64,000 nt of DNA, from the NCBI RefSeq assembly GCF_029607905.1, contig NZ_JAPHEH010000001.1, positions 1,207,530 to 1,271,529 on the forward strand, in the 5' to 3' direction. The notes under the pieces were generated by a model, which saw only the letters and a list, made by a program, of their open reading frames with translations, was not told the origin of the DNA and ran no database searches. Below, one piece after another: positions 1 through 64,000 of the stretch. A program made the position numbers and the translations under genes. Source of the DNA: Thiovibrio frasassiensis. Its GTDB lineage: Bacteria > Desulfobacterota > Desulfobulbia > Desulfobulbales > Desulfurivibrionaceae. The first letter of the stretch is position 1. Each line of letters opens with the position of its first letter.

Positions 1-503
1 GTCCAGGCCTGGCCGCGCCAGCTTCCAACCCTGCGACCGCCAAACCGCCGATTCATATTGAGGCGGATAGGATGGTTTCGCTGAAAGACGATAACGCGGT
101 TCTTTTTTCCGGAAACGTCGATGCCAAGCAGGGCCAGTTGGTGATCCGCGCCGCGGAAATGACGGTGTACTATCTTTCCAGCGAAGAAAAAGCCAGCAGG
201 CCCCAGAGCGAGGAGCGGAGTCTGAAGAAGCTTTTTGCCTCGGGCAATGTGGAAATCCAGAATGAGGGGATGACCGGCACCGGCGACAAAATGGAGTACT
301 ATGAAGCCGAGCGCAAAATGATTCTCATCGGCAACAGCAAGGTCTGGCAGGACAACAACCTCGTTACCGGCCATACCGTTGTCGTGTTTCTCGACCAGGG
401 CAAGAGCATCGCCGAGCGGGGCGAGAAGAAGGGCGAGCGGGTCAAGGCCTTTTTCTATCCCGGCGGCCAAGGCCCGGAGAAAGAAGGGAAGAGTGCAAAG
501 TGA
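1..503 (+). CDS. lptA: LptA/OstA-like LPS transport protein, 5'-truncated by window edge
   Basis: Periplasmic bridge protein of the Lpt lipopolysaccharide export machine, carrying LPS from the inner-membrane LptBFGC complex to the outer membrane. The open frame runs in from the left edge (codons start at base 3), so the true start and most of the signal peptide are missing. The readable part begins with an Ala/Pro-rich stretch, then IHIEADRMVSLKDDNAVLFS and a body of alternating beta-strand pattern (FSGNVDAKQGQLVIRAAEM, FASGNVEIQNEGMTGTGD), the hallmark of the OstA/LptA beta-jellyroll. The charged C-terminal tail is low complexity. lptB follows after about 115 bp, the standard Lpt arrangement next to rpoN. 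An internal Met at 72 is not the likely start, because recognisable homologous sequence lies upstream of it. Confidence 0.88.
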   Translation, partial: PGLAAPASNPATAKPPIHIEADRMVSLKDDNAVLFSGNVDAKQGQLVIRAAEMTVYYLSSEEKASRPQSEERSLKKLFASGNVEIQNEGMTGTGDKMEYYEAERKMILIGNSKVWQDNNLVTGHTVVVFLDQGKSIAERGEKKGERVKAFFYPGGQGPEKEGKSAK

Positions 504-618
504 AGAGTGCACAATCAACAGACTACCCCATGCGCACTGTCGGTTGTGCGGGACCCTCGTTATTTTTTAACTTTTCCTTCTTAACTTTTCCTTGCTCATT
601 ATTCCCCCGGAGGCTTCC

Positions 619-1341
619 GTGTCTGTTCTAGAAACAAAAGATATTGTCAAACGGTATAAGGCCCGGACGGTTGTCGACGGGATCAGTCTGCGGGTTGAAA
701 CCGGCACGGTGGTCGGGTTGCTCGGGCCAAACGGCGCCGGGAAAACCACCACCTTCTATGCCATTGCCGGCTTTGTCCGGCCGGATGCCGGCGTTATCCT
801 GCTGGACGGGGAGGATATCACCGATCTGCCCATCCACCAGCGGGCCGGCAGAGGACTTTCCTATCTGCCCCAGGAATCTTCGGTTTTTAAAAAACTCACC
901 GTGGAAGAAAATGTCCGCATCGTCCTGGAGCCGCTTGGCCTTGGTAAGGCCGAGATCAACAGCCGGGTGGGCCAGCTCATGGAAGATCTGAAGATCTCCC
1001 ATTTGGCCGGCAACCGGGGGCATTCGCTCTCCGGAGGCGAACGCCGCCGGGTGGAGATCATGCGGGCCCTGGCTACGAATCCGCATTTTATTCTCCTGGA
1101 TGAGCCGTTTGCCGGCATCGATCCGTTATCGGTGGCCGATCTGCAGCAGATCATCGGGAATCTGAAAACCCGCGGCCTGGGGGTGCTCATCTCCGATCAC
1201 AATGTCCGGGAAACCCTTTCCGTCTGCGATCAGGCCTATATCGTCAGCCAGGGCAAGATCCTCATCCATGGCGGCGCCGATGAGATTGTCGGCAGTGAGG
1301 AAGCCCGGCGGATGTATCTCGGTGAAAACTTCACCTTGTAG
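619..1341 (+). CDS. lptB: LPS export ABC transporter ATP-binding protein LptB
   Basis: Cytoplasmic ATPase that powers LPS extraction by LptFG. All ABC motifs are present: Walker A GPNGAGKT (about residues 36-43), Q-loop LPQES, signature LSGGERRR, Walker B FILLDEPFAGID and the switch His in SDHN. At 240 aa it has the normal family length. I chose the GTG start at 619 because CGGAGG lies at 608-613 just upstream; a TTG at 592 would add nine residues with no ribosome binding site. It follows lptA and precedes rpoN, the classic lptAB-rpoN neighbourhood. Its stop codon shares its last base with the first base of a dispersed repeat (1341-1500). Confidence 0.96.
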   Translation: MSVLETKDIVKRYKARTVVDGISLRVETGTVVGLLGPNGAGKTTTFYAIAGFVRPDAGVILLDGEDITDLPIHQRAGRGLSYLPQESSVFKKLTVEENVRIVLEPLGLGKAEINSRVGQLMEDLKISHLAGNRGHSLSGGERRRVEIMRALATNPHFILLDEPFAGIDPLSVADLQQIIGNLKTRGLGVLISDHNVRETLSVCDQAYIVSQGKILIHGGADEIVGSEEARRMYLGENFTL

Positions 1342-1500
1342 TAACCGTTCAGCAGCACCGCATCCGCGTCGCAGTCTCGCTCGCTTAGCTTTCATCGGCC
1401 GGCTCATGTGCAATAGCCACTTCGCAGGCCTCTTTGTCGGACACTTCTGCCGACACTTGACACGCGCATCTGCGGCAGCAGCGAAGCGGCGCGGCTGGTT
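1341..1500 (+). repeat. dispersed structured repeat, copy A (after lptB)
   Basis: This 160-bp non-coding stretch matches two other places in the window (4063-4181, and 57922-58091 in reverse complement). Shared blocks in order are GTAAC(C/T)GTTCAGCAGCACC, CATCGGCC, a CAATAGC-type block, and CGGCAGCAGCGAAGCGGCGC. The left end begins on the last base of the lptB stop codon. The right terminal repeat is degraded here. An inner hairpin TGTCGG/CCGACA is kept. No coding potential is seen. Confidence 0.8.
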
Positions 1501-1581
1501 TTTGGTGCCTTGTGGAATGATTTCTTCCTGACAGCCATCGCAACAAAATACCCTTTCTTTCTTCGTTCCCTTAAATTCTTC

Positions 1582-1660
1582 TTGCAAAAACCTTGCCGTC
1601 ATGGAGTATTATACTCACACAAGGGCCGCGCAATCCCGCGCCGCACCCTGTGTGTCTTTT
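1582..1660 (+). promoter_or_regulatory. possible rpoN promoter plus leader hairpin
   Basis: TTGCAA at 1582-1587 and TATTAT at 1607-1612 (19-bp spacer) could be a sigma-70 promoter for rpoN. It is followed by an inverted repeat (CACACA at 1616-1621 with TGTGTG at 1649-1654, GC-rich interior) ending in TCTTTT. The hairpin could be a leader structure or the terminator of lptB transcription. Both roles are inferred from sequence pattern only. Confidence 0.35.
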
Positions 1661-1682
1661 GCAGTAAAGGATTTCGGCGAAC

Positions 1683-3146
1683 ATGGCTCTTGAACTGAGA
1701 CAGCAACTGAAACTCAGCCAGCAACTGGTGATGACCCCCCAGTTGCAGCAGGCGATCAAGTTGCTGCAGCTTTCCCGGCTTGAGCTTGCCGAAACCATCC
1801 AGCAGGAAATCGAGATCAACCCGGTGCTGGAAGAAGCGACGGACACCCAGGATCAGGGCGAGGCAGAGCATGAAGGCAATGGCCCGGATCAGATGGACAT
1901 TGCCGTGGTCGAGCCGGAACGGACCACCGAGGTCCAGATGGAAAACGACTCTTCCTTGCGGGAGATCGACTGGGAAAATTACAGCAACGAATATGAAAGC
2001 GGTTTCTCCAGCCGGGGCCGGGATGACAACGACCTGCCCTCCCGCCTTGACATCCTGACCGCCAAACCGGACCTGCATTCCCATCTTTCCTGGCAACTGA
2101 CTCTGTCCCATCTTACGGCAGAGGAGCAGGAGGTCGGCCATTTCGTTATCGGCAACCTGGACCGGGATGGTTTTCTGGTGGTGACGGAGGCGGAAATTTC
2201 CGAAGGCACGGGCTGTGACGCTGAGTTGGCCCACCGCATGATCAGTGTGGTCCAGGAGATGGACCCGGCCGGGGTCGGGGCGCGGGATCTTAAGGATTGC
2301 CTGCTCTTGCAGCTTGCCCGTTTGGGGCTTGGGGTTTCCCTGGCCGCGACCATCGTCCGGGAGCATCTGCATACCCTGGAAAACAGAAATTTCGGGGCCA
2401 TTGCCAGGGCTACGGGCCGGCCCATCGAGGAAATCCTCAGCGCGATCACGGTGATTACCGCCCTGGACCCGCATCCGGGCAGGATCTATTCCGAAGAGGA
2501 GCCCCAGTACATCATCCCCGATGTCTATGTGCACAAGATCGGCGGGGAATATGTCATTCTTCTAAACGATGAAGGGCTGCCCCGGCTCAAGGTCAGCAAC
2601 TATTACAAGGATATCCTGAAAAAAGATTCCGGCGCCCCGGCCGACACCAAGAATTACGTGCAAGAGAAACTCAAATCGGCCCTTTGGCTGATAAAAAGTA
2701 TCCATCAGCGGCAACGCACCATCTACCGGGTGGTGGAATCGCTCCTTAAGTTTCAGCACGATTTTTTTGAGAAAGGGGTCGCCCATCTGAAGCCCCTGGT
2801 CTTGCGCGATGTGGCCGAGGATCTCGGCATGCACGAATCGACGATCAGCCGGGTGACGAGTAACAAGTACGTGCATACCCCCCAAGGCACCTTTGAGTTG
2901 AAATATTTCTTCAACTCCGCCATCAGCCGCCATGACGGCGGCGACGCCATGGCCTCGGAAAGCATTAAGGAGCGGATCCGTAGTATTATTGCTGGTGAAG
3001 ACCATCAAGACCCCTTGAGCGACAATGCCATTGCCGAGATCTTCGCCAAAGAGGATATCAAGCTGGCGCGGCGGACCGTGGCCAAGTACCGGGAGCAGAT
3101 TGGGATTCTCCCGTCCAAGTTCCGAAAAAAACCCAAACTGAGCTGA
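1683..3146 (+). CDS. rpoN: RNA polymerase sigma-54 factor RpoN
   Basis: Alternative sigma factor that directs RNA polymerase to -24/-12 promoters together with AAA+ activators. The 487-aa length is normal. The N-terminal Gln/Leu-rich activator-interacting region is clear (LELRQQLKLSQQLVMTPQLQ, residues 3-22), followed by an acidic linker (about 50-110), the core-binding domain, a helix-turn-helix near LGMHESTISRVTSNKYV, and the C-terminal RpoN box ARRTVAKYRE that recognises the -24 element. The start is ATG with AAGGA about 11 bases upstream. rapZ follows directly; the hpf and ptsN genes often found between rpoN and rapZ are absent here. Confidence 0.97.
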   Translation: MALELRQQLKLSQQLVMTPQLQQAIKLLQLSRLELAETIQQEIEINPVLEEATDTQDQGEAEHEGNGPDQMDIAVVEPERTTEVQMENDSSLREIDWENYSNEYESGFSSRGRDDNDLPSRLDILTAKPDLHSHLSWQLTLSHLTAEEQEVGHFVIGNLDRDGFLVVTEAEISEGTGCDAELAHRMISVVQEMDPAGVGARDLKDCLLLQLARLGLGVSLAATIVREHLHTLENRNFGAIARATGRPIEEILSAITVITALDPHPGRIYSEEEPQYIIPDVYVHKIGGEYVILLNDEGLPRLKVSNYYKDILKKDSGAPADTKNYVQEKLKSALWLIKSIHQRQRTIYRVVESLLKFQHDFFEKGVAHLKPLVLRDVAEDLGMHESTISRVTSNKYVHTPQGTFELKYFFNSAISRHDGGDAMASESIKERIRSIIAGEDHQDPLSDNAIAEIFAKEDIKLARRTVAKYREQIGILPSKFRKKPKLS

Positions 3147-3188
3147 CCCGGATGCCTGTCTTCCCCTTTGCCGGAGCCTTGTCACGCC

Positions 3189-4061
3189 ATGTCTGAACCC
3201 GCCATCCCGCCACTAACCCTGACCATCATCACCGGCCTTTCCGGGGCAGGCAAGTCCACGGCCCTCAATGTTTTTGAGGATGCCGGGTTTCTCTGTATCG
3301 ATAACCTCCCTGTTTTTCTCCTCCTGCCCCTGCTCGACGGCATGGCCCGGAAAGCTGATGGGCCCCACCGCCTGGCTCTGGTCATGGATGCCAGGGATGC
3401 CGAGCTTGCCCCCGCTCTGGCCGGAGTATTGAAGGAAGTGAAGCCCAAGGTCACGCTGGCGCAGATCGTTTTTCTCGAGGCCAATGACACGGTTCTGCTC
3501 CGGCGTTACAGTCAGCTGCGCCGCGCCCACCCCCTGGCTCAGGTCGGTTTGGTTCAGGACGGGATTGCCTCCGAAAAGACGCGTTTGGCCGGTCTTCGCC
3601 ACCTGGCTGACCGGGTGATCGACACCAGCAATCTCACCCCCACCGAGCTGCGGCATAAGCTCCTGCAGCACGATGCTTCTCCGGTTGCCGACATGCGGGT
3701 GAACATCCTTTCTTTTGGCCATAAACATGGCTTGCCAAGCGAGGCAGACTTGTTGTTTGATGTCCGTTTTTTGCCAAACCCCTATTATGTGGCAGAGCTC
3801 AAGGAAAAAACCGGGCGCGATGCGGCGGTGGCTGCGCATGCCTTGGCAAATGAGAGCGGCCGCAAATTTTTCGCCCACCTTTCCGGGCTGCTTGATTTTT
3901 TGCTGCCGGAATTCGAACAGGCTGGCAAGGCCTATCTCACCATCGCCGTTGGCTGTACCGGCGGGAAACACCGCTCCGTCGCGGTGGCCGAGGAGGTTCA
4001 TCGCCATCTTGCCGGGGGCAAATGGGTGGTGAAGCTCTTCCATCGTGATCTGGACAAATAG
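3189..4061 (+). CDS. rapZ: RapZ family RNase adapter / nucleotide-binding protein
   Basis: P-loop protein of the RapZ (YvcJ/YhbJ) family; in enterobacteria RapZ is an RNA-binding adapter that guides RNase E to the GlmZ sRNA and so controls amino-sugar synthesis. Walker A is GLSGAGKS (residues 16-23), followed by the conserved CIDNLP segment, and the C-terminal signature GCTGGKHRSVAVAE is intact. It is 290 aa from ATG 3189; a TTG at 3168 would add seven residues, and neither start has a strong ribosome binding site. It lies 42 bp after rpoN, probably co-transcribed. Whether a GlmZ-type target exists in this organism is unknown. A dispersed repeat begins two bases after the stop. Confidence 0.94.
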   Translation: MSEPAIPPLTLTIITGLSGAGKSTALNVFEDAGFLCIDNLPVFLLLPLLDGMARKADGPHRLALVMDARDAELAPALAGVLKEVKPKVTLAQIVFLEANDTVLLRRYSQLRRAHPLAQVGLVQDGIASEKTRLAGLRHLADRVIDTSNLTPTELRHKLLQHDASPVADMRVNILSFGHKHGLPSEADLLFDVRFLPNPYYVAELKEKTGRDAAVAAHALANESGRKFFAHLSGLLDFLLPEFEQAGKAYLTIAVGCTGGKHRSVAVAEEVHRHLAGGKWVVKLFHRDLDK

Positions 4062-4062
4062 G

Positions 4063-4181
4063 GTAACTGTCCAGCAGCACCGCATCTGCTTTGTCATCGG
4101 CCTGCTCATTGCAATAGCACACTTCGCTGGCCTCTTTCGCGCATCTGCGGCAGCAGCGAAGCGGCGCTGCTGAACATTTAC
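4063..4181 (+). repeat. dispersed structured repeat, copy B (after rapZ)
   Basis: A 119-bp element, the shortest and best delimited copy. It starts GTAACTGTCCAGCAGCACCG and ends with the approximate reverse complement GCGGCGCTGCTGAACATTTAC, giving terminal inverted repeats of about 20 bp with few mismatches. The inner hairpin of copies A and C is missing, as if deleted. It begins one base after the rapZ stop codon and contains no reading frame of note. Confidence 0.82.
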
Positions 4182-4285
4182 CCCCCCCCTTATTGATTTG
4201 CTATTTTTTTGCTTTAAGCTGGATCGTTGTCAAATAAAAAAACAAGGCGAAAGGCGCACAAGCGACCTGGGCCTGATGAGCGCAT

Positions 4286-4999
4286 ATGATGGAAACACCA
4301 CTATTGGATTGGCAGGCAATAGACACGGTCCTGTTGGACATGGACGGCACCTTGCTGGACCGGCATTTTGACGATTATTTCTGGGAGCATTATGTGCCGG
4401 AGCACTATGCTCTGGAGCATGACCTTTCCATCGACGAGGCAAGGCAAGAGCTGTTGTCTCGCTATAAGGGCAGGGAGGGCACCCTCGCCTGGACCGATCT
4501 GGATTTCTGGTCCAATGAGCTGGGGCTTGATATCCCGGCCCTTAAAATGAAGATCAATCACCTTATCGGCGTACATCCCCATGTGGTGGTCTTTCTCAGG
4601 TTTTGTCGCGCGGCCGGCAAGAAGATCTATCTGGTGACCAACGCCCACAGCAAGACCCTGGCCATCAAGATGGAAAAAACGGCGCTGACCGGATATTTTG
4701 ACCGGATCATCTGTGCGGAAGAGGTTGGGATGGCCAAGGAAGATCCGCGCTTCTGGCAAGGGCTGGAAGCGATGCTGGGCTATGAGAAAGAAAGAACCAT
4801 GCTGGCCGATGACACCGCAAAGGTGTTGGCCTCTGCCCGGCAGTACGGCATGGGCTTTCTTGTCTTTGTTGCCCGCCCCAGCAGCCGCAAGCCGGTTGCC
4901 CGTTCAGAGGAGTTCCCTTCGGTGGTCGACTTTAAGGAGCTGATCCCTGAGACACACAAGGGATATGTTCCAGGATTCAGCTCAATCTCTCTGGAATGA
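4286..4999 (+). CDS. yrfG: HAD-superfamily hydrolase, YrfG-like (GMP/IMP nucleotidase)
   Basis: Cytoplasmic phosphatase of the haloacid dehalogenase superfamily. Motif I is DTVLLDMDGTLLD (nucleophile Asp near residue 18), motif II is YLVTNAH, motif III has the Lys in MAKEDPRFW, and motif IV is MLADDTAKVL. The segments FDDYFWEHYVPEHYA and DLDFWSNELGLDI resemble E. coli YrfG, a 5'-nucleotidase on GMP and IMP. The length (237 aa) is close to the family, with a short extra C-terminal tail. Two adjacent ATG codons (4286, 4289) are possible starts and no clear ribosome binding site is seen. It stands alone between two repeat-containing intergenic regions. The substrate is inferred by similarity. 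Confidence 0.85.
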   Translation: MMETPLLDWQAIDTVLLDMDGTLLDRHFDDYFWEHYVPEHYALEHDLSIDEARQELLSRYKGREGTLAWTDLDFWSNELGLDIPALKMKINHLIGVHPHVVVFLRFCRAAGKKIYLVTNAHSKTLAIKMEKTALTGYFDRIICAEEVGMAKEDPRFWQGLEAMLGYEKERTMLADDTAKVLASARQYGMGFLVFVARPSSRKPVARSEEFPSVVDFKELIPETHKGYVPGFSSISLE

Positions 5000-5022
5000 A
5001 TCGGAATTGTTTTAAACAAGTG

Positions 5023-5119
5023 CTTCGACAGGGCTCTCCTGAGCATGGTCGAAGGGCTCAGCACGAACGGAATCTCAATGAATTAAGTGATTTCCGTTCA
5101 TCCTGACCCCGTCGAAGGA
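5023..5119. repeat. intergenic inverted repeat, CTTCGACAGG...GAACGG type
   Basis: Two nested dyads: CTTCGAC (5023-5029) with GTCGAAG (5048-5054), and a larger arm at about 5047-5072 matched by a reverse-complement arm at about 5092-5119 (GAACGGAA against TTCCGTTC, GTCGAAGG at the far end). The CTTCGACAGGCTCAGCACGAACGG word resembles a repeat I know from intergenic regions of many proteobacteria. A half copy lies at 10787-10810. Confidence 0.7.
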
Positions 5120-5212
5120 TCGCTGTTTTGCGGCTATTGTTAAAGGGTTTTGTCGCATGCACCTGTCCCTGCGTATCCCAGCCTTGAATCTGTGAACCCC
5201 AAAGGAACAATC

Positions 5213-5602
5213 ATGCACGAAAAAGAACGGGCGGAAATGATCGCGGTTATTGGCGATTTCTTGGAGCTGGGCCATGTGGAGAACATCATGGCCATGTTCA
5301 GGCAGGACCCTTCTCTCTACGCGCTCAGCGGCGAGCTGCTGCGTGATGAGCGCTTTCGGGTGCGGATGGGGATGGCGGTGCTTTTTGAAGAGATGATGGC
5401 TATCCACCCGCAGGAGGTGGCGCTCGCTATTCCCTCCTTGCTTCCGGTGCTCAGTGAGGAGACGGTGTGGATGCGGGGGGAGGCCGTGACCCTGCTGGGC
5501 ATCATCGGCACCACCGAGGCGTTGGCCCACCTCAAGCCCCTGGCCGATGACCCGGAGCCGCAGATCCGGGAGATGGTGGGGGATATTCTCAGTGAAAAGT
5601 GA
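5213..5602 (+). CDS. HEAT-repeat protein
   Basis: A 129-aa, all-helical, acidic protein. Two or three HEAT-like helical pairs can be seen, including RVRMGMAVLFEEMMAIHP, VALAIPSLLPVLSE, VWMRGEAVTLLGIIG and ALAHLKPLADDPEPQIREMV. The repeat consensus with DPEPQIRE is typical of HEAT/PBS-lyase-type scaffolds. There is no signal peptide or catalytic motif. The ATG at 5213 is preceded by AAAGGA at 5201-5206; a longer frame from 5150 lacks such a site and its extra residues look non-conserved. It converges on aspS, with a strong hairpin between the two. Function unknown; probably protein-protein interaction. Confidence 0.78.
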   Translation: MHEKERAEMIAVIGDFLELGHVENIMAMFRQDPSLYALSGELLRDERFRVRMGMAVLFEEMMAIHPQEVALAIPSLLPVLSEETVWMRGEAVTLLGIIGTTEALAHLKPLADDPEPQIREMVGDILSEK

Positions 5603-5608
5603 AGCGTT

Positions 5609-5668
5609 GAAAATGAAGAGTGAAAAGCGGAGAACTTTTAATTTTTAACTTTTCACTCTTCATTTTTC
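5609..5668. terminator. long AT-rich inverted repeat between convergent genes (bidirectional terminator)
   Basis: An 18-nt arm AAAATGAAGAGTGAAAAG (about 5610-5627) is matched exactly by its reverse complement at about 5649-5666, with T- and A-rich sequence in the loop. It lies between the stop codons of the HEAT protein gene and aspS, so it can end transcription from both sides. The same GTGAAAAGTGAA-type word recurs at 7482-7516 and in degenerate form near 495-590, so it also behaves as a dispersed repeat. Confidence 0.65.
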
Positions 5669-5677
5669 ACTGTTCTC

Positions 5678-7462
<1,785 letters not shown>

Positions 7463-7481
7463 AGGACTGCTCCTTTTAGGT

Positions 7482-7516
7482 AGTGAAAAATGAATAGTGA
7501 AAAGTGAAAAAAATTA
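7482..7516. repeat. GTGAAAAGTGAA-type repeat arm upstream of aspS
   Basis: A single arm, AGTGAAAAATGAATAGTGAA and onward, of the same word family as the inverted repeat at 5609-5668, so aspS is flanked on both sides. Just beyond it, at about 7512-7535, is a second recognisable intergenic word (TTAACGCAACGGCGCAGAGG). No coding potential is seen. Confidence 0.5.
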
Positions 7517-7572
7517 ACGCAACGGCGCAGAGGCGCGGGTGTGCGTAACCAAGATAGACCGTAGTATTATTC

Positions 7573-7677
7573 CGTCATTCCGGCGAAAGCCGGAGGTAAG
7601 CGAGCCAAGCGAGACTCCGATCCAGTTTTTTCAAGTATCGGCGGAAAGGTTGAACCCTGGTTTTCGTCGGGGTGACG
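7573..7677. repeat. CGTCATTCCGGCGAAAGCCGGA-type REP-like repeat
   Basis: It begins CGTCATTCCGGCGAAAGCCGG, which contains the small dyad CCGGC-GAAA-GCCGG, and ends GGGGTGACG, the reverse complement of CGTCA with flanking sequence, making an overall imperfect palindrome of about 105 bp. Words of this kind are widespread in proteobacterial intergenic DNA. It lies between hisS and aspS. Confidence 0.65.
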
Positions 7678-7717
7678 ATTTTTCCCGAGAGGACCAAGAA
7701 AACATCCTTTCTGTAGC

Positions 7718-9004
7718 CTATTGTTTGGTTTTCGCGATAGCCTCAATCAGCATCGCGCAGAAAGCCTCTTCCGTCCCCGCCAGAGCCACTTGCTGCTGCT
7801 CCTTGCTGCTCATATCGCGCAGCATCGCTTCGCCCTTGGCGAGCTCCTCCTCGCCCAGAATGAGGACAAAGCGCGCCTTGGCGCGGTCTGCTTGCTTCAT
7901 CTGGCTTTTCAGGCTCTTGCCCTCAAGATCCATACCCACCTGCAGCCCTTTGCGCCGCAACAGGTGCACCAGGGGAAACGCCCTGACCGCAGCCTCCTCG
8001 CCCAGGGCGGCGACAAAAAGGTCTGTGGCGGTCTCAGGGCAGGACCCTGCGTTCTGCTGGCCCAGCAGGAGGGCCAGCCGTTCCATGCCCATGGCAAAGC
8101 CGATGCCGGGCATGTTCTTGGCCCCGCCCAACTGTGCCACCAGCCCGTCGTAGCGGCCGCCTGCCCCCACCGCGCTCTGCGCGCCCAGGGCATCGGTGAC
8201 GAGCTCAAAGGTGGTGCGGGTGTAATAATCAAGGCCGCGGACCATGAAGGGGTTCACCGCGTAGGGAATTGCGAGGAGATCAAGGCTTGCCTTGGCCTGG
8301 CTGAAATGGTCCGCGCAGCCCGGGCAGAGATGCTCAAGGATGGAGGGCGCGTTCACATACTGCTCCTGGCAATGGCTGCTCTTGCAGTCCAGTACTCGGA
8401 GCGGGTTGCTTTGGCTGCGCCGCTGGCAATCTTCACAGATATGCTCTTTGCGGGCGGCCAGAAATTGTACCAGGGCCTCTTTGTAACCGGGCCGACAGGC
8501 CGGGCAACCCAGGGAGTTGATCTGCAGGCTCGTGGTAAGACCAAGCTCTTGCAGGATCAACCAGGCCATGGCGATCAGCTCGGCATCCAGACGGGGATGA
8601 TCCAAGCCCAACACCTCGACGCTCATCTGGTGAAACTGCCGCAGCCTCCCCTTTTGCGGGCGTTCATGCCGGAACATGGGGCCGATGGTATAGAGGCGCT
8701 GCACCGGCAGCCTGGTCTGCAGACCATGCTCGATAAAGGCCCGCAGGACCGAAGCGGTGCCTTCCGGCCGCATGGTGACCGAATCGCCGTTGCGGTCGGG
8801 AAAGGAGTACATCTCTTTTTCGACGATATCGGTGGCCTCACCGATGGAGCGGGCAAAGAGCTCGGTCTTTTCCAGGATCGGCACCCGGATCTCGGTGAAG
8901 CCGAAGCGCTGAAAGATATCCCTGGCCGTGGCCTCGATATGCTGCCAGACCCCGACCTCATCGGGGAGAATATCCTTGAAGCCTTTGAGGGCCTGAATGG
9001 TCAT
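7718..9004 (-). CDS. hisS: histidyl-tRNA synthetase
   Basis: Class II synthetase charging tRNA-His. The 428-aa product begins MTIQALKGFKDILPDEV and has motif 2 RHERPQKGRLRQFHQ, the His-specific loop LVRGLDYYTRTTFE, motif 3 near GFAMGMERLALLLG and a C-terminal anticodon-binding domain. A four-Cys pattern in the insertion (CPACRPG, CEDCQRR, CKSSHC, CPGC) suggests a zinc-binding knuckle, often seen in deltaproteobacterial HisRS. The ATG at 9004 was chosen because GAGG lies just upstream and the protein starts at the conserved position; a frame open to 9040 would add 12 unlikely residues. The aspS gene is downstream on the same strand. Confidence 0.96.
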   Translation of the reverse strand: MTIQALKGFKDILPDEVGVWQHIEATARDIFQRFGFTEIRVPILEKTELFARSIGEATDIVEKEMYSFPDRNGDSVTMRPEGTASVLRAFIEHGLQTRLPVQRLYTIGPMFRHERPQKGRLRQFHQMSVEVLGLDHPRLDAELIAMAWLILQELGLTTSLQINSLGCPACRPGYKEALVQFLAARKEHICEDCQRRSQSNPLRVLDCKSSHCQEQYVNAPSILEHLCPGCADHFSQAKASLDLLAIPYAVNPFMVRGLDYYTRTTFELVTDALGAQSAVGAGGRYDGLVAQLGGAKNMPGIGFAMGMERLALLLGQQNAGSCPETATDLFVAALGEEAAVRAFPLVHLLRRKGLQVGMDLEGKSLKSQMKQADRAKARFVLILGEEELAKGEAMLRDMSSKEQQQVALAGTEEAFCAMLIEAIAKTKQ

Positions 9005-9098
9005 CGTTTGCCTCGCCTGCACGGAAGAGATAAAAAACACCCAGCGATGTATCGCGGGGAAAATACGTCAATCAGAAATAATGGCAGAAAAACAGGTA

Positions 9099-9127
9099 TT
9101 CTTATCCCTTCTCCGGCAAAAAGTCAA
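9099..9127 (-). promoter_or_regulatory. possible sigma-70 promoter for hisS
   Basis: Read on the minus strand: TTGACT (9127-9122), 17-bp spacer, TAAGAA (9104-9099), about 95 bp before the hisS start. The -35 is good and the -10 weak. Assignment is by pattern only. Confidence 0.38.
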
Positions 9128-9222
9128 GAGAGGCAAGAGGGGAGAAGGTAAGCAAGGATAGTGAATGGGTAATTCGCCGGTGTTTGTCCGGACAGGCAAT
9201 TCTCCCCCAGTCAAATACTAAT

Positions 9223-9255
9223 AAAAAAAAGCCCTGCCGGAAATCCGGCAGGGCT
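9223..9255 (-). terminator. intrinsic terminator of the porin gene
   Basis: A perfect 12-bp stem (AGCCCTGCCGGA with TCCGGCAGGGCT, 9230-9255) with a tiny loop is followed on the minus strand by eight T residues (9230-9223). It lies about 50 bp after the porin stop codon. Textbook form. Confidence 0.92.
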
Positions 9256-9305
9256 TGATGTGAACAGCTTCCAACTAAACTGCTATGCGTAAGGCATAGA
9301 CAGGA

Positions 9306-10619
9306 TTAGAAGGTCATGGTCAGCGAGTGGGTCAGGATGTAGATGCTCTGTTCATCGTTAGCATTGATGGCGCTCTCGAAGTATTCGCCGGCATCCAGGT
9401 AGCCGAAATGTGCCTCGTAGGTCAGGTTGTCGAGCAGCTTGTAAGCAGCGCCGACGTTGTACTCCCAGCCGTAGGAATCATCTGCACCTGCAGCAACCTC
9501 GTCAGCCTTGGCCCAGCCGATTGCGCCGTGCAGGGACAACTGGTTGGAAACCGCATAGTCGGCAGCAGCAACGATGGCGTGTACGCCATTGGTGCTCATG
9601 CCGCCGGTCATGCCGTTGAAGAGATCGTTGTTCAACAGGCCGGTGTGACGGCCGGTGAGGATGTAGAGGGGCTCGAAGAGATCGCCGGTGCCGGTTTCGC
9701 CCAGAGCATTCTCGATATCAGTGGAGGTAGCATCCTGGCCCTGGCCGTAGAAGTACATGAGGCTCGGGGTCAGGGCGTCAACCTTGGCACCTACCTGCAG
9801 CATGCCTGCCCAAGAATCGTAATCTCGGTCAGCGGTGCCAGCGGCAACAAAATCTTTCTCGCCGAAGAAGTGGGTCAACTCGGCGTTAACAAAGTAGTTG
9901 TCCATCTTGTACTTGCCATAGGCGGTCAACTCTTGCTTGCTGGTGGTGTAGGTTGGATGCGCAGCAGTGTCATTGTCGTTGTAGTAGCCGTAGTGCAGGC
10001 CGGAATCAAGATTTTCGTTCTTGTAGTACACACGACCAACATACTTGTCGGAATCGTTAGCGGTCTGTGAGTTGGCAGTAACACTGTTCTCCGTAACCTT
10101 TTCTACGTAGAACAGGGTGGACCAAGGGCCGTCTGCCAGGAAGGAAGGGTAGAGCATAACCCGGTTGGCGCGGGAATCGAAATCACGGAAGCCGGTGCCG
10201 TATGCGCCGGCAGAGGTGCGACCCAATTTCATCTTGCCGATGGGGGAGGCATAGTCCATGTACAGCTGCCAAACTTCGACATCACTATTGGCTCCACCAA
10301 TGTTGCGGTCAGCAGCAAGATCGCCGTCAACCTGGTTGCCCCAGAAGGTGTCGTCTGCGAGACGGATAACCGAGGTCATGGAGATCTTGTCGTTGACCTT
10401 CATGGTGGGCTTCATCTCAAAGGTGTGCAGGTAGTAGTTGTCGGAGAGGTTATCTTCGCCAACTTCTTCGGTGGGATTAACGCCATTGCCGGAACCATCG
10501 GACAGATATGCGCCTTCAACCAGGTACATGCCGCTCATTTTAAATTCAACGGCGGAGGCAGTGGTGGCCAGTCCCGCGACCAGGCCCAAAGCTGCGACTG
10601 TAGATAATACTTTTTTCAT
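9306..10619 (-). CDS. outer-membrane porin
   Basis: A 437-aa secreted protein predicted to form a beta-barrel pore in the outer membrane. Residues 1-23 are a clean signal peptide (MKKVLSTVAALGLVAGLATT, then ASA, cleaved before VEF). The mature part is acidic, Tyr/Gly/Asp-rich, has no Cys and ends in SLTMTF, the C-terminal Phe that marks Bam-assembled barrels. Segments such as KMKLGRTSAGAYGTGFRDFD resemble general porins of the anaerobic deltaproteobacteria, with an L3-like region there. It is monocistronic, with its own strong promoter, an SD-loop hairpin and a strong terminator, which fits an abundant protein. Substrate unknown. Confidence 0.88.
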   Translation of the reverse strand: MKKVLSTVAALGLVAGLATTASAVEFKMSGMYLVEGAYLSDGSGNGVNPTEEVGEDNLSDNYYLHTFEMKPTMKVNDKISMTSVIRLADDTFWGNQVDGDLAADRNIGGANSDVEVWQLYMDYASPIGKMKLGRTSAGAYGTGFRDFDSRANRVMLYPSFLADGPWSTLFYVEKVTENSVTANSQTANDSDKYVGRVYYKNENLDSGLHYGYYNDNDTAAHPTYTTSKQELTAYGKYKMDNYFVNAELTHFFGEKDFVAAGTADRDYDSWAGMLQVGAKVDALTPSLMYFYGQGQDATSTDIENALGETGTGDLFEPLYILTGRHTGLLNNDLFNGMTGGMSTNGVHAIVAAADYAVSNQLSLHGAIGWAKADEVAAGADDSYGWEYNVGAAYKLLDNLTYEAHFGYLDAGEYFESAINANDEQSIYILTHSLTMTF

Positions 10620-10621
10620 CT

Positions 10622-10638
10622 CTTATCTCCTTGATAAG
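10622..10638 (-). promoter_or_regulatory. porin ribosome-binding hairpin (SD in the loop)
   Basis: On the minus strand CTTATC-AAGGA-GATAAG forms a 6-bp stem with the Shine-Dalgarno AAGGA exactly in the loop, two bases before the ATG. This could present or mask the ribosome site depending on conditions. The structure is seen directly; the function is inferred. Confidence 0.55.
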
Positions 10639-10664
10639 TGTTAATAAAAAAAAGACTCAAGTCC

Positions 10665-10727
10665 GTTAAAGCAAATTCTTAGACGCAATGTCAAGTTTTT
10701 TTTACCGCAGTCTAATTTTTTTTACCG
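10665..10727 (-). promoter_or_regulatory. porin promoter with phased A-tract UP element
   Basis: On the minus strand TTGACA (10694-10689), 18-bp spacer, TTTAAC (10670-10665). Directly upstream of the -35 are two copies of CGGTAAAAAAAA repeated with a 20-bp period (10707-10696 and 10727-10716). That is two helical turns, the spacing expected for an UP element contacting the alpha C-terminal domains or for intrinsic bending. A strong promoter fits an abundant porin. Confidence 0.65.
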
Positions 10728-10786
10728 GGAGAGGAACCAATCCTCACCCTTACGCTATGACCTGGACCACGTGTGAAATGCGTTTG

Positions 10787-10810
10787 GCTTGACAGGCTCA
10801 CCACGAACGG
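10787..10810. repeat. half copy of the CTTCGACAGG...GAACGG repeat
   Basis: GCTTGACAGGCTCACCACGA followed by ACGG differs by only a few bases from the arm at 5047-5072. Only one arm is present, so no hairpin forms. It lies between the porin and the gene at 10974. Confidence 0.5.
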
Positions 10811-10825
10811 CGCTTGTCTTCTGCT

Positions 10826-10948
10826 CTATGCCTGTAGGGCACGCAACACTTCGGTTTCCGCCACCCACCTGTCACCCTTTGCATTCTCGATTGCGGCGGC
10901 CATCACTTTCATGGTCTTGTGGGCGGCAAGAATTTCCTGTGTTTCCAT
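10826..10948 (-). CDS. possible small protein of 40 aa
   Basis: A short frame starting 26 bp after the stop codon of the FG-GAP gene on the same strand. The product is METQEILAAHKTMKVMAAAI followed by a charged half ending in LRALQA, which would be one or two amphipathic helices. A weak GAAGAG precedes the ATG. The amino-acid composition looks like real protein, but I recognise no family and the length gives little statistical support. It may be the second gene of the FG-GAP transcript or chance. Confidence 0.3.
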   Translation of the reverse strand: METQEILAAHKTMKVMAAAIENAKGDRWVAETEVLRALQA

Positions 10949-10973
10949 GCGCTCTTCATATTTCTTTACGGTC

Positions 10974-12653
10974 TTACTGCTCCTGCTTTTTGCTGAAATC
11001 CAGTTGGTAGATGAGCATGGTCGAGGTCTGTTCGCTGAACATGTCCAGCGAACCGGCGTTGAGCGCCAGTCCCACCAGCAGCTCAGCACCCTTCTTGTCC
11101 GCATTGGGGCGGAGAAGGTAGTCCACGATATAGCCGTCGATCTTTCTTGTCCGCCACAGCTCGGAGAGGGCGATGCCGTTCCAGCTCAGGGCGTGGATCT
11201 CGCCGGAGGGGTAATTTTTCATGTTGGTGAACAACCGCGACGAGGTGGAGAGGTTTTTGTTGATGATGATGTCCAGTTGGCCGTCGCCATTGACGTCATA
11301 GGCGATGATCCGCGAGGGGATGTAGATGCGGGCGGAGCTATCCTGGCTACTTTCTTTGCTTGCGCCAAAGGCATCGGTGCCCCCGATGTAGCGGGTGGTG
11401 CCGCCGTAAAACTCATCGCTCTTCCAGAGGACGGTGCCGCTGGAGCGCATGACCTTGAGGCGGTCGTATTGGTCGATGGCGATGATCTCCCGGCTGCCGT
11501 CGTTATCGAGATCGGCAATGGTGAAATCAAACAGGTTGAGGCTCTCCGGAACCTCCATGGCGCTGCCTGCTTTTAGATCCTTATTGCCCTGGTCAAGACG
11601 GAAGATCCCCGGGTCAACCGCTTTGTTCGATCCTGCCCGCTGGCCGGCCAGGACCATGCCTTCGCCCGGGATGGGCATGGCCCGGATGTACCATCTGGCA
11701 TCCTGGAACAGATAGTTGCCCTTGTCTGCCCCAAGCCACTCGAAGGCAAAGGAGTTGGGTTGTTTTGCGTCTGCCGCGCTGACATAGATTTCCGGCTTGC
11801 CGTTTTTGTCCAAGTCGGCCACGGTGATGGCGTGAATGCGGTATCCTGCCTTGCCTTGGATTTGGCCAACCTTGCGTAAGCGATTCTCGTCGCGCTTATA
11901 GATTTGCACGGAGTCGATGTCGGCAAAAATCACCTCGTCCTGGCCGTCGCCGTCAAGATCGGCCGTTTCCATGTACTGCAGGGAAAGCTTCATGTTCTGG
12001 GTTTTCTGGAACTCGCTGGTGATGCCTTTCGGATAGATAAAGGGTGAGCCGCCTCCCGCGCCGGTGCGGCCGGCAAAGGCCCGGTCCGGATGGGCCGTAG
12101 CATACTGGGGCTGGGCAGCCTGCCCGGCTGCTTGGGGTTGGACCAGCGCGGTGGCGGGGCGTTTGTGGGCGAAGATCTTCTCGCCTATATCCCAAGCGAG
12201 CGAGTCGATGCTCTGGATAATCTCGCTTTCGTTCTTGGCTGTGGCATAAAAATTCCGTGTCTGCCCCTTGGCCACCTCAAAAAACTTGGCATCCAGGGAA
12301 AGACTGCCGCCCAGGGAGGTGAGGCTGCCGGCCACCAGGTAGTCGGCCTGAAGCGATTTGGCCAATTTGAGATACGCCTCGTTCTGGGTCGGGTTCCCGG
12401 CGCTGGCCAGGGCCTTGTCCACCGTGGCGTTGTCGATTACGGTGAGGCCGATCTCCGAGGCAAGCCGGCTTGCCAGCATATTGCGGATGCCGCTGGTGAG
12501 ATAGCTCATGTCCTGGGGGGCGTTGGCCTTGAAGGGCAGGAAGGCGATGCGTCCGGTCTGGGCGGTGCCGGTGCTCGGCAAGGCGAGCTGCATGGCGAAA
12601 ATCAGTGCGGCAAGCATTGCCGGGAAGATTGTACGCTGGATTTGTTTGAGCAT
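10974..12653 (-). CDS. secreted FG-GAP/VCBS repeat protein with TolB/CsgG-like N-terminal domain
   Basis: A 559-aa exported protein. Residues 1-31 are a signal peptide. Residues 33-165 (GRIAFLPFKANAPQ, DYLVAGSLTSLGGSLSLDAK) resemble the alpha/beta domain of TolB N-terminal/CsgG/FlgT-type proteins. A Pro/Ala/Gln linker follows (165-205), then a beta-propeller-like part with four Ca-binding loops: DLDGDGQDE (232-240), DLDKNGKPE (280-288), DLDNDGSRE (381-389) and DVNGDGQLD (453-461). The domain pair suggests a periplasmic or envelope protein. It is divergent from the phosphatase at 12831, with a possible 40-aa gene behind it. The precise function is unknown. Confidence 0.75.
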   Translation of the reverse strand: MLKQIQRTIFPAMLAALIFAMQLALPSTGTAQTGRIAFLPFKANAPQDMSYLTSGIRNMLASRLASEIGLTVIDNATVDKALASAGNPTQNEAYLKLAKSLQADYLVAGSLTSLGGSLSLDAKFFEVAKGQTRNFYATAKNESEIIQSIDSLAWDIGEKIFAHKRPATALVQPQAAGQAAQPQYATAHPDRAFAGRTGAGGGSPFIYPKGITSEFQKTQNMKLSLQYMETADLDGDGQDEVIFADIDSVQIYKRDENRLRKVGQIQGKAGYRIHAITVADLDKNGKPEIYVSAADAKQPNSFAFEWLGADKGNYLFQDARWYIRAMPIPGEGMVLAGQRAGSNKAVDPGIFRLDQGNKDLKAGSAMEVPESLNLFDFTIADLDNDGSREIIAIDQYDRLKVMRSSGTVLWKSDEFYGGTTRYIGGTDAFGASKESSQDSSARIYIPSRIIAYDVNGDGQLDIIINKNLSTSSRLFTNMKNYPSGEIHALSWNGIALSELWRTRKIDGYIVDYLLRPNADKKGAELLVGLALNAGSLDMFSEQTSTMLIYQLDFSKKQEQ

Positions 12654-12830
12654 GACCTGTTTCCTTATTGAAAAGAAGGGTAGTTTTCCGTAGAGTTTAA
12701 AACTTGAAGCTTACCCCGAAGAAACGTGGGAGGGCAAGAGTTTTTTGTAAACCATGCGGCTGCGATGCTTACTGGAATCGGTCTCTTTTGCGAAGCAAGA
12801 CGGTTCGGACGAACGAGTGAAAGGATATAT

Positions 12831-13418
12831 ATGAAAACCACCATCTATCTTATTCGGCATGGGGTTACTGCGGCAAACAAGAATGATCTCTTTGCCGGAC
12901 GCACCCAGGAGCCCTTGCATCCGGAGGGAGAGTCCCAGCTTTTGGAGGTTGGGAAAAGACTTGCTCTTTGCGCGATCAACAAGATTTTCTCTGGTCCTTT
13001 GGCGAGGACCAGGCAGTCGGCCGGGATTGTTGGCGACTTGCTCTCCGTGCCGGTTGAAGCGAAGGATGCGTTAAACGAGATCCGCATTCCCCATTGGGAT
13101 GGCCTGACCAAGGAGATGATTCGGGCGAGGTTTGCCTCTGAATATCCAACCTGGCTAGCCGACCCGGCTGGCTTTAGCGTTTCGGGCTGTGAGACCATTG
13201 CCGAGGTGCAGGGGAGGGCGGTCGCTTTTATTGAATCACTCTGTGCTGAATTTCCAGGGCAGACCTTGTTGGTGGTTTCGCATTTGATCGTGGTTCGGGC
13301 GCTGCTGCTCCATTATCTGGCGCGACCCCTTGGGGAGTTTCGGGCAATCAAGGTGGGGAATGCCCAAGTCGTTACTCTGGTGCGGGATGATACGGGAGGG
13401 ACTACGGTGGAGATGTGA
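12831..13418 (+). CDS. histidine phosphatase family protein (phosphoglycerate mutase-like)
   Basis: A 195-aa cytoplasmic enzyme of the histidine phosphatase superfamily. The phospho-accepting His is in the motif YLIRHGVTAANKN at the N-terminus, the Arg of PLARTRQSAGIV follows, the general acid Glu lies in LNEIRIPHWDGLT, and the second catalytic His is in VVSHLIVVRAL. This arrangement fits CobC/GpmB-type phosphatases; the substrate cannot be told from sequence. The ATG at 12831 has AAGGA at 12821-12825; an upstream frame from 12726 is not conserved in character. It converges on pyrD with 33 bp between the stops. Confidence 0.88.
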   Translation: MKTTIYLIRHGVTAANKNDLFAGRTQEPLHPEGESQLLEVGKRLALCAINKIFSGPLARTRQSAGIVGDLLSVPVEAKDALNEIRIPHWDGLTKEMIRARFASEYPTWLADPAGFSVSGCETIAEVQGRAVAFIESLCAEFPGQTLLVVSHLIVVRALLLHYLARPLGEFRAIKVGNAQVVTLVRDDTGGTTVEM

Positions 13419-13451
13419 TGGTCACTTTCCGCTTCTTGGGTTTTCTAATAA

Positions 13452-14372
13452 TTATCCCACAATAAGTCCGCCAATCACCTCACTGATCCCGGAAAGTTTA
13501 TTTTCCGTCACATACCGGCCAAGTCCTTCGACGATCTCCTGGCTGGCACGGGGGTTGATGAAGTTGGCGGTGCCAACCTCGATGGCTGTTGCCCCAGCCA
13601 AAAGAAATTCCAGGGCATCCTCGGTGGTGGTGATGCCGCCGATGCCGATCACCGGTATCTTTACGGCCTGGGCCACCTGCCAGACCATGCGCAGGGCAAT
13701 GGGTTTGATCGCCGGGCCTGAGAGGCCGCCTACGATATTGGCCAGCTTCGGTCTGCGGCTTTTCACATCAATGGCCATGCCCAGCAGGGTGTTGATCAGA
13801 GAGACCGCCTGTGCCCCGCCCGCTTCCACACCCCTGGCGATCTGGGTTATGTCCGTGACATTGGGGGAAAGTTTGACGATTACCGGCAGGGTGGTGTGGG
13901 CGCACACCGCCCGGGTTACTGCCTCGGCCATGGCCGGATCGGTGCCAAAGGCAACCCCGCCCTTTTTCACATTGGGGCAGGAGATATTGACCTCCAGCCC
14001 GCTGATCCCCTCAACCTCGCTGAGCCGTTGAGCCAAGGTCTGATATTCTTCCAGGCTGTCTCCCAGGATATTGACGATAACCCTGGTCCCTATTCCCCGC
14101 AGATAGTCCATTTTCTCGCTAATAAAGCGGTCAAGCCCCACATTTTCAAGGCCGATGGCGTTGAGCATCCCTCCTGCTGTTTCCACGATGCGGGGCGGAG
14201 GATTGCCCCGGCGCGGTGCCAGCGAGATGCCTTTAACCACCACCCCGCCCAGGTGATGGAGATTAACGAAGGGGGCGAACTCCTTGGCGTAGCCGAAGGT
14301 TCCGGAGGCGGTAAGGACGGGATTCTTGAAAACGAGGTCGCCAATGGTGACGCGTAAATCCGGTTGATTCAT
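13452..14372 (-). CDS. pyrD: dihydroorotate dehydrogenase B, catalytic subunit PyrD
   Basis: FMN enzyme that oxidises dihydroorotate to orotate in pyrimidine synthesis. The 306-aa length and the Cys-based active site (VNISCPNVKKGG) identify the class 1B, NAD-dependent form. Other motifs are NPVLTASGTFGYAKEF at the N-terminus, KLSPNVTDI, and the FMN phosphate site GIGGITTTEDALEFLLAGA. It works with PyrK, encoded immediately upstream with a 4-bp ATGA overlap, so the two are translationally coupled. NAD-linked PyrD/K suits an anaerobe, because the quinone-dependent PyrD is not needed. Confidence 0.95.
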   Translation of the reverse strand: MNQPDLRVTIGDLVFKNPVLTASGTFGYAKEFAPFVNLHHLGGVVVKGISLAPRRGNPPPRIVETAGGMLNAIGLENVGLDRFISEKMDYLRGIGTRVIVNILGDSLEEYQTLAQRLSEVEGISGLEVNISCPNVKKGGVAFGTDPAMAEAVTRAVCAHTTLPVIVKLSPNVTDITQIARGVEAGGAQAVSLINTLLGMAIDVKSRRPKLANIVGGLSGPAIKPIALRMVWQVAQAVKIPVIGIGGITTTEDALEFLLAGATAIEVGTANFINPRASQEIVEGLGRYVTENKLSGISEVIGGLIVG

Positions 14373-15163
14373 AGCCAGGCCACCTCGTTTGCATTAAATA
14401 CCGGGCCATCCTTGCAGACATGGAGATAGGGGCCGGAGAGATCGGCCCGAGGTATCGCGCAGCCGAGACAGGCGGAGATTCCACAGGCCATCATGGTTTC
14501 CAGGGAGACCTGGCATTGCCACTCCTGCTGTCGGCATGCCTTGACCACCGCCTTCATCATCGGATGCGGGCCGCAGGTGCACACCGACCATTGGTTTCCA
14601 GGCGCAAGGTGCTGGAGAAGCAGTTCAGCCACAAACCCTTGGTGGCCGAGACTCCCATCGTCGGTGGCAAGATGGGTTTGGGTAACCCCGATATCCATGA
14701 AATCCCGGGGCAGCGGGCCAAATTCGGCGGCAGTACGAGCGCCGAGCAGGACCACGCATTTGGGGGGATTGGCGGTGCGCAGGATCTCTTTGGCAAGAAA
14801 ATAGAGGGGAGCAATGCCCATCCCTCCGCCCACTAGGCAAAGTGCTTGTTGGTCGGAAAAATCGAAACCGTGCCCCAGGGGACCGGTCAGCTTCAGCCTT
14901 TGCCCCGGAGTCAAAGCGGCGAGCATCCGGGTTCCTTTCCCTACAACCTTATAAAGAAGCTGTACCAGCTCATTGCCGATGGTTTGGTGGATGGAAAGAG
15001 GGCGGCGGAGAAGGGGGTCATAGCACGAGGCGGTTTGCACCATGACAAATTGTCCGGGCCGCGCCTGGCTCGCAATTTCCGGGGCCTTCAGCGACAGGCG
15101 GAATATTTCCGGAGTGAGCTGTTCCTGTCGGACGATTTCGGCCTGTTCTTCAAATTGATTCAT
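14369..15163 (-). CDS. pyrK: dihydroorotate dehydrogenase B electron-transfer subunit PyrK
   Basis: Iron-sulfur flavoprotein that passes electrons from PyrD to NAD+. At 264 aa it has a ferredoxin-reductase fold: FAD-binding RRPLSIHQ (residues about 53-60), the NAD-binding region LVGGGMGIAPLYFLAKE, and a C-terminal [2Fe-2S] site with four Cys (CGISACLGC, then C in LHVCKDGP). The Met start at 15163 lies 23 bp after the end of parB on the same strand, so pyrKD may be the distal part of a parA-parB-pyrK-pyrD transcript. Confidence 0.95.
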   Translation of the reverse strand: MNQFEEQAEIVRQEQLTPEIFRLSLKAPEIASQARPGQFVMVQTASCYDPLLRRPLSIHQTIGNELVQLLYKVVGKGTRMLAALTPGQRLKLTGPLGHGFDFSDQQALCLVGGGMGIAPLYFLAKEILRTANPPKCVVLLGARTAAEFGPLPRDFMDIGVTQTHLATDDGSLGHQGFVAELLLQHLAPGNQWSVCTCGPHPMMKAVVKACRQQEWQCQVSLETMMACGISACLGCAIPRADLSGPYLHVCKDGPVFNANEVAWL

Positions 15164-15186
15164 GGTTAACTATTCGAAAATAAAGA

Positions 15187-16080
15187 TTATTTTGCTGATC
15201 CTGGCATCAAGAGCGACAATACCCGCTCGAGGTCATCGTGTGAGTAGTACTCGATTTCCACTTTGCCCCGGGTGCCGCTTTGAATGATCCGGGCCTTGGT
15301 ATCCAGGTAATTGATGAGCCCGTTGGCCAGTGACTTGCAATAGGACTCGGGCAATTCATTGGCCGATTTCCGGGGCTGTCGTTTTGCCCCGCTGCTTGCG
15401 CCGGCCATTTTTTTCTTCTGTTTTTGCGCCAAGGCTTCGGCCTGGCGAACCGTAAGCCCTTGTTGGACAATCTCGTTTCTGACCTCTCGCATGACTGCTT
15501 CATCGCCAACGCTGAGCAATACTCTGGCATGGCCCATGCTTAAGGTGCCGCGGGCCAGATCCTCCTTGGCAAAATCGGGGAGCTGGTTGATCCGCAGGGC
15601 GTTGGCTACGGTTGAGCGCTCTTTGCCGACCCGCTTTGCCACCTCTTCCTGGGTCAGGTGAAATTCCTTTACCAGGCGGAGGTAGGCTTCTGCCTCTTCC
15701 AGCGGATTCAGATCCTGACGCTGGATATTTTCGATCAGCGCGAGTTCGAGGCGGTCAAGAGGGGTGACGTCTTTGAGCAAAACCGGAACCTCGTCCAGTC
15801 CGGCCATCTTGGCGGCCCTCCAGCGCCTTTCTCCTGCGATGATCTGGTATTTCCCTTCCTCACCATGCGCACAGACAACGAGTGGCAGCAAAACACCCTT
15901 CTCGTGGATAGAGGCCGAAAGTTGGGCCAGGGCGACATCATTAATATCTTTTCGCGGCTGATTTGGGTTGGGTTCAATGGCCCCAATGGGGCATAAGAAA
16001 TATTCCCGTCCATCGGAACCGCTGGACGGCAAGAGGGCGTCCAGCCCTTTGCCGAGTGCCGAGGTTGATTTTTTTATCAT
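15187..16080 (-). CDS. parB: chromosome partitioning protein ParB
   Basis: CTP-dependent DNA clamp that loads at parS and spreads to organise the origin region. The 297-aa protein has the conserved N-terminus LGKGLDALLP, the CTPase/ParB box GERRWRAAKMAG (near residue 82), ENIQRQDLNPLEEAEAY, a helix-turn-helix with RVGKERSTVANALRI, and a C-terminal dimerisation region. The start overlaps the parA stop by 4 bp (ATGA). A consensus parS site lies 0.2 kb upstream of parA at 17081-17096, inside a large palindrome. Confidence 0.96.
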   Translation of the reverse strand: MIKKSTSALGKGLDALLPSSGSDGREYFLCPIGAIEPNPNQPRKDINDVALAQLSASIHEKGVLLPLVVCAHGEEGKYQIIAGERRWRAAKMAGLDEVPVLLKDVTPLDRLELALIENIQRQDLNPLEEAEAYLRLVKEFHLTQEEVAKRVGKERSTVANALRINQLPDFAKEDLARGTLSMGHARVLLSVGDEAVMREVRNEIVQQGLTVRQAEALAQKQKKKMAGASSGAKRQPRKSANELPESYCKSLANGLINYLDTKARIIQSGTRGKVEIEYYSHDDLERVLSLLMPGSAK

Positions 16081-16883
16081 GGTTTTCCCTCCTCTTTTGT
16101 CGCAAGCTTCGGTTGCTTGCGGAGAAACTCTTTTCCAAGCTGGTAATAACTGAGCGCACCGCTTGAGCGCTTATCGTACACGATCGCGGCCTGTCCGTGG
16201 CTTGGGGCCTCGCTGAGGCGGACATTCCGTGGAATCACCGTGTCATACACCCGCCCTTGAAAATGATTTTTAACCTCGGTAACCACCTGATGGGTCAGCT
16301 TGTTGCGGCCATCGTACATGGTCAGAAGCAGCCCTTCTATGGCAAGGTCCCGATTGTACGAGTTTTTTACCAGGCGGATGGTCCTAACCAGCTGGCTCAA
16401 ACCCTCAAGGGCAAAATATTCACATTGGAGAGGGATGAGAACAGTGTCTGCGGCGGTGAGCGCGTTGATCGTTAACAGGCCAAGGGATGGGGGGCAGTCG
16501 ATGAAGATGTAGTCATACTCCTGGCGGACATCCGCCAGGAGATTGCCCAGGTACCGTTCCCGTTTCACCGCGGTCATCAGCTCAACCTCGACCCCGATCA
16601 GGTCGATATGGGTCGGAAGAACAGAGAGTTTTTTAAACCCGGGCACCGGCTGTACAACCGCTTTGGTTTCCGCCTCTCCCATAAAGCAATGATAGAGGTG
16701 GGTTCCGCCATTGGCGCGACTGACCCCGAGCCCGCTGGAGGTGTTTCCTTGTGGGTCGGAATCGACCACCAGGACCTTTCTGCCCAGCAACGCCACTGAG
16801 GCGGCCAGGTTTATTGCGGTGGTTGTCTTGCCCACGCCGCCCTTCTGGTTGGCCAAGGCCACAATTTTCGCGCCGTTTCCCAT
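16077..16883 (-). CDS. parA: chromosome partitioning ATPase ParA (Soj)
   Basis: Deviant Walker ATPase that forms gradients on the nucleoid to move ParB-parS complexes. The signature KGGVGKTT is near the N-terminus (MGNGAKIVALANQKGGVGKT), the A' motif is VLVVDSDPQGN, and the Walker B region is YIFIDCPPSLG. From ATG 16883 it is 268 aa, preceded by GGAGG at normal spacing; the frame stays open to 17081 but the extra 66 residues do not resemble the family. It is followed by parB with a 4-bp overlap. Confidence 0.96.
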   Translation of the reverse strand: MGNGAKIVALANQKGGVGKTTTAINLAASVALLGRKVLVVDSDPQGNTSSGLGVSRANGGTHLYHCFMGEAETKAVVQPVPGFKKLSVLPTHIDLIGVEVELMTAVKRERYLGNLLADVRQEYDYIFIDCPPSLGLLTINALTAADTVLIPLQCEYFALEGLSQLVRTIRLVKNSYNRDLAIEGLLLTMYDGRNKLTHQVVTEVKNHFQGRVYDTVIPRNVRLSEAPSHGQAAIVYDKRSSGALSYYQLGKEFLRKQPKLATKEEGKP

Positions 16884-17069
16884 GTTGAAAAACCTCCGCC
16901 GGATGTGGGTTTCTGGCCGAATTTCGCCAGATTTTTCTCGCGGGCATCTCTTCTGAGGGTGGCAATGAGCCTTCGGCCCCTCGCTTAGGAGCAATAGTAA
17001 CACACTCTCCTCGCGGAAGCCTCTTGTTTTTGTGGCGGTGGGTATATTTTTTGGGAGGGGAAACCTGGG

Positions 17070-17107
17070 AAAACCACACATGTTTCACGTGAAACATGTG
17101 TGGTTTT
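17070..17107. promoter_or_regulatory. parS centromere site inside a 38-bp perfect palindrome
   Basis: The 16-bp core TGTTTCACGTGAAACA (17081-17096) is an exact match to the universal bacterial parS consensus. The symmetry continues outward on both sides without mismatch to 17070 and 17107 (arm AAAACCACACA before the core), so the whole 38 bp is self-complementary. It sits between the stop of the M20 peptidase gene and parA, and ends in T-runs on both strands, so it may also act as a terminator. ParB, its binding protein, is encoded about 1 kb away. Confidence 0.95.
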
Positions 17108-17118
17108 GTTGTTTGATT

Positions 17119-18267
17119 CTAGTTAGTTAGCAAGGCAATAACGAGTTCGGCGGTGCGTTCCATATCGCTGAGGTCGATGGATTCTTCGGTGCTGTGCACA
17201 TGGTCCATGCCGATGCCGATGATGGCAGTCGGTATCCCTTTTCCGTTAAAAATGTTGGCATCGCTTCCGCCCCCGGCACGTTCGTAGCGGATTTCCCGTT
17301 TCAGGATTGCCGCGGCCTTGTCAACCCGCTGAAGAACAGAGGCGTTGCGGTCAATGGACATGGCCGGGTATTCCTGGCTGAGCTGAAAATCGAGGTGGGG
17401 TCTGACCTCGGCCCCAAGCTGTGCACCGGGTTCAGGGGTCCAGCCGTCAATGATGGACTGAACTGTATCTCTGATCTCGTGGGAAAACTTGGTGAGCTTT
17501 TCCGGGGAGTGGCTTCGGACTTCCCCTGCCACCAAGGCGGTTTCCGGAATAATGTTTGTTGCTGTGCCGCCGGAGATCCGGCCGATATTGGCGGTGCTTT
17601 CTCCGTCGAGGCGGCCAAGCGGGAGGTCGGCGAGGCAACGGGCCGCAAGTTGAATGGCGTTGATGCCTCGTTCGGGGTGCAAGCCGGCATGCGCTGCGGC
17701 ACCGGTGATGGTGAAGTGGAAGTGGTTGGCGGCAGGCGCCCCGATAATCAGCAGGTCTACCCCGGTGCTGTCAAGAGCGTATCCTTCCTTGGCGCGAAGA
17801 AGCGAGAGGTCCAGCGCCTTGGCGCCGCGTAAACCGATCTCTTCACTGGTGGTGAAAACAAGATCGAAGGGGAGATGGGAAGTTCTTGCCTCTTTGATGG
17901 TTCTGATGGCCTCGATGAGGATTGCGATGCCTGCTTTATCGTCTCCGCCGAGAATGGTGTCTCCCTTGCTGGAGAACCGGGAACCCTCAAGTGAGACCTG
18001 TATCCCGCGGCCAGGCTCGACCGTATCCAGATGACAATTGAAAAAAATCGGGTCTCCCTCAAGGTCGCCGGGGAAGTGAATCACCAGGTTGTTGGCGTCA
18101 GAGCCCGTTGTACTGGCCGAACTATCTTCGTTGATAATGGCCTCAGGAAATTCCCGGGCGAAGAGTTCTTTAATGAAAACGGCCATGCGGGCTTCTTCGC
18201 CGGAAGGGCTATCAATACCGCACATGGTGGTAAAGATCCGGGCAAGGCGGTCTCTGTTGATAGTCAT
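17119..18267 (-). CDS. M20 family metallopeptidase, PepT-like
   Basis: A 382-aa cytoplasmic di-zinc peptidase of the M20 family, related to tripeptidase PepT and YqjE-like proteins. Metal and catalytic residues can be seen: His79 and Asp81 in CHLDTVEPG, Asp109 in GGDDKAG, Glu142/143 in TTSEEIG, Asp166 in YALDSTG, and a late His in DHVHSTEE. The middle dimerisation domain includes HAGLHPERGINAI. The ATG at 18267 follows GAGAGGTAG. It ends just before the parS palindrome. The exact peptide substrate is not predictable. Confidence 0.88.
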   Translation of the reverse strand: MTINRDRLARIFTTMCGIDSPSGEEARMAVFIKELFAREFPEAIINEDSSASTTGSDANNLVIHFPGDLEGDPIFFNCHLDTVEPGRGIQVSLEGSRFSSKGDTILGGDDKAGIAILIEAIRTIKEARTSHLPFDLVFTTSEEIGLRGAKALDLSLLRAKEGYALDSTGVDLLIIGAPAANHFHFTITGAAAHAGLHPERGINAIQLAARCLADLPLGRLDGESTANIGRISGGTATNIIPETALVAGEVRSHSPEKLTKFSHEIRDTVQSIIDGWTPEPGAQLGAEVRPHLDFQLSQEYPAMSIDRNASVLQRVDKAAAILKREIRYERAGGGSDANIFNGKGIPTAIIGIGMDHVHSTEESIDLSDMERTAELVIALLTN

Positions 18268-18571
18268 ATCACTACCTCTCTTTATATGTTGCGGTGGAGA
18301 ATGAAATATATTATTAATAGTAATAATTCCTAAACAAGAAGAAAGGATTATACCCAGTTCGGAATTGCCGCGGAAAAAAAAACGTTAAGAGTGACAGGAA
18401 AAGAATAATGCACCTGGCCCGACCACGCGAGAAATTTATCTTTCTGAAAGAGAGGACGAGGGTTGGCAGGCCAGCAGGAAATGAGTGGTTTATTTTCAAT
18501 GTAAGGCATCTGGCCGGAGGAGCGTATCCTCTTGCCAAAACAACAGATTAATAAGAACAGGAGGTGGCAGG
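18268..18571. promoter_or_regulatory. divergent intergenic region with possible M20 promoter
   Basis: A 304-bp non-coding stretch between the M20 peptidase and the RCKP protein gene. On the minus strand a perfect TATAAT (18352-18347) could be the -10 of the peptidase gene, with a poor -35 (TTCCGC, 18375-18370) at 17-bp spacing. An AT-only patch lies at about 18305-18330. I saw nothing distinctive for the plus-strand gene apart from its strong ribosome binding site (AGGAGGTGG at 18559-18567). Confidence 0.35.
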
Positions 18572-18727
18572 ATGGCGATATTCAAATGTGAAAAATGTGG
18601 TTCAACGAAGGAAGGCAGGTGTAAGCCTAAAAAATGTGCTGATTGCGGCGGGAGCGACTGTATGATCAAAAAAGAGGAGCAATCCTCTGGCTGCGGGTGT
18701 GGGTGCAGCTGCAAGGGCAAAAAATAA
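18572..18727 (+). CDS. RCKP-type rubredoxin-like small metal-binding protein
   Basis: A 51-aa protein with ten cysteines. The N-terminal half, MAIFKCEKCGSTKEGRCKPK then KCADCGGSDC, is the RCKP-type rubredoxin-like knuckle found in anaerobic deltaproteobacteria, with Cys6, Cys9, Cys22 and Cys25 the likely iron or zinc ligands. The C-terminal tail SSGCGCGCSCKGKK adds four alternating Cys (41, 43, 45, 47), reminiscent of metallothionein- or chaperone-like metal tails. A strong AGGAGG precedes the ATG and a terminator follows, so it is a stand-alone, probably well expressed gene. Its role (electron transfer or metal handling) is unknown. Confidence 0.85.
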   Translation: MAIFKCEKCGSTKEGRCKPKKCADCGGSDCMIKKEEQSSGCGCGCSCKGKK

Positions 18728-18753
18728 CCACCCTGCACAAAGTATGGTTAGAC

Positions 18754-18787
18754 GGCTCCCGTTGCGATAGCGCGGGGGCTTTTTTTG
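18754..18787 (+). terminator. intrinsic terminator after the RCKP protein gene
   Basis: The stem GCTCCCG with CGGGGGC (one G-T pair) is followed directly by seven T residues, 27 bp after the stop codon. Confidence 0.78.
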
Positions 18788-18923
18788 TCGTAATTTCCGA
18801 AGGGGAGGGGCGCAAACGACCATTGCGGGATGGTGCGTGCACGTATAGGATATGAAAGAGGCCAGGCGCACAGTAGCGTGCGTGTCGCAGGGATATCCAT
18901 CGGGCAGGGAAGGGGGCAGGAAG

Positions 18924-20915
18924 ATGATAGAGACTAACAGTCAGGCAACCCACGTAATCATTTTTGAGCCCAGCGGTCGGACGGTGCAGGTGGGGGCAGG
19001 GATGTCGATCATCAAAGCGGCCCGCGAGGCGGGCATTCATATCAACGCCTCCTGCGGTGGCAGCGGGGTGTGCGGCAAATGCAAGGTGATTGTTGAAAAG
19101 GGTGCGGTTGAGGGCGGGCTCAGCGAAAAATTCAGTACCCAGGAGAAAGAGGGCGGGTATCGCCAAGCCTGCACGGCAACAATTAGCAGCGATGCAGTGA
19201 TCCGGGTCCCTGAATCATCCGGCTTGAAAAGCGGGGGGTTGGGCACTGCGGTACCGCTCAGGCATCGGGCCCGGATGCATGTGTACGACATCGAGGATCT
19301 GCGCGAGCAGGGGATCTTTGTTCCGCCGGTCACGAAAATCTGTTTGGATATCCCTCCGCCCTCAGCCAAGGACAACATGGCCGATGCCGGCCGGGTTATT
19401 CATCTGCTCAGCAGTCAGTACAATGAACATCGGGTGGTGTTTAATCTGGCGGTCTTGCGGATGCTGCGTAAGGCGCTGCGGGAGGACGATTTTCGCATCA
19501 CCGTAACCTGCGCGCGTCCGGTGAATGCCCTGGGAAAATCCTATCTTACCAATATTCAGGGCGGGGATTGGAGCCACCGGAGCTTCGGGTTGGCTTTTGA
19601 CATCGGGACAACCTCGGTGTATGGGGTGCTGGTAGATCTGAACTCGGGCAAGGTTCTGGCCCGTGCCGGGGAATACAACAGCCAGCTGGGCTATGGCGAG
19701 GATGTGATCTCCAGGATCATCGTAGCCGAGAAAAAAGAAGGTCTCGCCAAGATGCAGGAACTGGTGGCCAACACCATCAACAGTATTCTTGAGAGATTGC
19801 TGGGCATGGCCACTCCTGAGGGGAACGGCGCAAAAGGGAGCATCAGCCGCGAGGAGATCACCTCCATAACCCTGGCGGGCAATACCACCATGACCCATCT
19901 GCTCCTTGGGCTTGAGCCGGACAATATCCGGCGCGCTCCCTATGTGCCGGTCACCACCTTTCTCCCCCCCATCCGGGCCACCGATCTGGGGATCAATCTA
20001 CCGAAATCGGCGGTGGCTCTGGTCTACCCGTCTATCTCCAGTTATGTGGGGGGAGATATTGTTGCCGGGGTTATGGGTTCCGGCATGTACCGCACCGAGT
20101 TGATCACCCTCTACATTGATATCGGGACCAACGCCGAGATTGTGGTCGGCAACCGGGAATGGCTGGTGTGCGCGGCCTGTTCCGCCGGCCCGGCTTTTGA
20201 AGGGGGAGGCATTACCCACGGAATGCGGGCGGCGCTCGGTGCCATTGAAGATTTCAGCCTCAATCCACAGACCCTTGAGCCGATGAATATTACCGTGGGC
20301 AACAAGCCGCCGGTGGGGATCTGCGGCTCCGGTTTGTTGGCCGTCATCGCGACCTTTTTTGAGCAGGGGGTTGTTGAGCGCAGCGGGAAATTTCGCCGGA
20401 ATCTTGGTACGGAGCGGATCCGGGAGGGGCGAAGCGGCCATGAGTATGTGCTGGTCTGGCGGGAAGAGGCGGGTACGGAGCACGACATCGTCATCAATGA
20501 GGTGGACATTGAAAATTTTATCCGGGCCAAGGCGGCGATCTATGCCGGGATCACAACCCTGGTGGAACAGGTGGGGCTGGCCATCACCGATATAGAGCAG
20601 GTCATCCTGGCCGGTGCCTTTGGCAGCTACATTGATCTTGATTCGGCCATGACCGTTGGCTTATTGCCGCAGGTGGATGCCGAGCGGGTGCTCTATGTCG
20701 GGAACGGTTCGCTCATGGGCGCCTGGATGAGTGAGATGAGCAATCATATCAGGCAAGACGTGGTGGAGGTGGTCAGAAAAATGACCAGCTTCGAGCTGTC
20801 GGAGATGGGATATTTTCAGGAGCAGTACATTGCCTCCCATTTCCTGCCCCACACGGACCTCAGCCTTTTTCCCAGGGTAGCGGAAAGGCTGGCGGAGATT
20901 CACAAAGGGGATTAG
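18924..20915 (+). CDS. RACo-type corrinoid protein reductive activator (2Fe-2S + ASKHA ATPase)
   Basis: A 663-aa ATP-dependent redox protein of the family that reactivates corrinoid proteins by reducing Co(II) to Co(I) (RACo, AcsV, RamA-like). The N-terminal [2Fe-2S] ferredoxin domain has Cys44, Cys50, Cys53 and Cys83. After a linker, the C-terminal ASKHA ATPase shows phosphate-1 AFDIGTTSVYGVL, TLAGNTTMTHLL, phosphate-2 YIDIGTNAEIVV and GAFGSYIDLDSAM. The ATG at 18924 follows GGCAGGAAG; the frame is open upstream to 18852. No corrinoid protein or methyltransferase gene is adjacent, so its partner must be elsewhere. Its stop overlaps the stop of the convergent ferredoxin gene. Confidence 0.88.
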   Translation: MIETNSQATHVIIFEPSGRTVQVGAGMSIIKAAREAGIHINASCGGSGVCGKCKVIVEKGAVEGGLSEKFSTQEKEGGYRQACTATISSDAVIRVPESSGLKSGGLGTAVPLRHRARMHVYDIEDLREQGIFVPPVTKICLDIPPPSAKDNMADAGRVIHLLSSQYNEHRVVFNLAVLRMLRKALREDDFRITVTCARPVNALGKSYLTNIQGGDWSHRSFGLAFDIGTTSVYGVLVDLNSGKVLARAGEYNSQLGYGEDVISRIIVAEKKEGLAKMQELVANTINSILERLLGMATPEGNGAKGSISREEITSITLAGNTTMTHLLLGLEPDNIRRAPYVPVTTFLPPIRATDLGINLPKSAVALVYPSISSYVGGDIVAGVMGSGMYRTELITLYIDIGTNAEIVVGNREWLVCAACSAGPAFEGGGITHGMRAALGAIEDFSLNPQTLEPMNITVGNKPPVGICGSGLLAVIATFFEQGVVERSGKFRRNLGTERIREGRSGHEYVLVWREEAGTEHDIVINEVDIENFIRAKAAIYAGITTLVEQVGLAITDIEQVILAGAFGSYIDLDSAMTVGLLPQVDAERVLYVGNGSLMGAWMSEMSNHIRQDVVEVVRKMTSFELSEMGYFQEQYIASHFLPHTDLSLFPRVAERLAEIHKGD

Positions 20916-21343
20916 GCGGCCAGATCGACGTTGCCGTTGAGCGAAACCTCCATTGCCCGCGCCGGGCAGACGGGAACACACAGGCCGCAGGCCGTGCATT
21001 TTGCTTCGTCAAAGAGCACCGCCATGTCGGGGCGGTGGAGAGAGAGCGCGCCGGTTGGGCAGATCCCGGTGCAGGCTCCGCACTGGTAGCATTTTTCATC
21101 ATCGCGGTGGATGTTGCCCGCCATGCTTTTCACCGTCACCCCCATTTCATTGAGATAGGCGATGCCCTTCTTGACATTGGCTTTATGGCCGAGGAATTCA
21201 AGGACCATGACCCCTTCCTGCTGGAGGAGGATCGTTGCCTTGAGGATGTTGAACTCCAGGTCATATTTCTTGACCAGATTGCTGATGATGGGCTGGTCAA
21301 TGACTTCCTTGGGGAACTTCAGGACATAGATTCGAGTATTCAT
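20912..21343 (-). CDS. NIL domain protein with two 4Fe-4S clusters
   Basis: A 143-aa protein. Residues 1-75 form an NIL domain (ferredoxin-like alpha/beta fold; IYVLKFPKEVIDQPIIS, ILLQQEGVMVLEFLG), known as a ligand-sensing domain at the end of methionine ABC importers. Residues 80-135 hold two 4Fe-4S motifs, CYQCGACTGICP and CTACGLCVPVCP. This fusion is common in anaerobic sulfur-metabolising bacteria and has been linked to homocysteine or methionine synthesis and sulfide handling. Its start overlaps the stop of the P-loop kinase gene by 4 bp, making it the last gene of a three-gene operon. Confidence 0.9.
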   Translation of the reverse strand: MNTRIYVLKFPKEVIDQPIISNLVKKYDLEFNILKATILLQQEGVMVLEFLGHKANVKKGIAYLNEMGVTVKSMAGNIHRDDEKCYQCGACTGICPTGALSLHRPDMAVLFDEAKCTACGLCVPVCPARAMEVSLNGNVDLAA

Positions 21344-21906
21344 GGTCGCGTCTCCAGCTGGGCGGCAAGCTGTTGTAATACGGTGTCCAGCGGCAAATTG
21401 GTGGGCAGGGTGATGAGTTGATCCGGAGAAAGTTCCGCCGGCGCCTCGAACCGTTCCTTTTGTTTCAGATAAATCTCCCAGCGCCCATCGGACACCGCCT
21501 GCGGGTCAAGAGCTCTCTTGGCCATGCGGCGTTTCATTTCCTCTTCCGGACAGACACAGAGAATACAGTATAGCCGAACGGAGAGACGCTGCGCAAGCTT
21601 GCGAACCTGATCGCGGTCGGTTTTGCGCTGGTATGAGGCGTCAAGCACCACGCCGCGGTTTTGGCTCAGATCGTGTTCCGCCCGCGCAAGCAGGGCCGCA
21701 TAGGTTTTCGCGCTGAACTCGGAGGTATAGATCCCCTGATCGGCGGTCTCAAGCTGGTGGGCCTGCGGCGAGAGGCCGGCTAATTCCTTGCGCACCACAT
21801 CGGAGTTGTAATAGGTAAGATCATGGGCTTCGGCAAAGGCTTGGGCCACAGTGCTCTTGCCGGTAGCGATCAGACCGAAAAAAACAAAGAGATCAGGACG
21901 CGGCAT
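21340..21906 (-). CDS. P-loop kinase (AAA/zeta-toxin-like), normally fused to an APH domain
   Basis: A 188-aa kinase with Walker A GLIATGKST (near residue 10), SDVVRKELAG, the substrate loop VVLDASYQRKTDRDQV, and a lid-like REC segment EEEMKRRMAKR. This is the ATP-binding half of a protein family usually found as one chain with an aminoglycoside phosphotransferase-like half. Here the first half is the separate gene upstream, and the two overlap by 14 bp in different frames. The ATG at 21906 lies within the end of the upstream gene; the reading frame stays open to 22296, but those residues are a shadow of the APH gene. Substrate unknown. Confidence 0.82.
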   Translation of the reverse strand: MPRPDLFVFFGLIATGKSTVAQAFAEAHDLTYYNSDVVRKELAGLSPQAHQLETADQGIYTSEFSAKTYAALLARAEHDLSQNRGVVLDASYQRKTDRDQVRKLAQRLSVRLYCILCVCPEEEMKRRMAKRALDPQAVSDGRWEIYLKQKERFEAPAELSPDQLITLPTNLPLDTVLQQLAAQLETRP

Positions 21907-22906
21907 AGCGTTGGGCCAAGGTGAAATATTTTTTCGCGAGTGCCAGGCAGTTTTCGGCGGTAGCCGGATCAACCTCCGGGGCATGGGCGGTAAAGAGGCC
22001 GATCTTGCCCCGGACAAAGGCCCGGTAGCATTTATAGAAGTTGAGCATGGGCAGCAAGGTGTGGTCCTCCGCCGCCTGGCAAAATTGTTCGATGAAATAG
22101 TCGGAGAGGTCGGAAAGGTCATGGAAATCGAGGTCCATGGCGAGAAAAGCCACATCGCTGGCCACATCGCAGTACCGGAAGCGCTCGTTGAACTCGATGC
22201 AGTCGTAGATGTATATTCCGTTGGCCAGGCAGATGTTGGCGGAATAGAGATCGCCATGGCAGTCACGAACCCGTCCCGCCTTGATGCGTTCGGCAAAGAG
22301 CTCCTCTGTGCTGAGAAAAGCGCGGGCGTAACCGCTGATCGCCTCGAACTGTTCGCGGCTCAGGGCCGGGCAGCCGATGAAGCCTTGGGTCTGGTCAAAG
22401 TTCTCCAGCACATTGACGCTCACCGCCTGGGCGGTGCCGAATGCTGCAATGGCCGGGGTGCTCTCTGCCTTGGCGTAAAAAGGAACCAGGATGGCGATAA
22501 TCCGGTCCAGGGTTTCCTTGCTCAGTTCGCCCCGGTCAATGACCTTGGCCATCATCCGCTCTTCCGGCATCCGCGCCATTTTCACCGCATACTCCACCGG
22601 GGTTCCCGGACCGTCCAAGGAAAAGGCTGCGTCCTGCAGGGTGATCGGAACCAGGCCAAGGTAGAGGGAGGGGCACAAGCGCCGGTTTAAGAGCAGCTCT
22701 TGCTCGCAGAAATGTTTTCTTTTTTCCAGGGTGGTGAAGTTGAGAAAGCCGAAGTCCACGGGTTTTTTGATCTTGTAGACAAAGGATCCTGCCAGCAACA
22801 CATAGGAAATATGCGTCTGCACCAGGGATATTTCCGGGGCCGGATGGGGATATGCTTCAGGCTTGAGCAAAGCCTGGATAAAGGGCGGTAGGGATGCATC
22901 GGCCAT
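21893..22906 (-). CDS. aminoglycoside phosphotransferase-like kinase
   Basis: A 337-aa protein with the protein-kinase-like fold of APH enzymes. It starts with LPPFIQALLKPEAYPHP and the Lys-containing region VYKIKKPVDFGFLNF, then the catalytic loop CHGDLYSANICL and the metal site YDCIEFNERFRYCDVASDVA. In homologues this domain is followed in one chain by the P-loop kinase encoded next. There is no sign that it acts on antibiotics; related proteins are of unknown substrate. The ATG at 22906 has GGAGG 6-7 bases upstream. It is the first gene of the operon with the P-loop kinase and NIL ferredoxin. Confidence 0.84.
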   Translation of the reverse strand: MADASLPPFIQALLKPEAYPHPAPEISLVQTHISYVLLAGSFVYKIKKPVDFGFLNFTTLEKRKHFCEQELLLNRRLCPSLYLGLVPITLQDAAFSLDGPGTPVEYAVKMARMPEERMMAKVIDRGELSKETLDRIIAILVPFYAKAESTPAIAAFGTAQAVSVNVLENFDQTQGFIGCPALSREQFEAISGYARAFLSTEELFAERIKAGRVRDCHGDLYSANICLANGIYIYDCIEFNERFRYCDVASDVAFLAMDLDFHDLSDLSDYFIEQFCQAAEDHTLLPMLNFYKCYRAFVRGKIGLFTAHAPEVDPATAENCLALAKKYFTLAQRYAAS

Positions 22907-23152
22907 AAAAAACCTCCGGAAAATGTTCTGTGCGCCGATCTTCGGCGACGATAGCAAAGAGACAGGATAAGAAAAATGCTGATCATAACAGAATCATTGC
23001 GGGGAGTAAACCTTGAGCAGTAGGCGGGGATGGGGGGCGGATTCACCCGGCATGAACAGGGTGGGGAAAAAAACGGTTCATACTTTCACGAAAGAATGCC
23101 GAGAAGAAAAGTGAGGGAAGAAGGAAGCAACCAGCCGGAAAGGAAGGGGAAA

Positions 23153-23530
23153 ATGACCCAGGTGAACAGAACGATCCTCATTGTGGACGATACGGCGGTG
23201 CTCCGCAATATCATGAAAATGCAGCTGCAGCGGATGGGCTTTTTCCATATTCACGAGGCCACGGATGGCAGCGAGGCCATGAAAATTCTTTACGCCCAGA
23301 AGATAGATCTGGTGATCTCCGATTGGAACATGCCGGTGATGAACGGGTTTGAACTGCTGCGGGAAATACGCGCCAACGAGGCCTTGAAACACACCCCCTT
23401 TATCATGGTGACCGCGGAGGCAACGCAGGACAGGATCTGTATGGCCCTGCGGCTCAAGGTGGATGAACTCATCTTAAAGCCATTCACCCTGGAGATTCTC
23501 GAGCGAAAAATCCTCCAGGTTATTCAATGA
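23153..23530 (+). CDS. CheY-like single-domain response regulator
   Basis: A 125-aa receiver with no output domain. The acidic pair is in ILIVDDTAV, the phospho-acceptor Asp in LVISDWNMPVMNGFELL, the conserved Thr in IMVTAEA, and the Lys in LILKPFTLEILE. SDWNMPxMxG is the pattern of chemotaxis CheY proteins. The ATG at 23153 follows GGAAGGGGA. No kinase or chemotaxis cluster is adjacent, although a CheX-like phosphatase is encoded at 41298 in the same window. Confidence 0.9.
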   Translation: MTQVNRTILIVDDTAVLRNIMKMQLQRMGFFHIHEATDGSEAMKILYAQKIDLVISDWNMPVMNGFELLREIRANEALKHTPFIMVTAEATQDRICMALRLKVDELILKPFTLEILERKILQVIQ

Positions 23531-23552
23531 GACAACCCTTTCCGCGTCCGCT

Positions 23553-24089
23553 TTACGAGCGCATCAGTTTTGGCGGATTGGGATCCAGGTTTCGCAAGCG
23601 TTCTAGAAGTGTATCCAACTCAAAACCCGTGCATGCCTGCCGGTTTTTTTCCAGGGCCGCCACGGCCCGGGCAGCCATTTTGGCCCCAGCCTCGTTATAG
23701 CCGTACTCCCCCTTGATATAAAAGCCCGCCGCTCGGATCATGGCCTGAAGCATCTCTTTTTCCGTGCCACGCGCCCCATGCCACGCCTGTTCGAGAATTT
23801 CGTGGACCTCGAAAAAAAGCCCCAGATCCCAAAATACCAGGGCCTTGGCCAAGGCCGTTTCGGCGGGGAGTTGCGTGATCATCGCCAGGGCCTTGGCATA
23901 CCCTGCCAGTCGCGTTTCAATATAGGCGACGTAGGGTGGCGCCAGATCTTGATGCAGGTAGCGGGCGGCAACAGCCCTGGCCGGAGCCAGGTCATTTTGG
24001 GCCAGCGCCAGGGGCAGAGAGGCGGAAAGTTCGTTGCGGATATCGCGGCTCAGGCGGTCCTGAAACGGTTCAAAACGAGGGGAGTTCAT
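23553..24089 (-). CDS. DUF309 domain protein
   Basis: A 178-aa, mostly helical, cytoplasmic protein. The second half carries the DUF309 signature: LFFEVHEILEQAWHGARG, then EMLQAMIRAAGFYIKGEYG. The conserved E-x-H-E-x-x-E-x-x-W could bind a metal, but no activity is established for the family. The N-terminal 80 residues are a less conserved helical extension. It is 8 bp downstream of the membrane protein gene at 24098 on the same strand, so the two probably form an operon. Confidence 0.82.
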   Translation of the reverse strand: MNSPRFEPFQDRLSRDIRNELSASLPLALAQNDLAPARAVAARYLHQDLAPPYVAYIETRLAGYAKALAMITQLPAETALAKALVFWDLGLFFEVHEILEQAWHGARGTEKEMLQAMIRAAGFYIKGEYGYNEAGAKMAARAVAALEKNRQACTGFELDTLLERLRNLDPNPPKLMRS

Positions 24090-24097
24090 GGCGGTAC

Positions 24098-24601
24098 TTA
24101 TTTATAGATGTCCGGGTAGAGCTTTTTCAGGCAGTCCGGGCAGATACTGTGGGTGAAATCGGCGGAGGTCTTGGCGGAGATGAATGCTTCGACGCTACTC
24201 CACGCGGCCGGATCATGGGGATCGCCATCAGCGCTGCGGATTTTTTTGCAGGAAGCACAGATGGGCAACAACCCGTGCAGGGTATTTTTTATCTCCAAAA
24301 GCATACTGCTTTGGAGATGCAGGCCAAGGAGGACGAAGATGGCGCCGGAAAGAAAGACAAAGCCGACCAGGATCTCACCGACAAAGGGGAGGCCAAGGAA
24401 GAAGACCCCGGCCACCGCGCAGTAAACCAGGAAGAAAAAGAGCATCAGCCCGCGATGCAGACGCAGGGAACGGATGATTGCCGACTTGCTGCGCTCGGGG
24501 ATGAAGGGGGTGAGGATGTGCAGTTCTCGAGCCTTAACAAGGCTGAAGAGCATGATCACTGCTCCGATCAGGATCATGATGATGCTTAGGATGTGTTGCA
24601 T
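24098..24601 (-). CDS. small membrane protein with C-terminal CxxC...CxxC metal-binding tail
   Basis: A 167-aa protein. Three hydrophobic segments are visible (about residues 3-22, 50-70 and 74-96). The cytoplasmic tail starts with LPICASCKKIR and ends with ICPDCLKKLYPDIYK. This paired CxxC module, with a W-SSVEAFI segment between, is the one often found at the C-terminus of PAS and receiver signalling proteins, where it probably binds zinc. Here it is joined to a membrane anchor instead. It precedes the DUF309 gene. Function unknown. Confidence 0.75.
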   Translation of the reverse strand: MQHILSIIMILIGAVIMLFSLVKARELHILTPFIPERSKSAIIRSLRLHRGLMLFFFLVYCAVAGVFFLGLPFVGEILVGFVFLSGAIFVLLGLHLQSSMLLEIKNTLHGLLPICASCKKIRSADGDPHDPAAWSSVEAFISAKTSADFTHSICPDCLKKLYPDIYK

Positions 24602-24661
24602 GGTGTTGGCGGTGCTCCTTGAGATTCACGCTATCTCCTTCAAGTATAAGACATTTTTTGT

Positions 24662-25882
24662 TCAGGACGCCATTTTTTTTCTGAACAGGCCGTTGTTCTC
24701 GCAGCTTGCCGGAGCAGGGTTAAGGGTGAGGGTGATGAGATTGTTCGGATTCACATTGGGGAGCTGGGTTCCGTTCTGGCCGGTCAAGCTCACTACGGTG
24801 TGCTCGGTATTTACAAGGCCTTTGCCCAGGTATTCGAGGCGGTCGCCCACGGTGATGGGGTTGCGGGTTTCAATAACCGGCTGGGGGGAGGCTTGGCGGA
24901 CGATGCCCACCGGCGCGTAATCGTAACTGATCAGCGGTCCGTTGTAGAGCATGTCACCGGAGCTGGGCGGTTGGTCGAAGAAGTTTTCCGTGTAGCCCCG
25001 GGAGCCGATTTTCAGCAACTCCTGCCGGAAGGATTCGGGGAGAATGGCGTCAAGTCCTTCTTGTTTCCAGTAATCAAGGGCTGCTCGGTAGAGGCGGGTT
25101 ATGGCCCCCACATAGTAGACGCTTTTCATCCTGCCTTCGATCTTGAGGCTGTTTGCTCCGGCTCGGAGCAGTTCGGGCAAGCGGTTGAGCAGGCAGAGAT
25201 CCTTGGCGTTGAAGATGTAAGTGCCGCGGCTGTCTTCTTCCACCGGGAAGAATTGGCCCGGCCGCTTTTCTTCTTCCAATCGGTAGTGGTAGCGGCAGGG
25301 ATGGGCGCAGTTGCCCTGGTTGGCGTCGCGGCCGGTGAGGTAGAGACTCAAGAGGCAGCGGCCCGAGTAAGAGATGCACAGGGCGCCGTGTACGAAGATC
25401 TCCAGTTCCGTTTCGGTGGCCTGTCGGATCTGGGTGATTTCGGCCAGGGAAAGTTCCCGGGCCAGATTGAGACGTTTGACCCCCTGACTTGCCCAGAAAC
25501 GGACGGACTCCAGGTTGGTGACATTGGCCTGGGTGCTGAGATGGATCGGAATTTCCGGCACCAGCCGCTTGGCAACGGCGAAGATCCCCGGGTCGGAGAT
25601 GATCAACCCGTCCACCTTCGCCTCGCGGAGCTCGGCCAGATAATCGGGCAGTTCGGCAAGATCGTCATTGTGGGCAAAGATGTTGAGGGTGGTGTATACT
25701 TGCACACCTCGTTCATGGGCGTAGGCCACCCCCTGGCGGATTTCCTCTTCGGAAAAATTGGTGGCATGGGCCCGGAGGCTGAATTTCTTCCCGCCGAGAT
25801 AGACAGCATCCGCGCCATAGTGGATGGCGGTCTGCATTTTTTCAAAATTGCCGGCAGGGGCAAGAAGTTCCGGGAGTTTCAT
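24662..25882 (-). CDS. trhP: U32 peptidase-family tRNA hydroxylation protein, TrhP-like
   Basis: A 406-aa member of peptidase family U32. The family signature EIFVHGALCISYSGRCLLS is intact and two more conserved Cys follow (NQGNCAHPC). KIEGRMKSVYYVGAITRLYR and GSRGYTENFF match E. coli TrhP (YegQ), which with TrhO-independent chemistry makes 5-hydroxyuridine at tRNA position 34 from prephenate, rather than acting as a protease. The ATG at 25882 fits the conserved MKLPELLAPAGN start; the frame extends to 26035 without similarity. Its start lies only 28 bp from the divergent mnmA start. Confidence 0.85.
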   Translation of the reverse strand: MKLPELLAPAGNFEKMQTAIHYGADAVYLGGKKFSLRAHATNFSEEEIRQGVAYAHERGVQVYTTLNIFAHNDDLAELPDYLAELREAKVDGLIISDPGIFAVAKRLVPEIPIHLSTQANVTNLESVRFWASQGVKRLNLARELSLAEITQIRQATETELEIFVHGALCISYSGRCLLSLYLTGRDANQGNCAHPCRYHYRLEEEKRPGQFFPVEEDSRGTYIFNAKDLCLLNRLPELLRAGANSLKIEGRMKSVYYVGAITRLYRAALDYWKQEGLDAILPESFRQELLKIGSRGYTENFFDQPPSSGDMLYNGPLISYDYAPVGIVRQASPQPVIETRNPITVGDRLEYLGKGLVNTEHTVVSLTGQNGTQLPNVNPNNLITLTLNPAPASCENNGLFRKKMAS

Positions 25883-25910
25883 CGACAAACCTTTTTGTGC
25901 TGGGGATCGG

Positions 25911-26975
25911 ATGGCAGAAAGTTTCGACACTATACAACAAAAAAAGATTGTTGTCGCCATGAGCGGCGGCGTTGATTCCTCGGTGGCCGCGGCCCTCTTG
26001 CAAAGGCGGGGGGCGCAGGTAGAGGGGGTTTTCATGGCCCTGGCCCAGCCCGACCTGGCGGAGCAGCTGCAGCGGGTCCGCCAGGTTGCCGATTTTTTAA
26101 AGATTCCCCTGACCGTGGTGGATTTGGCCGAACCCTTCCAGCGATTGGTGGTGGATTATTTCTCCGCCAGTTATTTTGCCGGTAAAACCCCAAATCCCTG
26201 CGTGGTCTGCAACAGAACCATCAAGTGCGGCCGTCTGCTGGAGCAGGTACGGAAAAACCTGGGGGCGGAGCTGCTTGCCACCGGTCATTATGCCCGGATC
26301 AACGGGGACGTGACAACCGGCTATCGGCTGTTGCAGGGTGTTGATCCCCAAAAGGATCAATCCTACTTCCTCGGACTTCTCAGCCAGGAACAGCTGGGAC
26401 AACTTTGCTTCCCACTGGGCGGGTATCGGAAAGGGGAGGTCTACACGCTTGCCGCTGAGTTTGGCCTGGCTTTTGGCCAGACCCCGGAGAGTCAGGATAT
26501 TTGTTTTTTGAAAGAGCAATCGGTGGCGGCGTTTTTGGCCTCCCACTCTCCCGGTCAGGGTCGGCCAGGCCCGATGCTGACCTTGCAAGGGGAAGAAATT
26601 GGGCATCATGCGGGCATCCATCATTATACCGTCGGCCAGCGCAGGGGCCTTGGCTTGCCCGACGCCACCCCCTGGTATGTGGTGGAGCTTGATCCGGCGC
26701 GAAACGCGGTGGTGGTCGGCAAGGACGCGGATCTCTGGCAGCAGGAGGTCCTGTTGTCTTCCGCGCATTGGTTGAGCGGGCAGGCTCCGCCCTTGCCCTG
26801 TGTTTGTATGGTGAAAATACGTTCCCGGCATCCGGCAAGCCAGGCAGAGATCAGCCAGCACGATGGCGGGGGGCTGGTGAAATTTTCTCAGCCGCAGCGG
26901 GCAGTAACCCCGGGCCAGTTTGCCGTCTTTTATCAAGGAGAGGTGGTGCTTGGCTGTGGCGAGATTGCAAAATAA
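25911..26975 (+). CDS. mnmA: tRNA-specific 2-thiouridylase MnmA
   Basis: Enzyme that thiolates U34 in tRNA-Lys, -Glu and -Gln anticodons. The 354-aa product has the PP-loop AMSGGVDSSVAA near the N-terminus, the nucleophile Cys in TPNPCVVCNRTIK, the second catalytic Cys in SQDICFL, the tRNA-binding YFLGLLSQEQL and the C-terminal YTVGQRRGLGL region. The ATG at 25911 is the best placed start, but no good ribosome binding site is visible, and the frame is open further upstream. It is divergent from trhP; both modify the same nucleotide. Confidence 0.93.
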   Translation: MAESFDTIQQKKIVVAMSGGVDSSVAAALLQRRGAQVEGVFMALAQPDLAEQLQRVRQVADFLKIPLTVVDLAEPFQRLVVDYFSASYFAGKTPNPCVVCNRTIKCGRLLEQVRKNLGAELLATGHYARINGDVTTGYRLLQGVDPQKDQSYFLGLLSQEQLGQLCFPLGGYRKGEVYTLAAEFGLAFGQTPESQDICFLKEQSVAAFLASHSPGQGRPGPMLTLQGEEIGHHAGIHHYTVGQRRGLGLPDATPWYVVELDPARNAVVVGKDADLWQQEVLLSSAHWLSGQAPPLPCVCMVKIRSRHPASQAEISQHDGGGLVKFSQPQRAVTPGQFAVFYQGEVVLGCGEIAK

Positions 26976-27103
26976 CCTGCAATTTGTGTTTGGAAGATGT
27001 CGAGGAAAAACGATACACTGATCGGGATACCGTCTCTGTTAAGCCTTTGCCTCCCGAGGGGGTGAAAAGTTCCGCTGTTTGCCTTGAAAAGCCAAGGAGC
27101 ATT

Positions 27104-28540
27104 ATGAATCCTTTTTTCTCCAAAACCAAGATTGTGGCCACTCTGGGGCCGGCATCCTTTTCAACCTCCGTGCAACGGCGGTTGATGGCTGCCGGGGTCG
27201 ATGGTTTCCGCCTGAATCTTTCCCATGGAGATTTTGAGGAGCATGCCGCGGTGATCGTTAGTCTCCGTAAAATCAGTGCGGAAACAGGGCACCCGGTGGC
27301 CATCATCGTTGATCTTCCCGGCCCGAAAATGCGACTGGGCAAAATTCCCAAGCCGATTACCGTGCGGCGCGGCGCTAAGGTCCGCTTTTTGCCGGAAGGG
27401 GTTTCTCGTCCGGGGCCGGGGATCTTTCTGCCCCACGAAATTTCCGGCTTGGCCCAGGGGCTGCGACCGGGCTCCATTATTTTTGTCGGCGACGGCATGA
27501 TGCAGTTCAGGGTCAAGGCCATACAGGGGGAGATTGTTGAAACCGAAGCCCTGGTGGCCGGGGTTGTCCGTTCCAACAAGGGGGTCAATCTCCCCGGCTA
27601 CAATGCGCCAGCCGGAGTGCTCACCGAGCAGGACAAGCGCGGTATCGCCTTTGCCGTCAAACACAAGGCCGATGTGATCTGCATCTCTTTTGTCGGCAAC
27701 GCCGACGACATGCTGGCCGCTCGTGCGCTTCTGCCGCAGAGCGGGAACTACTGCCCCTGCCTGCTGGCCAAGATCGAACGGCGACAGGCGGTGAACCATC
27801 TCGACGATATTCTGGCCGAGGCCGATGCGGTGATGGTGGCCCGGGGCGATCTCGGCATCGAACTGCCCATCGAGGAGATCCCGGGGTTGCAGAAGGATAT
27901 CATCCACCGGGCCAACGTGGCGGCAAAGCCGGTGATCGTCGCCACCCAGATGATGCTCTCCATGGTCGATAATGCCCGACCCACCAGAGCGGAGGTAACC
28001 GACGTGGCCAACGCCATCCTTGATGGCGCCGACGCCATCATGTTTTCCGAGGAGACCGCTATTGGCCATGATCCGGTGGCGGTGGTCCGGATCGCCAAGA
28101 AAATTGCCCGCCAGACAGAACGGCGGCTGGTCAAGAGCGGCGGCGTCGCCCTGGAGGTTCGGGCCGCGATCCGCTCCGAAGACAGCATTGATGATCTGAT
28201 CAGCAGTGCCACCTGTGATGTTCTGGAGAACCGGACGGTGGACCTGGCCGTAACCCCGACCGCCACCGGAACCACGGCCCGGCGAATCGCCCGGCTGCGG
28301 CCGCGGCCCTGGATTGTGGCAATCACCGATAATCCGACGGCCCGCAATATCCTCGCCCTTTCCTCCGGGGTTTTTCCTCTGGGCGTTCCGTCCGTTGCCC
28401 TCTCGGACTTTGAATTGGCCAAGCGGATCAAGGACGCCGGCCTGCTCCGGCCCGGAACGCGGCGGCTGGTGATCACCTCCGGCTCCTTGTTGGGGGTGGC
28501 GGGCACCACCAACAGCCTGAAGATTATCGATGTTTTCTGA
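27104..28540 (+). CDS. pyk: pyruvate kinase
   Basis: Glycolytic enzyme that makes pyruvate and ATP from PEP and ADP. The 478-aa protein starts with KTKIVATLGPAS, has the substrate-binding LNLSHGD, the catalytic KIERRQAVNHLDD, the metal-binding MVARGDLGIELP and IVATQMMLSM, and a C-terminal domain with LAVTPTATGTTARRIARLRP that could hold an allosteric effector. The ATG at 27104 has AAGGAG at 27094-27099. The 128 bp before it, after mnmA, hold a short GC hairpin near 27050 but no clear promoter. Confidence 0.94.
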   Translation: MNPFFSKTKIVATLGPASFSTSVQRRLMAAGVDGFRLNLSHGDFEEHAAVIVSLRKISAETGHPVAIIVDLPGPKMRLGKIPKPITVRRGAKVRFLPEGVSRPGPGIFLPHEISGLAQGLRPGSIIFVGDGMMQFRVKAIQGEIVETEALVAGVVRSNKGVNLPGYNAPAGVLTEQDKRGIAFAVKHKADVICISFVGNADDMLAARALLPQSGNYCPCLLAKIERRQAVNHLDDILAEADAVMVARGDLGIELPIEEIPGLQKDIIHRANVAAKPVIVATQMMLSMVDNARPTRAEVTDVANAILDGADAIMFSEETAIGHDPVAVVRIAKKIARQTERRLVKSGGVALEVRAAIRSEDSIDDLISSATCDVLENRTVDLAVTPTATGTTARRIARLRPRPWIVAITDNPTARNILALSSGVFPLGVPSVALSDFELAKRIKDAGLLRPGTRRLVITSGSLLGVAGTTNSLKIIDVF

Positions 28541-28594
28541 GTATTCGGAATAGGGCTTGTTGTAAATTTTGACTGAAAACAGTATGCCACAGAC

Positions 28595-29920
28595 ATGAAC
28601 ATTATAGGCCAGAGCAGAAAAAAGATTGCCATCACCACCCTCGGCTGCAAGGTCAACCAGTTTGAGTCCGCCGCCTTTCTTTCGGAGCTGGCCCTGCGGG
28701 AAGTGGAGCTGGTCCCGTTTTCTCAGTCGGCAGAGGTCTACATCATCAATACCTGCGCGGTGACGGCCAGGGCGGGAGCGCAGTCGCGCCAGCTGATTCG
28801 AAGAGCCTTGCGCACCAACCCGAAGGCCAGGCTGATCGTGACCGGCTGCTATGCGCAGATTGCGGCCCAGGAGATCCTTGAGATCGCCGACTCTCCCATC
28901 TGCATTGTGGGCAACGGCTGCAAGCACCGCTTGGTGGAAGTGGCCCTGGCCGACCGCCACTGTGATCTGGAAATGCATCTGGGCGATATTGGCGGGCAAA
29001 AGGAAATTTGTCCCCTGACTGTCACCAGCTTCGGGGCGCGAACCAGGGCGTATCTTAAGGTGCAGGATGGCTGCAACAGCTTCTGCTCCTATTGCATCGT
29101 CCCCTATGCTCGGGGGCGCAGCCGGAGCCTGGCGCAGGACTTGGTTCTGGCCCAGGCCGAGATCTTTGCCGACCAGGGGTACAAGGAACAGGTGCTCACC
29201 GGCATCCATCTCGGCCATTATGGCCACGATCTGAGCCCCAAGAGTCATCTGCGCGAGTTGCTGGCGTTGCTTGTCGCCCGGAACCTGCCGGTGCGGTACC
29301 GCTTGAGCTCCCTGGAACCGACCGAGATTACGGACGAACTCCTGCACCTCATGGCCCAATCACCCGCAGTCATGCCCTATCTGCATATCCCCTTGCAGAG
29401 CGGGGATGACCGGATCTTGCAGAAGATGAATCGCCGTTATCCCGCTGCCACCTTTGCCAGGGTGGTGGAGCAGAGCGTGGCGCGGCTGCCCGATGTGGCC
29501 ATCGGCGTGGATGTGTTGGTCGGGTTTCCCGGCGAGGACGAGGCTGCCTTCCGCAATACTTACAATCTGCTTGAGTCGCTGCCGGTGAGCTATCTCCATG
29601 TCTTTCCCTATTCGCGCCGGCCGGGAACCCCGGCCGCCAGCATGGTTGATCAGGTCGCCAAGGCGGACAAGGAGGAAAGGGTTGCGCTTCTTAGGGATTT
29701 GGATCATAAAAAAAGGACCGCCTTTTACCAACGCCATCTGGGCTCCACCCGGCAGATCTTGGTGGAAAGACGCAAGCAGGGGTGCCTGTTGCGGGGGTAT
29801 ACCGGCAATTATATTCCGGTCTTTTTTGAGGGAGACTCTGCTTTGGTGAATCAGCTGGTTACCGTGCGCCTTGAAAAACTCTGCGAAGACGGGGTTTTGG
29901 GCCGGGTTGTCGCTTTGTAA
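28595..29920 (+). CDS. mtaB: tRNA t6A37 methylthiotransferase MtaB
   Basis: Radical-SAM methylthiotransferase converting t6A37 to ms2t6A in tRNAs reading ANN codons. The 441-aa protein has the UPF0004 N-terminal domain with three cluster Cys (TTLGCKVNQFES, INTCAVTARA, TGCYAQ), the radical-SAM motif CNSFCSYCIVPYARG, and a C-terminal TRAM-like segment. GCKVNQ with the length distinguishes it from MiaB and RimO. Methylthiolation of tRNA, with trhP and mnmA nearby, makes this stretch rich in anticodon-loop modification genes. ATG at 28595; the ribosome site is weak. Confidence 0.92.
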   Translation: MNIIGQSRKKIAITTLGCKVNQFESAAFLSELALREVELVPFSQSAEVYIINTCAVTARAGAQSRQLIRRALRTNPKARLIVTGCYAQIAAQEILEIADSPICIVGNGCKHRLVEVALADRHCDLEMHLGDIGGQKEICPLTVTSFGARTRAYLKVQDGCNSFCSYCIVPYARGRSRSLAQDLVLAQAEIFADQGYKEQVLTGIHLGHYGHDLSPKSHLRELLALLVARNLPVRYRLSSLEPTEITDELLHLMAQSPAVMPYLHIPLQSGDDRILQKMNRRYPAATFARVVEQSVARLPDVAIGVDVLVGFPGEDEAAFRNTYNLLESLPVSYLHVFPYSRRPGTPAASMVDQVAKADKEERVALLRDLDHKKRTAFYQRHLGSTRQILVERRKQGCLLRGYTGNYIPVFFEGDSALVNQLVTVRLEKLCEDGVLGRVVAL

Positions 29921-29975
29921 TTCTTTGCTTGTGTGTCACTGATATGTGGGTTTTTTCCTTTTTTACGAGACCATC

Positions 29976-31238
29976 ATGCTTGGGGAAATAATTGCCATCG
30001 GCGATGAGCTTACCTCCGGGAGTGTGCTGAATACCACCAGCTATTTCGCGGCCGGCCAGCTTTTTGCCGCGGGCCACGAGATCCTGGCCATGACCACCAT
30101 CGGCGATGCGCCGGATCTCATTGGCCGTACCCTGCAACGGGCTTTGCAGCGGGCGGATTTTGTGATTGTCACCGGGGGCTTAGGTCCTACCACCGACGAC
30201 TTGACCAATGCCGCCGTTTCCTCGGCCCTTGCCCGTCCCGCCACCTTTTATCCGGAAATATTCAAGAAAATTCAGGCGTATGGCAAGAGCCTGCCCGCCG
30301 GTCAGCAGGTTTCCCTTGAAAAACTGGCTTGGTTGCCGGAGGGTGCCCATGCCCTGCATACGGAAGCAAAGATGGCCGGATATTTTCTGGTTCAGGACGG
30401 CAAACCCATCTTCTTTCTCCCTGGGGTGCCGCAGGAGATGAAGGACCTGCTCTTGGAAACGGTGATTACCCGGCTCGCGGTTTGGGATGGGGAGGAGGTC
30501 CGTCAGGTGCGCCAGAAGGTATACAAGGTGGTGGGTTTGGCTGAGTCCGAGATCAATCGGCGGCTTGCCCATCTGGAGGGGCGCGATCCTCGGGTTCGGC
30601 TCGGTTATTATCCCGTATTTCCCGAGGTGCATGTCAGCCTGACCGTTACCGGCGTTTCCAGCCAAGAGGCCGAGGCGGCGATGCACAAATATGCTGGCCA
30701 GGTGGCTGGGTTTCTTGGTGATTGCTGCTACGGCTCCGGCGCCGATACCCTGGAAGGTGTGGTCGGGAGGTTGCTTGCCGGGCGGGGCCAGACGGTGGCC
30801 GTGGCGGAATCCTGTACCGGCGGGCTCATCGGGCATACCCTGACCAAGGTTGCCGGGAGCTCCGCCTATTTTTTGGGTGGGGTGGTGGCTTACAGCAATG
30901 GTTTGAAGGAGCGGTTGCTCGGAGTCAACCGGGAGATCATTCTCCGCTCCGGCGCGGTCAGTGCGGAGTGTGCCAGGGCTATGGCCGAAGGGCTGCGGCG
31001 GGTGACCCCCGTTGACCATGCCCTTGCTGTCACCGGTATTGCCGGCCCAGCAGGCGGCAGCGAAGATAAGCCGGTGGGCACGGTTTATTTCGGCCTGGCC
31101 ACTCCGGAAAAAACCCAGACCTTTCTTTTTCGTTTTTCCGGGGAGCGCACCCAGGTGCAGGCCCTTGCCAGCCAAACGGGACTTGATCTTTTGCGTCGAC
31201 ATCTGCTTGGTCTTGATAATGGATGCAGGACAGTGTAA
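29976..31238 (+). CDS. cinA: CinA family protein (competence/damage-inducible, NMN deamidase domain)
   Basis: A two-domain protein. Residues 1-170 form a MoCF/MoaB-like domain (AIGDELTSGSVLNT, VTGGLGPTTDDLT, FFLPGVPQEM), which in the family acts as an ADP-ribose pyrophosphatase. The C-terminal 160 residues form the PncC-type NMN deamidase (VAVAESCTGGLIGHTLT, LLGVNREII, TGIAGPAGGSEDKPVGTVYF). Together they recycle NAD breakdown products. The ATG at 29976 gives the conserved MLGEIIAIGDE start. cinA is 45 bp upstream of recA, a linkage known from many bacteria. Confidence 0.93.
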   Translation: MLGEIIAIGDELTSGSVLNTTSYFAAGQLFAAGHEILAMTTIGDAPDLIGRTLQRALQRADFVIVTGGLGPTTDDLTNAAVSSALARPATFYPEIFKKIQAYGKSLPAGQQVSLEKLAWLPEGAHALHTEAKMAGYFLVQDGKPIFFLPGVPQEMKDLLLETVITRLAVWDGEEVRQVRQKVYKVVGLAESEINRRLAHLEGRDPRVRLGYYPVFPEVHVSLTVTGVSSQEAEAAMHKYAGQVAGFLGDCCYGSGADTLEGVVGRLLAGRGQTVAVAESCTGGLIGHTLTKVAGSSAYFLGGVVAYSNGLKERLLGVNREIILRSGAVSAECARAMAEGLRRVTPVDHALAVTGIAGPAGGSEDKPVGTVYFGLATPEKTQTFLFRFSGERTQVQALASQTGLDLLRRHLLGLDNGCRTV

Positions 31239-31283
31239 AACGAACCGACTTATACAATTCCTCATACTTGGGAGACTCAAAAT

Positions 31284-32324
31284 ATGGCCGTTGCCGACGA
31301 TAAGAACAAAACCCTTGATACCGCCATTTTCCAGATCCAAAAGCAGTTCGGCAAGGGATCGATCATGCGCCTCGGCACCGACGAGCGGGAGGCGGTGTCG
31401 GTTATCTCCACCGGCACCCTGAGTCTTGATATCGCCACCGGGGTCGGCGGCGTGGCCCGGGGCCGGATCACGGAGATTTACGGTCCGGAATCTTCCGGCA
31501 AGACCACTCTGGCCCTGCACATTATTGCCGAGGCTCAAAAAGCCGGAGGCAGCGCGGCCTTCATCGATGCCGAGCATGCTCTGGACATCGGCTATGCCGA
31601 GCGCCTCGGGGTGAAGGTTGACGATCTTCTGGTCTCCCAGCCCGATTACGGCGAGCAGGCCCTGGAGATTGTCGAGATCCTTATCCGCAGCGGGGCGGTG
31701 GATGTCATCGTGGTCGACTCGGTGGCGGCTCTGGTCCCCAAGGCGGAGATCGACGGCAACGCCGGGGACTCCCATGTCGGGCTCCAGGCGCGGCTCATGT
31801 CTCAGGCCATGCGCAAGCTCACCGGGGTACTGAAACGCACCAATACCTCGATTATCTTTATCAACCAGATCCGGATGAAGATCGGGGTCATGTTCGGGAG
31901 CCCGGAAACCACCACCGGCGGCAACGCCCTTAAGTTTTACAGTTCGCTGCGTCTTGATATCCGGCGCCAGGCCGCGATTAAAGACGGGGTGGAGGTGATC
32001 GGCAACCGGACCAAGGTCAAGGTGGTGAAAAACAAGATGGCTCCGCCTTTCAAGGAGGCGGAGTTCGATATCATCTATGGCGAAGGCGCCTCCAAGGTCG
32101 GCGATCTGCTCGATTTGGCCACGGCCCAGGATATTGTCGAGAAAAGCGGTGCTTGGTACTCCTATAATGGAGAACGCATCGGTCAGGGCAGGGAGAACTC
32201 CAAGCTCTTTTTGAAGGAGCATCCGGAGATGTGCGATGACCTTGAAAGAAAGGTGCGCCTTGGCTATGGTCTGCCCGCACCGGGAGAAAAGGTCGCGGTT
32301 CCGGCACCGGTTGCCGCCGACTGA
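31284..32324 (+). CDS. recA: recombinase RecA
   Basis: ATP-dependent strand-exchange protein and SOS co-protease. The 346-aa sequence is canonical: [12 protein letters not shown], Walker [14 protein letters not shown], the catalytic Glu region FIDAEHALD, Walker [20 protein letters not shown] loops [10 protein letters not shown]-type and GNALKFYSS, and a short acidic C-terminus rich in Pro and Val. GGAG precedes the ATG at normal spacing. No LexA-type dyad is obvious in the 45-bp gap after cinA, so it may be driven from upstream. recX is absent; alaS follows. Confidence 0.98.
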
Positions 32325-32351
32325 TTAGGGTTACGGAAAAATATCTTTGTA

Positions 32352-32381
32352 AGAAGCGGGATGCGGATGCGTTCCGCTTCT
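32352..32381 (+). promoter_or_regulatory. stem-loop between recA and alaS
   Basis: AGAAGCGG (32352-32359) pairs with CCGCTTCT (32374-32381) over a 14-nt loop, 21 bp before the alaS start. There is no U-run, so it is more likely an RNA-processing or translational element than a full terminator. Confidence 0.5.
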
Positions 32382-32402
32382 GTAATTTGAAGGAATGTCC
32401 CA

Positions 32403-35060
32403 ATGACCGGAAACGACATACGCAAACAATTTTTGGCCTACTTTGCCGATAAGGGCCATACGGTGGTGGAAAGTTCACCCTTGGTCCCCCACGATGATCC
32501 GACCCTGCTCTTCACCAACGCCGGGATGGTTCAGTTCAAGCGGGTGTTCATGGGCGAGGAGAAGCCGGACTATGTTCGGGCCGTGACCAGCCAGCGTTGC
32601 GTCCGGGCCGGGGGCAAACATAACGATCTGGAGAATGTGGGCTACACCGCCCGCCACCATACCTTTTTCGAGATGCTCGGTAATTTTTCCTTTGGCGATT
32701 ATTTTAAAAAAGACGCCATCCATTATGCCTGGGATTTTCTCACCAAAGAGGTGGGGTTAGATCCGCAGAAGCTCTGGGTCTCGGTGTTTGATGACGATGA
32801 CGAGGCCTTTGGACTCTGGGAAAAGGTTAAAGAGCTGCCCCCGGGCCGCATTGTCCGGATGGGAGAAAAAGACAATTTTTGGGCCATGGGCGATACCGGC
32901 CCCTGCGGTCCCTGCTCGGAGATCCATATCGACCAGGGGACGGAGGCGGGGTGCGGCAGGCCCGATTGCAAGCTCGGCTGTGACTGCGACCGTTTTCTCG
33001 AGATCTGGAATCTGGTGTTCATGCAGTTCAATCGGTCCGAAGACGGGAGCCTGACCCCGTTGCCCAAACCGAGCATCGACACCGGCATGGGCTTGGAGCG
33101 CATTACCGCTGTAACCCAGGGGAAATTCACCAACTACGACTCCGATCTTTTTAGCGGCATCATCACGGCCATCGCCGATGTTGCCGGAGTCCGGTACGGA
33201 TCGGAACCGGCAGTCAATACGGCTCTGCGGGTTATCGCCGACCATAGCCGGGCCACCACCTTTCTGGTGGCCGACGGGGTGTTGCCCTCCAACGAGGGGC
33301 GGGGCTACGTGCTCCGTCGCATCATGCGGAGGGCCATTCGATACGGCCGCTCCCTCGGGCTGAAAAAGCCCTTTCTTGGAGGGATCATCGAAGCGGTCAT
33401 CGCGGAGATGGGTGAACCGTATCCCCATCTTCATGGGGCACGCGAGCTTCTGGCCAAGGTGGTGTACAACGAAGAGGTCCGTTTCCTGGAAACCCTGGAC
33501 CATGGCCTGGCCATGCTCCATCAGGAAATGAAGCGGTTGCAGGAGGCAGGGGAGAAAGAAGTGTCTGGCGACTTCATCTTCAAGCTCTACGATACCTACG
33601 GGTTTCCCGTGGATATCGTCAAGGATATCGCCATTGAAAAAGGCATGCTGGCGGATGAGCCGGGATTCAACGCGGCCATGGAGGTGCAGCGCAGCCAGTC
33701 TAAAAAATCATGGAAGTCTACCTCGCTTGCCGAAATGGGCCCTGGGGTCCGGGCCTTGCTTGACAAGGGAGTGCGCACCCGGTTTGTCGGTTATGAGATG
33801 CGCCATCATCGTGGGCTCATCGGCGGGCTGGTGAATGCTGCCGGTGCCACCCTTGAGCAGGCCGGCACCGGCGAGCAGATCTCCCTGTTCTGCCCGGAAA
33901 CTCCGTTTTATGCAGAATCCGGCGGGCAGAGCGGCGATCGGGGCATGGTCATCGGGCCCCATGGCAAGGCAAGGGTGGTAAATACCGTGGCGGTGGGGGA
34001 GGGACTCATCCTCCATCAGGCCGAGGTTATGGAAGGGAGTCTGGCCCTTGGCGAGAGCGTAGAGCTCAAGGTGGCGGAAGGCAAGCGCCAGCGCACGGCA
34101 AACAATCATACCGCCACCCATCTCTTGCAGGCTGCTTTGCGTGAGGTGCTGGGCGAGCATGTGAAGCAGTCCGGCTCCCAGGTCAACCCGGATCGGCTTC
34201 GCTTCGATTTCACCCATTTTTCTCCCCTCTCCCGGGCAGAGATTCTCCGGGTGGAAAAGATTGTCAACGACGCAATCCGGGCCAACGCGCAGGTGTCTAC
34301 CGCGGTTCTGGGCCGGGAAGAGGCAATCCGGGGCGGGGCCACGGCCCTGTTTGGCGAGAAATACGAGACAAAAGTCCGCGTTGTTTCCGTGGGAGAGATC
34401 AGCAAGGAATTGTGCGGCGGTACCCATGTGGGGGCAACCGGGGAGATCGGGATGTTCAAGATCCTGAGCGAAGGCGGCATTGCTGCCGGGGTGCGGAGGA
34501 TTGAGGCGGTCACCGGCCCTGGGGCCATGGAGCGCTTCCAGCAGGTTGAGGCGCAACTGGCAACGCTTGCCGGTAAACTCAAGACCACGCCCGAGGAACT
34601 GTCCGGGAAACTGGACAAAATTCTGGCCCGCCAGAAGGAGTTGGAGCGGGAGGTGGGCCGGCTGACCGCGGATCTTTCCGTCAATGATCTGGAATCCATG
34701 CTTGGCAAGGCGCAGGAGATCGCGGGGGTCAAGGTGGTGATCGCGCAGATCGCCATGGATTCGCCGAAAACCATGCGCGAGGTCGGCGATAAGCTGCGGG
34801 ACGGTTTGGGCAGCGGCATCGCCGTTCTCGGCGGGGTCTTTGAGGGAAAGGTGAGCCTGTTGGCCATGGTCACCAAGGATCTGAGCTCCCGGTTCCATGC
34901 CGGCCAGATTGTCAAAGAGGTCGCTGCCATGGTGGGCGGCAGCGGGGGCGGGCGACCGGACATGGCCCAGGCCGGGGGGACCATGGCGGATAAATTGCCG
35001 GAGGCGCTCGCGGCGGTACCTGGCATTATCAGCGGTCAGGGTGCGAAAGCTTCTGCTTAA
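32403..35060 (+). CDS. alaS: alanyl-tRNA synthetase
   Basis: Class II synthetase that charges tRNA-Ala through the G3-U70 pair. At 885 aa it is full length. The catalytic core covers residues 1-240 (RQRC-type SQRCVRAGGKHNDLENVG, ARHHTFFEMLGNFSFGDYF), followed by the tRNA-recognition helices, the editing domain with zinc ligands HTATH (near 567) and CGGTHV (near 668), and the C-terminal DHHA1/C-Ala domain (VGGSGGGRPDMAQAGG). ATG at 32403. It probably shares a transcript with recA, with a stem-loop in between. Confidence 0.97.
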   Translation: MTGNDIRKQFLAYFADKGHTVVESSPLVPHDDPTLLFTNAGMVQFKRVFMGEEKPDYVRAVTSQRCVRAGGKHNDLENVGYTARHHTFFEMLGNFSFGDYFKKDAIHYAWDFLTKEVGLDPQKLWVSVFDDDDEAFGLWEKVKELPPGRIVRMGEKDNFWAMGDTGPCGPCSEIHIDQGTEAGCGRPDCKLGCDCDRFLEIWNLVFMQFNRSEDGSLTPLPKPSIDTGMGLERITAVTQGKFTNYDSDLFSGIITAIADVAGVRYGSEPAVNTALRVIADHSRATTFLVADGVLPSNEGRGYVLRRIMRRAIRYGRSLGLKKPFLGGIIEAVIAEMGEPYPHLHGARELLAKVVYNEEVRFLETLDHGLAMLHQEMKRLQEAGEKEVSGDFIFKLYDTYGFPVDIVKDIAIEKGMLADEPGFNAAMEVQRSQSKKSWKSTSLAEMGPGVRALLDKGVRTRFVGYEMRHHRGLIGGLVNAAGATLEQAGTGEQISLFCPETPFYAESGGQSGDRGMVIGPHGKARVVNTVAVGEGLILHQAEVMEGSLALGESVELKVAEGKRQRTANNHTATHLLQAALREVLGEHVKQSGSQVNPDRLRFDFTHFSPLSRAEILRVEKIVNDAIRANAQVSTAVLGREEAIRGGATALFGEKYETKVRVVSVGEISKELCGGTHVGATGEIGMFKILSEGGIAAGVRRIEAVTGPGAMERFQQVEAQLATLAGKLKTTPEELSGKLDKILARQKELEREVGRLTADLSVNDLESMLGKAQEIAGVKVVIAQIAMDSPKTMREVGDKLRDGLGSGIAVLGGVFEGKVSLLAMVTKDLSSRFHAGQIVKEVAAMVGGSGGGRPDMAQAGGTMADKLPEALAAVPGIISGQGAKASA

Positions 35061-35151
35061 AAACAAATACCCATGAAAAAATAACCGGTTGGCTTTTCTT
35101 TCGGTAGAAATACCCAGGGGAAAACAGGGAAAAAAGCAACGGGAAAATGTA

Positions 35152-35180
35152 TTGACAGGCAAAATAAATTCGATTAGAAC
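35152..35180 (+). promoter_or_regulatory. sigma-70 promoter of the atp operon
   Basis: A perfect TTGACA (35152-35157), a 17-bp AT-rich spacer and TAGAAC (35175-35180), followed by a leader of about 85 nt to the b' subunit start. The layout is optimal for strong expression. The leader is AT-rich with a small dyad GTTCA/TGAAC at about 35182-35199. Confidence 0.7.
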
Positions 35181-35271
35181 CGTTCAATTGTTAATGAACA
35201 GCTATTCATTTCATACGCACATATCAAGAATTTTTCACATATTAAATTGTTAAGAAAAACGGGGGCCAGTA

Positions 35272-35697
35272 ATGATTACCATCGACCTGACCATGCTCAT
35301 TCAGATTGCCAATATGCTCTTGCTTATTGTCGTCCTGAATGCAGTGTTGTACAAACCGATCCGCTCAATTATTGAAGAGCGGCAGAAGAAGATCGGCGGC
35401 CTTGATGAGGGCATTGACCAATTCAAGAAGAATGCCGTGCTGCGCCTCGATGAGTTTGGTCAGAAGATGAAGGATGCCAGGATTCGGGCCAAAAAAGAGT
35501 ATGAGACTGCCCGGAATGCCGCCCTCGCCGAAAGCAGCGAAAAGCTGGCTGGGATCCGCAAGGAGGTTGACGCGCAGAAAACCGGTCAGCTTGCTGAAAT
35601 AGAAAAGCAGTTTGCCACAGCCCAGTCCGAGTTGCAGGGGCAGATCTCCGGGTTTGCCGGCGATATGGCGGGCAAGGTTTTGGGGAGGGCTCTGTAA
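35272..35697 (+). CDS. atpF': F1Fo ATP synthase subunit b' (AtpF')
   Basis: Peripheral-stalk subunit of the F-type ATP synthase. It is 141 aa: one N-terminal membrane helix (about residues 7-25, LIQIANMLLLIVVLNAVLYK) followed by a long charged coiled coil that pairs with subunit b. Having separate b' and b genes is typical of deltaproteobacteria, cyanobacteria and some alphaproteobacteria. GGGGGCC precedes the start. Its TAA stop is immediately followed by the ATG of atpF. The a and c subunits are not encoded here. Confidence 0.92.
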   Translation: MITIDLTMLIQIANMLLLIVVLNAVLYKPIRSIIEERQKKIGGLDEGIDQFKKNAVLRLDEFGQKMKDARIRAKKEYETARNAALAESSEKLAGIRKEVDAQKTGQLAEIEKQFATAQSELQGQISGFAGDMAGKVLGRAL

Positions 35698-36285
35698 ATG
35701 AAAAATACAAAATGGAAAAAAAATGCAACGGCAGCCCTGGCGTTGTTTCTAGTCCTGAGCTGTGCCGCAGCGGCATATGCTTCGGGAGATGGGGCAATCC
35801 CCAGAGAGAAGTGGATGGATCTTTTGTACCGGGCAATGAATTTCGCCGGTCTGGCATTCATTCTGGTCTTTTTCCTGAAGAAGCCATTTTCTGATGGCTT
35901 GAGCAGTCGTCGGGCAGGGATCAAGGACCAGTTGGAAGCTCTGGAGTCACGCAAGGCTGAAGCAGAACAGTTGTATAAAGAGGCCGAGGCCAAACTAGCC
36001 AGGCTCGATGAAGAGGTGAACAGCATCATCACCGAGGCGGTGAAGCAGGGTGAGGCCGAGAAGGCAAAGATCGTTGCCGATGCCGAGCGTAATGCCGGAG
36101 ACATCAAGCGGCAGGCCGAAATGGCGATCGCGCACGAGCTTGCCGAGGCCAAGACCCGGTTGAAGGGCGAGATAGCCGAACAAGCCGTGCTGCTGGCGGA
36201 AGAACTGGTGAAAAAGAATATTCAGCCTGCGGATCAGAGCAGGATGGTTGAGCTGTCTCTTGAAAAGGTGGGAGGTATTCAGTGA
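35698..36285 (+). CDS. atpF: F1Fo ATP synthase subunit b (AtpF)
   Basis: Second peripheral-stalk subunit, 195 aa. Unusually it has two hydrophobic segments: residues 10-29 look like a signal peptide ending in AYASGDG, and residues about 45-61 (MNFAGLAFILVFFLKKP) form the true membrane anchor, followed by a long coiled coil. The extra N-terminal segment is a known deltaproteobacterial feature. The start codon directly abuts the b' stop; the stop overlaps the atpH start (GTGA). Confidence 0.92.
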   Translation: MKNTKWKKNATAALALFLVLSCAAAAYASGDGAIPREKWMDLLYRAMNFAGLAFILVFFLKKPFSDGLSSRRAGIKDQLEALESRKAEAEQLYKEAEAKLARLDEEVNSIITEAVKQGEAEKAKIVADAERNAGDIKRQAEMAIAHELAEAKTRLKGEIAEQAVLLAEELVKKNIQPADQSRMVELSLEKVGGIQ

Positions 36286-36827
36286 AGAACACAGTATTAG
36301 CCAAACGGTACGCCAAGGCGCTCTTTGCGGTTGGCAAGGAAGGCAATGCCTTCGCGGAATTCACCAAGACCCTCAACGCCATGGCCGAGCTCTTTGTCGG
36401 CATGCCCGAGGTCTCCGATGCCCTGACCAACCCGTTGTATCCGGTTGAGGCGCGGGAGAAGGTCATGGAGCATCTTCTCACCTCCATGCAGGTTACCCAG
36501 GTTTTGGGCAACTTCTTCAAGCTGCTGGTGCAGAAAAAACGTGCGAATATCCTCCCCGATATTGCCGCGGTATTTCAGGCGATGGTCGATGCGGATAACA
36601 ATATGTGTCAAGGGACGGTGGTTTCGGCTATGGAGCTGACCCCGGAACTCAGTGCAAAGGTTCAGGCAACATTGGAAAAAATAACCGGCAAGCAGGTCGT
36701 CCTTACGGCCCAGGTCGATCCGTCCATTATCGGTGGGATCGTGGCCAAGGTCGGTGATCTGGTGCTCGATGGAAGCATCAAGTCACAGCTGGCTGGTTTA
36801 AAAGAATCCATTAAGGGGAGTGTATAA
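36282..36827 (+). CDS. atpH: F1Fo ATP synthase subunit delta (AtpH)
   Basis: The 181-aa OSCP subunit linking the peripheral stalk to the top of F1. It starts with a GTG overlapping the atpF stop. The N-terminal helical bundle ([19 protein letters not shown]) and the C-terminal sandwich ([39 protein letters not shown]) are typical. Translationally coupled within the operon. Confidence 0.94.
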
Positions 36828-36832
36828 GACAA

Positions 36833-38356
36833 ATGCAGATCAAAGCCGAAGAGATCAGTCAAATCATTAAGGGGCAGATCAAGGATTACGAAAGTAAAGT
36901 TGATCTGAGTGAAACCGGCACCGTAATCTCCGTTGGTGACGGTATTGCTCGTGTGTACGGGGTTGAAAAGTGCATGGCCATGGAGCTGCTGGAGTTCCCC
37001 GGTGGCGTTCTGGGCATTGCCTTGAACCTTGAAGCCGACAACGTTGGTTGTGCGCTTCTTGGTGACGTGCGGAAGATTAAGGAAGGCGACACCGTCAAAC
37101 GTACCGGTCGTATTGCCGAGGTTCCCGTCGGCCCCGAGATGGAAGGCCGCGTCGTTGACGGCGTGGGCAGCCCCATTGACGGCCAGGGACCCCTGAATGC
37201 CAAGCATAGTTCCAAGATCGAAGTGCTGGCACCCGGCGTTATCGCCAGAAAGTCCGTACATGAGCCTTGTTACACCGGCGCCAAGGCGGTTGACGCCATG
37301 ACTCCGGTTGGCCGCGGTCAGCGCGAATTGGTTATCGGCGATCGCCAGATCGGCAAGACTGCCCTTTGCGTTGATGCGATCATCGCCCAAAAATACACCG
37401 ACGTACATTGTGTCTATGTGGCCATCGGCCAGAAGAAATCAACGGTGGCCCTGGTTGTTGAAGCGCTCCGTAAGCACGGCGCCATGGAATACACCACCGT
37501 GGTAGCAGCCTGCGCCTCCGATCCGGCACCCATGCAGTATGTTGCCGCATTTGCCGGTTGCGCCATGGGCGAGTACTTCCGTGACAACGGCCAGCACGCC
37601 CTGATCATCTATGACGATCTTTCCAAGCAGGCGGTTTCCTACCGTGAGCTCTCCCTGCTCCTCCGTCGTCCGCCGGGACGTGAAGCATACCCCGGCGACA
37701 TCTTCTTCAACCACTCCCGTCTGCTGGAGCGGTCCTGTAAGGTTAATGATGCCCTGGGCGCCGGTTCTCTTACCGCTCTGCCCATCATCGAGACCCAGGC
37801 TGGTGACGTTTCCGCCTTCATCCCGACCAACGTTATCTCCATCACCGACGGTCAGGTATACCTTGAGCCCAACCTCTTTTTCGCCGGTGTTCGTCCCGCG
37901 ATCAACGTCGGCCTCTCCGTATCCCGCGTAGGTGGTGCGGCTCAGGTAAAAGCCATGAAGCAGGTGGCAGGTACTTTGCGTCTGGATCTGGCCCAGTATC
38001 GTGAGCTCGCCGCCTTTGCCGGTTTCGGTTCCGATCTTGATGCCGCCACCCAGGCTCAGTTGACCCGTGGCGCCCGTTTGGTCGAGATCTTGAAGCAGCC
38101 CCAGTATCAGCCGCTGCCCATGGAAAAACAGATCTGTATCCTCTTTGCCGGTACCCGCGGCTATCTCGATACCCTGCCCATTGACAGCTTGGCTGAGTAT
38201 GAGCAGCAGCTCTATGCCCATATCGAGAAAAACCAGCCCAGCATCTATGATGACCTGAAAGAAAAGCAAGCCATTGATGCTCCCTTGGAAGAAAAAATCC
38301 GGGCTACTCTGCAGGCTTTTGGTGAATCTTTCAAGGCTGCCAAGGGCCTCAAATAA
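36833..38356 (+). CDS. atpA: F1Fo ATP synthase subunit alpha (AtpA)
   Basis: Non-catalytic nucleotide-binding subunit of F1, 507 aa. It has the OB crown, the P-loop GDRQIGKT (residues 169-176) and the signature [20 protein letters not shown], with the arginine finger in [10 protein letters not shown]. The P-loop normally reads GDRQTGKT; Ile173 is an unusual replacement (see findings). Codon use is visibly richer in GTT, GGT and CGT than in neighbouring genes, as expected for high expression. It lies 5 bp after atpH. Confidence 0.97.
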
Positions 38357-38371
38357 GGGGGGTAAGGTCTC

Positions 38372-39244
38372 ATGGCGAGCCTAAAAGATGTAAAAACGAA
38401 GATTGGTGGGGTGAAGAAAACTGCCCAGATCACCAAGGCTATGAATATGGTTGCCGCGGCCAAGCTTCGCGGGGCGCAGCAGAAGATGGAAGATTTCCGT
38501 TCCTATGCCGAGAAGTTCAACGCGGCCATGGGCAATCTTTCCTCCGCCATGGATTCCGGCGCTTTTCCCCTCATGGAAAAGCGTGAGGTTAAGAATGTCG
38601 AGATCCTGGTGGTCACCTCGGATCGTGGTCTGTGCGGTAGTTTTAACGCCCATATCATGAAGATGGCCGAGAAGCTCATCGCGAGCTTGGAGGCCGAAGG
38701 CAAGAAGGTTTCTTTGGTCTGCGTCGGCAAGAAGGGTGCGAGTTATTTCCGGAAAACCGGTAAGGTTCGGGTCCGTTACACCGACCTGATGGGCACCTTC
38801 CAGATGTTCAATGCCCGGACCATTGCTCAGGATATTGCCGGGAATTTTCTCTCCGGTGATAGCGATGAAGTTCGCATTGTCTACGGTAAATTTAAAAGCG
38901 TAGCCGTGCAGCGTCCGGCCGAGCAGATGTTTTTGCCTATTCAGCCGGATGCCGTGGCGGCGACTGAGGCAGTTTCTTCTTCTGCCGGGGCATACATCTA
39001 TGAACCGAGCACCGAGGAAATCATGGAAGTGCTTCTGCCGCTGTACATGAATGTCATGGTGTATCATGCCATGCTTGAAGTCAGCGCCAGTGAACATGCT
39101 GCCCGGATGAGCGCCATGGATAACGCCACCAATGCCTGTAAGGATATCATCCACAGCCTGACCCTGATTTACAATAAGGCGCGGCAGGCTGGTATTACCG
39201 CGGAATTGATGGATATTGTCGGCGGTGCCGAGGCGTTGAAGTAA
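38372..39244 (+). CDS. atpG: F1Fo ATP synthase subunit gamma (AtpG)
   Basis: Central rotor shaft, 290 aa. The conserved N-terminal helix (KTKIGGVKKTAQITKAMNMV), the middle Rossmann-like domain (VTSDRGLCGSFN) and the C-terminal helix (EHAARMSAMDNATNACKDII) are all present. GGGGGGTAAGG precedes the ATG. It lies between atpA and atpD in the usual order, with a 75-bp gap before atpD. Confidence 0.96.
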   Translation: MASLKDVKTKIGGVKKTAQITKAMNMVAAAKLRGAQQKMEDFRSYAEKFNAAMGNLSSAMDSGAFPLMEKREVKNVEILVVTSDRGLCGSFNAHIMKMAEKLIASLEAEGKKVSLVCVGKKGASYFRKTGKVRVRYTDLMGTFQMFNARTIAQDIAGNFLSGDSDEVRIVYGKFKSVAVQRPAEQMFLPIQPDAVAATEAVSSSAGAYIYEPSTEEIMEVLLPLYMNVMVYHAMLEVSASEHAARMSAMDNATNACKDIIHSLTLIYNKARQAGITAELMDIVGGAEALK

Positions 39245-39307
39245 ACAGGTGAAATCAGGCTGATGCATTCAGCTCTGTCATAGATTGTCAATGTACGTAC
39301 TAGCTGA

Positions 39308-40741
<1,434 letters not shown>

Positions 40742-40753
40742 GGAATTGACTGA

Positions 40754-40780
40754 CTTCCCGATCCCTTGCGGGTCGGGAAG
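40754..40780 (+). promoter_or_regulatory. stem-loop between atpD and atpC
   Basis: CTTCCCGA (40754-40761) pairs with TCGGGAAG (40773-40780); an inner CCC/GGG extends the stem to 11 bp with one bulged T and a TTGC tetraloop. There is no U-run. It ends 16 bp before the atpC start and could protect the upstream mRNA from 3' decay or lower epsilon synthesis. Confidence 0.6.
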
Positions 40781-40796
40781 GACTTGAGGATTACCC

Positions 40797-41219
40797 ATGG
40801 CTGAAAAATTAAAGTTGGAAGTGGTAACTCCCAAAGGGGCTGTAGTGAGCAAGGACGTTGATATTGTCACTGCTCCTGGCTACGGCGGTGAATTTGGTGT
40901 TCTCGCCAACCATGCTCCCTTCTTGAGTACGATTAAGGTTGGTGTTCTGACCTATAAGTCTGGGGCTCAGGAAGAAACCCTGATGGTGAGTGGCGGTTTT
41001 TGTGAAGTGTCCAATAACAAATTAACCTTTCTTGTTGAATCCGCCGAGCGGGGTGCAGACATTGATGTCGAACGCGCGATGCGGGCCAAGGAACGGGCTG
41101 AGAAACGTTTGGCAGAAGCCCAGGCCCAGAAGGAAAAAATGGATCGGACCAGAGCCGAAGCAGCTTTGCAGCGGGCTATGAGTCGGCTGCGGGTTGCGGA
41201 GAGGCGGAAGCCTTCCTGA
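40797..41219 (+). CDS. atpC: F1Fo ATP synthase subunit epsilon (AtpC)
   Basis: A 140-aa rotor subunit that also inhibits ATP hydrolysis. The N-terminal beta-sandwich contains [20 protein letters not shown] and the [15 protein letters not shown] loop; the C-terminal two-helix arm ([18 protein letters not shown]) is complete, so regulatory extension of the arm is possible. It is the last gene of the operon and is followed by a strong terminator at 41243. Confidence 0.95.
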
Positions 41220-41242
41220 GACGTAGCAGACAATGGACATTA

Positions 41243-41275
41243 AAAAAGCCGCTCGGAAACGAGCGGCTTTTTTTG
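41243..41275. terminator. bidirectional terminator between atpC and cheX
   Basis: A near-perfect stem AAAGCCGCTCG/CGAGCGGCTTT with a GAAA-type loop, flanked by A-run and T-run, lies between the convergent atpC and CheX-like genes. It can end both transcripts. Confidence 0.93.
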
Positions 41276-41297
41276 TCGGTGCTGGTGGGGAAGAGCA

Positions 41298-41768
41298 TTA
41301 CTTCTCGCTGAGATTTGCCTCCACGACAAAGGAACCGGCTGCGGTTTCGAAGGGGATAACAATGGTCGGCGCCTTGGAATAATAGGAGATTTCCACCCCC
41401 TTGCCGACGACCATGTTGGGGGTGGCAAGGGCAAACTTATGATCAAGCTTGGCCAGCTGGGCCTTGGCGCCGCCACAGATCATATTGGTCAGCTCACCGA
41501 CAGCATCAACAACCTCGTCGTCAATCTTTTCCTTGGGATCTTCCATCAGCATGTTTGCCACGATTTTGAGGATGCATTTTTCCGTAAAACTTACAATCAT
41601 GGAGCCGGTTATATCTTCGGAAGTCATGCCGATGATGCCTGTTACCTCGCCATAGGAGGTATTGCCCTCTTTGAGACGTGGTTTTTGCGGAGTGACCTGC
41701 GTTTGTGCCATTGTTTCCAGAACATTTTTTGCGGCAGATAAAAATGGATTAATAAACTCTGCTTTCAT
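41298..41768 (-). CDS. CheX-like chemotaxis phosphatase
   Basis: A 156-aa protein of the CheX/CheC phosphatase fold. The catalytic E-x-x-N motif is in VDAVGELTNMICGGAKAQL (Glu and Asn about residues 93 and 96), matching CheX, which dephosphorylates CheY-P. The N-terminal EFINPFLSAAKNVLETMA and the mid-protein GEVTGIIGMTSEDITGSM are family traits. No other chemotaxis gene is adjacent; a stand-alone CheY-like protein is encoded at 23153. It could serve chemotaxis, motility or another receiver-based pathway. Confidence 0.88.
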   Translation of the reverse strand: MKAEFINPFLSAAKNVLETMAQTQVTPQKPRLKEGNTSYGEVTGIIGMTSEDITGSMIVSFTEKCILKIVANMLMEDPKEKIDDEVVDAVGELTNMICGGAKAQLAKLDHKFALATPNMVVGKGVEISYYSKAPTIVIPFETAAGSFVVEANLSEK

Positions 41769-42074
41769 GGGAGTATTTTGCTCACAATTTTTTATACTGA
41801 TTATTGGAAGGTATTAATACAACTTGCGGGATATCCCTTTAATTGTCAAGGGTCATTTGCCGTATTATGCTTCAATGTTACAGGTTTTATCCTCAGCTTG
41901 AAACCAGCAACCAACGGTTGTTTTTTCAGGCAGATAAAGTGGGGAATAATAATTTATGCATGAAATGCTCACGAAAACAGATTAACATATCAAGTTATGG
42001 TCTAACTTGTCGTTATTGCGATAAATATCGGTACTTGTACCGATGGCGTTCAATTTTTCGGGTAGGAGGCAGTG
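41769..42074. promoter_or_regulatory. AT-rich divergent regulatory region between cheX and gltA
   Basis: This 306-bp gap is clearly more AT-rich than the rest of the window and holds no gene. Two perfect dyads lie in the gltA-proximal half: CAAGTTA-N5-TAACTTG (41991-42009) and ATCGGTAC-TT-GTACCGAT (42027-42044), the second about 30 bp before the gltA start. They look like operators for one or two dimeric regulators. On the minus strand a TTGACA near 41845 may belong to a cheX promoter, but I see no matching -10. Confidence 0.55.
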
Positions 42075-43481
42075 ATGGAGACAAAAGAACGAATGAATAT
42101 TGCCCGTCAATTTTCACGGGAATTGCCCGTTGCCGGGCGGATCACGAATTTTGATGAGGTAGTTTCCGGCTATGATGCCCAAAATGCCCAGCTTGAGGCA
42201 GAGCGTTGCCTGCAATGCAAAAAGCCAAAATGCCGGGAGGGATGCCCCGTCCATAACGATATTCCCGGCTTTATTAAGCTGCTCCGCGAAGGAAAGATCG
42301 AGGAGGCGTACTGGTTGGACCGCGAAACCAACTCACTTCCCGCTATCTGTTCGCGGGTCTGTCCCCATGAGTTCCAGTGTGAAGGGCATTGTATCCGCGG
42401 GAAAAAGGGCGAGCCGGTGGCCATTGGCATGCTCGAGCGTTATATTGTTGATTGGATGGTGGCCAATAACAAGAATCTGCTCCAGCCCTGTGCTCTGCCC
42501 AAGAGTAAAAAAGTGGCCATTGTCGGTTCCGGGCCGGCAGGAATGTCTGCCGCATATTACCTCGCCCATGAGGGGTACCATTGCACAATTTTTGAAAGCC
42601 TTCCTGTTTTCGGCGGCATGCTGGCGGTCGGCATCCCGGCATACCGACTGCCGCGGGAGGTTATCGCTGCGGAATTTGAAGCCCTGAAAAATTGCGGGGT
42701 GACTATGGAGCATGGCGTGACCATCGGCAAGGATAAAAGTCTGAGCGATCTGCGTGCTGAGGGTTTTGCCGCGGTATTTCTCGGTCCGGGTGCGCATCGG
42801 AGCCGGAAACTTGGCGTGGAAGGGGAAGATTTGTCGGGAGTAGTGCACGGCGTTGATTACCTGCGCAAGGTCAATGTCGGTGAAACACTGAATCTTGGAA
42901 AAAACGTGGTGGTGGTCGGCGGCGGGAACGTGGCCATTGACTGCGCCCGCACAGCCCTGCGGACCGGGTCTGATAATGTTTTCATCCTCTACCGGCGCAG
43001 CAAGGCGGAGATGCCCGCTTCCCAAGCGGAGATCCATCATCTGGAAGAAGAAGGGGTGCGCATCGAGATGCTTGCCGCTCCGGTTGCGATCCACGGCGAG
43101 AATGGCAGACTGAGTAAGATAGAGTGCATTCGGATGGAGCTTGGCGCCTGCGACGCCTCGGGCCGTTGTCGTCCGGTACCCAAGGAGGGTTCGAACTTCA
43201 TGCTTGCCGCCGATGCCATCATCCCGGCCATCAGTCAGGATGTGGATGTTACGGCTGGTTCTGGCCTCGATCTGGCCTTGAGCCGCTGGGGTACCTATGT
43301 GGTGGATGAGGTGACCATGCAGACTTCCGAAGAGTGGATCTTTGCCGCAGGCGATGCCGTGCTTGGTCCCCAGACGGTGGCCAAGGCGGTGTATCAGGCC
43401 AAAGAGGCGGCCGAGTCCATCAAGCGGTATCTTGAGGGCAAGGACCTCAAGGAAGGGCGTCACCCCTTTTCTCTTGAGTAA
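42075..43481 (+). CDS. gltA: NADPH-dependent glutamate synthase small-chain homologue GltA
   Basis: A 468-aa FAD/NAD(P) oxidoreductase with N-terminal Fe-S ligands (ERCLQCKKPKCREGCPVH and ICSRVCPHEFQCEGHC), an FAD site VAIVGSGPAGMSAAYYLA, and an NAD(P) site VVVVGGGNVAIDCA. It is called GltA for the stand-alone, homotetrameric annotation. The same family includes the NfnB/SudA subunit of electron-bifurcating transhydrogenase, but no NfnA gene is next to it, so I cannot decide between the two. AGGAGG (42064-42069) supports ATG 42075 over GTG 42072. A terminator follows at 43504. Confidence 0.85.
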   Translation: METKERMNIARQFSRELPVAGRITNFDEVVSGYDAQNAQLEAERCLQCKKPKCREGCPVHNDIPGFIKLLREGKIEEAYWLDRETNSLPAICSRVCPHEFQCEGHCIRGKKGEPVAIGMLERYIVDWMVANNKNLLQPCALPKSKKVAIVGSGPAGMSAAYYLAHEGYHCTIFESLPVFGGMLAVGIPAYRLPREVIAAEFEALKNCGVTMEHGVTIGKDKSLSDLRAEGFAAVFLGPGAHRSRKLGVEGEDLSGVVHGVDYLRKVNVGETLNLGKNVVVVGGGNVAIDCARTALRTGSDNVFILYRRSKAEMPASQAEIHHLEEEGVRIEMLAAPVAIHGENGRLSKIECIRMELGACDASGRCRPVPKEGSNFMLAADAIIPAISQDVDVTAGSGLDLALSRWGTYVVDEVTMQTSEEWIFAAGDAVLGPQTVAKAVYQAKEAAESIKRYLEGKDLKEGRHPFSLE

Positions 43482-43503
43482 CAGTTTTTGGCGCAGAAAT
43501 ACC

Positions 43504-43544
43504 AAAAAAGGCCTGCCGGTTTTTCATCGGTGGGCCTTTTTTTT
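43504..43544 (+). terminator. intrinsic terminator after gltA
   Basis: The stem GGCCTGCCG with CGGTGGGCC (two wobble pairs) is followed by a run of eight T residues, and preceded by an A-run, 22 bp after the stop codon. Confidence 0.85.
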
Positions 43545-43612
43545 GTTTACTGACAAATTTGCGCGGGAAATAAATTTTTTAGAACGGCTAAAGTCCCTGT
43601 TAAAATCAATGT

Positions 43613-43642
43613 TTGCATTTTTGAGAATGGATACCATACAAT
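43613..43642 (+). promoter_or_regulatory. possible promoter of the HD-GYP regulator gene
   Basis: TTGCAT (43613-43618), 18-bp spacer, TACAAT (43637-43642), about 40 bp before the start codon. The -10 is good (5/6), the -35 poor. Confidence 0.4.
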
Positions 43643-43682
43643 ATGTAACCGTCTGATTTTAGTAAATCCACCGGGGATAACC

Positions 43683-44741
43683 ATGACCGAAAATCTGCGC
43701 TGTAACATTGGCTGGAACAACCACAATAAAATTCTCATTGTCGAAGATGAATCTTTGCAGCGTCATTTATTGCGGGAGTACTTGAGCGAGGCGGGATATG
43801 AGGTGGTTGAAGCGGTTGATGGTCAGGAGGCGATGGCGCAATTAGCCGTTGACCCTGAGATCCGGGTCGTCATTACCGATCTGAAGATGCCTCGGATGGA
43901 TGGTTTTGAGCTCATCAGGCAAGTCAGAAAAAAACAACTGCACTATATCTATATTCTGGTCCAGACACACCGAGATGATGCAGAGACCCTGGAAAAGGCA
44001 CTTTCCCTTGGAGCGGACGATTTCTTAAGAAAACCCGTGCGCCCGGTCGAATTGTGTCTCCGGGTCGCTGGAGGGTTCAGGGTACTGAAGATAGAAAAAT
44101 TTGAGGAACTTATCTTTTTTCTTACCAAGCTCGCCGCCTTGCAGAGTAAGGAAACAGGGAGCCATCTTGACAGGATGTATCATTTTACCCGGGTGTTGGC
44201 CAGGGATATTGCCGAAAATGTGCCGGAACTCGGCCTGACCCTCGCCGTGGCGGAAGAGATAGCCAAGGTCAGCCCGATGCATGATCTGGGAAAGGTCGGC
44301 ATCTCGGTGGAGCTCCTGCATAAGGTGGAGAAATTGAATCATGAGGAGGTGCAATCTCTGCAGGATCACGTTTTGGTGGGAGGTAACCTTATCCAGGATG
44401 TGTACGCGCAGACCGAATCAGAATATCTTTTTCTTGCCCAGGAAATAGCCCAGCTCCATCACGAACGCTGGGACGGCAAGGGATACCCCCACGGACTGGC
44501 GGGAGATAAGATCCCCCTCTGTGCCCGGATTGTTGCCCTGGCAGATGCCTATGACGCAATGACCAGCAAGCGGAGCTACAGTGTGGGCCTGAGTCACGAG
44601 GAGGCGAAACGGGAGATTTTGCGAAACAATGGCAAGCAGTTCGATCCCAAGATTGTTGAGGCCTTTCTTCGACAGGAAGCAGAATTTATCAGAATAAAAG
44701 AAGAGTTTCGGGATAATGATTCGCCCCTGTACAGCCGCTAA
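43683..44741 (+). CDS. response regulator with HD-GYP output domain (putative c-di-GMP phosphodiesterase)
   Basis: A 352-aa two-domain signalling protein. Residues about 15-135 are a receiver (ILIVEDES, phospho-Asp in VVITDLKMPRMDGFEL, Lys in DDFLRKPVRP). Residues about 150-335 are an HD-GYP domain: HD motif SPMHDLGKVGIS, HHERWDGKGYPHGLAG and the conserved VALADAYDAMTSKRSY. HD-GYP proteins hydrolyse cyclic di-GMP. No histidine kinase gene is adjacent, so it is an orphan regulator. Convergent with the amidase gene, 42 bp between the stops. Confidence 0.92.
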   Translation: MTENLRCNIGWNNHNKILIVEDESLQRHLLREYLSEAGYEVVEAVDGQEAMAQLAVDPEIRVVITDLKMPRMDGFELIRQVRKKQLHYIYILVQTHRDDAETLEKALSLGADDFLRKPVRPVELCLRVAGGFRVLKIEKFEELIFFLTKLAALQSKETGSHLDRMYHFTRVLARDIAENVPELGLTLAVAEEIAKVSPMHDLGKVGISVELLHKVEKLNHEEVQSLQDHVLVGGNLIQDVYAQTESEYLFLAQEIAQLHHERWDGKGYPHGLAGDKIPLCARIVALADAYDAMTSKRSYSVGLSHEEAKREILRNNGKQFDPKIVEAFLRQEAEFIRIKEEFRDNDSPLYSR

Positions 44742-44783
44742 GGGACGAGTAAACAGGCGGGATTAGACAAAGAGCTGGCGGGC

Positions 44784-46673
44784 TCAGCGGTGGAAATTGT
44801 TTGCCAAGCTCATGCTTTGCACGTATTGGGCCACCCCGCCGGAGATGTGATTGGCAACGCCGGCTAGGTAGGCATCATCCCTAAGCCGCTTTTCTTCCTC
44901 TGGATTGCTCAAAAAAGCGATTTCGGTGAGGACGGCAGGCATCTGGGCGCCGATGAGCACCACAAACGGCGCTTTCTTGACCCCAAGATTCGAAACAGCG
45001 CTGAATTTTTTGTTCAGGCCGGTCACCATCTCTTCCTGGACCAGCCCCGCCAATTTGAGGGATTCGTTTATCTTTGAATTCTGCATGAGATCCAGGAGGA
45101 TGGATTGCAGGTCGCTGATTTGCTTGGCCGAGGTGGCATTTTCCATGGCTGCCAGACGCATGGCGTCCTTGTTGCTGGCCAGGTCGAGCACATAGGTCTC
45201 AATCCCCCGGGCCTCATGATTCGGCGCGGCATTCACATGGATGGAAAGGAACAGGTCCGCTTCCTTGGAATTGGCAATGGCCGTTCGTTCTTCCAACGGG
45301 ATAAAGACGTCGCGGGTTCGGGTGAGGATCACCTCGCAGCCAAGCGTTTCCTTGAGAATCTTGGCAACCCTCAGAGCCACATCAAGGACAATGTCTTTTT
45401 CCTTGAGGCCACTTGGGCTGCAGGTCCCTGGATCCTTGCCGCCGTGCCCCGGGTCGATGACGATTTTCTTTATGCCCAAGCCCAATTGCCGTTCCAGGGA
45501 GTGGGTTCCCACCTTGCTCGCCTGTCTCTTTTCCTTGCCTTTTCCGGCAATGATTTTGCCGATGTCGTCAGGGGGGGTGTCACTCTTCTTCTTTGCGACC
45601 CCATCGCTGCTCATCACGTCTATCACCACCCGGAAGGGATCAGCAAGGGTAAACACCTTGTAGTCAGAAATATTGGACTGGGTGTCCAGGACGACCCGGA
45701 CTGTATTGGGATCAAACTGGGCATTCCTGACCTGTCGTAAGAGGCCGTCCTCGATGGGGATGGTTCGCTCTGTTTCCGGGCTGAGGCGGCTGTTTTCCAG
45801 GTCGATGTAAATCCTCCGCTGGTTCGTCTTGTCGCCGGAAAGGGTCTGGTGTTTGAAGGTAACCGGGCCGGTGGTTTCTACAACCAACCGGGTGTAGCGG
45901 TTGTTGGACCAGTGGCGGATGGGGAGGACCATCGCCTTGCCGCTTTTTTTAGCAGCAGGATCTTTTTTCGGGGAGTCACTGGCAACCTGGGGGGAAATGC
46001 ATTTCTCTCCGGCGTCTTCCTGGGTCGTAGTTTGGCTTGGGGTGGAGGCAAACCCCTTGATCAGCAACAGCTGTTCTTCGGCCCCCGCAGCCATGTCGCT
46101 CTCCGGGTAAATGGCGATGATCTTCGTATAGGCCCGGGCGGCTTTGCTCGGATCTTTTTTGTCGACAAGATAGATGGAGCCCAGAATAAAAAAGGCGTCA
46201 TCGGCCAGGAAGTTTCCTGGATAGCGGGTGCTCAGTTCTTCGTAGGCAGCAATGGCCTGGTCAAGATCCTTGCTCTTGCCGCTGTGCTGGAACATGGTCT
46301 GGTAGATCTTCCCGAGCATGAACAGGGATTTCGGCGCCGCTTGATGGTCGGGCGCGGCCTTGTATATGCTGCGGAAGGCGGTCACAGAGGTGAGCCAGCT
46401 TTTTCGGTCCCCCCCCTTGTCTTTGTTGGTGAGATCCTGGTAATAGGCCTTGGCCTGTTCGTATTGTCTGCCGATATTGTCCTGGTTTTGCTCAGGATTG
46501 GCCCAGGTTGGGGAGGCGATCAGGAGCAGGACGAGAATAAAAAGCGGACAGCGGAAGCGGGAAAGTGAAAAAAAAGGTGCCTGCCTGGCAGTATGGCGAG
46601 AATCGCAGGTGCAGGCGCGGAGTCTTGTCCGCTCGCCTGATCGTCCTGCGCCTTGTCTCAAATTACTCCACAT
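44784..46673 (-). CDS. N-acetylmuramoyl-L-alanine amidase with TPR and AMIN domains
   Basis: A 629-aa periplasmic cell-wall hydrolase. A basic N-terminus with one hydrophobic segment (about residues 40-58) is an export signal. TPR-like repeats follow (about 65-205), then a linker, an AMIN domain (about 255-350; localises the enzyme to septal peptidoglycan) and an Amidase_3 zinc domain (about 405-625: IVIDPGHGGKDPG, LFLSIHVNA, VLTEIAFLSN). It cleaves the glycan-peptide bond during division. Its start overlaps the mutS stop by 11 bp; with the long N-terminus another start nearer the hydrophobic segment is possible. Confidence 0.9.
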   Translation of the reverse strand: MWSNLRQGAGRSGERTRLRACTCDSRHTARQAPFFSLSRFRCPLFILVLLLIASPTWANPEQNQDNIGRQYEQAKAYYQDLTNKDKGGDRKSWLTSVTAFRSIYKAAPDHQAAPKSLFMLGKIYQTMFQHSGKSKDLDQAIAAYEELSTRYPGNFLADDAFFILGSIYLVDKKDPSKAARAYTKIIAIYPESDMAAGAEEQLLLIKGFASTPSQTTTQEDAGEKCISPQVASDSPKKDPAAKKSGKAMVLPIRHWSNNRYTRLVVETTGPVTFKHQTLSGDKTNQRRIYIDLENSRLSPETERTIPIEDGLLRQVRNAQFDPNTVRVVLDTQSNISDYKVFTLADPFRVVIDVMSSDGVAKKKSDTPPDDIGKIIAGKGKEKRQASKVGTHSLERQLGLGIKKIVIDPGHGGKDPGTCSPSGLKEKDIVLDVALRVAKILKETLGCEVILTRTRDVFIPLEERTAIANSKEADLFLSIHVNAAPNHEARGIETYVLDLASNKDAMRLAAMENATSAKQISDLQSILLDLMQNSKINESLKLAGLVQEEMVTGLNKKFSAVSNLGVKKAPFVVLIGAQMPAVLTEIAFLSNPEEEKRLRDDAYLAGVANHISGGVAQYVQSMSLANNFHR

Positions 46674-49311
46674 CGCTCAGCCCTTTGAGTTCATAGAGGA
46701 GATCCAACGCCTCTCGGGGGGAGAGGGTGTCGGGATTGATGTCCCGCAACCTGCGTGCAGCCTGGGTTTCTCCGGCACCGAACAGGGAGAGCTGGCCACC
46801 TTGCCGGGGTTTATTTTTTCTCGGTGAGGTGGCGATCCTGGGTTCGCCCTGCCGGTTGAATTCGCCCTGCTCGATATTATGCAATAATTCCTTGGCCCTG
46901 GCAACCACCTTGGCCGGCACCCCGGCCAGGGCGGCCACCTGAATGCCGTAGCTGCGGTTGGTTCCGCCGGGCAGCAGCTTGTGGAGAAAGATGATGGTGT
47001 CGTTCCACTCCCGCACCGCAATGTTATGGTTCTTGACCCGCGGGTTGGTGGCGGCCAGCTCGGTCAACTCGTGGTAGTGGGTGGCGAAGATGGTCTTGAC
47101 CCCACGGCCGTTTTTGTTGACCAGCTCCTCGGCCACGGCCCAGGCAATGGAGAGGCCGTCAAAAGTAGAGGTGCCGCGGCCGATTTCATCGAGGATCACC
47201 AGGCTCCGCTGGGTGGCGTTGTTGAGGATATTGGCTGTTTCGTTCATCTCCACCATGAAGGTGGACTGGCCGCGGCGCAGGTTGTCGGAGGCGCCGACCC
47301 GGGTGAAAATGCGGTCCACCACGCCGATCTCCGCCGATGCTGCTGGGACGAAGCTGCCCATCTGGGCCATGAGGGTGATGAGCGCGGTCTGTCGCAATAC
47401 CGTTGATTTACCGGCCATGTTGGGTCCGGTGATGATCAGAACCTCTTCGCTCTCCTGGTCAAGATGGATATCGTTGGGCACAAAGCGGCCGGGCGGCAGG
47501 GCGCGCTCGATCACGGGATGGCGGCCTTCCTTGATGATGATCGCCTCCCCGCTGTTGATCACCGGTTTGGTGTAGCGGTATTTCTGGGCCCCCTCGGCCA
47601 GACAGCAGAAAAAATCGATCTGGGCCAACCGGGCGGCGGTAAGGAGAATCCGGGAGGATGACTCTGCCACCGTGGTCCGGATCGCGCTGAAAAGACGGTA
47701 TTCCAGTTCCAGCCGTTTCTCCTGTGCGCCGGTGACTTTTTCTTCGAACTCCTTGAGTTCCGGGGTGATGAAGCGTTCGGCATTGACCAGGGTCTGCTTG
47801 CGGATGAAATCTTCGGGCACATTGGCAAGCTGGCCGCGGCTGATCTCGATATAGTAGCCGAAGATCTTGTTGAAGCCGATCTTGAGGTTGTTGATGCCGG
47901 TCCGGGCCCGTTCGCGGGCCTCAAGGGTGAGGATCAGCTCCTTGCCGTCGCGCAGGAGGGAGACCAGTTCGTCAAGCTCGGCATGGTAGCCGGGCTTGAT
48001 GAGATTGCCTTCCCGCACGGTTACCGGGGCATCTTCTCGGATTCCGGCTTCAAGCAGGGCGTGGAGCTCGGTCAGTTCGTCCAGGGAGGCGCCGAGTGCG
48101 GGGAGCAGGGGGCCACCCTCCTCGAGCATTTTTTCCTTGAGCTGGGGGAGCTGGGCCAGGGAGCACTTCAGGGCCGTGAGATCACGACCGTTGGCCGTAC
48201 CCAGCACCACCCGGCCGTTCAAGCGCTCCAGGTCATAAACCTTGGCCAGCAGCTGGCGGAGATCCTCGCGCAAGCGGGGGGCGAGGTAGAGCGCTTCCAC
48301 CGTGTTCAACCGTTGCCGGATAGTTTCGACCTCCTGCAGGGGAAACAGCAGGTTCTTCTTAAGCAACCGTGCCCCCATGGGGGTTTCGCAGAGGTCGAGG
48401 GTGTCGAGCAGCGAACCCTCCCGGGCGCCGCCGGTGATGGTCTGGGTGAGTTCCAGGTTGCGGCGGGAGGATTCGTCCATGAGCAGGACGTTGTCAAATT
48501 CGATGGGGGTGAGCCGTTCGATATGGTCGAGGGCGGTCTTCTGGGTTTCCTGCAGGTAGAGGAGCAGCGCCCCAGCCGCGGCAATCCCGGATTTCAGCTC
48601 CTCGCAGCCAAACCCTGCCAGATTGGCCACCCGAAAATGTTCCAGCAGCCTCTGGCGCGCCATCTCGGGATAGAAAACGGAGGGCGACCGTCTGGTCAGG
48701 CAGCTTTGGGGAAGAAAGGCCAGGAGCTGGTCTGCCAGAATCGACGCTTCCCCGGGCTCTTCGGGAAGGAGGATCTCCGAGGGCCCAAGGCGGACGAGTT
48801 CGTCCAGTAACCCGGCGAGATCTTCCTTCTCGCTCACCAGAAACTCACCGGTGGAAAGATCAAGCAGGCTCAGGCCCCAATTCTTGCCCTTCTGGCAGAT
48901 GGCGGCAAGATATCGGTTGTCCTTATCATCCAGGAGCTGTTCATCGGTGACCAGCCCTGGGGTCACTACTCGGACCACCTCGCGTCGGACAATCCCCTTG
49001 GCCTCTTTCGGATCCTCCACCTGCTCGCAAATCGCCACCTTGAAACCCGCCTTGATCATCTTGGCCAGATAGGAGGAAACCGCATGGTACGGAATCCCGC
49101 AGAGCGGCACCCGGTTTTCGTCATCCTTGCTGTTTCTGGAGGTGAGGGTGATGCCCAGGACCTTGGAGGCGGTCACGGCGTCGTCAAAGAACATCTCGTA
49201 GAAATCGCCCAGCCGGTAAAAAAGAATGGCATCCTGGTGCTGTGCCTTGATTTCAAGGTACTGCTGCATCATGGGGGTGATTTTTACTGGAGCGGGTGTG
49301 GTCTTGGCCAT
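46663..49311 (-). CDS. mutS: DNA mismatch repair protein MutS
   Basis: Mismatch-recognition ATPase, 882 aa, full length. The N-terminal reader has the F-Y-E motif in RLGDFYEMFFDDA, then the connector, lever and clamp domains, and the ATPase core GPNMAGKSTVLRQTAL, STFMVEMNETANIL and LVILDEIGRGTSTFDG. The C-terminal helix-turn-helix dimerisation region is present. No mutL is visible in the window. It overlaps the downstream amidase gene by 11 bp, so the two are probably co-transcribed; the ribosome binding site is weak. Confidence 0.97.
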   Translation of the reverse strand: MAKTTPAPVKITPMMQQYLEIKAQHQDAILFYRLGDFYEMFFDDAVTASKVLGITLTSRNSKDDENRVPLCGIPYHAVSSYLAKMIKAGFKVAICEQVEDPKEAKGIVRREVVRVVTPGLVTDEQLLDDKDNRYLAAICQKGKNWGLSLLDLSTGEFLVSEKEDLAGLLDELVRLGPSEILLPEEPGEASILADQLLAFLPQSCLTRRSPSVFYPEMARQRLLEHFRVANLAGFGCEELKSGIAAAGALLLYLQETQKTALDHIERLTPIEFDNVLLMDESSRRNLELTQTITGGAREGSLLDTLDLCETPMGARLLKKNLLFPLQEVETIRQRLNTVEALYLAPRLREDLRQLLAKVYDLERLNGRVVLGTANGRDLTALKCSLAQLPQLKEKMLEEGGPLLPALGASLDELTELHALLEAGIREDAPVTVREGNLIKPGYHAELDELVSLLRDGKELILTLEARERARTGINNLKIGFNKIFGYYIEISRGQLANVPEDFIRKQTLVNAERFITPELKEFEEKVTGAQEKRLELEYRLFSAIRTTVAESSSRILLTAARLAQIDFFCCLAEGAQKYRYTKPVINSGEAIIIKEGRHPVIERALPPGRFVPNDIHLDQESEEVLIITGPNMAGKSTVLRQTALITLMAQMGSFVPAASAEIGVVDRIFTRVGASDNLRRGQSTFMVEMNETANILNNATQRSLVILDEIGRGTSTFDGLSIAWAVAEELVNKNGRGVKTIFATHYHELTELAATNPRVKNHNIAVREWNDTIIFLHKLLPGGTNRSYGIQVAALAGVPAKVVARAKELLHNIEQGEFNRQGEPRIATSPRKNKPRQGGQLSLFGAGETQAARRLRDINPDTLSPREALDLLYELKGLSDVE

Positions 49312-49526
49312 ATCTTCGAGAAGGGGGCATCCTTGCGCTGTATTGTCTCGGCGGCAGCGTTCCTGTTGGCGTCCTGTAGCGATTGATAGGAGGTTTTTGG
49401 AGAAAAGTCAAGCATAGCCCGCAAATACAAAGGGGTAGAGGTTGTATTTGCCGTACTGATACGCTAGGGTAGAGTGTCAATCGGGACGGTAGGAAAGGAT
49501 GTTTTTTTACGAATCGGGAGGAAGAT

Positions 49527-50450
49527 ATGGGCTGGAAAGGAATGTTGGTTTTAGGCGCGTTGCTGTTGCTTGGCGCGGATAATGTCTCGGCGTCGGTCAT
49601 CACCATCGATAAGGAGCCGGTGCAGCTTGTCGAACTGCGCAAGGCGTATGAGGCGGAGCTGAAAACCGCCGCCACCCCGGAGGATATCGCAACAACGCAG
49701 GAGGAATACGAGCAGGCCAAGAAAAATCTTTCCGCTGCCGAGGGATACGGGCAGAAGCTTTCTTCCTTGGAAGCGGCGAAACAGAAAGAGATCGAGGCAA
49801 TCAATGGCAAGTATCTTAAGGAGCAGGCAAAGCTGGACGCCTCCACCCGCAAAGCGATTGAGGAGAGATTTGAAAAAAAGCTCGCCGAACTGAAGAACCG
49901 GGGCGTGGCCAAGACCAGCAACAGCTATCAGGCCAAGCTGGAGAAATTGGAAAAGGAACTGGTCGGCAAGAATGATCTGGCTGGCGCCCTGGTGGTGCAG
50001 GTCGAGCGCCAGAAGATGAGCGGCGCCCCCGTGGCCGCGATTGTCAAGACCGCTTCCGCTGCGGGCAAGGGCAATGCGGTGCATGTGAGTTCGGTTCGCG
50101 GGCTTGCCGGAGCCGCAGGCAATATCGCCAACAATATCTACGTCTTTACCCTGGATCGCATCGGCAGCCAGGCCAAGCTGGTTTTTTACGGCTATGGCAA
50201 CCGGACCGGTGATTCCCATGGCAAGGTGTATCTGCTCGGGCCGGATGGGAGTCGAACCGAGGTGGCCCAGTGGCAGCCCGATCTTCTCAGGGGCCCGAAG
50301 GTCTCTGATTTTAAATCCTACACCGATGTGCAACCGATCAGCGCGGATATCTCAAGCCAGGTCAAGCAGCCCGGTCAGTACCGGGTGGAGTTTCAGTACA
50401 CCGATGGCGACGAGGCCTTCAATATCTACCGGGTAGAGATTCAGATCTAA
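49527..50450 (+). CDS. exported coiled-coil protein of unknown function
   Basis: A 307-aa protein with a signal peptide (about residues 1-22, MLVLGALLLLGADNVSASV). Residues 30-165 are a highly charged coiled coil (KAYEAELKTAATPEDIATTQ, YEQAKKNLSAAEGYGQKLSS). The C-terminal 120 residues form a beta-rich domain (NIYVFTLDRIGSQAKLVFYG, GQYRVEFQYTDGDEAFNIYR). I do not recognise the family. GGGAGGAAG precedes the ATG. It is monocistronic and ended by a terminator at 50541. A structural or adhesive role in the periplasm is possible but not shown. Confidence 0.7.
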   Translation: MGWKGMLVLGALLLLGADNVSASVITIDKEPVQLVELRKAYEAELKTAATPEDIATTQEEYEQAKKNLSAAEGYGQKLSSLEAAKQKEIEAINGKYLKEQAKLDASTRKAIEERFEKKLAELKNRGVAKTSNSYQAKLEKLEKELVGKNDLAGALVVQVERQKMSGAPVAAIVKTASAAGKGNAVHVSSVRGLAGAAGNIANNIYVFTLDRIGSQAKLVFYGYGNRTGDSHGKVYLLGPDGSRTEVAQWQPDLLRGPKVSDFKSYTDVQPISADISSQVKQPGQYRVEFQYTDGDEAFNIYRVEIQI

Positions 50451-50540
50451 AGGATGTTTGCGTAGGCAGTGGTGCGCTTTCATCTTGGCAGAGCAGCGGC
50501 AAAAAAAATTGTTGCAAACGAGAATAAAAAAAGCCTCGGC

Positions 50541-50566
50541 AGCCCCGCTGTTCCGGGGCTTTTTTA
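50541..50566 (+). terminator. terminator after the exported coiled-coil gene
   Basis: AGCCCCG with CGGGGCT over a 6-nt loop, followed by six T residues. It overlaps the last bases of the convergent HIT gene. Confidence 0.85.
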
Positions 50567-51049
50567 TTGTTTTTGAAACTCCGGGAGGAGACGGGAGAAG
50601 GTCTTCTCGATATGTTCCGGGATGGTGCGTACCTCGGCCAGCACGGTCATATAGTTGTGGTCGCCATGCCAGCGGGGCACGATGTGCCAGTGCAGATGGG
50701 AGGCTACTCCGGCCCCGGCCACCTCGCCCAGGTTCAGGCCGAGGTTGAAGCCGTCCGGCCGGAGTTGGCGCCGCAGGATTTTGGTGCAGCGTTGGAGCAT
50801 GGCGGCCAGGCCGTTGCTTTCCTCGGGGGTCAGCTCGGTGATATCGGCCAGATGCCGGGTCGGGGCCACCAGGAGATGGCCGTTGGCGTACGGGAAACGA
50901 TTCATGAGTACGACCAGTTGCTGGTCCCGGTAAAGGATAAGGTCTGGGGCGGAAAAAGGCTTGTCTTGCGCGGCGCAAAAGAAACAGCCGGTGGTGGGGG
51001 GCTTGGTCTTAATATATTCCATCCGCCAGGGTGTCCAAAGCGTTTTCAT
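50564..51049 (-). CDS. HIT family nucleotide hydrolase/phosphorylase
   Basis: A 161-aa protein of the histidine-triad superfamily. The triad HLHWHIVPRW (about residues 118-127) and the preceding FNLGLNLGEVAGAGVASH match the branch that includes Ap4A phosphorylase-like proteins; a CFFCAAQ Cys pair near the N-terminus fits this branch. It acts on nucleotide polyphosphates in the cytoplasm. The start overlaps the stop of the phosphoesterase gene by 4 bp (ATGA), so it is co-translated with it. Confidence 0.92.
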   Translation of the reverse strand: MKTLWTPWRMEYIKTKPPTTGCFFCAAQDKPFSAPDLILYRDQQLVVLMNRFPYANGHLLVAPTRHLADITELTPEESNGLAAMLQRCTKILRRQLRPDGFNLGLNLGEVAGAGVASHLHWHIVPRWHGDHNYMTVLAEVRTIPEHIEKTFSRLLPEFQKQ

Positions 51050-51546
51050 AGTTTCGCCTGAAGCTGATAAATTTGGCCGTGCAGGGTTTCCCCGACTTCA
51101 AGGATGGCAAAGGTGCCTCCCACCCCGGTAGAGCCGGTGGAGGTAAAGCTGCCGGGATTGATGTAGAGAATTCCGCCCAGACTATGGCAGACCGGTCTAT
51201 GGGTGTGGCCATAAACAATGCAGTCCGCCTCCGGAAAGATCTCGATGAGGCGTTGCTCAAAATCATAGGTGTTGCCAAAGCGATGGATCAGGCCGATGGT
51301 GAAGCCGCCCACCTGTATTTCCTTGTGGCTGGGGAGAAGCTGGCACCCCTGGGCAGAGCACATATTGCCGTGCACCGCATGCACCTCCTTGCCGGCAAAT
51401 ACCGTCAGGATTGCAGGATCGGTGAGATCCCCGGCATGGAGGATGATCTCCGTGTCATGGAAGCAGGTGTCCACGATTTTTTTGAAGGTCTCGGTGGGCT
51501 GGGAAAGGTGGGTGTCGGAAATGATGCCAATCTTGACGGGGTTCAT
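51046..51546 (-). CDS. YfcE/MJ0936-family metallophosphoesterase
   Basis: A 166-aa calcineurin-like phosphoesterase. All metal motifs are visible: IGIISDTHLS, ILHAGDLTD, AVHGNMC and the late VYGHTHRPVCHSLGG plus NPGSFT. Such small phosphodiesterases cleave a range of phosphodiester or cyclic nucleotide substrates, and the natural one is unknown. The ATG at 51546 is the conserved start; the frame extends to 51660 without similarity. AGGAGG lies about 12 bases upstream. It is followed by the HIT gene with a 4-bp overlap. Confidence 0.88.
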   Translation of the reverse strand: MNPVKIGIISDTHLSQPTETFKKIVDTCFHDTEIILHAGDLTDPAILTVFAGKEVHAVHGNMCSAQGCQLLPSHKEIQVGGFTIGLIHRFGNTYDFEQRLIEIFPEADCIVYGHTHRPVCHSLGGILYINPGSFTSTGSTGVGGTFAILEVGETLHGQIYQLQAKL

Positions 51547-51562
51547 CGTTTGAGCAAACCTC

Positions 51563-51868
51563 CTATGCGATAAGGAGAGGTTGCAGCACCGCCTCGGCTT
51601 GGGGTGCTGAGATGCCGGCGAGAATAATCCGCTTGTCCCGGCTGGTTTCCCCGCTGGCAATGGTTACGGCTGCCTTGGGGATCTTGAAAAGCTTGGCGAA
51701 AAACTGGATGACCGCAGCATTTGCCTTGCCATCCACCGGGGGCGAGGTGATGCAGAGCTTGACCGCGTCGCCGTGGAGCCCGGCGATGCGGGTGCGGGAT
51801 GATTTGGGTTGCACATGGATGGACAGGCTGACCGAAATGCCGTCAGCCCGCTCCCGCAGATAGGTCAT
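51563..51868 (-). CDS. DUF167 (YggU) family protein
   Basis: A 101-aa protein with the YggU fold: LSIHVQPKSSRTRIAGLHGD, LCITSPPVDGKANAAVIQFF and ASGETSRDKRIILAG are the family core. No biochemical role is established. The gene overlaps the divIVA stop by 4 bp and lies in the divIVA-yggT neighbourhood, as its homologues do in many bacteria. Confidence 0.88.
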   Translation of the reverse strand: MTYLRERADGISVSLSIHVQPKSSRTRIAGLHGDAVKLCITSPPVDGKANAAVIQFFAKLFKIPKAAVTIASGETSRDKRIILAGISAPQAEAVLQPLLIA

Positions 51869-52761
51869 AGGGGCGATTCGTCGGGATTGAAACGATTCGT
51901 CTTGACCTCCTTCTCGGCTTCCTCCAGATTGCCGGCGAAAGAAACAGCCGGTCCATGGGTTTCCAGCGGATCTTCAAGGCTGAAGGCCATGTCGCCGTCA
52001 AGGTCGGGGAGAATCGCATCTGGTTCCTCGTCCTCATCCATGACCAGCATATCTTGTGGCACCGAGATTGCGGAGGCCAGGGCGATGTTCCGGGGCGAAA
52101 AGTCGTCAGCCATTCCTTCCAAGCCGCTCTCCGGGATGTCGATTTTGACATAGAGGTCTGCAAGGTCAGCTTCCTCGGAGGAGAGGTTCTGTTGCTGGGG
52201 GAGGGGCTCCGGTTTGACTGCAGCGCGGGCTCGGGGGGCGGAGTTCGAGAAGTTGCTGCGCACCTCTTCCTGTTGCCGGGCCGAACCACTGAAATGCTCC
52301 ACCGCCCGCGCACTGTCGGCGGGTTCTGTTTCCAGCATGTGCAGGTAGGATTTCAGTTGCTGGCGCAGCTCATCCTTGGCCTGTGCCCGGAGGGATTTGA
52401 GGTCGTCAATTTTTCTTTTCAGTTCGGCAATCTCGTAATTGGCCTCTTCCCGCCGCCGCCGCGCTTCTTCCTGGGCTTCTGTGACGATGGCTTCCGCTTC
52501 TTCCCGGCTTTTCTCCTTCATTCCGTCGGCGACATTCTGGGCCGCGATGATGGCGCTCTGGAAAGATTTCTGCTGGTTCTGGTAGGTGGCCAGATCCTTT
52601 TCCATGGTTTCCAAGCGGCCTTTGAGCTTCTGATTCTCTTCGGAAACCGCTTGGAAAGCCGTGGCGATTTTCTCGAGAAAATCGTCCACCTCTTCCACGT
52701 CAAAGCCGCGAAAACGAACATGGAACTGCTGGGATTGAATGTCTTGCGCTGTGAGTATCAT
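51865..52761 (-). CDS. divIVA: DivIVA-like coiled-coil polar/septal protein
   Basis: A 298-aa protein with the DivIVA N-terminal membrane-curvature domain (TAQDIQSQQFHVRFRGFDVE, then EVDDFLEKIA), a long coiled coil (about residues 30-150), and an acidic, disordered C-terminal half that contains no obvious domain. DivIVA proteins mark poles or septa and recruit partners. The ATG at 52761 gives the conserved MILTAQDIQ start; the frame open to 52803 is not conserved. Neighbours YggT and YggU are the usual division-cluster companions. The C-terminal acidic tail is longer than in Firmicutes. Confidence 0.85.
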   Translation of the reverse strand: MILTAQDIQSQQFHVRFRGFDVEEVDDFLEKIATAFQAVSEENQKLKGRLETMEKDLATYQNQQKSFQSAIIAAQNVADGMKEKSREEAEAIVTEAQEEARRRREEANYEIAELKRKIDDLKSLRAQAKDELRQQLKSYLHMLETEPADSARAVEHFSGSARQQEEVRSNFSNSAPRARAAVKPEPLPQQQNLSSEEADLADLYVKIDIPESGLEGMADDFSPRNIALASAISVPQDMLVMDEDEEPDAILPDLDGDMAFSLEDPLETHGPAVSFAGNLEEAEKEVKTNRFNPDESPL

Positions 52762-52961
52762 GCCTCGGCTCCTTGTGTGTGCCTCAAAAACAAATGGACT
52801 CAAAAAAATGGAAAAAAGCCATAGGGGTGCAACATGGCAAAGCGAATTCGCGATATTTCGCAGTTAAAGAGTGCCAGCCGCCAAGCGGTAAAACAGCCAC
52901 CGTCTTCGATCGCTTCCTGCGCCGGGCGCAGGTTGATATGAGACCACGAAAAGCTCCGGCC

Positions 52962-53261
52962 TTACCCCATGGACCGTGCCAAGTGCTGCAGGGTTGGGAC
53001 CAGAAAGCTCCGCAAAAAAATCAGGGCGAGAATGAGGATCATGGGGGAAAGGTCGAGCCCGCCGCCAAAAATCGGCACCAGCCGACGGATGCGGGAGAGC
53101 GCCGGCTCGGTGATTTCGTGGAGAAAACGGACAATGGGGTTGTAGGGATCGGCGTTTACCCAGGAGATAATGGCCCTGCCGATGATAACCCACATGTAGG
53201 CGCTCAAGGCAAAGTCCACCAGGGTGGCCAAGGCACCTAAAAAATTACCGATAACAAACAT
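52962..53261 (-). CDS. YggT family membrane protein
   Basis: A 99-aa integral membrane protein. Two YggT-type hydrophobic stretches (about residues 8-30 and 66-90) flank the conserved loop ISWVNADPYNPIVRFLHEIT and EPALSRIRRLVP. Family members (YlmG in Gram-positives) affect division and osmotic growth. AGAGG precedes the ATG. It lies upstream of divIVA on the same strand with a 200-bp gap that contains a small GCGAATTCGC palindrome but no gene I can support. Confidence 0.9.
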   Translation of the reverse strand: MFVIGNFLGALATLVDFALSAYMWVIIGRAIISWVNADPYNPIVRFLHEITEPALSRIRRLVPIFGGGLDLSPMILILALIFLRSFLVPTLQHLARSMG

Positions 53262-53330
53262 AACATGCCTCTTTGTTGAAAAAAAATATGCAACCGGGTT
53301 GCGCCTTACTCCGCGAAAAGTCCGGTTAGG

Positions 53331-54089
53331 TTACAGAGCGATGATTCGGTCAGCCACGGCGATAATCTCGAGGCTGGCCTTGCTCTCCGGCGCACCGAGC
53401 AGGAACGGCCTCTGCTGACGGATGCCCATGGAGACATTTTTGTCCTGCGGCATGGCCCCCAAGGCCAGGGGGGTGATCTTGAGGAATCGCTCGAGCACCA
53501 TGCGCATATTGGTGAAGACATCCTGGCCTTCTTTTTTGGATTGTACACTGTTTATCAGCAGGTGAAAGTGCTTTCTCTCGTGGCGGGAATTGAGCACCTT
53601 GATCAGGGCGTAGGCGTCGGTGAGCGAGGTCGGATCCGGAGTCAGGATCACGATGTTTATCTGGCTCCAGGTATTGAACCAGAGGACCGAATCGCCGATT
53701 CCGGCGGCGGTATCGATGAGGACATAGTCGAACCGGTCGATGATCTCCTCCAGGCTGTTGGTGAGAAAAGCCTGTTCCTCGTACGAGAGGGTGGCCATTT
53801 CCGGTACGCCCGAGCTGGCCGGCAAGACGTGAAATCTGGGGTTGATCTCCACCAGGGAGCTCGCGAGCTCACGGCCCTCTTCGATGGTTTCCTGGATGGT
53901 ATGCCGGACATTGAGTCCCAGGACCACATCAACGTTGGCCAGGCCCAGATCGCCATCGATCAGGAGGACGGATTTACCTTTCTGGGAAAGAGCGGTGGCC
54001 ACGTTTACCGAAAAGGAGGTCTTGCCGACCCCGCCTTTGCCGCTGCTGATACAGATGATTTTCGGAGAGCGCTTGGTTTTCGCGGTCAT
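53331..54089 (-). CDS. MinD/ParA-family ATPase, FlhG-like
   Basis: A 252-aa deviant-Walker ATPase: SSGKGGVGKTSFSVN at the N-terminus, VLLIDGDLGLANVDVVLGL, VLIDTAAGIGDSVLWF and the tail VILTPDPTSLTDAYALIKVL, a combination typical of FlhG/YlxH regulators of flagellar number. There is no flhF or flagellar gene near it, so the flagellar link is uncertain; it could position another envelope machine. A short C-terminal amphipathic MTS is not obvious. It follows the degenerate-GGDEF gene by 75 bp on the same strand. Confidence 0.85.
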   Translation of the reverse strand: MTAKTKRSPKIICISSGKGGVGKTSFSVNVATALSQKGKSVLLIDGDLGLANVDVVLGLNVRHTIQETIEEGRELASSLVEINPRFHVLPASSGVPEMATLSYEEQAFLTNSLEEIIDRFDYVLIDTAAGIGDSVLWFNTWSQINIVILTPDPTSLTDAYALIKVLNSRHERKHFHLLINSVQSKKEGQDVFTNMRMVLERFLKITPLALGAMPQDKNVSMGIRQQRPFLLGAPESKASLEIIAVADRIIAL

Positions 54090-54164
54090 AAACGATTTAC
54101 CTCTGCAAGAAGCTGTAAGTGTGACGGACGCCTCACAGGGAAGTCCGTAAAAGTAGGGAACAAA

Positions 54165-54953
54165 TTATGCCGCCATCCCCGCCGTAGCCCGCGAGGGTTT
54201 TCGTGGTTGCAGCCAAAGCTGGGCGCGTTCTTCCACCGTCACCTGGCAGGAATCCTCTGTCTGGCTGGCGGCTCTTTGACAGATGGCGTCGCCGCCGAGC
54301 TTGGCGGCCCGGCTCAGTTCCGCTTCGGCGAGGAGCAGAAGTTGCTCCGGGGCAATGGTCTCATAGGCATGACAGACGGCGATCCCGAGGGCCAGCTTGG
54401 GGGTAATGGTGGTCGCACCCGTGGTGAAGGTGGTGGTGCGCAGGGTGGTCCGGATTTCTTCCGCTCGTTTCCGCGCCTTGCCCATCGTGGCGCCCGGCAT
54501 GATCAGGGCCAGCCCGGTATTTTGGAAGCTGGCGAGGACATCCACCGGATGCAGGCTGGAAGCAAGCGCTGTTGCCGCTTGGCCGATCAAGGTGGTCGCC
54601 CCGTTTTTTGCTGGGGTTTTTCCGGAAAGAGTGATGAGGAGAAGGGCGCAGGGCAGTCTGGTCTGCTGGACTCTGGCCAGTTCCGCTGTCAGTTGCTGGT
54701 GCAGCCAGGCCTGGTCAGGCAGCGAGGCGTCGCCCGAAGCCACCGCCGTTGCCGGGCGAAGCTGGTCTGCCAACCGCAGCCCGGCCAGGGCTGAAGCCAC
54801 CTCCGGTACGGGGATGTCCGCATCGATGAGCAGCAGTCCCAGGGGTTCGGGGCGTTTGCCGTTGAGCCTGATGGTGCGCACCGGATGCCGGCTCGCCTGT
54901 TTCTCAAGGCTGCGATAGAGCAGCGCCGTATCCGAGGAGGTTTTTCGACTCAT
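54165..54953 (-). CDS. degenerate GGDEF domain protein
   Basis: A 262-aa protein. Residues about 85-235 keep the order of secondary structure of a GGDEF domain (LTAELARVQQTRLPCALLLI, LASSLHPVDVLASFQNTGLA, GKARKRAEEIRTTL, KLALGIAVCHAYE), but the signature loop is replaced by FQNTG, so it cannot make cyclic di-GMP. It may bind a ligand or act as a scaffold. The N-terminal 80 residues are basic and not recognised. Its ATG overlaps the metG stop by 4 bp (ATGA) and it precedes the MinD-like gene, so it is encoded in the same operon. Confidence 0.72.
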   Translation of the reverse strand: MSRKTSSDTALLYRSLEKQASRHPVRTIRLNGKRPEPLGLLLIDADIPVPEVASALAGLRLADQLRPATAVASGDASLPDQAWLHQQLTAELARVQQTRLPCALLLITLSGKTPAKNGATTLIGQAATALASSLHPVDVLASFQNTGLALIMPGATMGKARKRAEEIRTTLRTTTFTTGATTITPKLALGIAVCHAYETIAPEQLLLLAEAELSRAAKLGGDAICQRAASQTEDSCQVTVEERAQLWLQPRKPSRATAGMAA

Positions 54954-56887
54954 GCCACCCTGCTGCCCGGAGTTACCGGGCCGGAAAGGGAGGAAAGCAC
55001 CAGCCGGTCGCCGTCCTTGGCGGCCAGGACCATGCCGTGGGAGGCGACGCCCATCAGTTTGGCGGGCTTGAGGTTGGCGACAATGATCACCTGACGCCCC
55101 ACCAGCTCTTCCGGCTGGTAATGCTGGGCAATGCCCGCGACAATGGTGCGTTCCTCCGGCGCCTTGACCGTCAGCTTGAGCAACCGGTCTGATTTGGCGA
55201 TCTTTTCGGCAGCGATGATCTCCGCCACCCGCAATTCCAGCTTCTGGAAGGCGTCAAAGGAGACGAGCCCCTCATCTTCCGCCGCATTCTCCGGGGTGGG
55301 AGCAGCTTCTTTGTCCGATTCTTTCATGGCTTTCTTTGTCTGCGGTTGGGGTTTTTCTTTTGCTTCCCGTTGCAGCCTGGGGAAAAGCTGCGCCCCGGGG
55401 GTGATGCTGCTGCCCGGCACAAGCCTTCCCCAAACGGAACAGGCGGAGAAATTCATTTCATCGGCAGTGCCCAGCGCTGCCCCCATCTTTGCCGCGGTTT
55501 CCGGCATGATCGGTCGCAGGGTCAGGGTGATGAGCCTCAACGTTTCCAGCAGGGTGTAGAGTACCGTGGCCAGCCGCGCACCCTGTTGCGGATCCTTGGC
55601 CAGTTCCCAGGGTTGGGTGCTGACGATGTATTTATTGGCCCGGCTGATCACCTCCCACACCGCACCCAGGGCCCGATGGAAGGCGAAATGCTCCATGTGT
55701 TCGCGGTACTGACCCAGCATGGCCAGGGTTGCCTCGCGCAGTTCGTTGTCCTGCTCCGAGGGGGTGCCCGGCTGCGGCACGGCGCTAGCGGCGAAGTTCT
55801 TCACCATGGTCAGCGAGCGGGAAAGGAGGTTGCCCAGGTCGTTGGTCAGATCGGAGTTGTGTCGCGCCAGTAACGCTTCCGGGGAAAAGCCGGCGTCCAG
55901 ACCGAAGGACATCTCGCGGAGCAGGAAATAGCGCACCGAATCCGCGCCGAACTCGGCCGCCAGCTCGCCGGGGCGCACCACGTTGCCTAGGCTTTTGGAC
56001 ATCTTGGTTTCCCCCATGTTCCAGTAGCCGTGGACATGCAGCCGCTTATACGGCTCAAGGCCCATGGCCTTGAGCATGGTGGGCCAGTAAATGGCGTGGG
56101 GTTTGAGAATATCCTTGGCGATCACATGCTCGGCCGCGGGCCAGTAGCGGGCAAAATCCTCCCCCCCCGGATAGCCGAGGCCGGAAAGGTAGTTGATCAA
56201 CGCATCGAACCAGACATAGGTGACAAAACGGTTGTCAAAGGGCAGGGGGATGCCCCAGGTGAGGCGGGTGGTGGGCCGGGAGATGCAGAGATCCTCCAGG
56301 GGCTCCTTAAGGAAGGAGAGCACCTCGTTGCGGTAACGTTCCGGGGTGATAAATTCCGGGTGCGTGTTGATGTGGTCGATGAGCCACTCCTGGTACTTGC
56401 TCATCCGGAAAAAATAATTCTGTTCGCTGATCTGTTCCGGTTCGGTGAGATGATCCGGGCATTTGCCGTCCACCAGCTCTTTTTCCGTGAGAAACTGTTC
56501 GCATCCCTTGCAGTAGAGGCCGGTGTACTCGCTGAAATAGATGTCGCCCTGGTCGTACACCTGCTGCAGGATGCCCTGCACTGTTGCCATGTGCGCCGGG
56601 TCGGTGGTGCGGACAAAGGCGTCCGGCACGATGGCAAGCCCCGGCCAGGCCGCGCGGAACATGGCGCTGATCTTGTCCACATACTCCTTTACGGAAACCT
56701 CGGCGTCGGCCGCGGCATGGACGATCTTGTCGCCGTGTTCGTCGGTGCCGGTCTGGAAACGGACATCCTTGCCGAGCAGCCGCTGGTACCGGCAGACGGT
56801 GTCCGCCACCACGGTGGAATAGGCATGGCCCAGATGGGGCTGGGCGTTGACGTAAAAGATCGGGGTGGTGAGGTAATAAGGGGTCAT
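54950..56887 (-). CDS. metG: methionyl-tRNA synthetase with tRNA-binding domain
   Basis: Class I synthetase, 645 aa. It has the HIGH-like motif NAQPHLGHAYS, the zinc knuckle YCKGCEQFLTEKELVDGKCP, KMSKS in KMSKSLGNVVRPG, an anticodon-binding helical domain, and a C-terminal tRNA-binding OB domain (FQKLELRVAEIIAAEKIAKS, KPAKLMGVASHGMVLAA) after a flexible Lys/Pro linker. The ATG at 56887 overlaps the ricT stop by 4 bp; the frame extends to 57196 only as a shadow of ricT. It sits in the holB-ricT-metG order known from many bacteria. Confidence 0.95.
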   Translation of the reverse strand: MTPYYLTTPIFYVNAQPHLGHAYSTVVADTVCRYQRLLGKDVRFQTGTDEHGDKIVHAAADAEVSVKEYVDKISAMFRAAWPGLAIVPDAFVRTTDPAHMATVQGILQQVYDQGDIYFSEYTGLYCKGCEQFLTEKELVDGKCPDHLTEPEQISEQNYFFRMSKYQEWLIDHINTHPEFITPERYRNEVLSFLKEPLEDLCISRPTTRLTWGIPLPFDNRFVTYVWFDALINYLSGLGYPGGEDFARYWPAAEHVIAKDILKPHAIYWPTMLKAMGLEPYKRLHVHGYWNMGETKMSKSLGNVVRPGELAAEFGADSVRYFLLREMSFGLDAGFSPEALLARHNSDLTNDLGNLLSRSLTMVKNFAASAVPQPGTPSEQDNELREATLAMLGQYREHMEHFAFHRALGAVWEVISRANKYIVSTQPWELAKDPQQGARLATVLYTLLETLRLITLTLRPIMPETAAKMGAALGTADEMNFSACSVWGRLVPGSSITPGAQLFPRLQREAKEKPQPQTKKAMKESDKEAAPTPENAAEDEGLVSFDAFQKLELRVAEIIAAEKIAKSDRLLKLTVKAPEERTIVAGIAQHYQPEELVGRQVIIVANLKPAKLMGVASHGMVLAAKDGDRLVLSSLSGPVTPGSRVA

Positions 56888-57870
56888 TGGTCCGGCCCTT
56901 CCGGGGCTTTGTGCTGTTTGGGCTTTTTCTTTCTCGGCTGGGTATCCGCTTCCGGGGCTTGGGCTCTGGGTTGGGACTGTCCCGGGGCGGGGAGTGCCGC
57001 TTTGGCCTGGCTCCATTCCTCCTTGGAGAGGAGGATGTTTCTTTCCTGGCCTTCCAGCCAGTTGACTTCCAGGGTCTCTTCCAAGGCGTTTACCTTGATA
57101 ACCTTGTAATTTTTCTCGCCGATGGTGATGATCTTGCCCGGCTTGGGCATCTTCTTGCGCATGGCGTGGTAGGTTTCGTACTCGTAGGTGAGGCAACAGA
57201 GCAGCCGGTTGCAGATGCCGGAGATTTTGGCCGGATTGAGGGGCAGCCCCTGTTCCTTCGCCATCTTGATGGAAACCGGGGCGAAGTTTTTGAGATAGGA
57301 CGAGCAGCAGAGTTCCCGGCCGCAGCAGCCCAGGCCGCCGATCATCTTGGTTTCGTGGCGGACCCCGACCTGGCGGATCTCCACCCGGGTGCGGAATTCC
57401 TGGACCAGATCCTTGACCAGTTCGCGAAAGTCAACCCGGGTGTCGGCGGTAAAGTAAAAGATGATCTTGCTGCCGTTTAAAAACCGTTCCACCTTGATGA
57501 GCTTCATGGGCAAGCCATGGCTGCCGATGAAACGGGTGCAGACACTAAAGGCTTCCTGCTCGCGTTCAAGGAGGCGGGCGAATTTTTCTGTTTCGTCCCG
57601 GGTTCCCCGCCGGACGATCAGGTGGCTGCCCAATCGTTCCGGTTCGGTCCGTCCTGGGCAGGGCAGGGTCCGGGCATGGACGGTGGCCGGCTCCAGGCCG
57701 TGTTCGGTCTGGACCATGACCAGCTCATTGACCTTGAGGTTCTGGATGCGGGAGACGGCGGAGAAAAATTGGTCCCCTGGGCGGAAATGGACGGTATAGC
57801 AGGTTTCCGCCGCATTGTGCTGGTCTTCATGCACCAGCTCTTCAGGGGGTGTTTCCGGAGTTTCGTTCAT
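56884..57870 (-). CDS. ricT: RicT (PSP1/YaaT) family protein
   Basis: A 328-aa protein with the PSP1 domain. The N-terminal half contains CYTVHFRPGDQFFSA and the RicT core FRTRVEIRQVGVRHETKMIG, then the Cys-rich segment GGLGCCGRELCCSSYLKNF and SGICNRLLCCLTYEYETY; these Cys bind Fe-S in the Bacillus Ric complex. In Firmicutes RicT helps RNase Y process mRNAs; no RicA/RicF genes are visible here. The C-terminal tail is Lys/Pro rich and disordered. It ends in a 4-bp overlap with metG; its start is separated from holB by an inserted repeat copy. Confidence 0.93.
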   Translation of the reverse strand: MNETPETPPEELVHEDQHNAAETCYTVHFRPGDQFFSAVSRIQNLKVNELVMVQTEHGLEPATVHARTLPCPGRTEPERLGSHLIVRRGTRDETEKFARLLEREQEAFSVCTRFIGSHGLPMKLIKVERFLNGSKIIFYFTADTRVDFRELVKDLVQEFRTRVEIRQVGVRHETKMIGGLGCCGRELCCSSYLKNFAPVSIKMAKEQGLPLNPAKISGICNRLLCCLTYEYETYHAMRKKMPKPGKIITIGEKNYKVIKVNALEETLEVNWLEGQERNILLSKEEWSQAKAALPAPGQSQPRAQAPEADTQPRKKKPKQHKAPEGPDQ

Positions 57871-57921
57871 GTCTTGCGCTCAAACAGCCCGGAGGCTGAA
57901 AAATAATAATGTTTACGGAGT

Positions 57922-58091
57922 GTAACTGTTCGGAAGCGCCGCTTCGCTGCTGCCACCTCTGCGAGTGTCAATTGTCGGCAGCAGTGCCGACCAAGAGGTC
58001 TGCGCAGTGTGCTGTTGCACATGGGCAGGCCGATGACAGGTAAGCGAACCTGTGAGACTCCGAAGCAGATGTGGTGCTGCTGAACAGTTAC
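57922..58091 (-). repeat. dispersed structured repeat, copy C (between holB and ricT)
   Basis: A 170-bp copy, the longest, in reverse-complement orientation (same strand as holB and ricT). Terminal inverted repeats GTAACTGTTC at both ends (57922-57931 and 58082-58091) continue with scattered mismatches to about 19 bp. Two perfect internal hairpins are seen: GTCGGCA/TGCCGAC (57974-57991) and ACAGGT/ACCTGT (about 58036-58053). The end corresponding to the left end of copies A and B lies 17 bp after the holB stop. It splits an otherwise tight holB-ricT-metG operon. Confidence 0.85.
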
Positions 58092-58108
58092 AAAAGGCAA
58101 TCATACCA

Positions 58109-59128
58109 TTAAAGCAGAGCAAAGAAAAGTACTTCGCACACCGCAGTGGGGTTGCAGTTGCGGGCCAGTTGTTTTCGTGCCGTCTCCATCATCCCGAGCC
58201 GCTCGGTGAGCTGGGGGCTGGACCAGCGGCGGCAGGCTGCCGGGAAGGTCGGCCGGAGATCGTGGTTGATGATTTTGTCGGGGGCCCCATGGAGGTGGAG
58301 GAGAAGATCATGGAGCCAGGTGGTGAGCAGGTCCAGGAGCTCGGGAAGGTCCTCCTTCAGCTTGGCCGCTGATTCGGCGAGGTTGCCCAGGGCCTGGATC
58401 GTGGCCGGGGTGTCGGGCGCAAGCTGCAGCAGGTTGTCGATAATCTCCCGACGCTGGCCGAGCAAGTCCTTGGCCAGCAGGAGTCTGGCGCGGCCCAGGC
58501 TGCCTTCGGCCATGGCCGCCAAGGTGGCCGCGCTTTCCGGCTCGATGGTTGCCTCCCGGCTGAGGATTTTTGCCACTTCATCCTGGGGGAGCGGAAAAAA
58601 CGGCACGGTCTGGCAGCGGGAGAGGATGGTGGGCAAAATAATCCCCGCCTCGTCAGCGGTGAGGATCAGCATGGTCTGTCCGGGCGGTTCTTCCAGAGTC
58701 TTGAGCAGGGAGTTGGCCGCCTCCCGCCGCATGGTGTGGATATCGCAGAGCAGCACCACCCGGAGCTTCGCCTCAAAGGGCGGGAAGGCCAAGGTCTTTT
58801 TCAGTTCCCGCACCTGATTGATCTTGATGGCCGCACCCTCCGGCTCGATCACGAGAAAATCCGGGTGGCTGCCGGCATGAAATTTCCGGCAGGAGGGGCA
58901 TTGGCCGCAAGATTCGTGCTCCAGCGGATTTTGGCAGTTGAGAAAGGTGGCAAAGGTGCGGGCAAAGGTCTTTTTGCCGACCCCCATGGCCCCTTTGAAG
59001 AGAAAGGCATGGCTCAGCCGGCCTTGTGCCACGGCGCGGTGCAAGAGCTGTTTGGCCTTGTCCTGGCCGATGATTTCGGCAAAACCAAGGGGGATGTTTT
59101 CCTGGGGTGTTTTCATGCCAGGTATCAT
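58109..59128 (-). CDS. holB: DNA polymerase III delta-prime subunit
   Basis: Clamp-loader subunit, 339 aa, AAA+ fold. The N-terminus has FAEIIGQDKAKQLLHRAV, then the P-loop GAMGVGKKTFAR, the zinc module CGQCPSC plus a nearby Cys, and the conserved LLKTLEEPPGQTMLILTA with SRCQTVPF. It matches HolB/delta-prime rather than DnaX. Two candidate starts (59128 and 59116) have no strong ribosome site; I report the longer. It is the upstream neighbour of ricT and metG. Confidence 0.93.
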   Translation of the reverse strand: MIPGMKTPQENIPLGFAEIIGQDKAKQLLHRAVAQGRLSHAFLFKGAMGVGKKTFARTFATFLNCQNPLEHESCGQCPSCRKFHAGSHPDFLVIEPEGAAIKINQVRELKKTLAFPPFEAKLRVVLLCDIHTMRREAANSLLKTLEEPPGQTMLILTADEAGIILPTILSRCQTVPFFPLPQDEVAKILSREATIEPESAATLAAMAEGSLGRARLLLAKDLLGQRREIIDNLLQLAPDTPATIQALGNLAESAAKLKEDLPELLDLLTTWLHDLLLHLHGAPDKIINHDLRPTFPAACRRWSSPQLTERLGMMETARKQLARNCNPTAVCEVLFFALL

Positions 59129-59208
59129 ACCCGATGCGGGAGGGATGAAAAAGGCAAAAGGCGGGAAGGTGAGCGAGGCGCGATGCGCAAGGGCAAGCCG
59201 GAAAGAGG

Positions 59209-60564
59209 TTAGCTGGTCGGAGAGTGGCGATTTTTGATGACCAGCTGCACCGCTTCAATGATCTCGGAAGATTCCGGTCCCTTGCGGATCACCAGATCGG
59301 CGCCGGCATCCAGGGCCTGTTGCTTGATTTCCGCCCGTTCATCCGCGGTAAAGAGCAGCAGCTTCACCTCGGCGTATTCCGGCTGGTTGCGGATTTTCTT
59401 GCAGATTTCAATGCCGGAGAGAAGCGGCAGGATGAAGTCGATCACGGCGACCGCGGGCTTTTCTTTAAGAATCAGGGCGAGCCCTTCCTGGCCGTTTGTC
59501 GCGGGCAGGGGGATGAACCCCGCTTTTTGCAGGAGACGGCTGTAGAGCCGTAAAATAACGGGGTTGTCATCGACGATCACGACCTTGTGCGGGGACATGG
59601 ACTCGCCGGCTGTTTGTGGTTCTTTGGAATCTTGCAGGACCAAGAGTTGGTCCCCTTGGAGGAGAGAGATTTCCGCTTCGGGAAAGATGGTGTCCTGCCC
59701 GTCACGGCGCAAACCGAATATTCTCGCTCCCATTTGCCGCGAAACCTCTTCGATGGTAATCCCGGCCATGCTCGACCCTTTTTGCACCTCAACCCACTGG
59801 CTGATCAGAGGTTCTTTGTCTGCCTGTCTGCCGGTGGCGACAAGGAGGTCTTCGGCAATGCGGATGCCTGCCGAGGCAAAGGGCGAAATGACATTGTCGG
59901 CGCCTGCCCGCAGGATCTTATGTTCCGAGGAAAGATCTTCGGCCCGGGAGATGATGTGGAGGGTGGGGTTGAGTTCCCTGGCCGATAAAACGACAAAGAG
60001 ATTATCCGGGTCTTTGTTCAGCAGGGCGATCAGTCCCGTGGCCGATTTGATCCCGGCAGCCCGCAGGGTCTCTTCATGGGTGGCGTCGCCGTGAATATGG
60101 AGATGTCCTTGTTCCATGATGTGCTGGCAGTGTTCCGCGGAGTTTTCAATGATGACGAAATCAACCTGGTTGGCCTTGAAATGTTCCGCCGCCGCCGCGC
60201 CAACTCGCCCATAGCCGCAGAGGATGAAATGTGACTTGAGCTGAGCAATTTTTTTCTGCATTTTTTTTGTCTCCTTGCCTCCGGTCCAGACCGATTCAAC
60301 GACTGATCCCACCAATGCGTGGCTGGCAAAGGCCAGGCCGCTAAAACCCAGGAGAATGTAGCCCGTGGTAAAAAGCCGCCCGGTATCGGACAGCGGCCGC
60401 ACCTCGCCGAAACCGACCGAGGTCAGGGTTATGATCGACATGTACAGGGCTTCGATCAGGGTAAAATCTTCAAGCCACATATAGCCGAAGATGCCGACCA
60501 GAAGGAGAGCGAGAAGGCCGGCCAGGGTCCAGGTTATGCGGTGGGGTTTCACGGTCACGATCAA
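59209..60564 (-). CDS. potassium channel-RCK protein fused to a response-regulator receiver domain
   Basis: A 451-aa membrane protein. Residues 10-30 are TM1, 35-53 the pore helix and selectivity filter TSVGFG (48-53), and 63-85 TM2, a 2TM/P potassium channel. Residues 112-235 are an RCK_N/TrkA_N domain with the Rossmann motif GYGRVG (117-122), and about 250-312 an RCK_C domain. After a short linker comes a complete receiver (about 327-447): acidic pair Asp332/Asp333, phospho-acceptor Asp376, Thr406 and Lys428. The channel would respond to ligands through RCK and to phosphorylation through the receiver. I know of no well-described protein with this order. No histidine kinase is adjacent. Confidence 0.88.
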   Translation of the reverse strand: MIVTVKPHRITWTLAGLLALLLVGIFGYMWLEDFTLIEALYMSIITLTSVGFGEVRPLSDTGRLFTTGYILLGFSGLAFASHALVGSVVESVWTGGKETKKMQKKIAQLKSHFILCGYGRVGAAAAEHFKANQVDFVIIENSAEHCQHIMEQGHLHIHGDATHEETLRAAGIKSATGLIALLNKDPDNLFVVLSARELNPTLHIISRAEDLSSEHKILRAGADNVISPFASAGIRIAEDLLVATGRQADKEPLISQWVEVQKGSSMAGITIEEVSRQMGARIFGLRRDGQDTIFPEAEISLLQGDQLLVLQDSKEPQTAGESMSPHKVVIVDDNPVILRLYSRLLQKAGFIPLPATNGQEGLALILKEKPAVAVIDFILPLLSGIEICKKIRNQPEYAEVKLLLFTADERAEIKQQALDAGADLVIRKGPESSEIIEAVQLVIKNRHSPTS

Positions 60565-60851
60565 GAGGGAGAGCTTGTCGGTGCCGTGGTTGATGCGGCG
60601 GGTGCCGCTATTGGGAAAGGCGATTTCATGAAATTCTTGTACCGTGACCGGAAAGGTTCGTCAAGCGGCAGGAGGAGATTTAAGGAAAAAGATGGCCAAG
60701 GGTCTGCCGGCCTGGGGAAAGGGTTGCGGGGTAAAAAATTCTTTTTGCCGAAGCAACGCAATTTCCTGCGGAAAAAAGTGTGGTTTAATGATAGGTTGAA
60801 TGCTTGTTTTATTTCGCCGCTACTGTGCACACACACTTTTAGGATACGACC

Positions 60852-63800
60852 ATGGGAACGACAGTCCGCCAGTTATACCGCGCCATTGATGGCAACCGTG
60901 AATACTGCTTCAATATCGAAAGCACTGCCTCCCTGAGCGCAGCCGAGCTGGACCGACTGCGGCTTGTGCTGGCGGACGGTTTTCTTGCCGAAACGGTCAC
61001 CGACACCCCCAATCTTGGCGGTGAGAGGGTGGTGGAGCTGGGGCCGCGGCTCAATTTCGCCACGGCCTGGTCCTCGAACCTGGTCTCCATCTGCCGGGCC
61101 ATCGGCCTGGACTCGGTGACCCGGGTGGAGCGTTCCCGCCGATTTCTGGTGGATCAGGGGGATGATATTCCCGCCTTTGTTGCGGCCAATCACGACCGGA
61201 TGACCGAGTGCCTCTACCCCGCGCCGCTCACTACCTTTGAAACCGGGGTGACCCCGGAGGCGGTGTATGCAATCGACCTCATCGGCCAAGGGCCGGACGG
61301 GCTGTTGGCCATCCCCGGCATCTCCATGGACGAATGGGACCGGAATTTCTACTACGACTACTTTGTCACCAAGCACAAGCGCAATCCCACCATCGTCGAG
61401 ATCATGGATCTCAACAACGCCAACTCCGAGCATTCCCGGCACGGCTTTTTCCGGGGCAGGCAGATCATCGACGGCGAGGAACAGCAGGCAAACCTCTTTG
61501 AGTTGGTCACCGACACCCTCACCGCCCATCCCAAGGGCAGCGTCATCGCCTTCAAGGACAACTCCAGCGCCGTGGTGGGGCATCGGCTGACCACTCTTCT
61601 TCCGAATGAGCCGGGCGCCCCGTCCCCCCTTGCTCCCCAGGAGGTGGTCTACCATGTGCTCCTCACCGCCGAGACCCATAACTTCCCCACCGGGGTCGCC
61701 CCTTTTCCGGGAGCCGAGACCGGTACCGGCGGCAGGATTCGCGACGTGCAGGGCACCGGCAAGGGCGGCTTTGTCATGGCCGGGACTGCGGGCTATTGCG
61801 TGGCCAATCTCCATATCCCCGGCTACGACCTGCCCTGGGAGAACCGCTACCCCTGCCCGGATAATCTGGCCTCGGCCCTGACCATCGAGATCGAGGCCAG
61901 CAACGGTGCCTCGGATTACGGCAACAAATTCGGCGAGCCCCTGGTCCTGGGGTTTACCCGCTCCTTTGACCTGCGTCTGGAGAGCGGCGAGCGGTGGGGC
62001 TTTCTCAAGCCCATCATGTTCACCGCCGGCGTGGGGCAGATCGATGCCCGGCACACCGCCAAGGCCAAGGAGGAAAAGGGCATGCTCATCGTCCAGGTGG
62101 GCGGCCCGGCCTATCGGGTGGGTTTTGGCGGCGGCGCCGCCTCCAGCATGCTCCAGGGCGAGAATGTCAGCGAGCTTGATTTCGATGCGGTCCAGCGCGG
62201 CGACGCCGAGATGGAGCAGAAGATGAACCGGGTGATCCGGGCCTGCAACGAGATGGGCGACAAGACCCTGATCGACGTGATCCACGACCAGGGCGCGGGC
62301 GGCCCGGCCAATGTCTTAAAAGAGCTGGTGGAGAAATCCGGCGGCCGCATCGAGATCCGCAACATCCGGGTGGGCGACCCCACCATGAGCGTGCTGGAGA
62401 TCTACGTGGCCGAGTACCAGGAGCGCAACGGGTTTCTGATCCGGCCAGAAAATATCGCAAAGTTCCAGGCGATCTGCGCCCGGGAAAAGGTGGCCTGCGA
62501 GGTGTTGGGCGAGGTGACCGGCGATCTCCGCTTTGTGGTGCATGACAATTTGGATGGCTCCACCCCGGTGGATATCGAGCTCAACGAGCTGCTGGGCAAT
62601 GTGCCGATCAAGACCTTCAGCGACAACCGCCGCCAGCCGGGCCTCAAGCCTTTGGTGGTGCAGGATCTCAGCGTCAAAGACGCTCTGCACAATGTCCTGC
62701 GTCTGGTGTCCGTGGGCTCCAAGCGTTTTCTCACCAATAAGGTGGACCGGGCCGTCACCGGCCTTATCGTGCGCCAGCAATGCTGCGGCCCCTTGCAGCT
62801 GCCGGTGAGCGATGTGGCTGTCCTGGCCCAAAGCCATTTTGCCAAATCCGGGGTGGCCACGGCCATCGGCGAGCAGCCCATCAAGATGCTGGTGAGTCCT
62901 GCCGCCGGGGCGCGGATGGCGGTGGGCGAGGCGTTGACCAATCTGGTCTGGGCCAAGGTGGTAGAGCTTGAGCAGGTGAAATGCTCGGCCAACTGGATGT
63001 GGGCCCCCAAGCTCGAAGGCGAGGGCGCGGCCATGTACGACGCGGCCCTGGCCATGCGCGAGGCCATGATCGGCGTGGGTATCGCCGTGGACGGCGGCAA
63101 GGACAGCCTCTCCATGGCCACCAAGGTGGGCAAGGAAACGGTCAAGTCGCCCCGGGAGCTGGTGATCTCGGTATACGGGGCGGTGGCGGATATCTCCAAG
63201 GTGGTGAGCCCGGACATCAAGCAGCCCGGCTCCACCCTACTGTTTATCGATCTGGGTAACGGCAAAAACCGGCTCGGCGGCACGGCCCTGGCCCAGATCT
63301 TGGGCCAGCTCGGTAACGACTCGCCGGACATGGACAACCCGGCCCAGGTGAAACAGGCATTTTGCGCGGTGCAGGAGCTGATCGAGAATGGCATGATTGC
63401 GGCAGGTCACGACCGCAGCGACGGCGGCCTGATCACCACCGTGCTGGAGATGGCCTTTAGCGGCAACTGCGGCCTGGAGCTGGCCCTGACCGGCACATCC
63501 ACCGCCATCGAAGCGCTCTTCAGCGAAGAACTGGGGCTGGCGCTGGAATGCGCGGCCGGGCAGGAAGCGGCGGTGCAGGCGACCCTGGCCAAGTACGGGG
63601 TTCCCTGTGTGCTGCTCGGCACAACCACCCCGGTAAAAGAGATCCGGATCAGCTATAACGGGGCAATGGTTCTCGGTGAGGATATGCGTCTTCTCCGCCA
63701 GTGGTGGGAGGAAACCAGCTACCAGTTGGAGCGGCTCCAGATCAAGCCCTCCTGCGCCGACGAGGAAAAGCGGAATATCTACGACCGCAAGGGGCCGACC

Positions 63801-64000
63801 TACCATTTGAGCTTCGCCCCGGAAAAAACCGGTGCCGAGGTGCTGGCGAAAACGAACAAGCCCAAGGTCGCCATCCTGCGGGACGAGGGCTCCAATTCCG
63901 ATCGGGAGATGAGCTCGGCCTTTTATGCCGCCGGTTTTGAGCCCTGGGACGTGACCATGACCGACCTTTTGGACGGGCGCATCACCCTGGACGGTTTCCG
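60852..64000 (+). CDS. purL: phosphoribosylformylglycinamidine synthase, large single-chain PurL (3'-truncated by window)
   Basis: Fourth step of purine synthesis: FGAR + glutamine + ATP to FGAM. The frame runs 1049 codons from ATG 60852 (weak TAGGA upstream) to the window edge. It includes the N-terminal PurS-like domain, NSEHSRHGFFRG, the ATP-site AETHNFPTGVAPFPGAETGT, VIHDQGAGGPANVLKEL, GSKRFLTNKVDRAVTGLIV, DGGKDSLSMA and the beginning of the glutaminase domain (VAILRDEGSNSDREMSSAFY). The length already exceeds the small PurL and matches the 1300-aa single-chain type; roughly 250 residues, including the catalytic glutaminase Cys, lie beyond the window. It is divergent from the channel gene with a 287-bp gap in which I see no other gene. 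Confidence 0.94.
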   Translation, partial: MGTTVRQLYRAIDGNREYCFNIESTASLSAAELDRLRLVLADGFLAETVTDTPNLGGERVVELGPRLNFATAWSSNLVSICRAIGLDSVTRVERSRRFLVDQGDDIPAFVAANHDRMTECLYPAPLTTFETGVTPEAVYAIDLIGQGPDGLLAIPGISMDEWDRNFYYDYFVTKHKRNPTIVEIMDLNNANSEHSRHGFFRGRQIIDGEEQQANLFELVTDTLTAHPKGSVIAFKDNSSAVVGHRLTTLLPNEPGAPSPLAPQEVVYHVLLTAETHNFPTGVAPFPGAETGTGGRIRDVQGTGKGGFVMAGTAGYCVANLHIPGYDLPWENRYPCPDNLASALTIEIEASNGASDYGNKFGEPLVLGFTRSFDLRLESGERWGFLKPIMFTAGVGQIDARHTAKAKEEKGMLIVQVGGPAYRVGFGGGAASSMLQGENVSELDFDAVQRGDAEMEQKMNRVIRACNEMGDKTLIDVIHDQGAGGPANVLKELVEKSGGRIEIRNIRVGDPTMSVLEIYVAEYQERNGFLIRPENIAKFQAICAREKVACEVLGEVTGDLRFVVHDNLDGSTPVDIELNELLGNVPIKTFSDNRRQPGLKPLVVQDLSVKDALHNVLRLVSVGSKRFLTNKVDRAVTGLIVRQQCCGPLQLPVSDVAVLAQSHFAKSGVATAIGEQPIKMLVSPAAGARMAVGEALTNLVWAKVVELEQVKCSANWMWAPKLEGEGAAMYDAALAMREAMIGVGIAVDGGKDSLSMATKVGKETVKSPRELVISVYGAVADISKVVSPDIKQPGSTLLFIDLGNGKNRLGGTALAQILGQLGNDSPDMDNPAQVKQAFCAVQELIENGMIAAGHDRSDGGLITTVLEMAFSGNCGLELALTGTSTAIEALFSEELGLALECAAGQEAAVQATLAKYGVPCVLLGTTTPVKEIRISYNGAMVLGEDMRLLRQWWEETSYQLERLQIKPSCADEEKRNIYDRKGPTYHLSFAPEKTGAEVLAKTNKPKVAILRDEGSNSDREMSSAFYAAGFEPWDVTMTDLLDGRITLDGF

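Follow-up and report, generated by a model that had tools for sequence, protein, structure and literature searches.

The three repeat copies of the window

The window, by which we mean the whole stretch of 64,000 nucleotides of Thiovibrio frasassiensis DNA analysed here, contains three copies of a dispersed repeat which are referred to below as copies A, B and C (Table 1). These were confirmed at the positions given in an earlier, sequence-only reading (1341-1500, 4063-4181 and 57922-58091), with copy pairs aligning over 27-51 nt at 70-97% identity in a repeat search of the 64-kb window, and a blastn search of the organism's own genome with copy A returned the other two window copies at E-values of 2.3e-38 and 7.6e-11. 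Copy A lies directly 3′ of the lptB stop codon and copy C is located between two minus-strand ORFs (the gene names lptB, rapZ and rpoN used here are taken from our reading of the sequence). Copy C is inverted relative to copies A and B, and has the right end quoted in the sequence-only reading exactly.

Table 1. Repeat copies in the window and the sequences associated with them.
Feature	Position	Strand	Remarks
Copy A, hairpin unit with inserts of all three kinds	1341 to ~1502	-	Decayed right arm; no left module recognised
Copy B, hairpin unit with 14-nt insert	4063-4181	-	At the rapZ end, after the stop codon
Copy B, decayed left module	4182-4230	-	Minus-strand read from ACAACGATCCAGC; 10/13 to GTAACTATCCAGC
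Copy B, candidate target duplication CAAATAGG	4055-4062	no strand	Overlaps the rapZ stop codon; 2 mismatches to partner
Copy B, partner duplication CAAATAAA	4231-4238	no strand	2 mismatches to CAAATAGG
Copy C, hairpin unit with inserts	57922-58091	+	Left module not recognised

The copies had been described as differing by the deletion of whole blocks, and while the block differences are real, they are better understood as modular inserts of about 14, 25 and 27 nt into a minimal unit of 106 nt. At the orthologous rapZ site, the elements of two genomes (G003 and G015) differ by one clean 25-nt insert when compared by eye.

Two further repeat structures were seen in the window. A-T rich repeats of the TTAACTTTTCACTCTTCATTTTTCACT type are found in inverted orientation at 5601-5675 and 7482-7511, where they flank the ORF at 5678-7462, and a perfect 38-bp palindrome consisting of AAAACCACACATGTTTCAC and its complement with no spacer lies at 17070-17107 near minus-strand ORFs.

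Distribution of the element

A search of the whole genome (G000, 2.84 Mb) with a covariance model, as had been proposed, found that the window copies are not the only ones, with 37 distinct places identified of which three are inside the window (these places are merged blastn matches at E ≤ 1e-3 and covariance-model matches at E ≤ 0.01). At the looser threshold of E ≤ 1, blastn with copy A returned 45 places and our first covariance model, R1, returned 55 matches, many of which are both strands of one copy. R1 matches were also found in 52 of 58 genomes, the organism's own included, when at most 67 candidates were scored per genome (E ≤ 1e-3), and there was no match at this threshold in the remaining six (G034, G036, G037, G038, G046 and G055). 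A second model, R2, was built from an alignment of 77 distinct minimal copies (A4) and found matches in 43 of 395 genomes of the phylum at E ≤ 1e-4 with nine candidates scored in each, and these comprise 10 genomes of the window's order, counting the organism's own, and 33 from outside it. Related copies occur in many genomes of the order, often by the dozen, and more thinly across the phylum. One pattern match from Flavonifractor (L274) had no model match and was taken as chance.

The element is not present at every orthologous site. In the lptB-rpoN spacer it is found at the same spot in seven of the 15 readable genomes of the genus with none recognised in the other eight, and in the rapZ spacer it is intact in five of 17 genomes, present as remnants in three, and not recognised in nine (both comparisons were made by eye). 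Several of the element-less rapZ spacers (among loci L100-L116) hold other repeats of the CTCCCCCTCCC... and CCTTCGACAGG... types, and because of this the rapZ spacer seems to be a place where repeats collect.

The family had not been recognised as a named one, and in our comparison no Rfam 15 family reached its gathering score over any element tested; the sub-threshold matches (microRNA, snoRNA and similar families) were judged to be chance with none credible. Searches of open-licence papers by topic, motif and name found no description of the element.

Ends of the unit and target-site duplications

In the near-identical copies of G043 and G052, the full unit consists of a left module of ~46 nt followed by a hairpin of ~107 nt (106-109 nt). 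The young copies in these genomes and in G048 begin with GTAACTATCC... (which starts GTAAC) and end in ...GTTAC, and the unit has the terminal inverted repeats beginning GTAA expected of an IS66-family MITE. The left module starts GTAACTATCCAGC in the best-preserved genomes, and the outer 3′ arm of the hairpin is at the same time the right terminal repeat of the unit.

We looked for target-site duplications, as the sequence-only reading had suggested, and found them at 8 bp, which is again as expected for an IS66-family MITE. Of the 39 elements in G043 and G052, 29 had enough flank and a recognisable left end, and among these the duplication is exact in 21 and has no more than one mismatch in 24 (with shuffled partners, 1,000 shuffles gave 0.87 on average and never more than 4), with no exact duplication at 9-12 bp in any of the 29. 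A MITE with a TA duplication, which had been suggested by the TAA/TTA ends, was dropped once the 8-bp duplications were seen.

Of 32 elements in the organism's own genome, only 11 have a left module that can still be recognised. Six of the 11, including copy B, have duplications within two mismatches (control mean 0.66, maximum 4) and five do not, and there is one exact duplication, CAATATCG at L021. G005, which is without the element at rapZ, has one single AAATAA at the junction where copy B has its partner duplication. In the other genomes tested, four of 11 elements have an exact duplication, two have one mismatch, and five have none, including all three G019 elements. Left modules with exact duplications are also found outside the order, in three of five copies in G393 (L419, L421 and L422, judged by eye) and in one copy in G159 (L397).

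The TAAC/GTTA ends around a covarying hairpin would fit scattered attC-like recombination sites, but the copies are dispersed, occur in both orientations, and have 8-bp duplications, and we regard such an origin as scarcely credible.

Other arrangements of the unit were found amongst the 122 elements tested. Three lack a left module and have the duplication immediately beside the hairpin (exact for L178 at 7523 and L060 at 1078, and with one mismatch for L195), and two have a left-type end on the opposite side of the hairpin and a duplication that encloses end and hairpin together (exact for L158 and with one mismatch for L194), while three further left-type matches on the opposite side have no duplication. 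Because these hairpin-only and opposite-side forms carry duplications, each of the three ends (left, inner and right) may be usable. At L178 (G052:C149, 7523-7791), a unit consisting of the hairpin alone is found in tandem with a full unit, each flanked by the same eight bases, CTGATTTT. L067 (G000:C1:202235-202340) is flanked by a ~21-nt direct repeat, caggggggcggcatgagcagg, which is distant on one side and unlike the 8-bp pattern.

The same hairpin is carried by more than one architecture: in addition to the IS66-type unit with its 8-bp duplications, it is found in differently built elements in G188, G396 and G138 (L403-L417). These have other ends and a variable left flank, while the extension on their right is conserved and in some cases includes a second inverted repeat.

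IS66 elements and a candidate transposase

GTAA ends together with an 8-bp duplication are marks of the IS66 family. A transposase-bearing element with matching ends was found in G048, in which a 1,729-bp element (L204) codes for a 475-aa IS66 transposase (PF03050 at 5.7e-47), has GTAACTATCCAGC at both ends, and is flanked by an exact 8-bp duplication. The hairpin elements of this genome have the same terminal repeat as L204, their left ends agreeing with it over 15 nt and their right ends in 12 of 13 positions, and the left-end sequence GTAACTATCCAGCTT is found in L204 as well as in the L127 and L151 copies. G048 also contains other miniature elements of ~63-196 bp (L227-L246) which have the same left end, GTAACTATCCAGCTT, but not the hairpin; L235, L237, L239 and L245 of these have exact 8-bp duplications, and the GTAACTATCCAGCTT end occurs 110 times in this genome at up to one mismatch.

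Our search for IS66 ends took in GTAA ends only, and of the 15 PF03050 loci examined, four (L199, L204, L215 and L216) have terminal repeats matching at 14 or more of 18 positions and an exact 8-bp duplication. L216 (G030:C185, 1240-3653) is a 2,414-bp IS66-type element with GTAACTGTTCAG ends and the duplication ATTTTATT, and it also carries a DruA-family gene (PF14236, 1.4e-31) beside the transposase gene. DruA was considered as a partner of the element and rejected, as PF14236 is found in only four of the 58 genomes and in none of the genus. Loci with similar ends in G052, G047 and G056 contain IS66 fragments, and it should be noted that this is a likeness at the fragment level only and that 64 kb of shuffled DNA gave two chance end matches at the mismatch level used. 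The ends shared in one genome, with the fragments in others, support the suggestion that the element was moved by an IS66 transposase.

PF03050 matches are limited to 18 of the 58 genomes. There is no match in the organism's own genome or in any of the 17 genomes of the genus, though assemblies can miss IS elements, and none was found in G043, though the copies there are near-identical. The lack of an IS66 transposase in the own genome bears on the present mobility of the element rather than its origin. Since no such transposase was found in the 17 genomes, the copies in the genus look stranded, and as few of their duplications are exact, they also look old. The hairpin model had no match in the nine transposase loci tested, and the unit is therefore not a plain deletion of these IS elements.

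A different kind of transposase would be required if the repeat were REP-like or a BIME and were mobilised by a RAYT (Y1 transposase), which was the other mobile-element reading suggested originally. REP sequences are likewise palindromic with a GTAA-like 5′ end, multi-copy and mostly between genes, and there is one PF01797 match in the organism's own genome. However, PF01797 does not follow the element across genomes: it is absent from G004 (which has 62 R1 matches), G035 (29), G006 (21), G027 (12), G040 (5) and G042 (2), and present in all six R1-negative genomes, of which G036, G046 and G055 also have no R2 match and G037 has one weak match. The 8-bp duplications do not fit either, as movement by RAYT or IS200-type transposases is not known to leave a target duplication. 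The element shows no link to PF01797, and we consider this reading very improbable.

Conservation of the hairpin fold

The minimal hairpin of 106 nt is read on the strand carrying GCAGATGC...CGATGACA. From the outside inwards, its 22-pair outer stem is separated by a GA/GA internal loop from a run of three pairs; beyond a large internal loop there are two further stems, of 7 and then 6 pairs, with a small GA-rich loop between them, and the hairpin is closed by a loop of four bases. As a MAFFT alignment misplaced the 14-nt insert, we used the gapless alignment A2 and later A4. In A4, 95.9% of the cells are paired compared to a shuffled mean of 77.3%, changes on both sides are seen in 33 of 38 pairs (22.0 when shuffled), and 465 cells have changes on both sides (101 when shuffled); none of 500 shuffles gave values as high, and sliding the partners by one to three columns reduced pairing to 25-39%, though the fold tested on A4 was partly derived from the A4 sequences and this favours the fold. 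The GA/GA internal loop is fully intact in 56 of the 77 copies and one of its bases is invariant.

The wobble pairs are distributed unequally between the strands. On the folding strand there are 301 G.T compared to 25 A.C combinations over all pairs of A4, and 128 compared to 23 without four wobble-rich columns, while for the outer stem the numbers are 226 and 17 in 108 of 114 distinct elements (six were dropped because of weak pairing). An excess of G.T on one strand is expected if it is this strand, as RNA or single-stranded DNA, that must fold. The covariation and wobble counts overstate the number of independent events because relatedness is common among the copies and a structure model was used to find most of them.

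At the lptB-rpoN site the outer arms vary between species and yet are largely complementary, as in the case of CCGCCCAGC with GCTGGGCGG in G003 and CCGTGCCGC with GCGGCACGG in G015, though some copies have unpaired C.A positions and the organism's own copy has lost one arm. Differing but largely complementary outer arms at an orthologous site could be produced by single-step correction, and we considered whether the arms might be complementary only through template-switch self-correction of palindromes with no selection on the fold. Template switching predicts no strand bias, in contrast to the 301 to 25 excess of G.T over A.C, and the two inner stems covary as well, with changes on both sides in 11 of 13 pairs of A4, and bases of the internal loop are conserved. 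This makes such an explanation unlikely. Conservation of the hairpin as a strand-specific fold is well supported by these comparisons even though shared ancestry inflates the counts, and there seems to be selection on a single-stranded fold, with that strand probably being RNA.

Host context

Enough flanking sequence was available for 93 of 109 elements, and of these, seven are inside an ORF and 86 are outside any selected ORF according to a crude ORF call. Where both neighbouring genes run in the same direction, the folding strand is sense in 19 cases and antisense in 31, and this suggests little use of the hairpin in host messages; a sense-strand regulatory role was rejected as no clear orientation bias was seen amongst the 93 elements.

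These numbers bear on the possibility that the element is a host cis-regulatory or mRNA-stability RNA which was spread by selection for gene control, with its mobility being incidental. Such a role would agree with the strong covariation and the one-strand wobbles, as well as with the location of most elements outside ORFs (some were seen by eye just after stops or before starts). Against this are the sense and antisense numbers, the differences in sites between species, and the 8-bp duplications of the young copies, and we find a host regulatory RNA of this kind improbable.

Comparison with known systems

Among the closest known systems are the insertion sequences of the IS66 family, some of which have just one transposase gene. 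They too have GTAA ends and an 8-bp duplication, and the IS66 ends printed as GTAAGCGTCCGG... and GTAACCGTCCGGGCA resemble the ends of our element (PMC12888890). Unlike these, the element is gene-less and its conserved, structured right-end hairpin is absent from the IS loci tested.

ERIC, Correia and similar prokaryotic MITEs are also short, mostly gene-less, palindromic, mostly intergenic and multi-copy, and stable stem-loops in transcripts have been described for MITEs in general (PMC10969869). The element differs from ERIC and Correia in having IS66-type ends with an 8-bp duplication, and in showing compensatory change on one strand throughout the order; neither 'IS66' nor 'compensatory' appears in the main text of that review (PMC10969869).

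We also noted the candidate RNA Desulfotalea-1, as the genus behind this name is a member of the window's order. It is listed as an RNA ('?') from the Proteobacteria which is not cis-regulatory and has no Rfam accession (Weinberg et al. 2010, PMC2864571). Desulfotalea-1 may or may not be the same as the hairpin element.

Proposed origin and significance

The interpretation we favour, with a probability of roughly 80%, is that the copies are relics of a gene-less miniature IS66-type transposon which was moved in trans and which carries a hairpin conserved as a strand-specific fold. That the element is a miniature transposon with IS66-type ends is well supported by the sequence comparisons, and both the MITE and the structured-RNA parts of the original suggestion have support, though not the REP/RAYT part: the MITE reading agrees with the 8-bp duplications, the defined ends, the presence or absence of the element at orthologous sites, and the transposase-bearing element with matching ends, while the structured-RNA reading agrees with the strong covariation and with wobbles confined to one strand. 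Both may be true at once.

In the mechanism we propose, an IS66-family transposase encoded elsewhere would recognise both ends of the unit and move it in trans, with insertion producing an 8-bp duplication of the target. The conserved strand would act as RNA, or less likely as single-stranded DNA, at some point in the life of the element, and the fold might have a role in transposition or in controlling it, or might help the host to tolerate insertions.

We suggest more tentatively, as a possibility that falls somewhat short of an even chance, that the hairpin is a mobile structured nucleic acid of a new class, probably RNA, which is phylum-wide and found in more than one architecture. The outer arms would track the terminal repeat of the local transposase while the inner fold remained constant, and with three usable ends (left, inner and right), hairpin-only and flipped forms would also move.

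Bacterial MITEs are usually viewed as IS elements minus the gene. The element described here carries a domain which is absent from the IS elements tested and which is kept as a one-strand fold while the ends change completely. Should the fold act in transposition or in controlling it, a DDE-type element of the IS66 family would have a component made of structured RNA or structured DNA, and we are aware of no other such case. The element also accounts for dozens of intergenic repeats in the T. frasassiensis genome and in its relatives which are not covered by Rfam.
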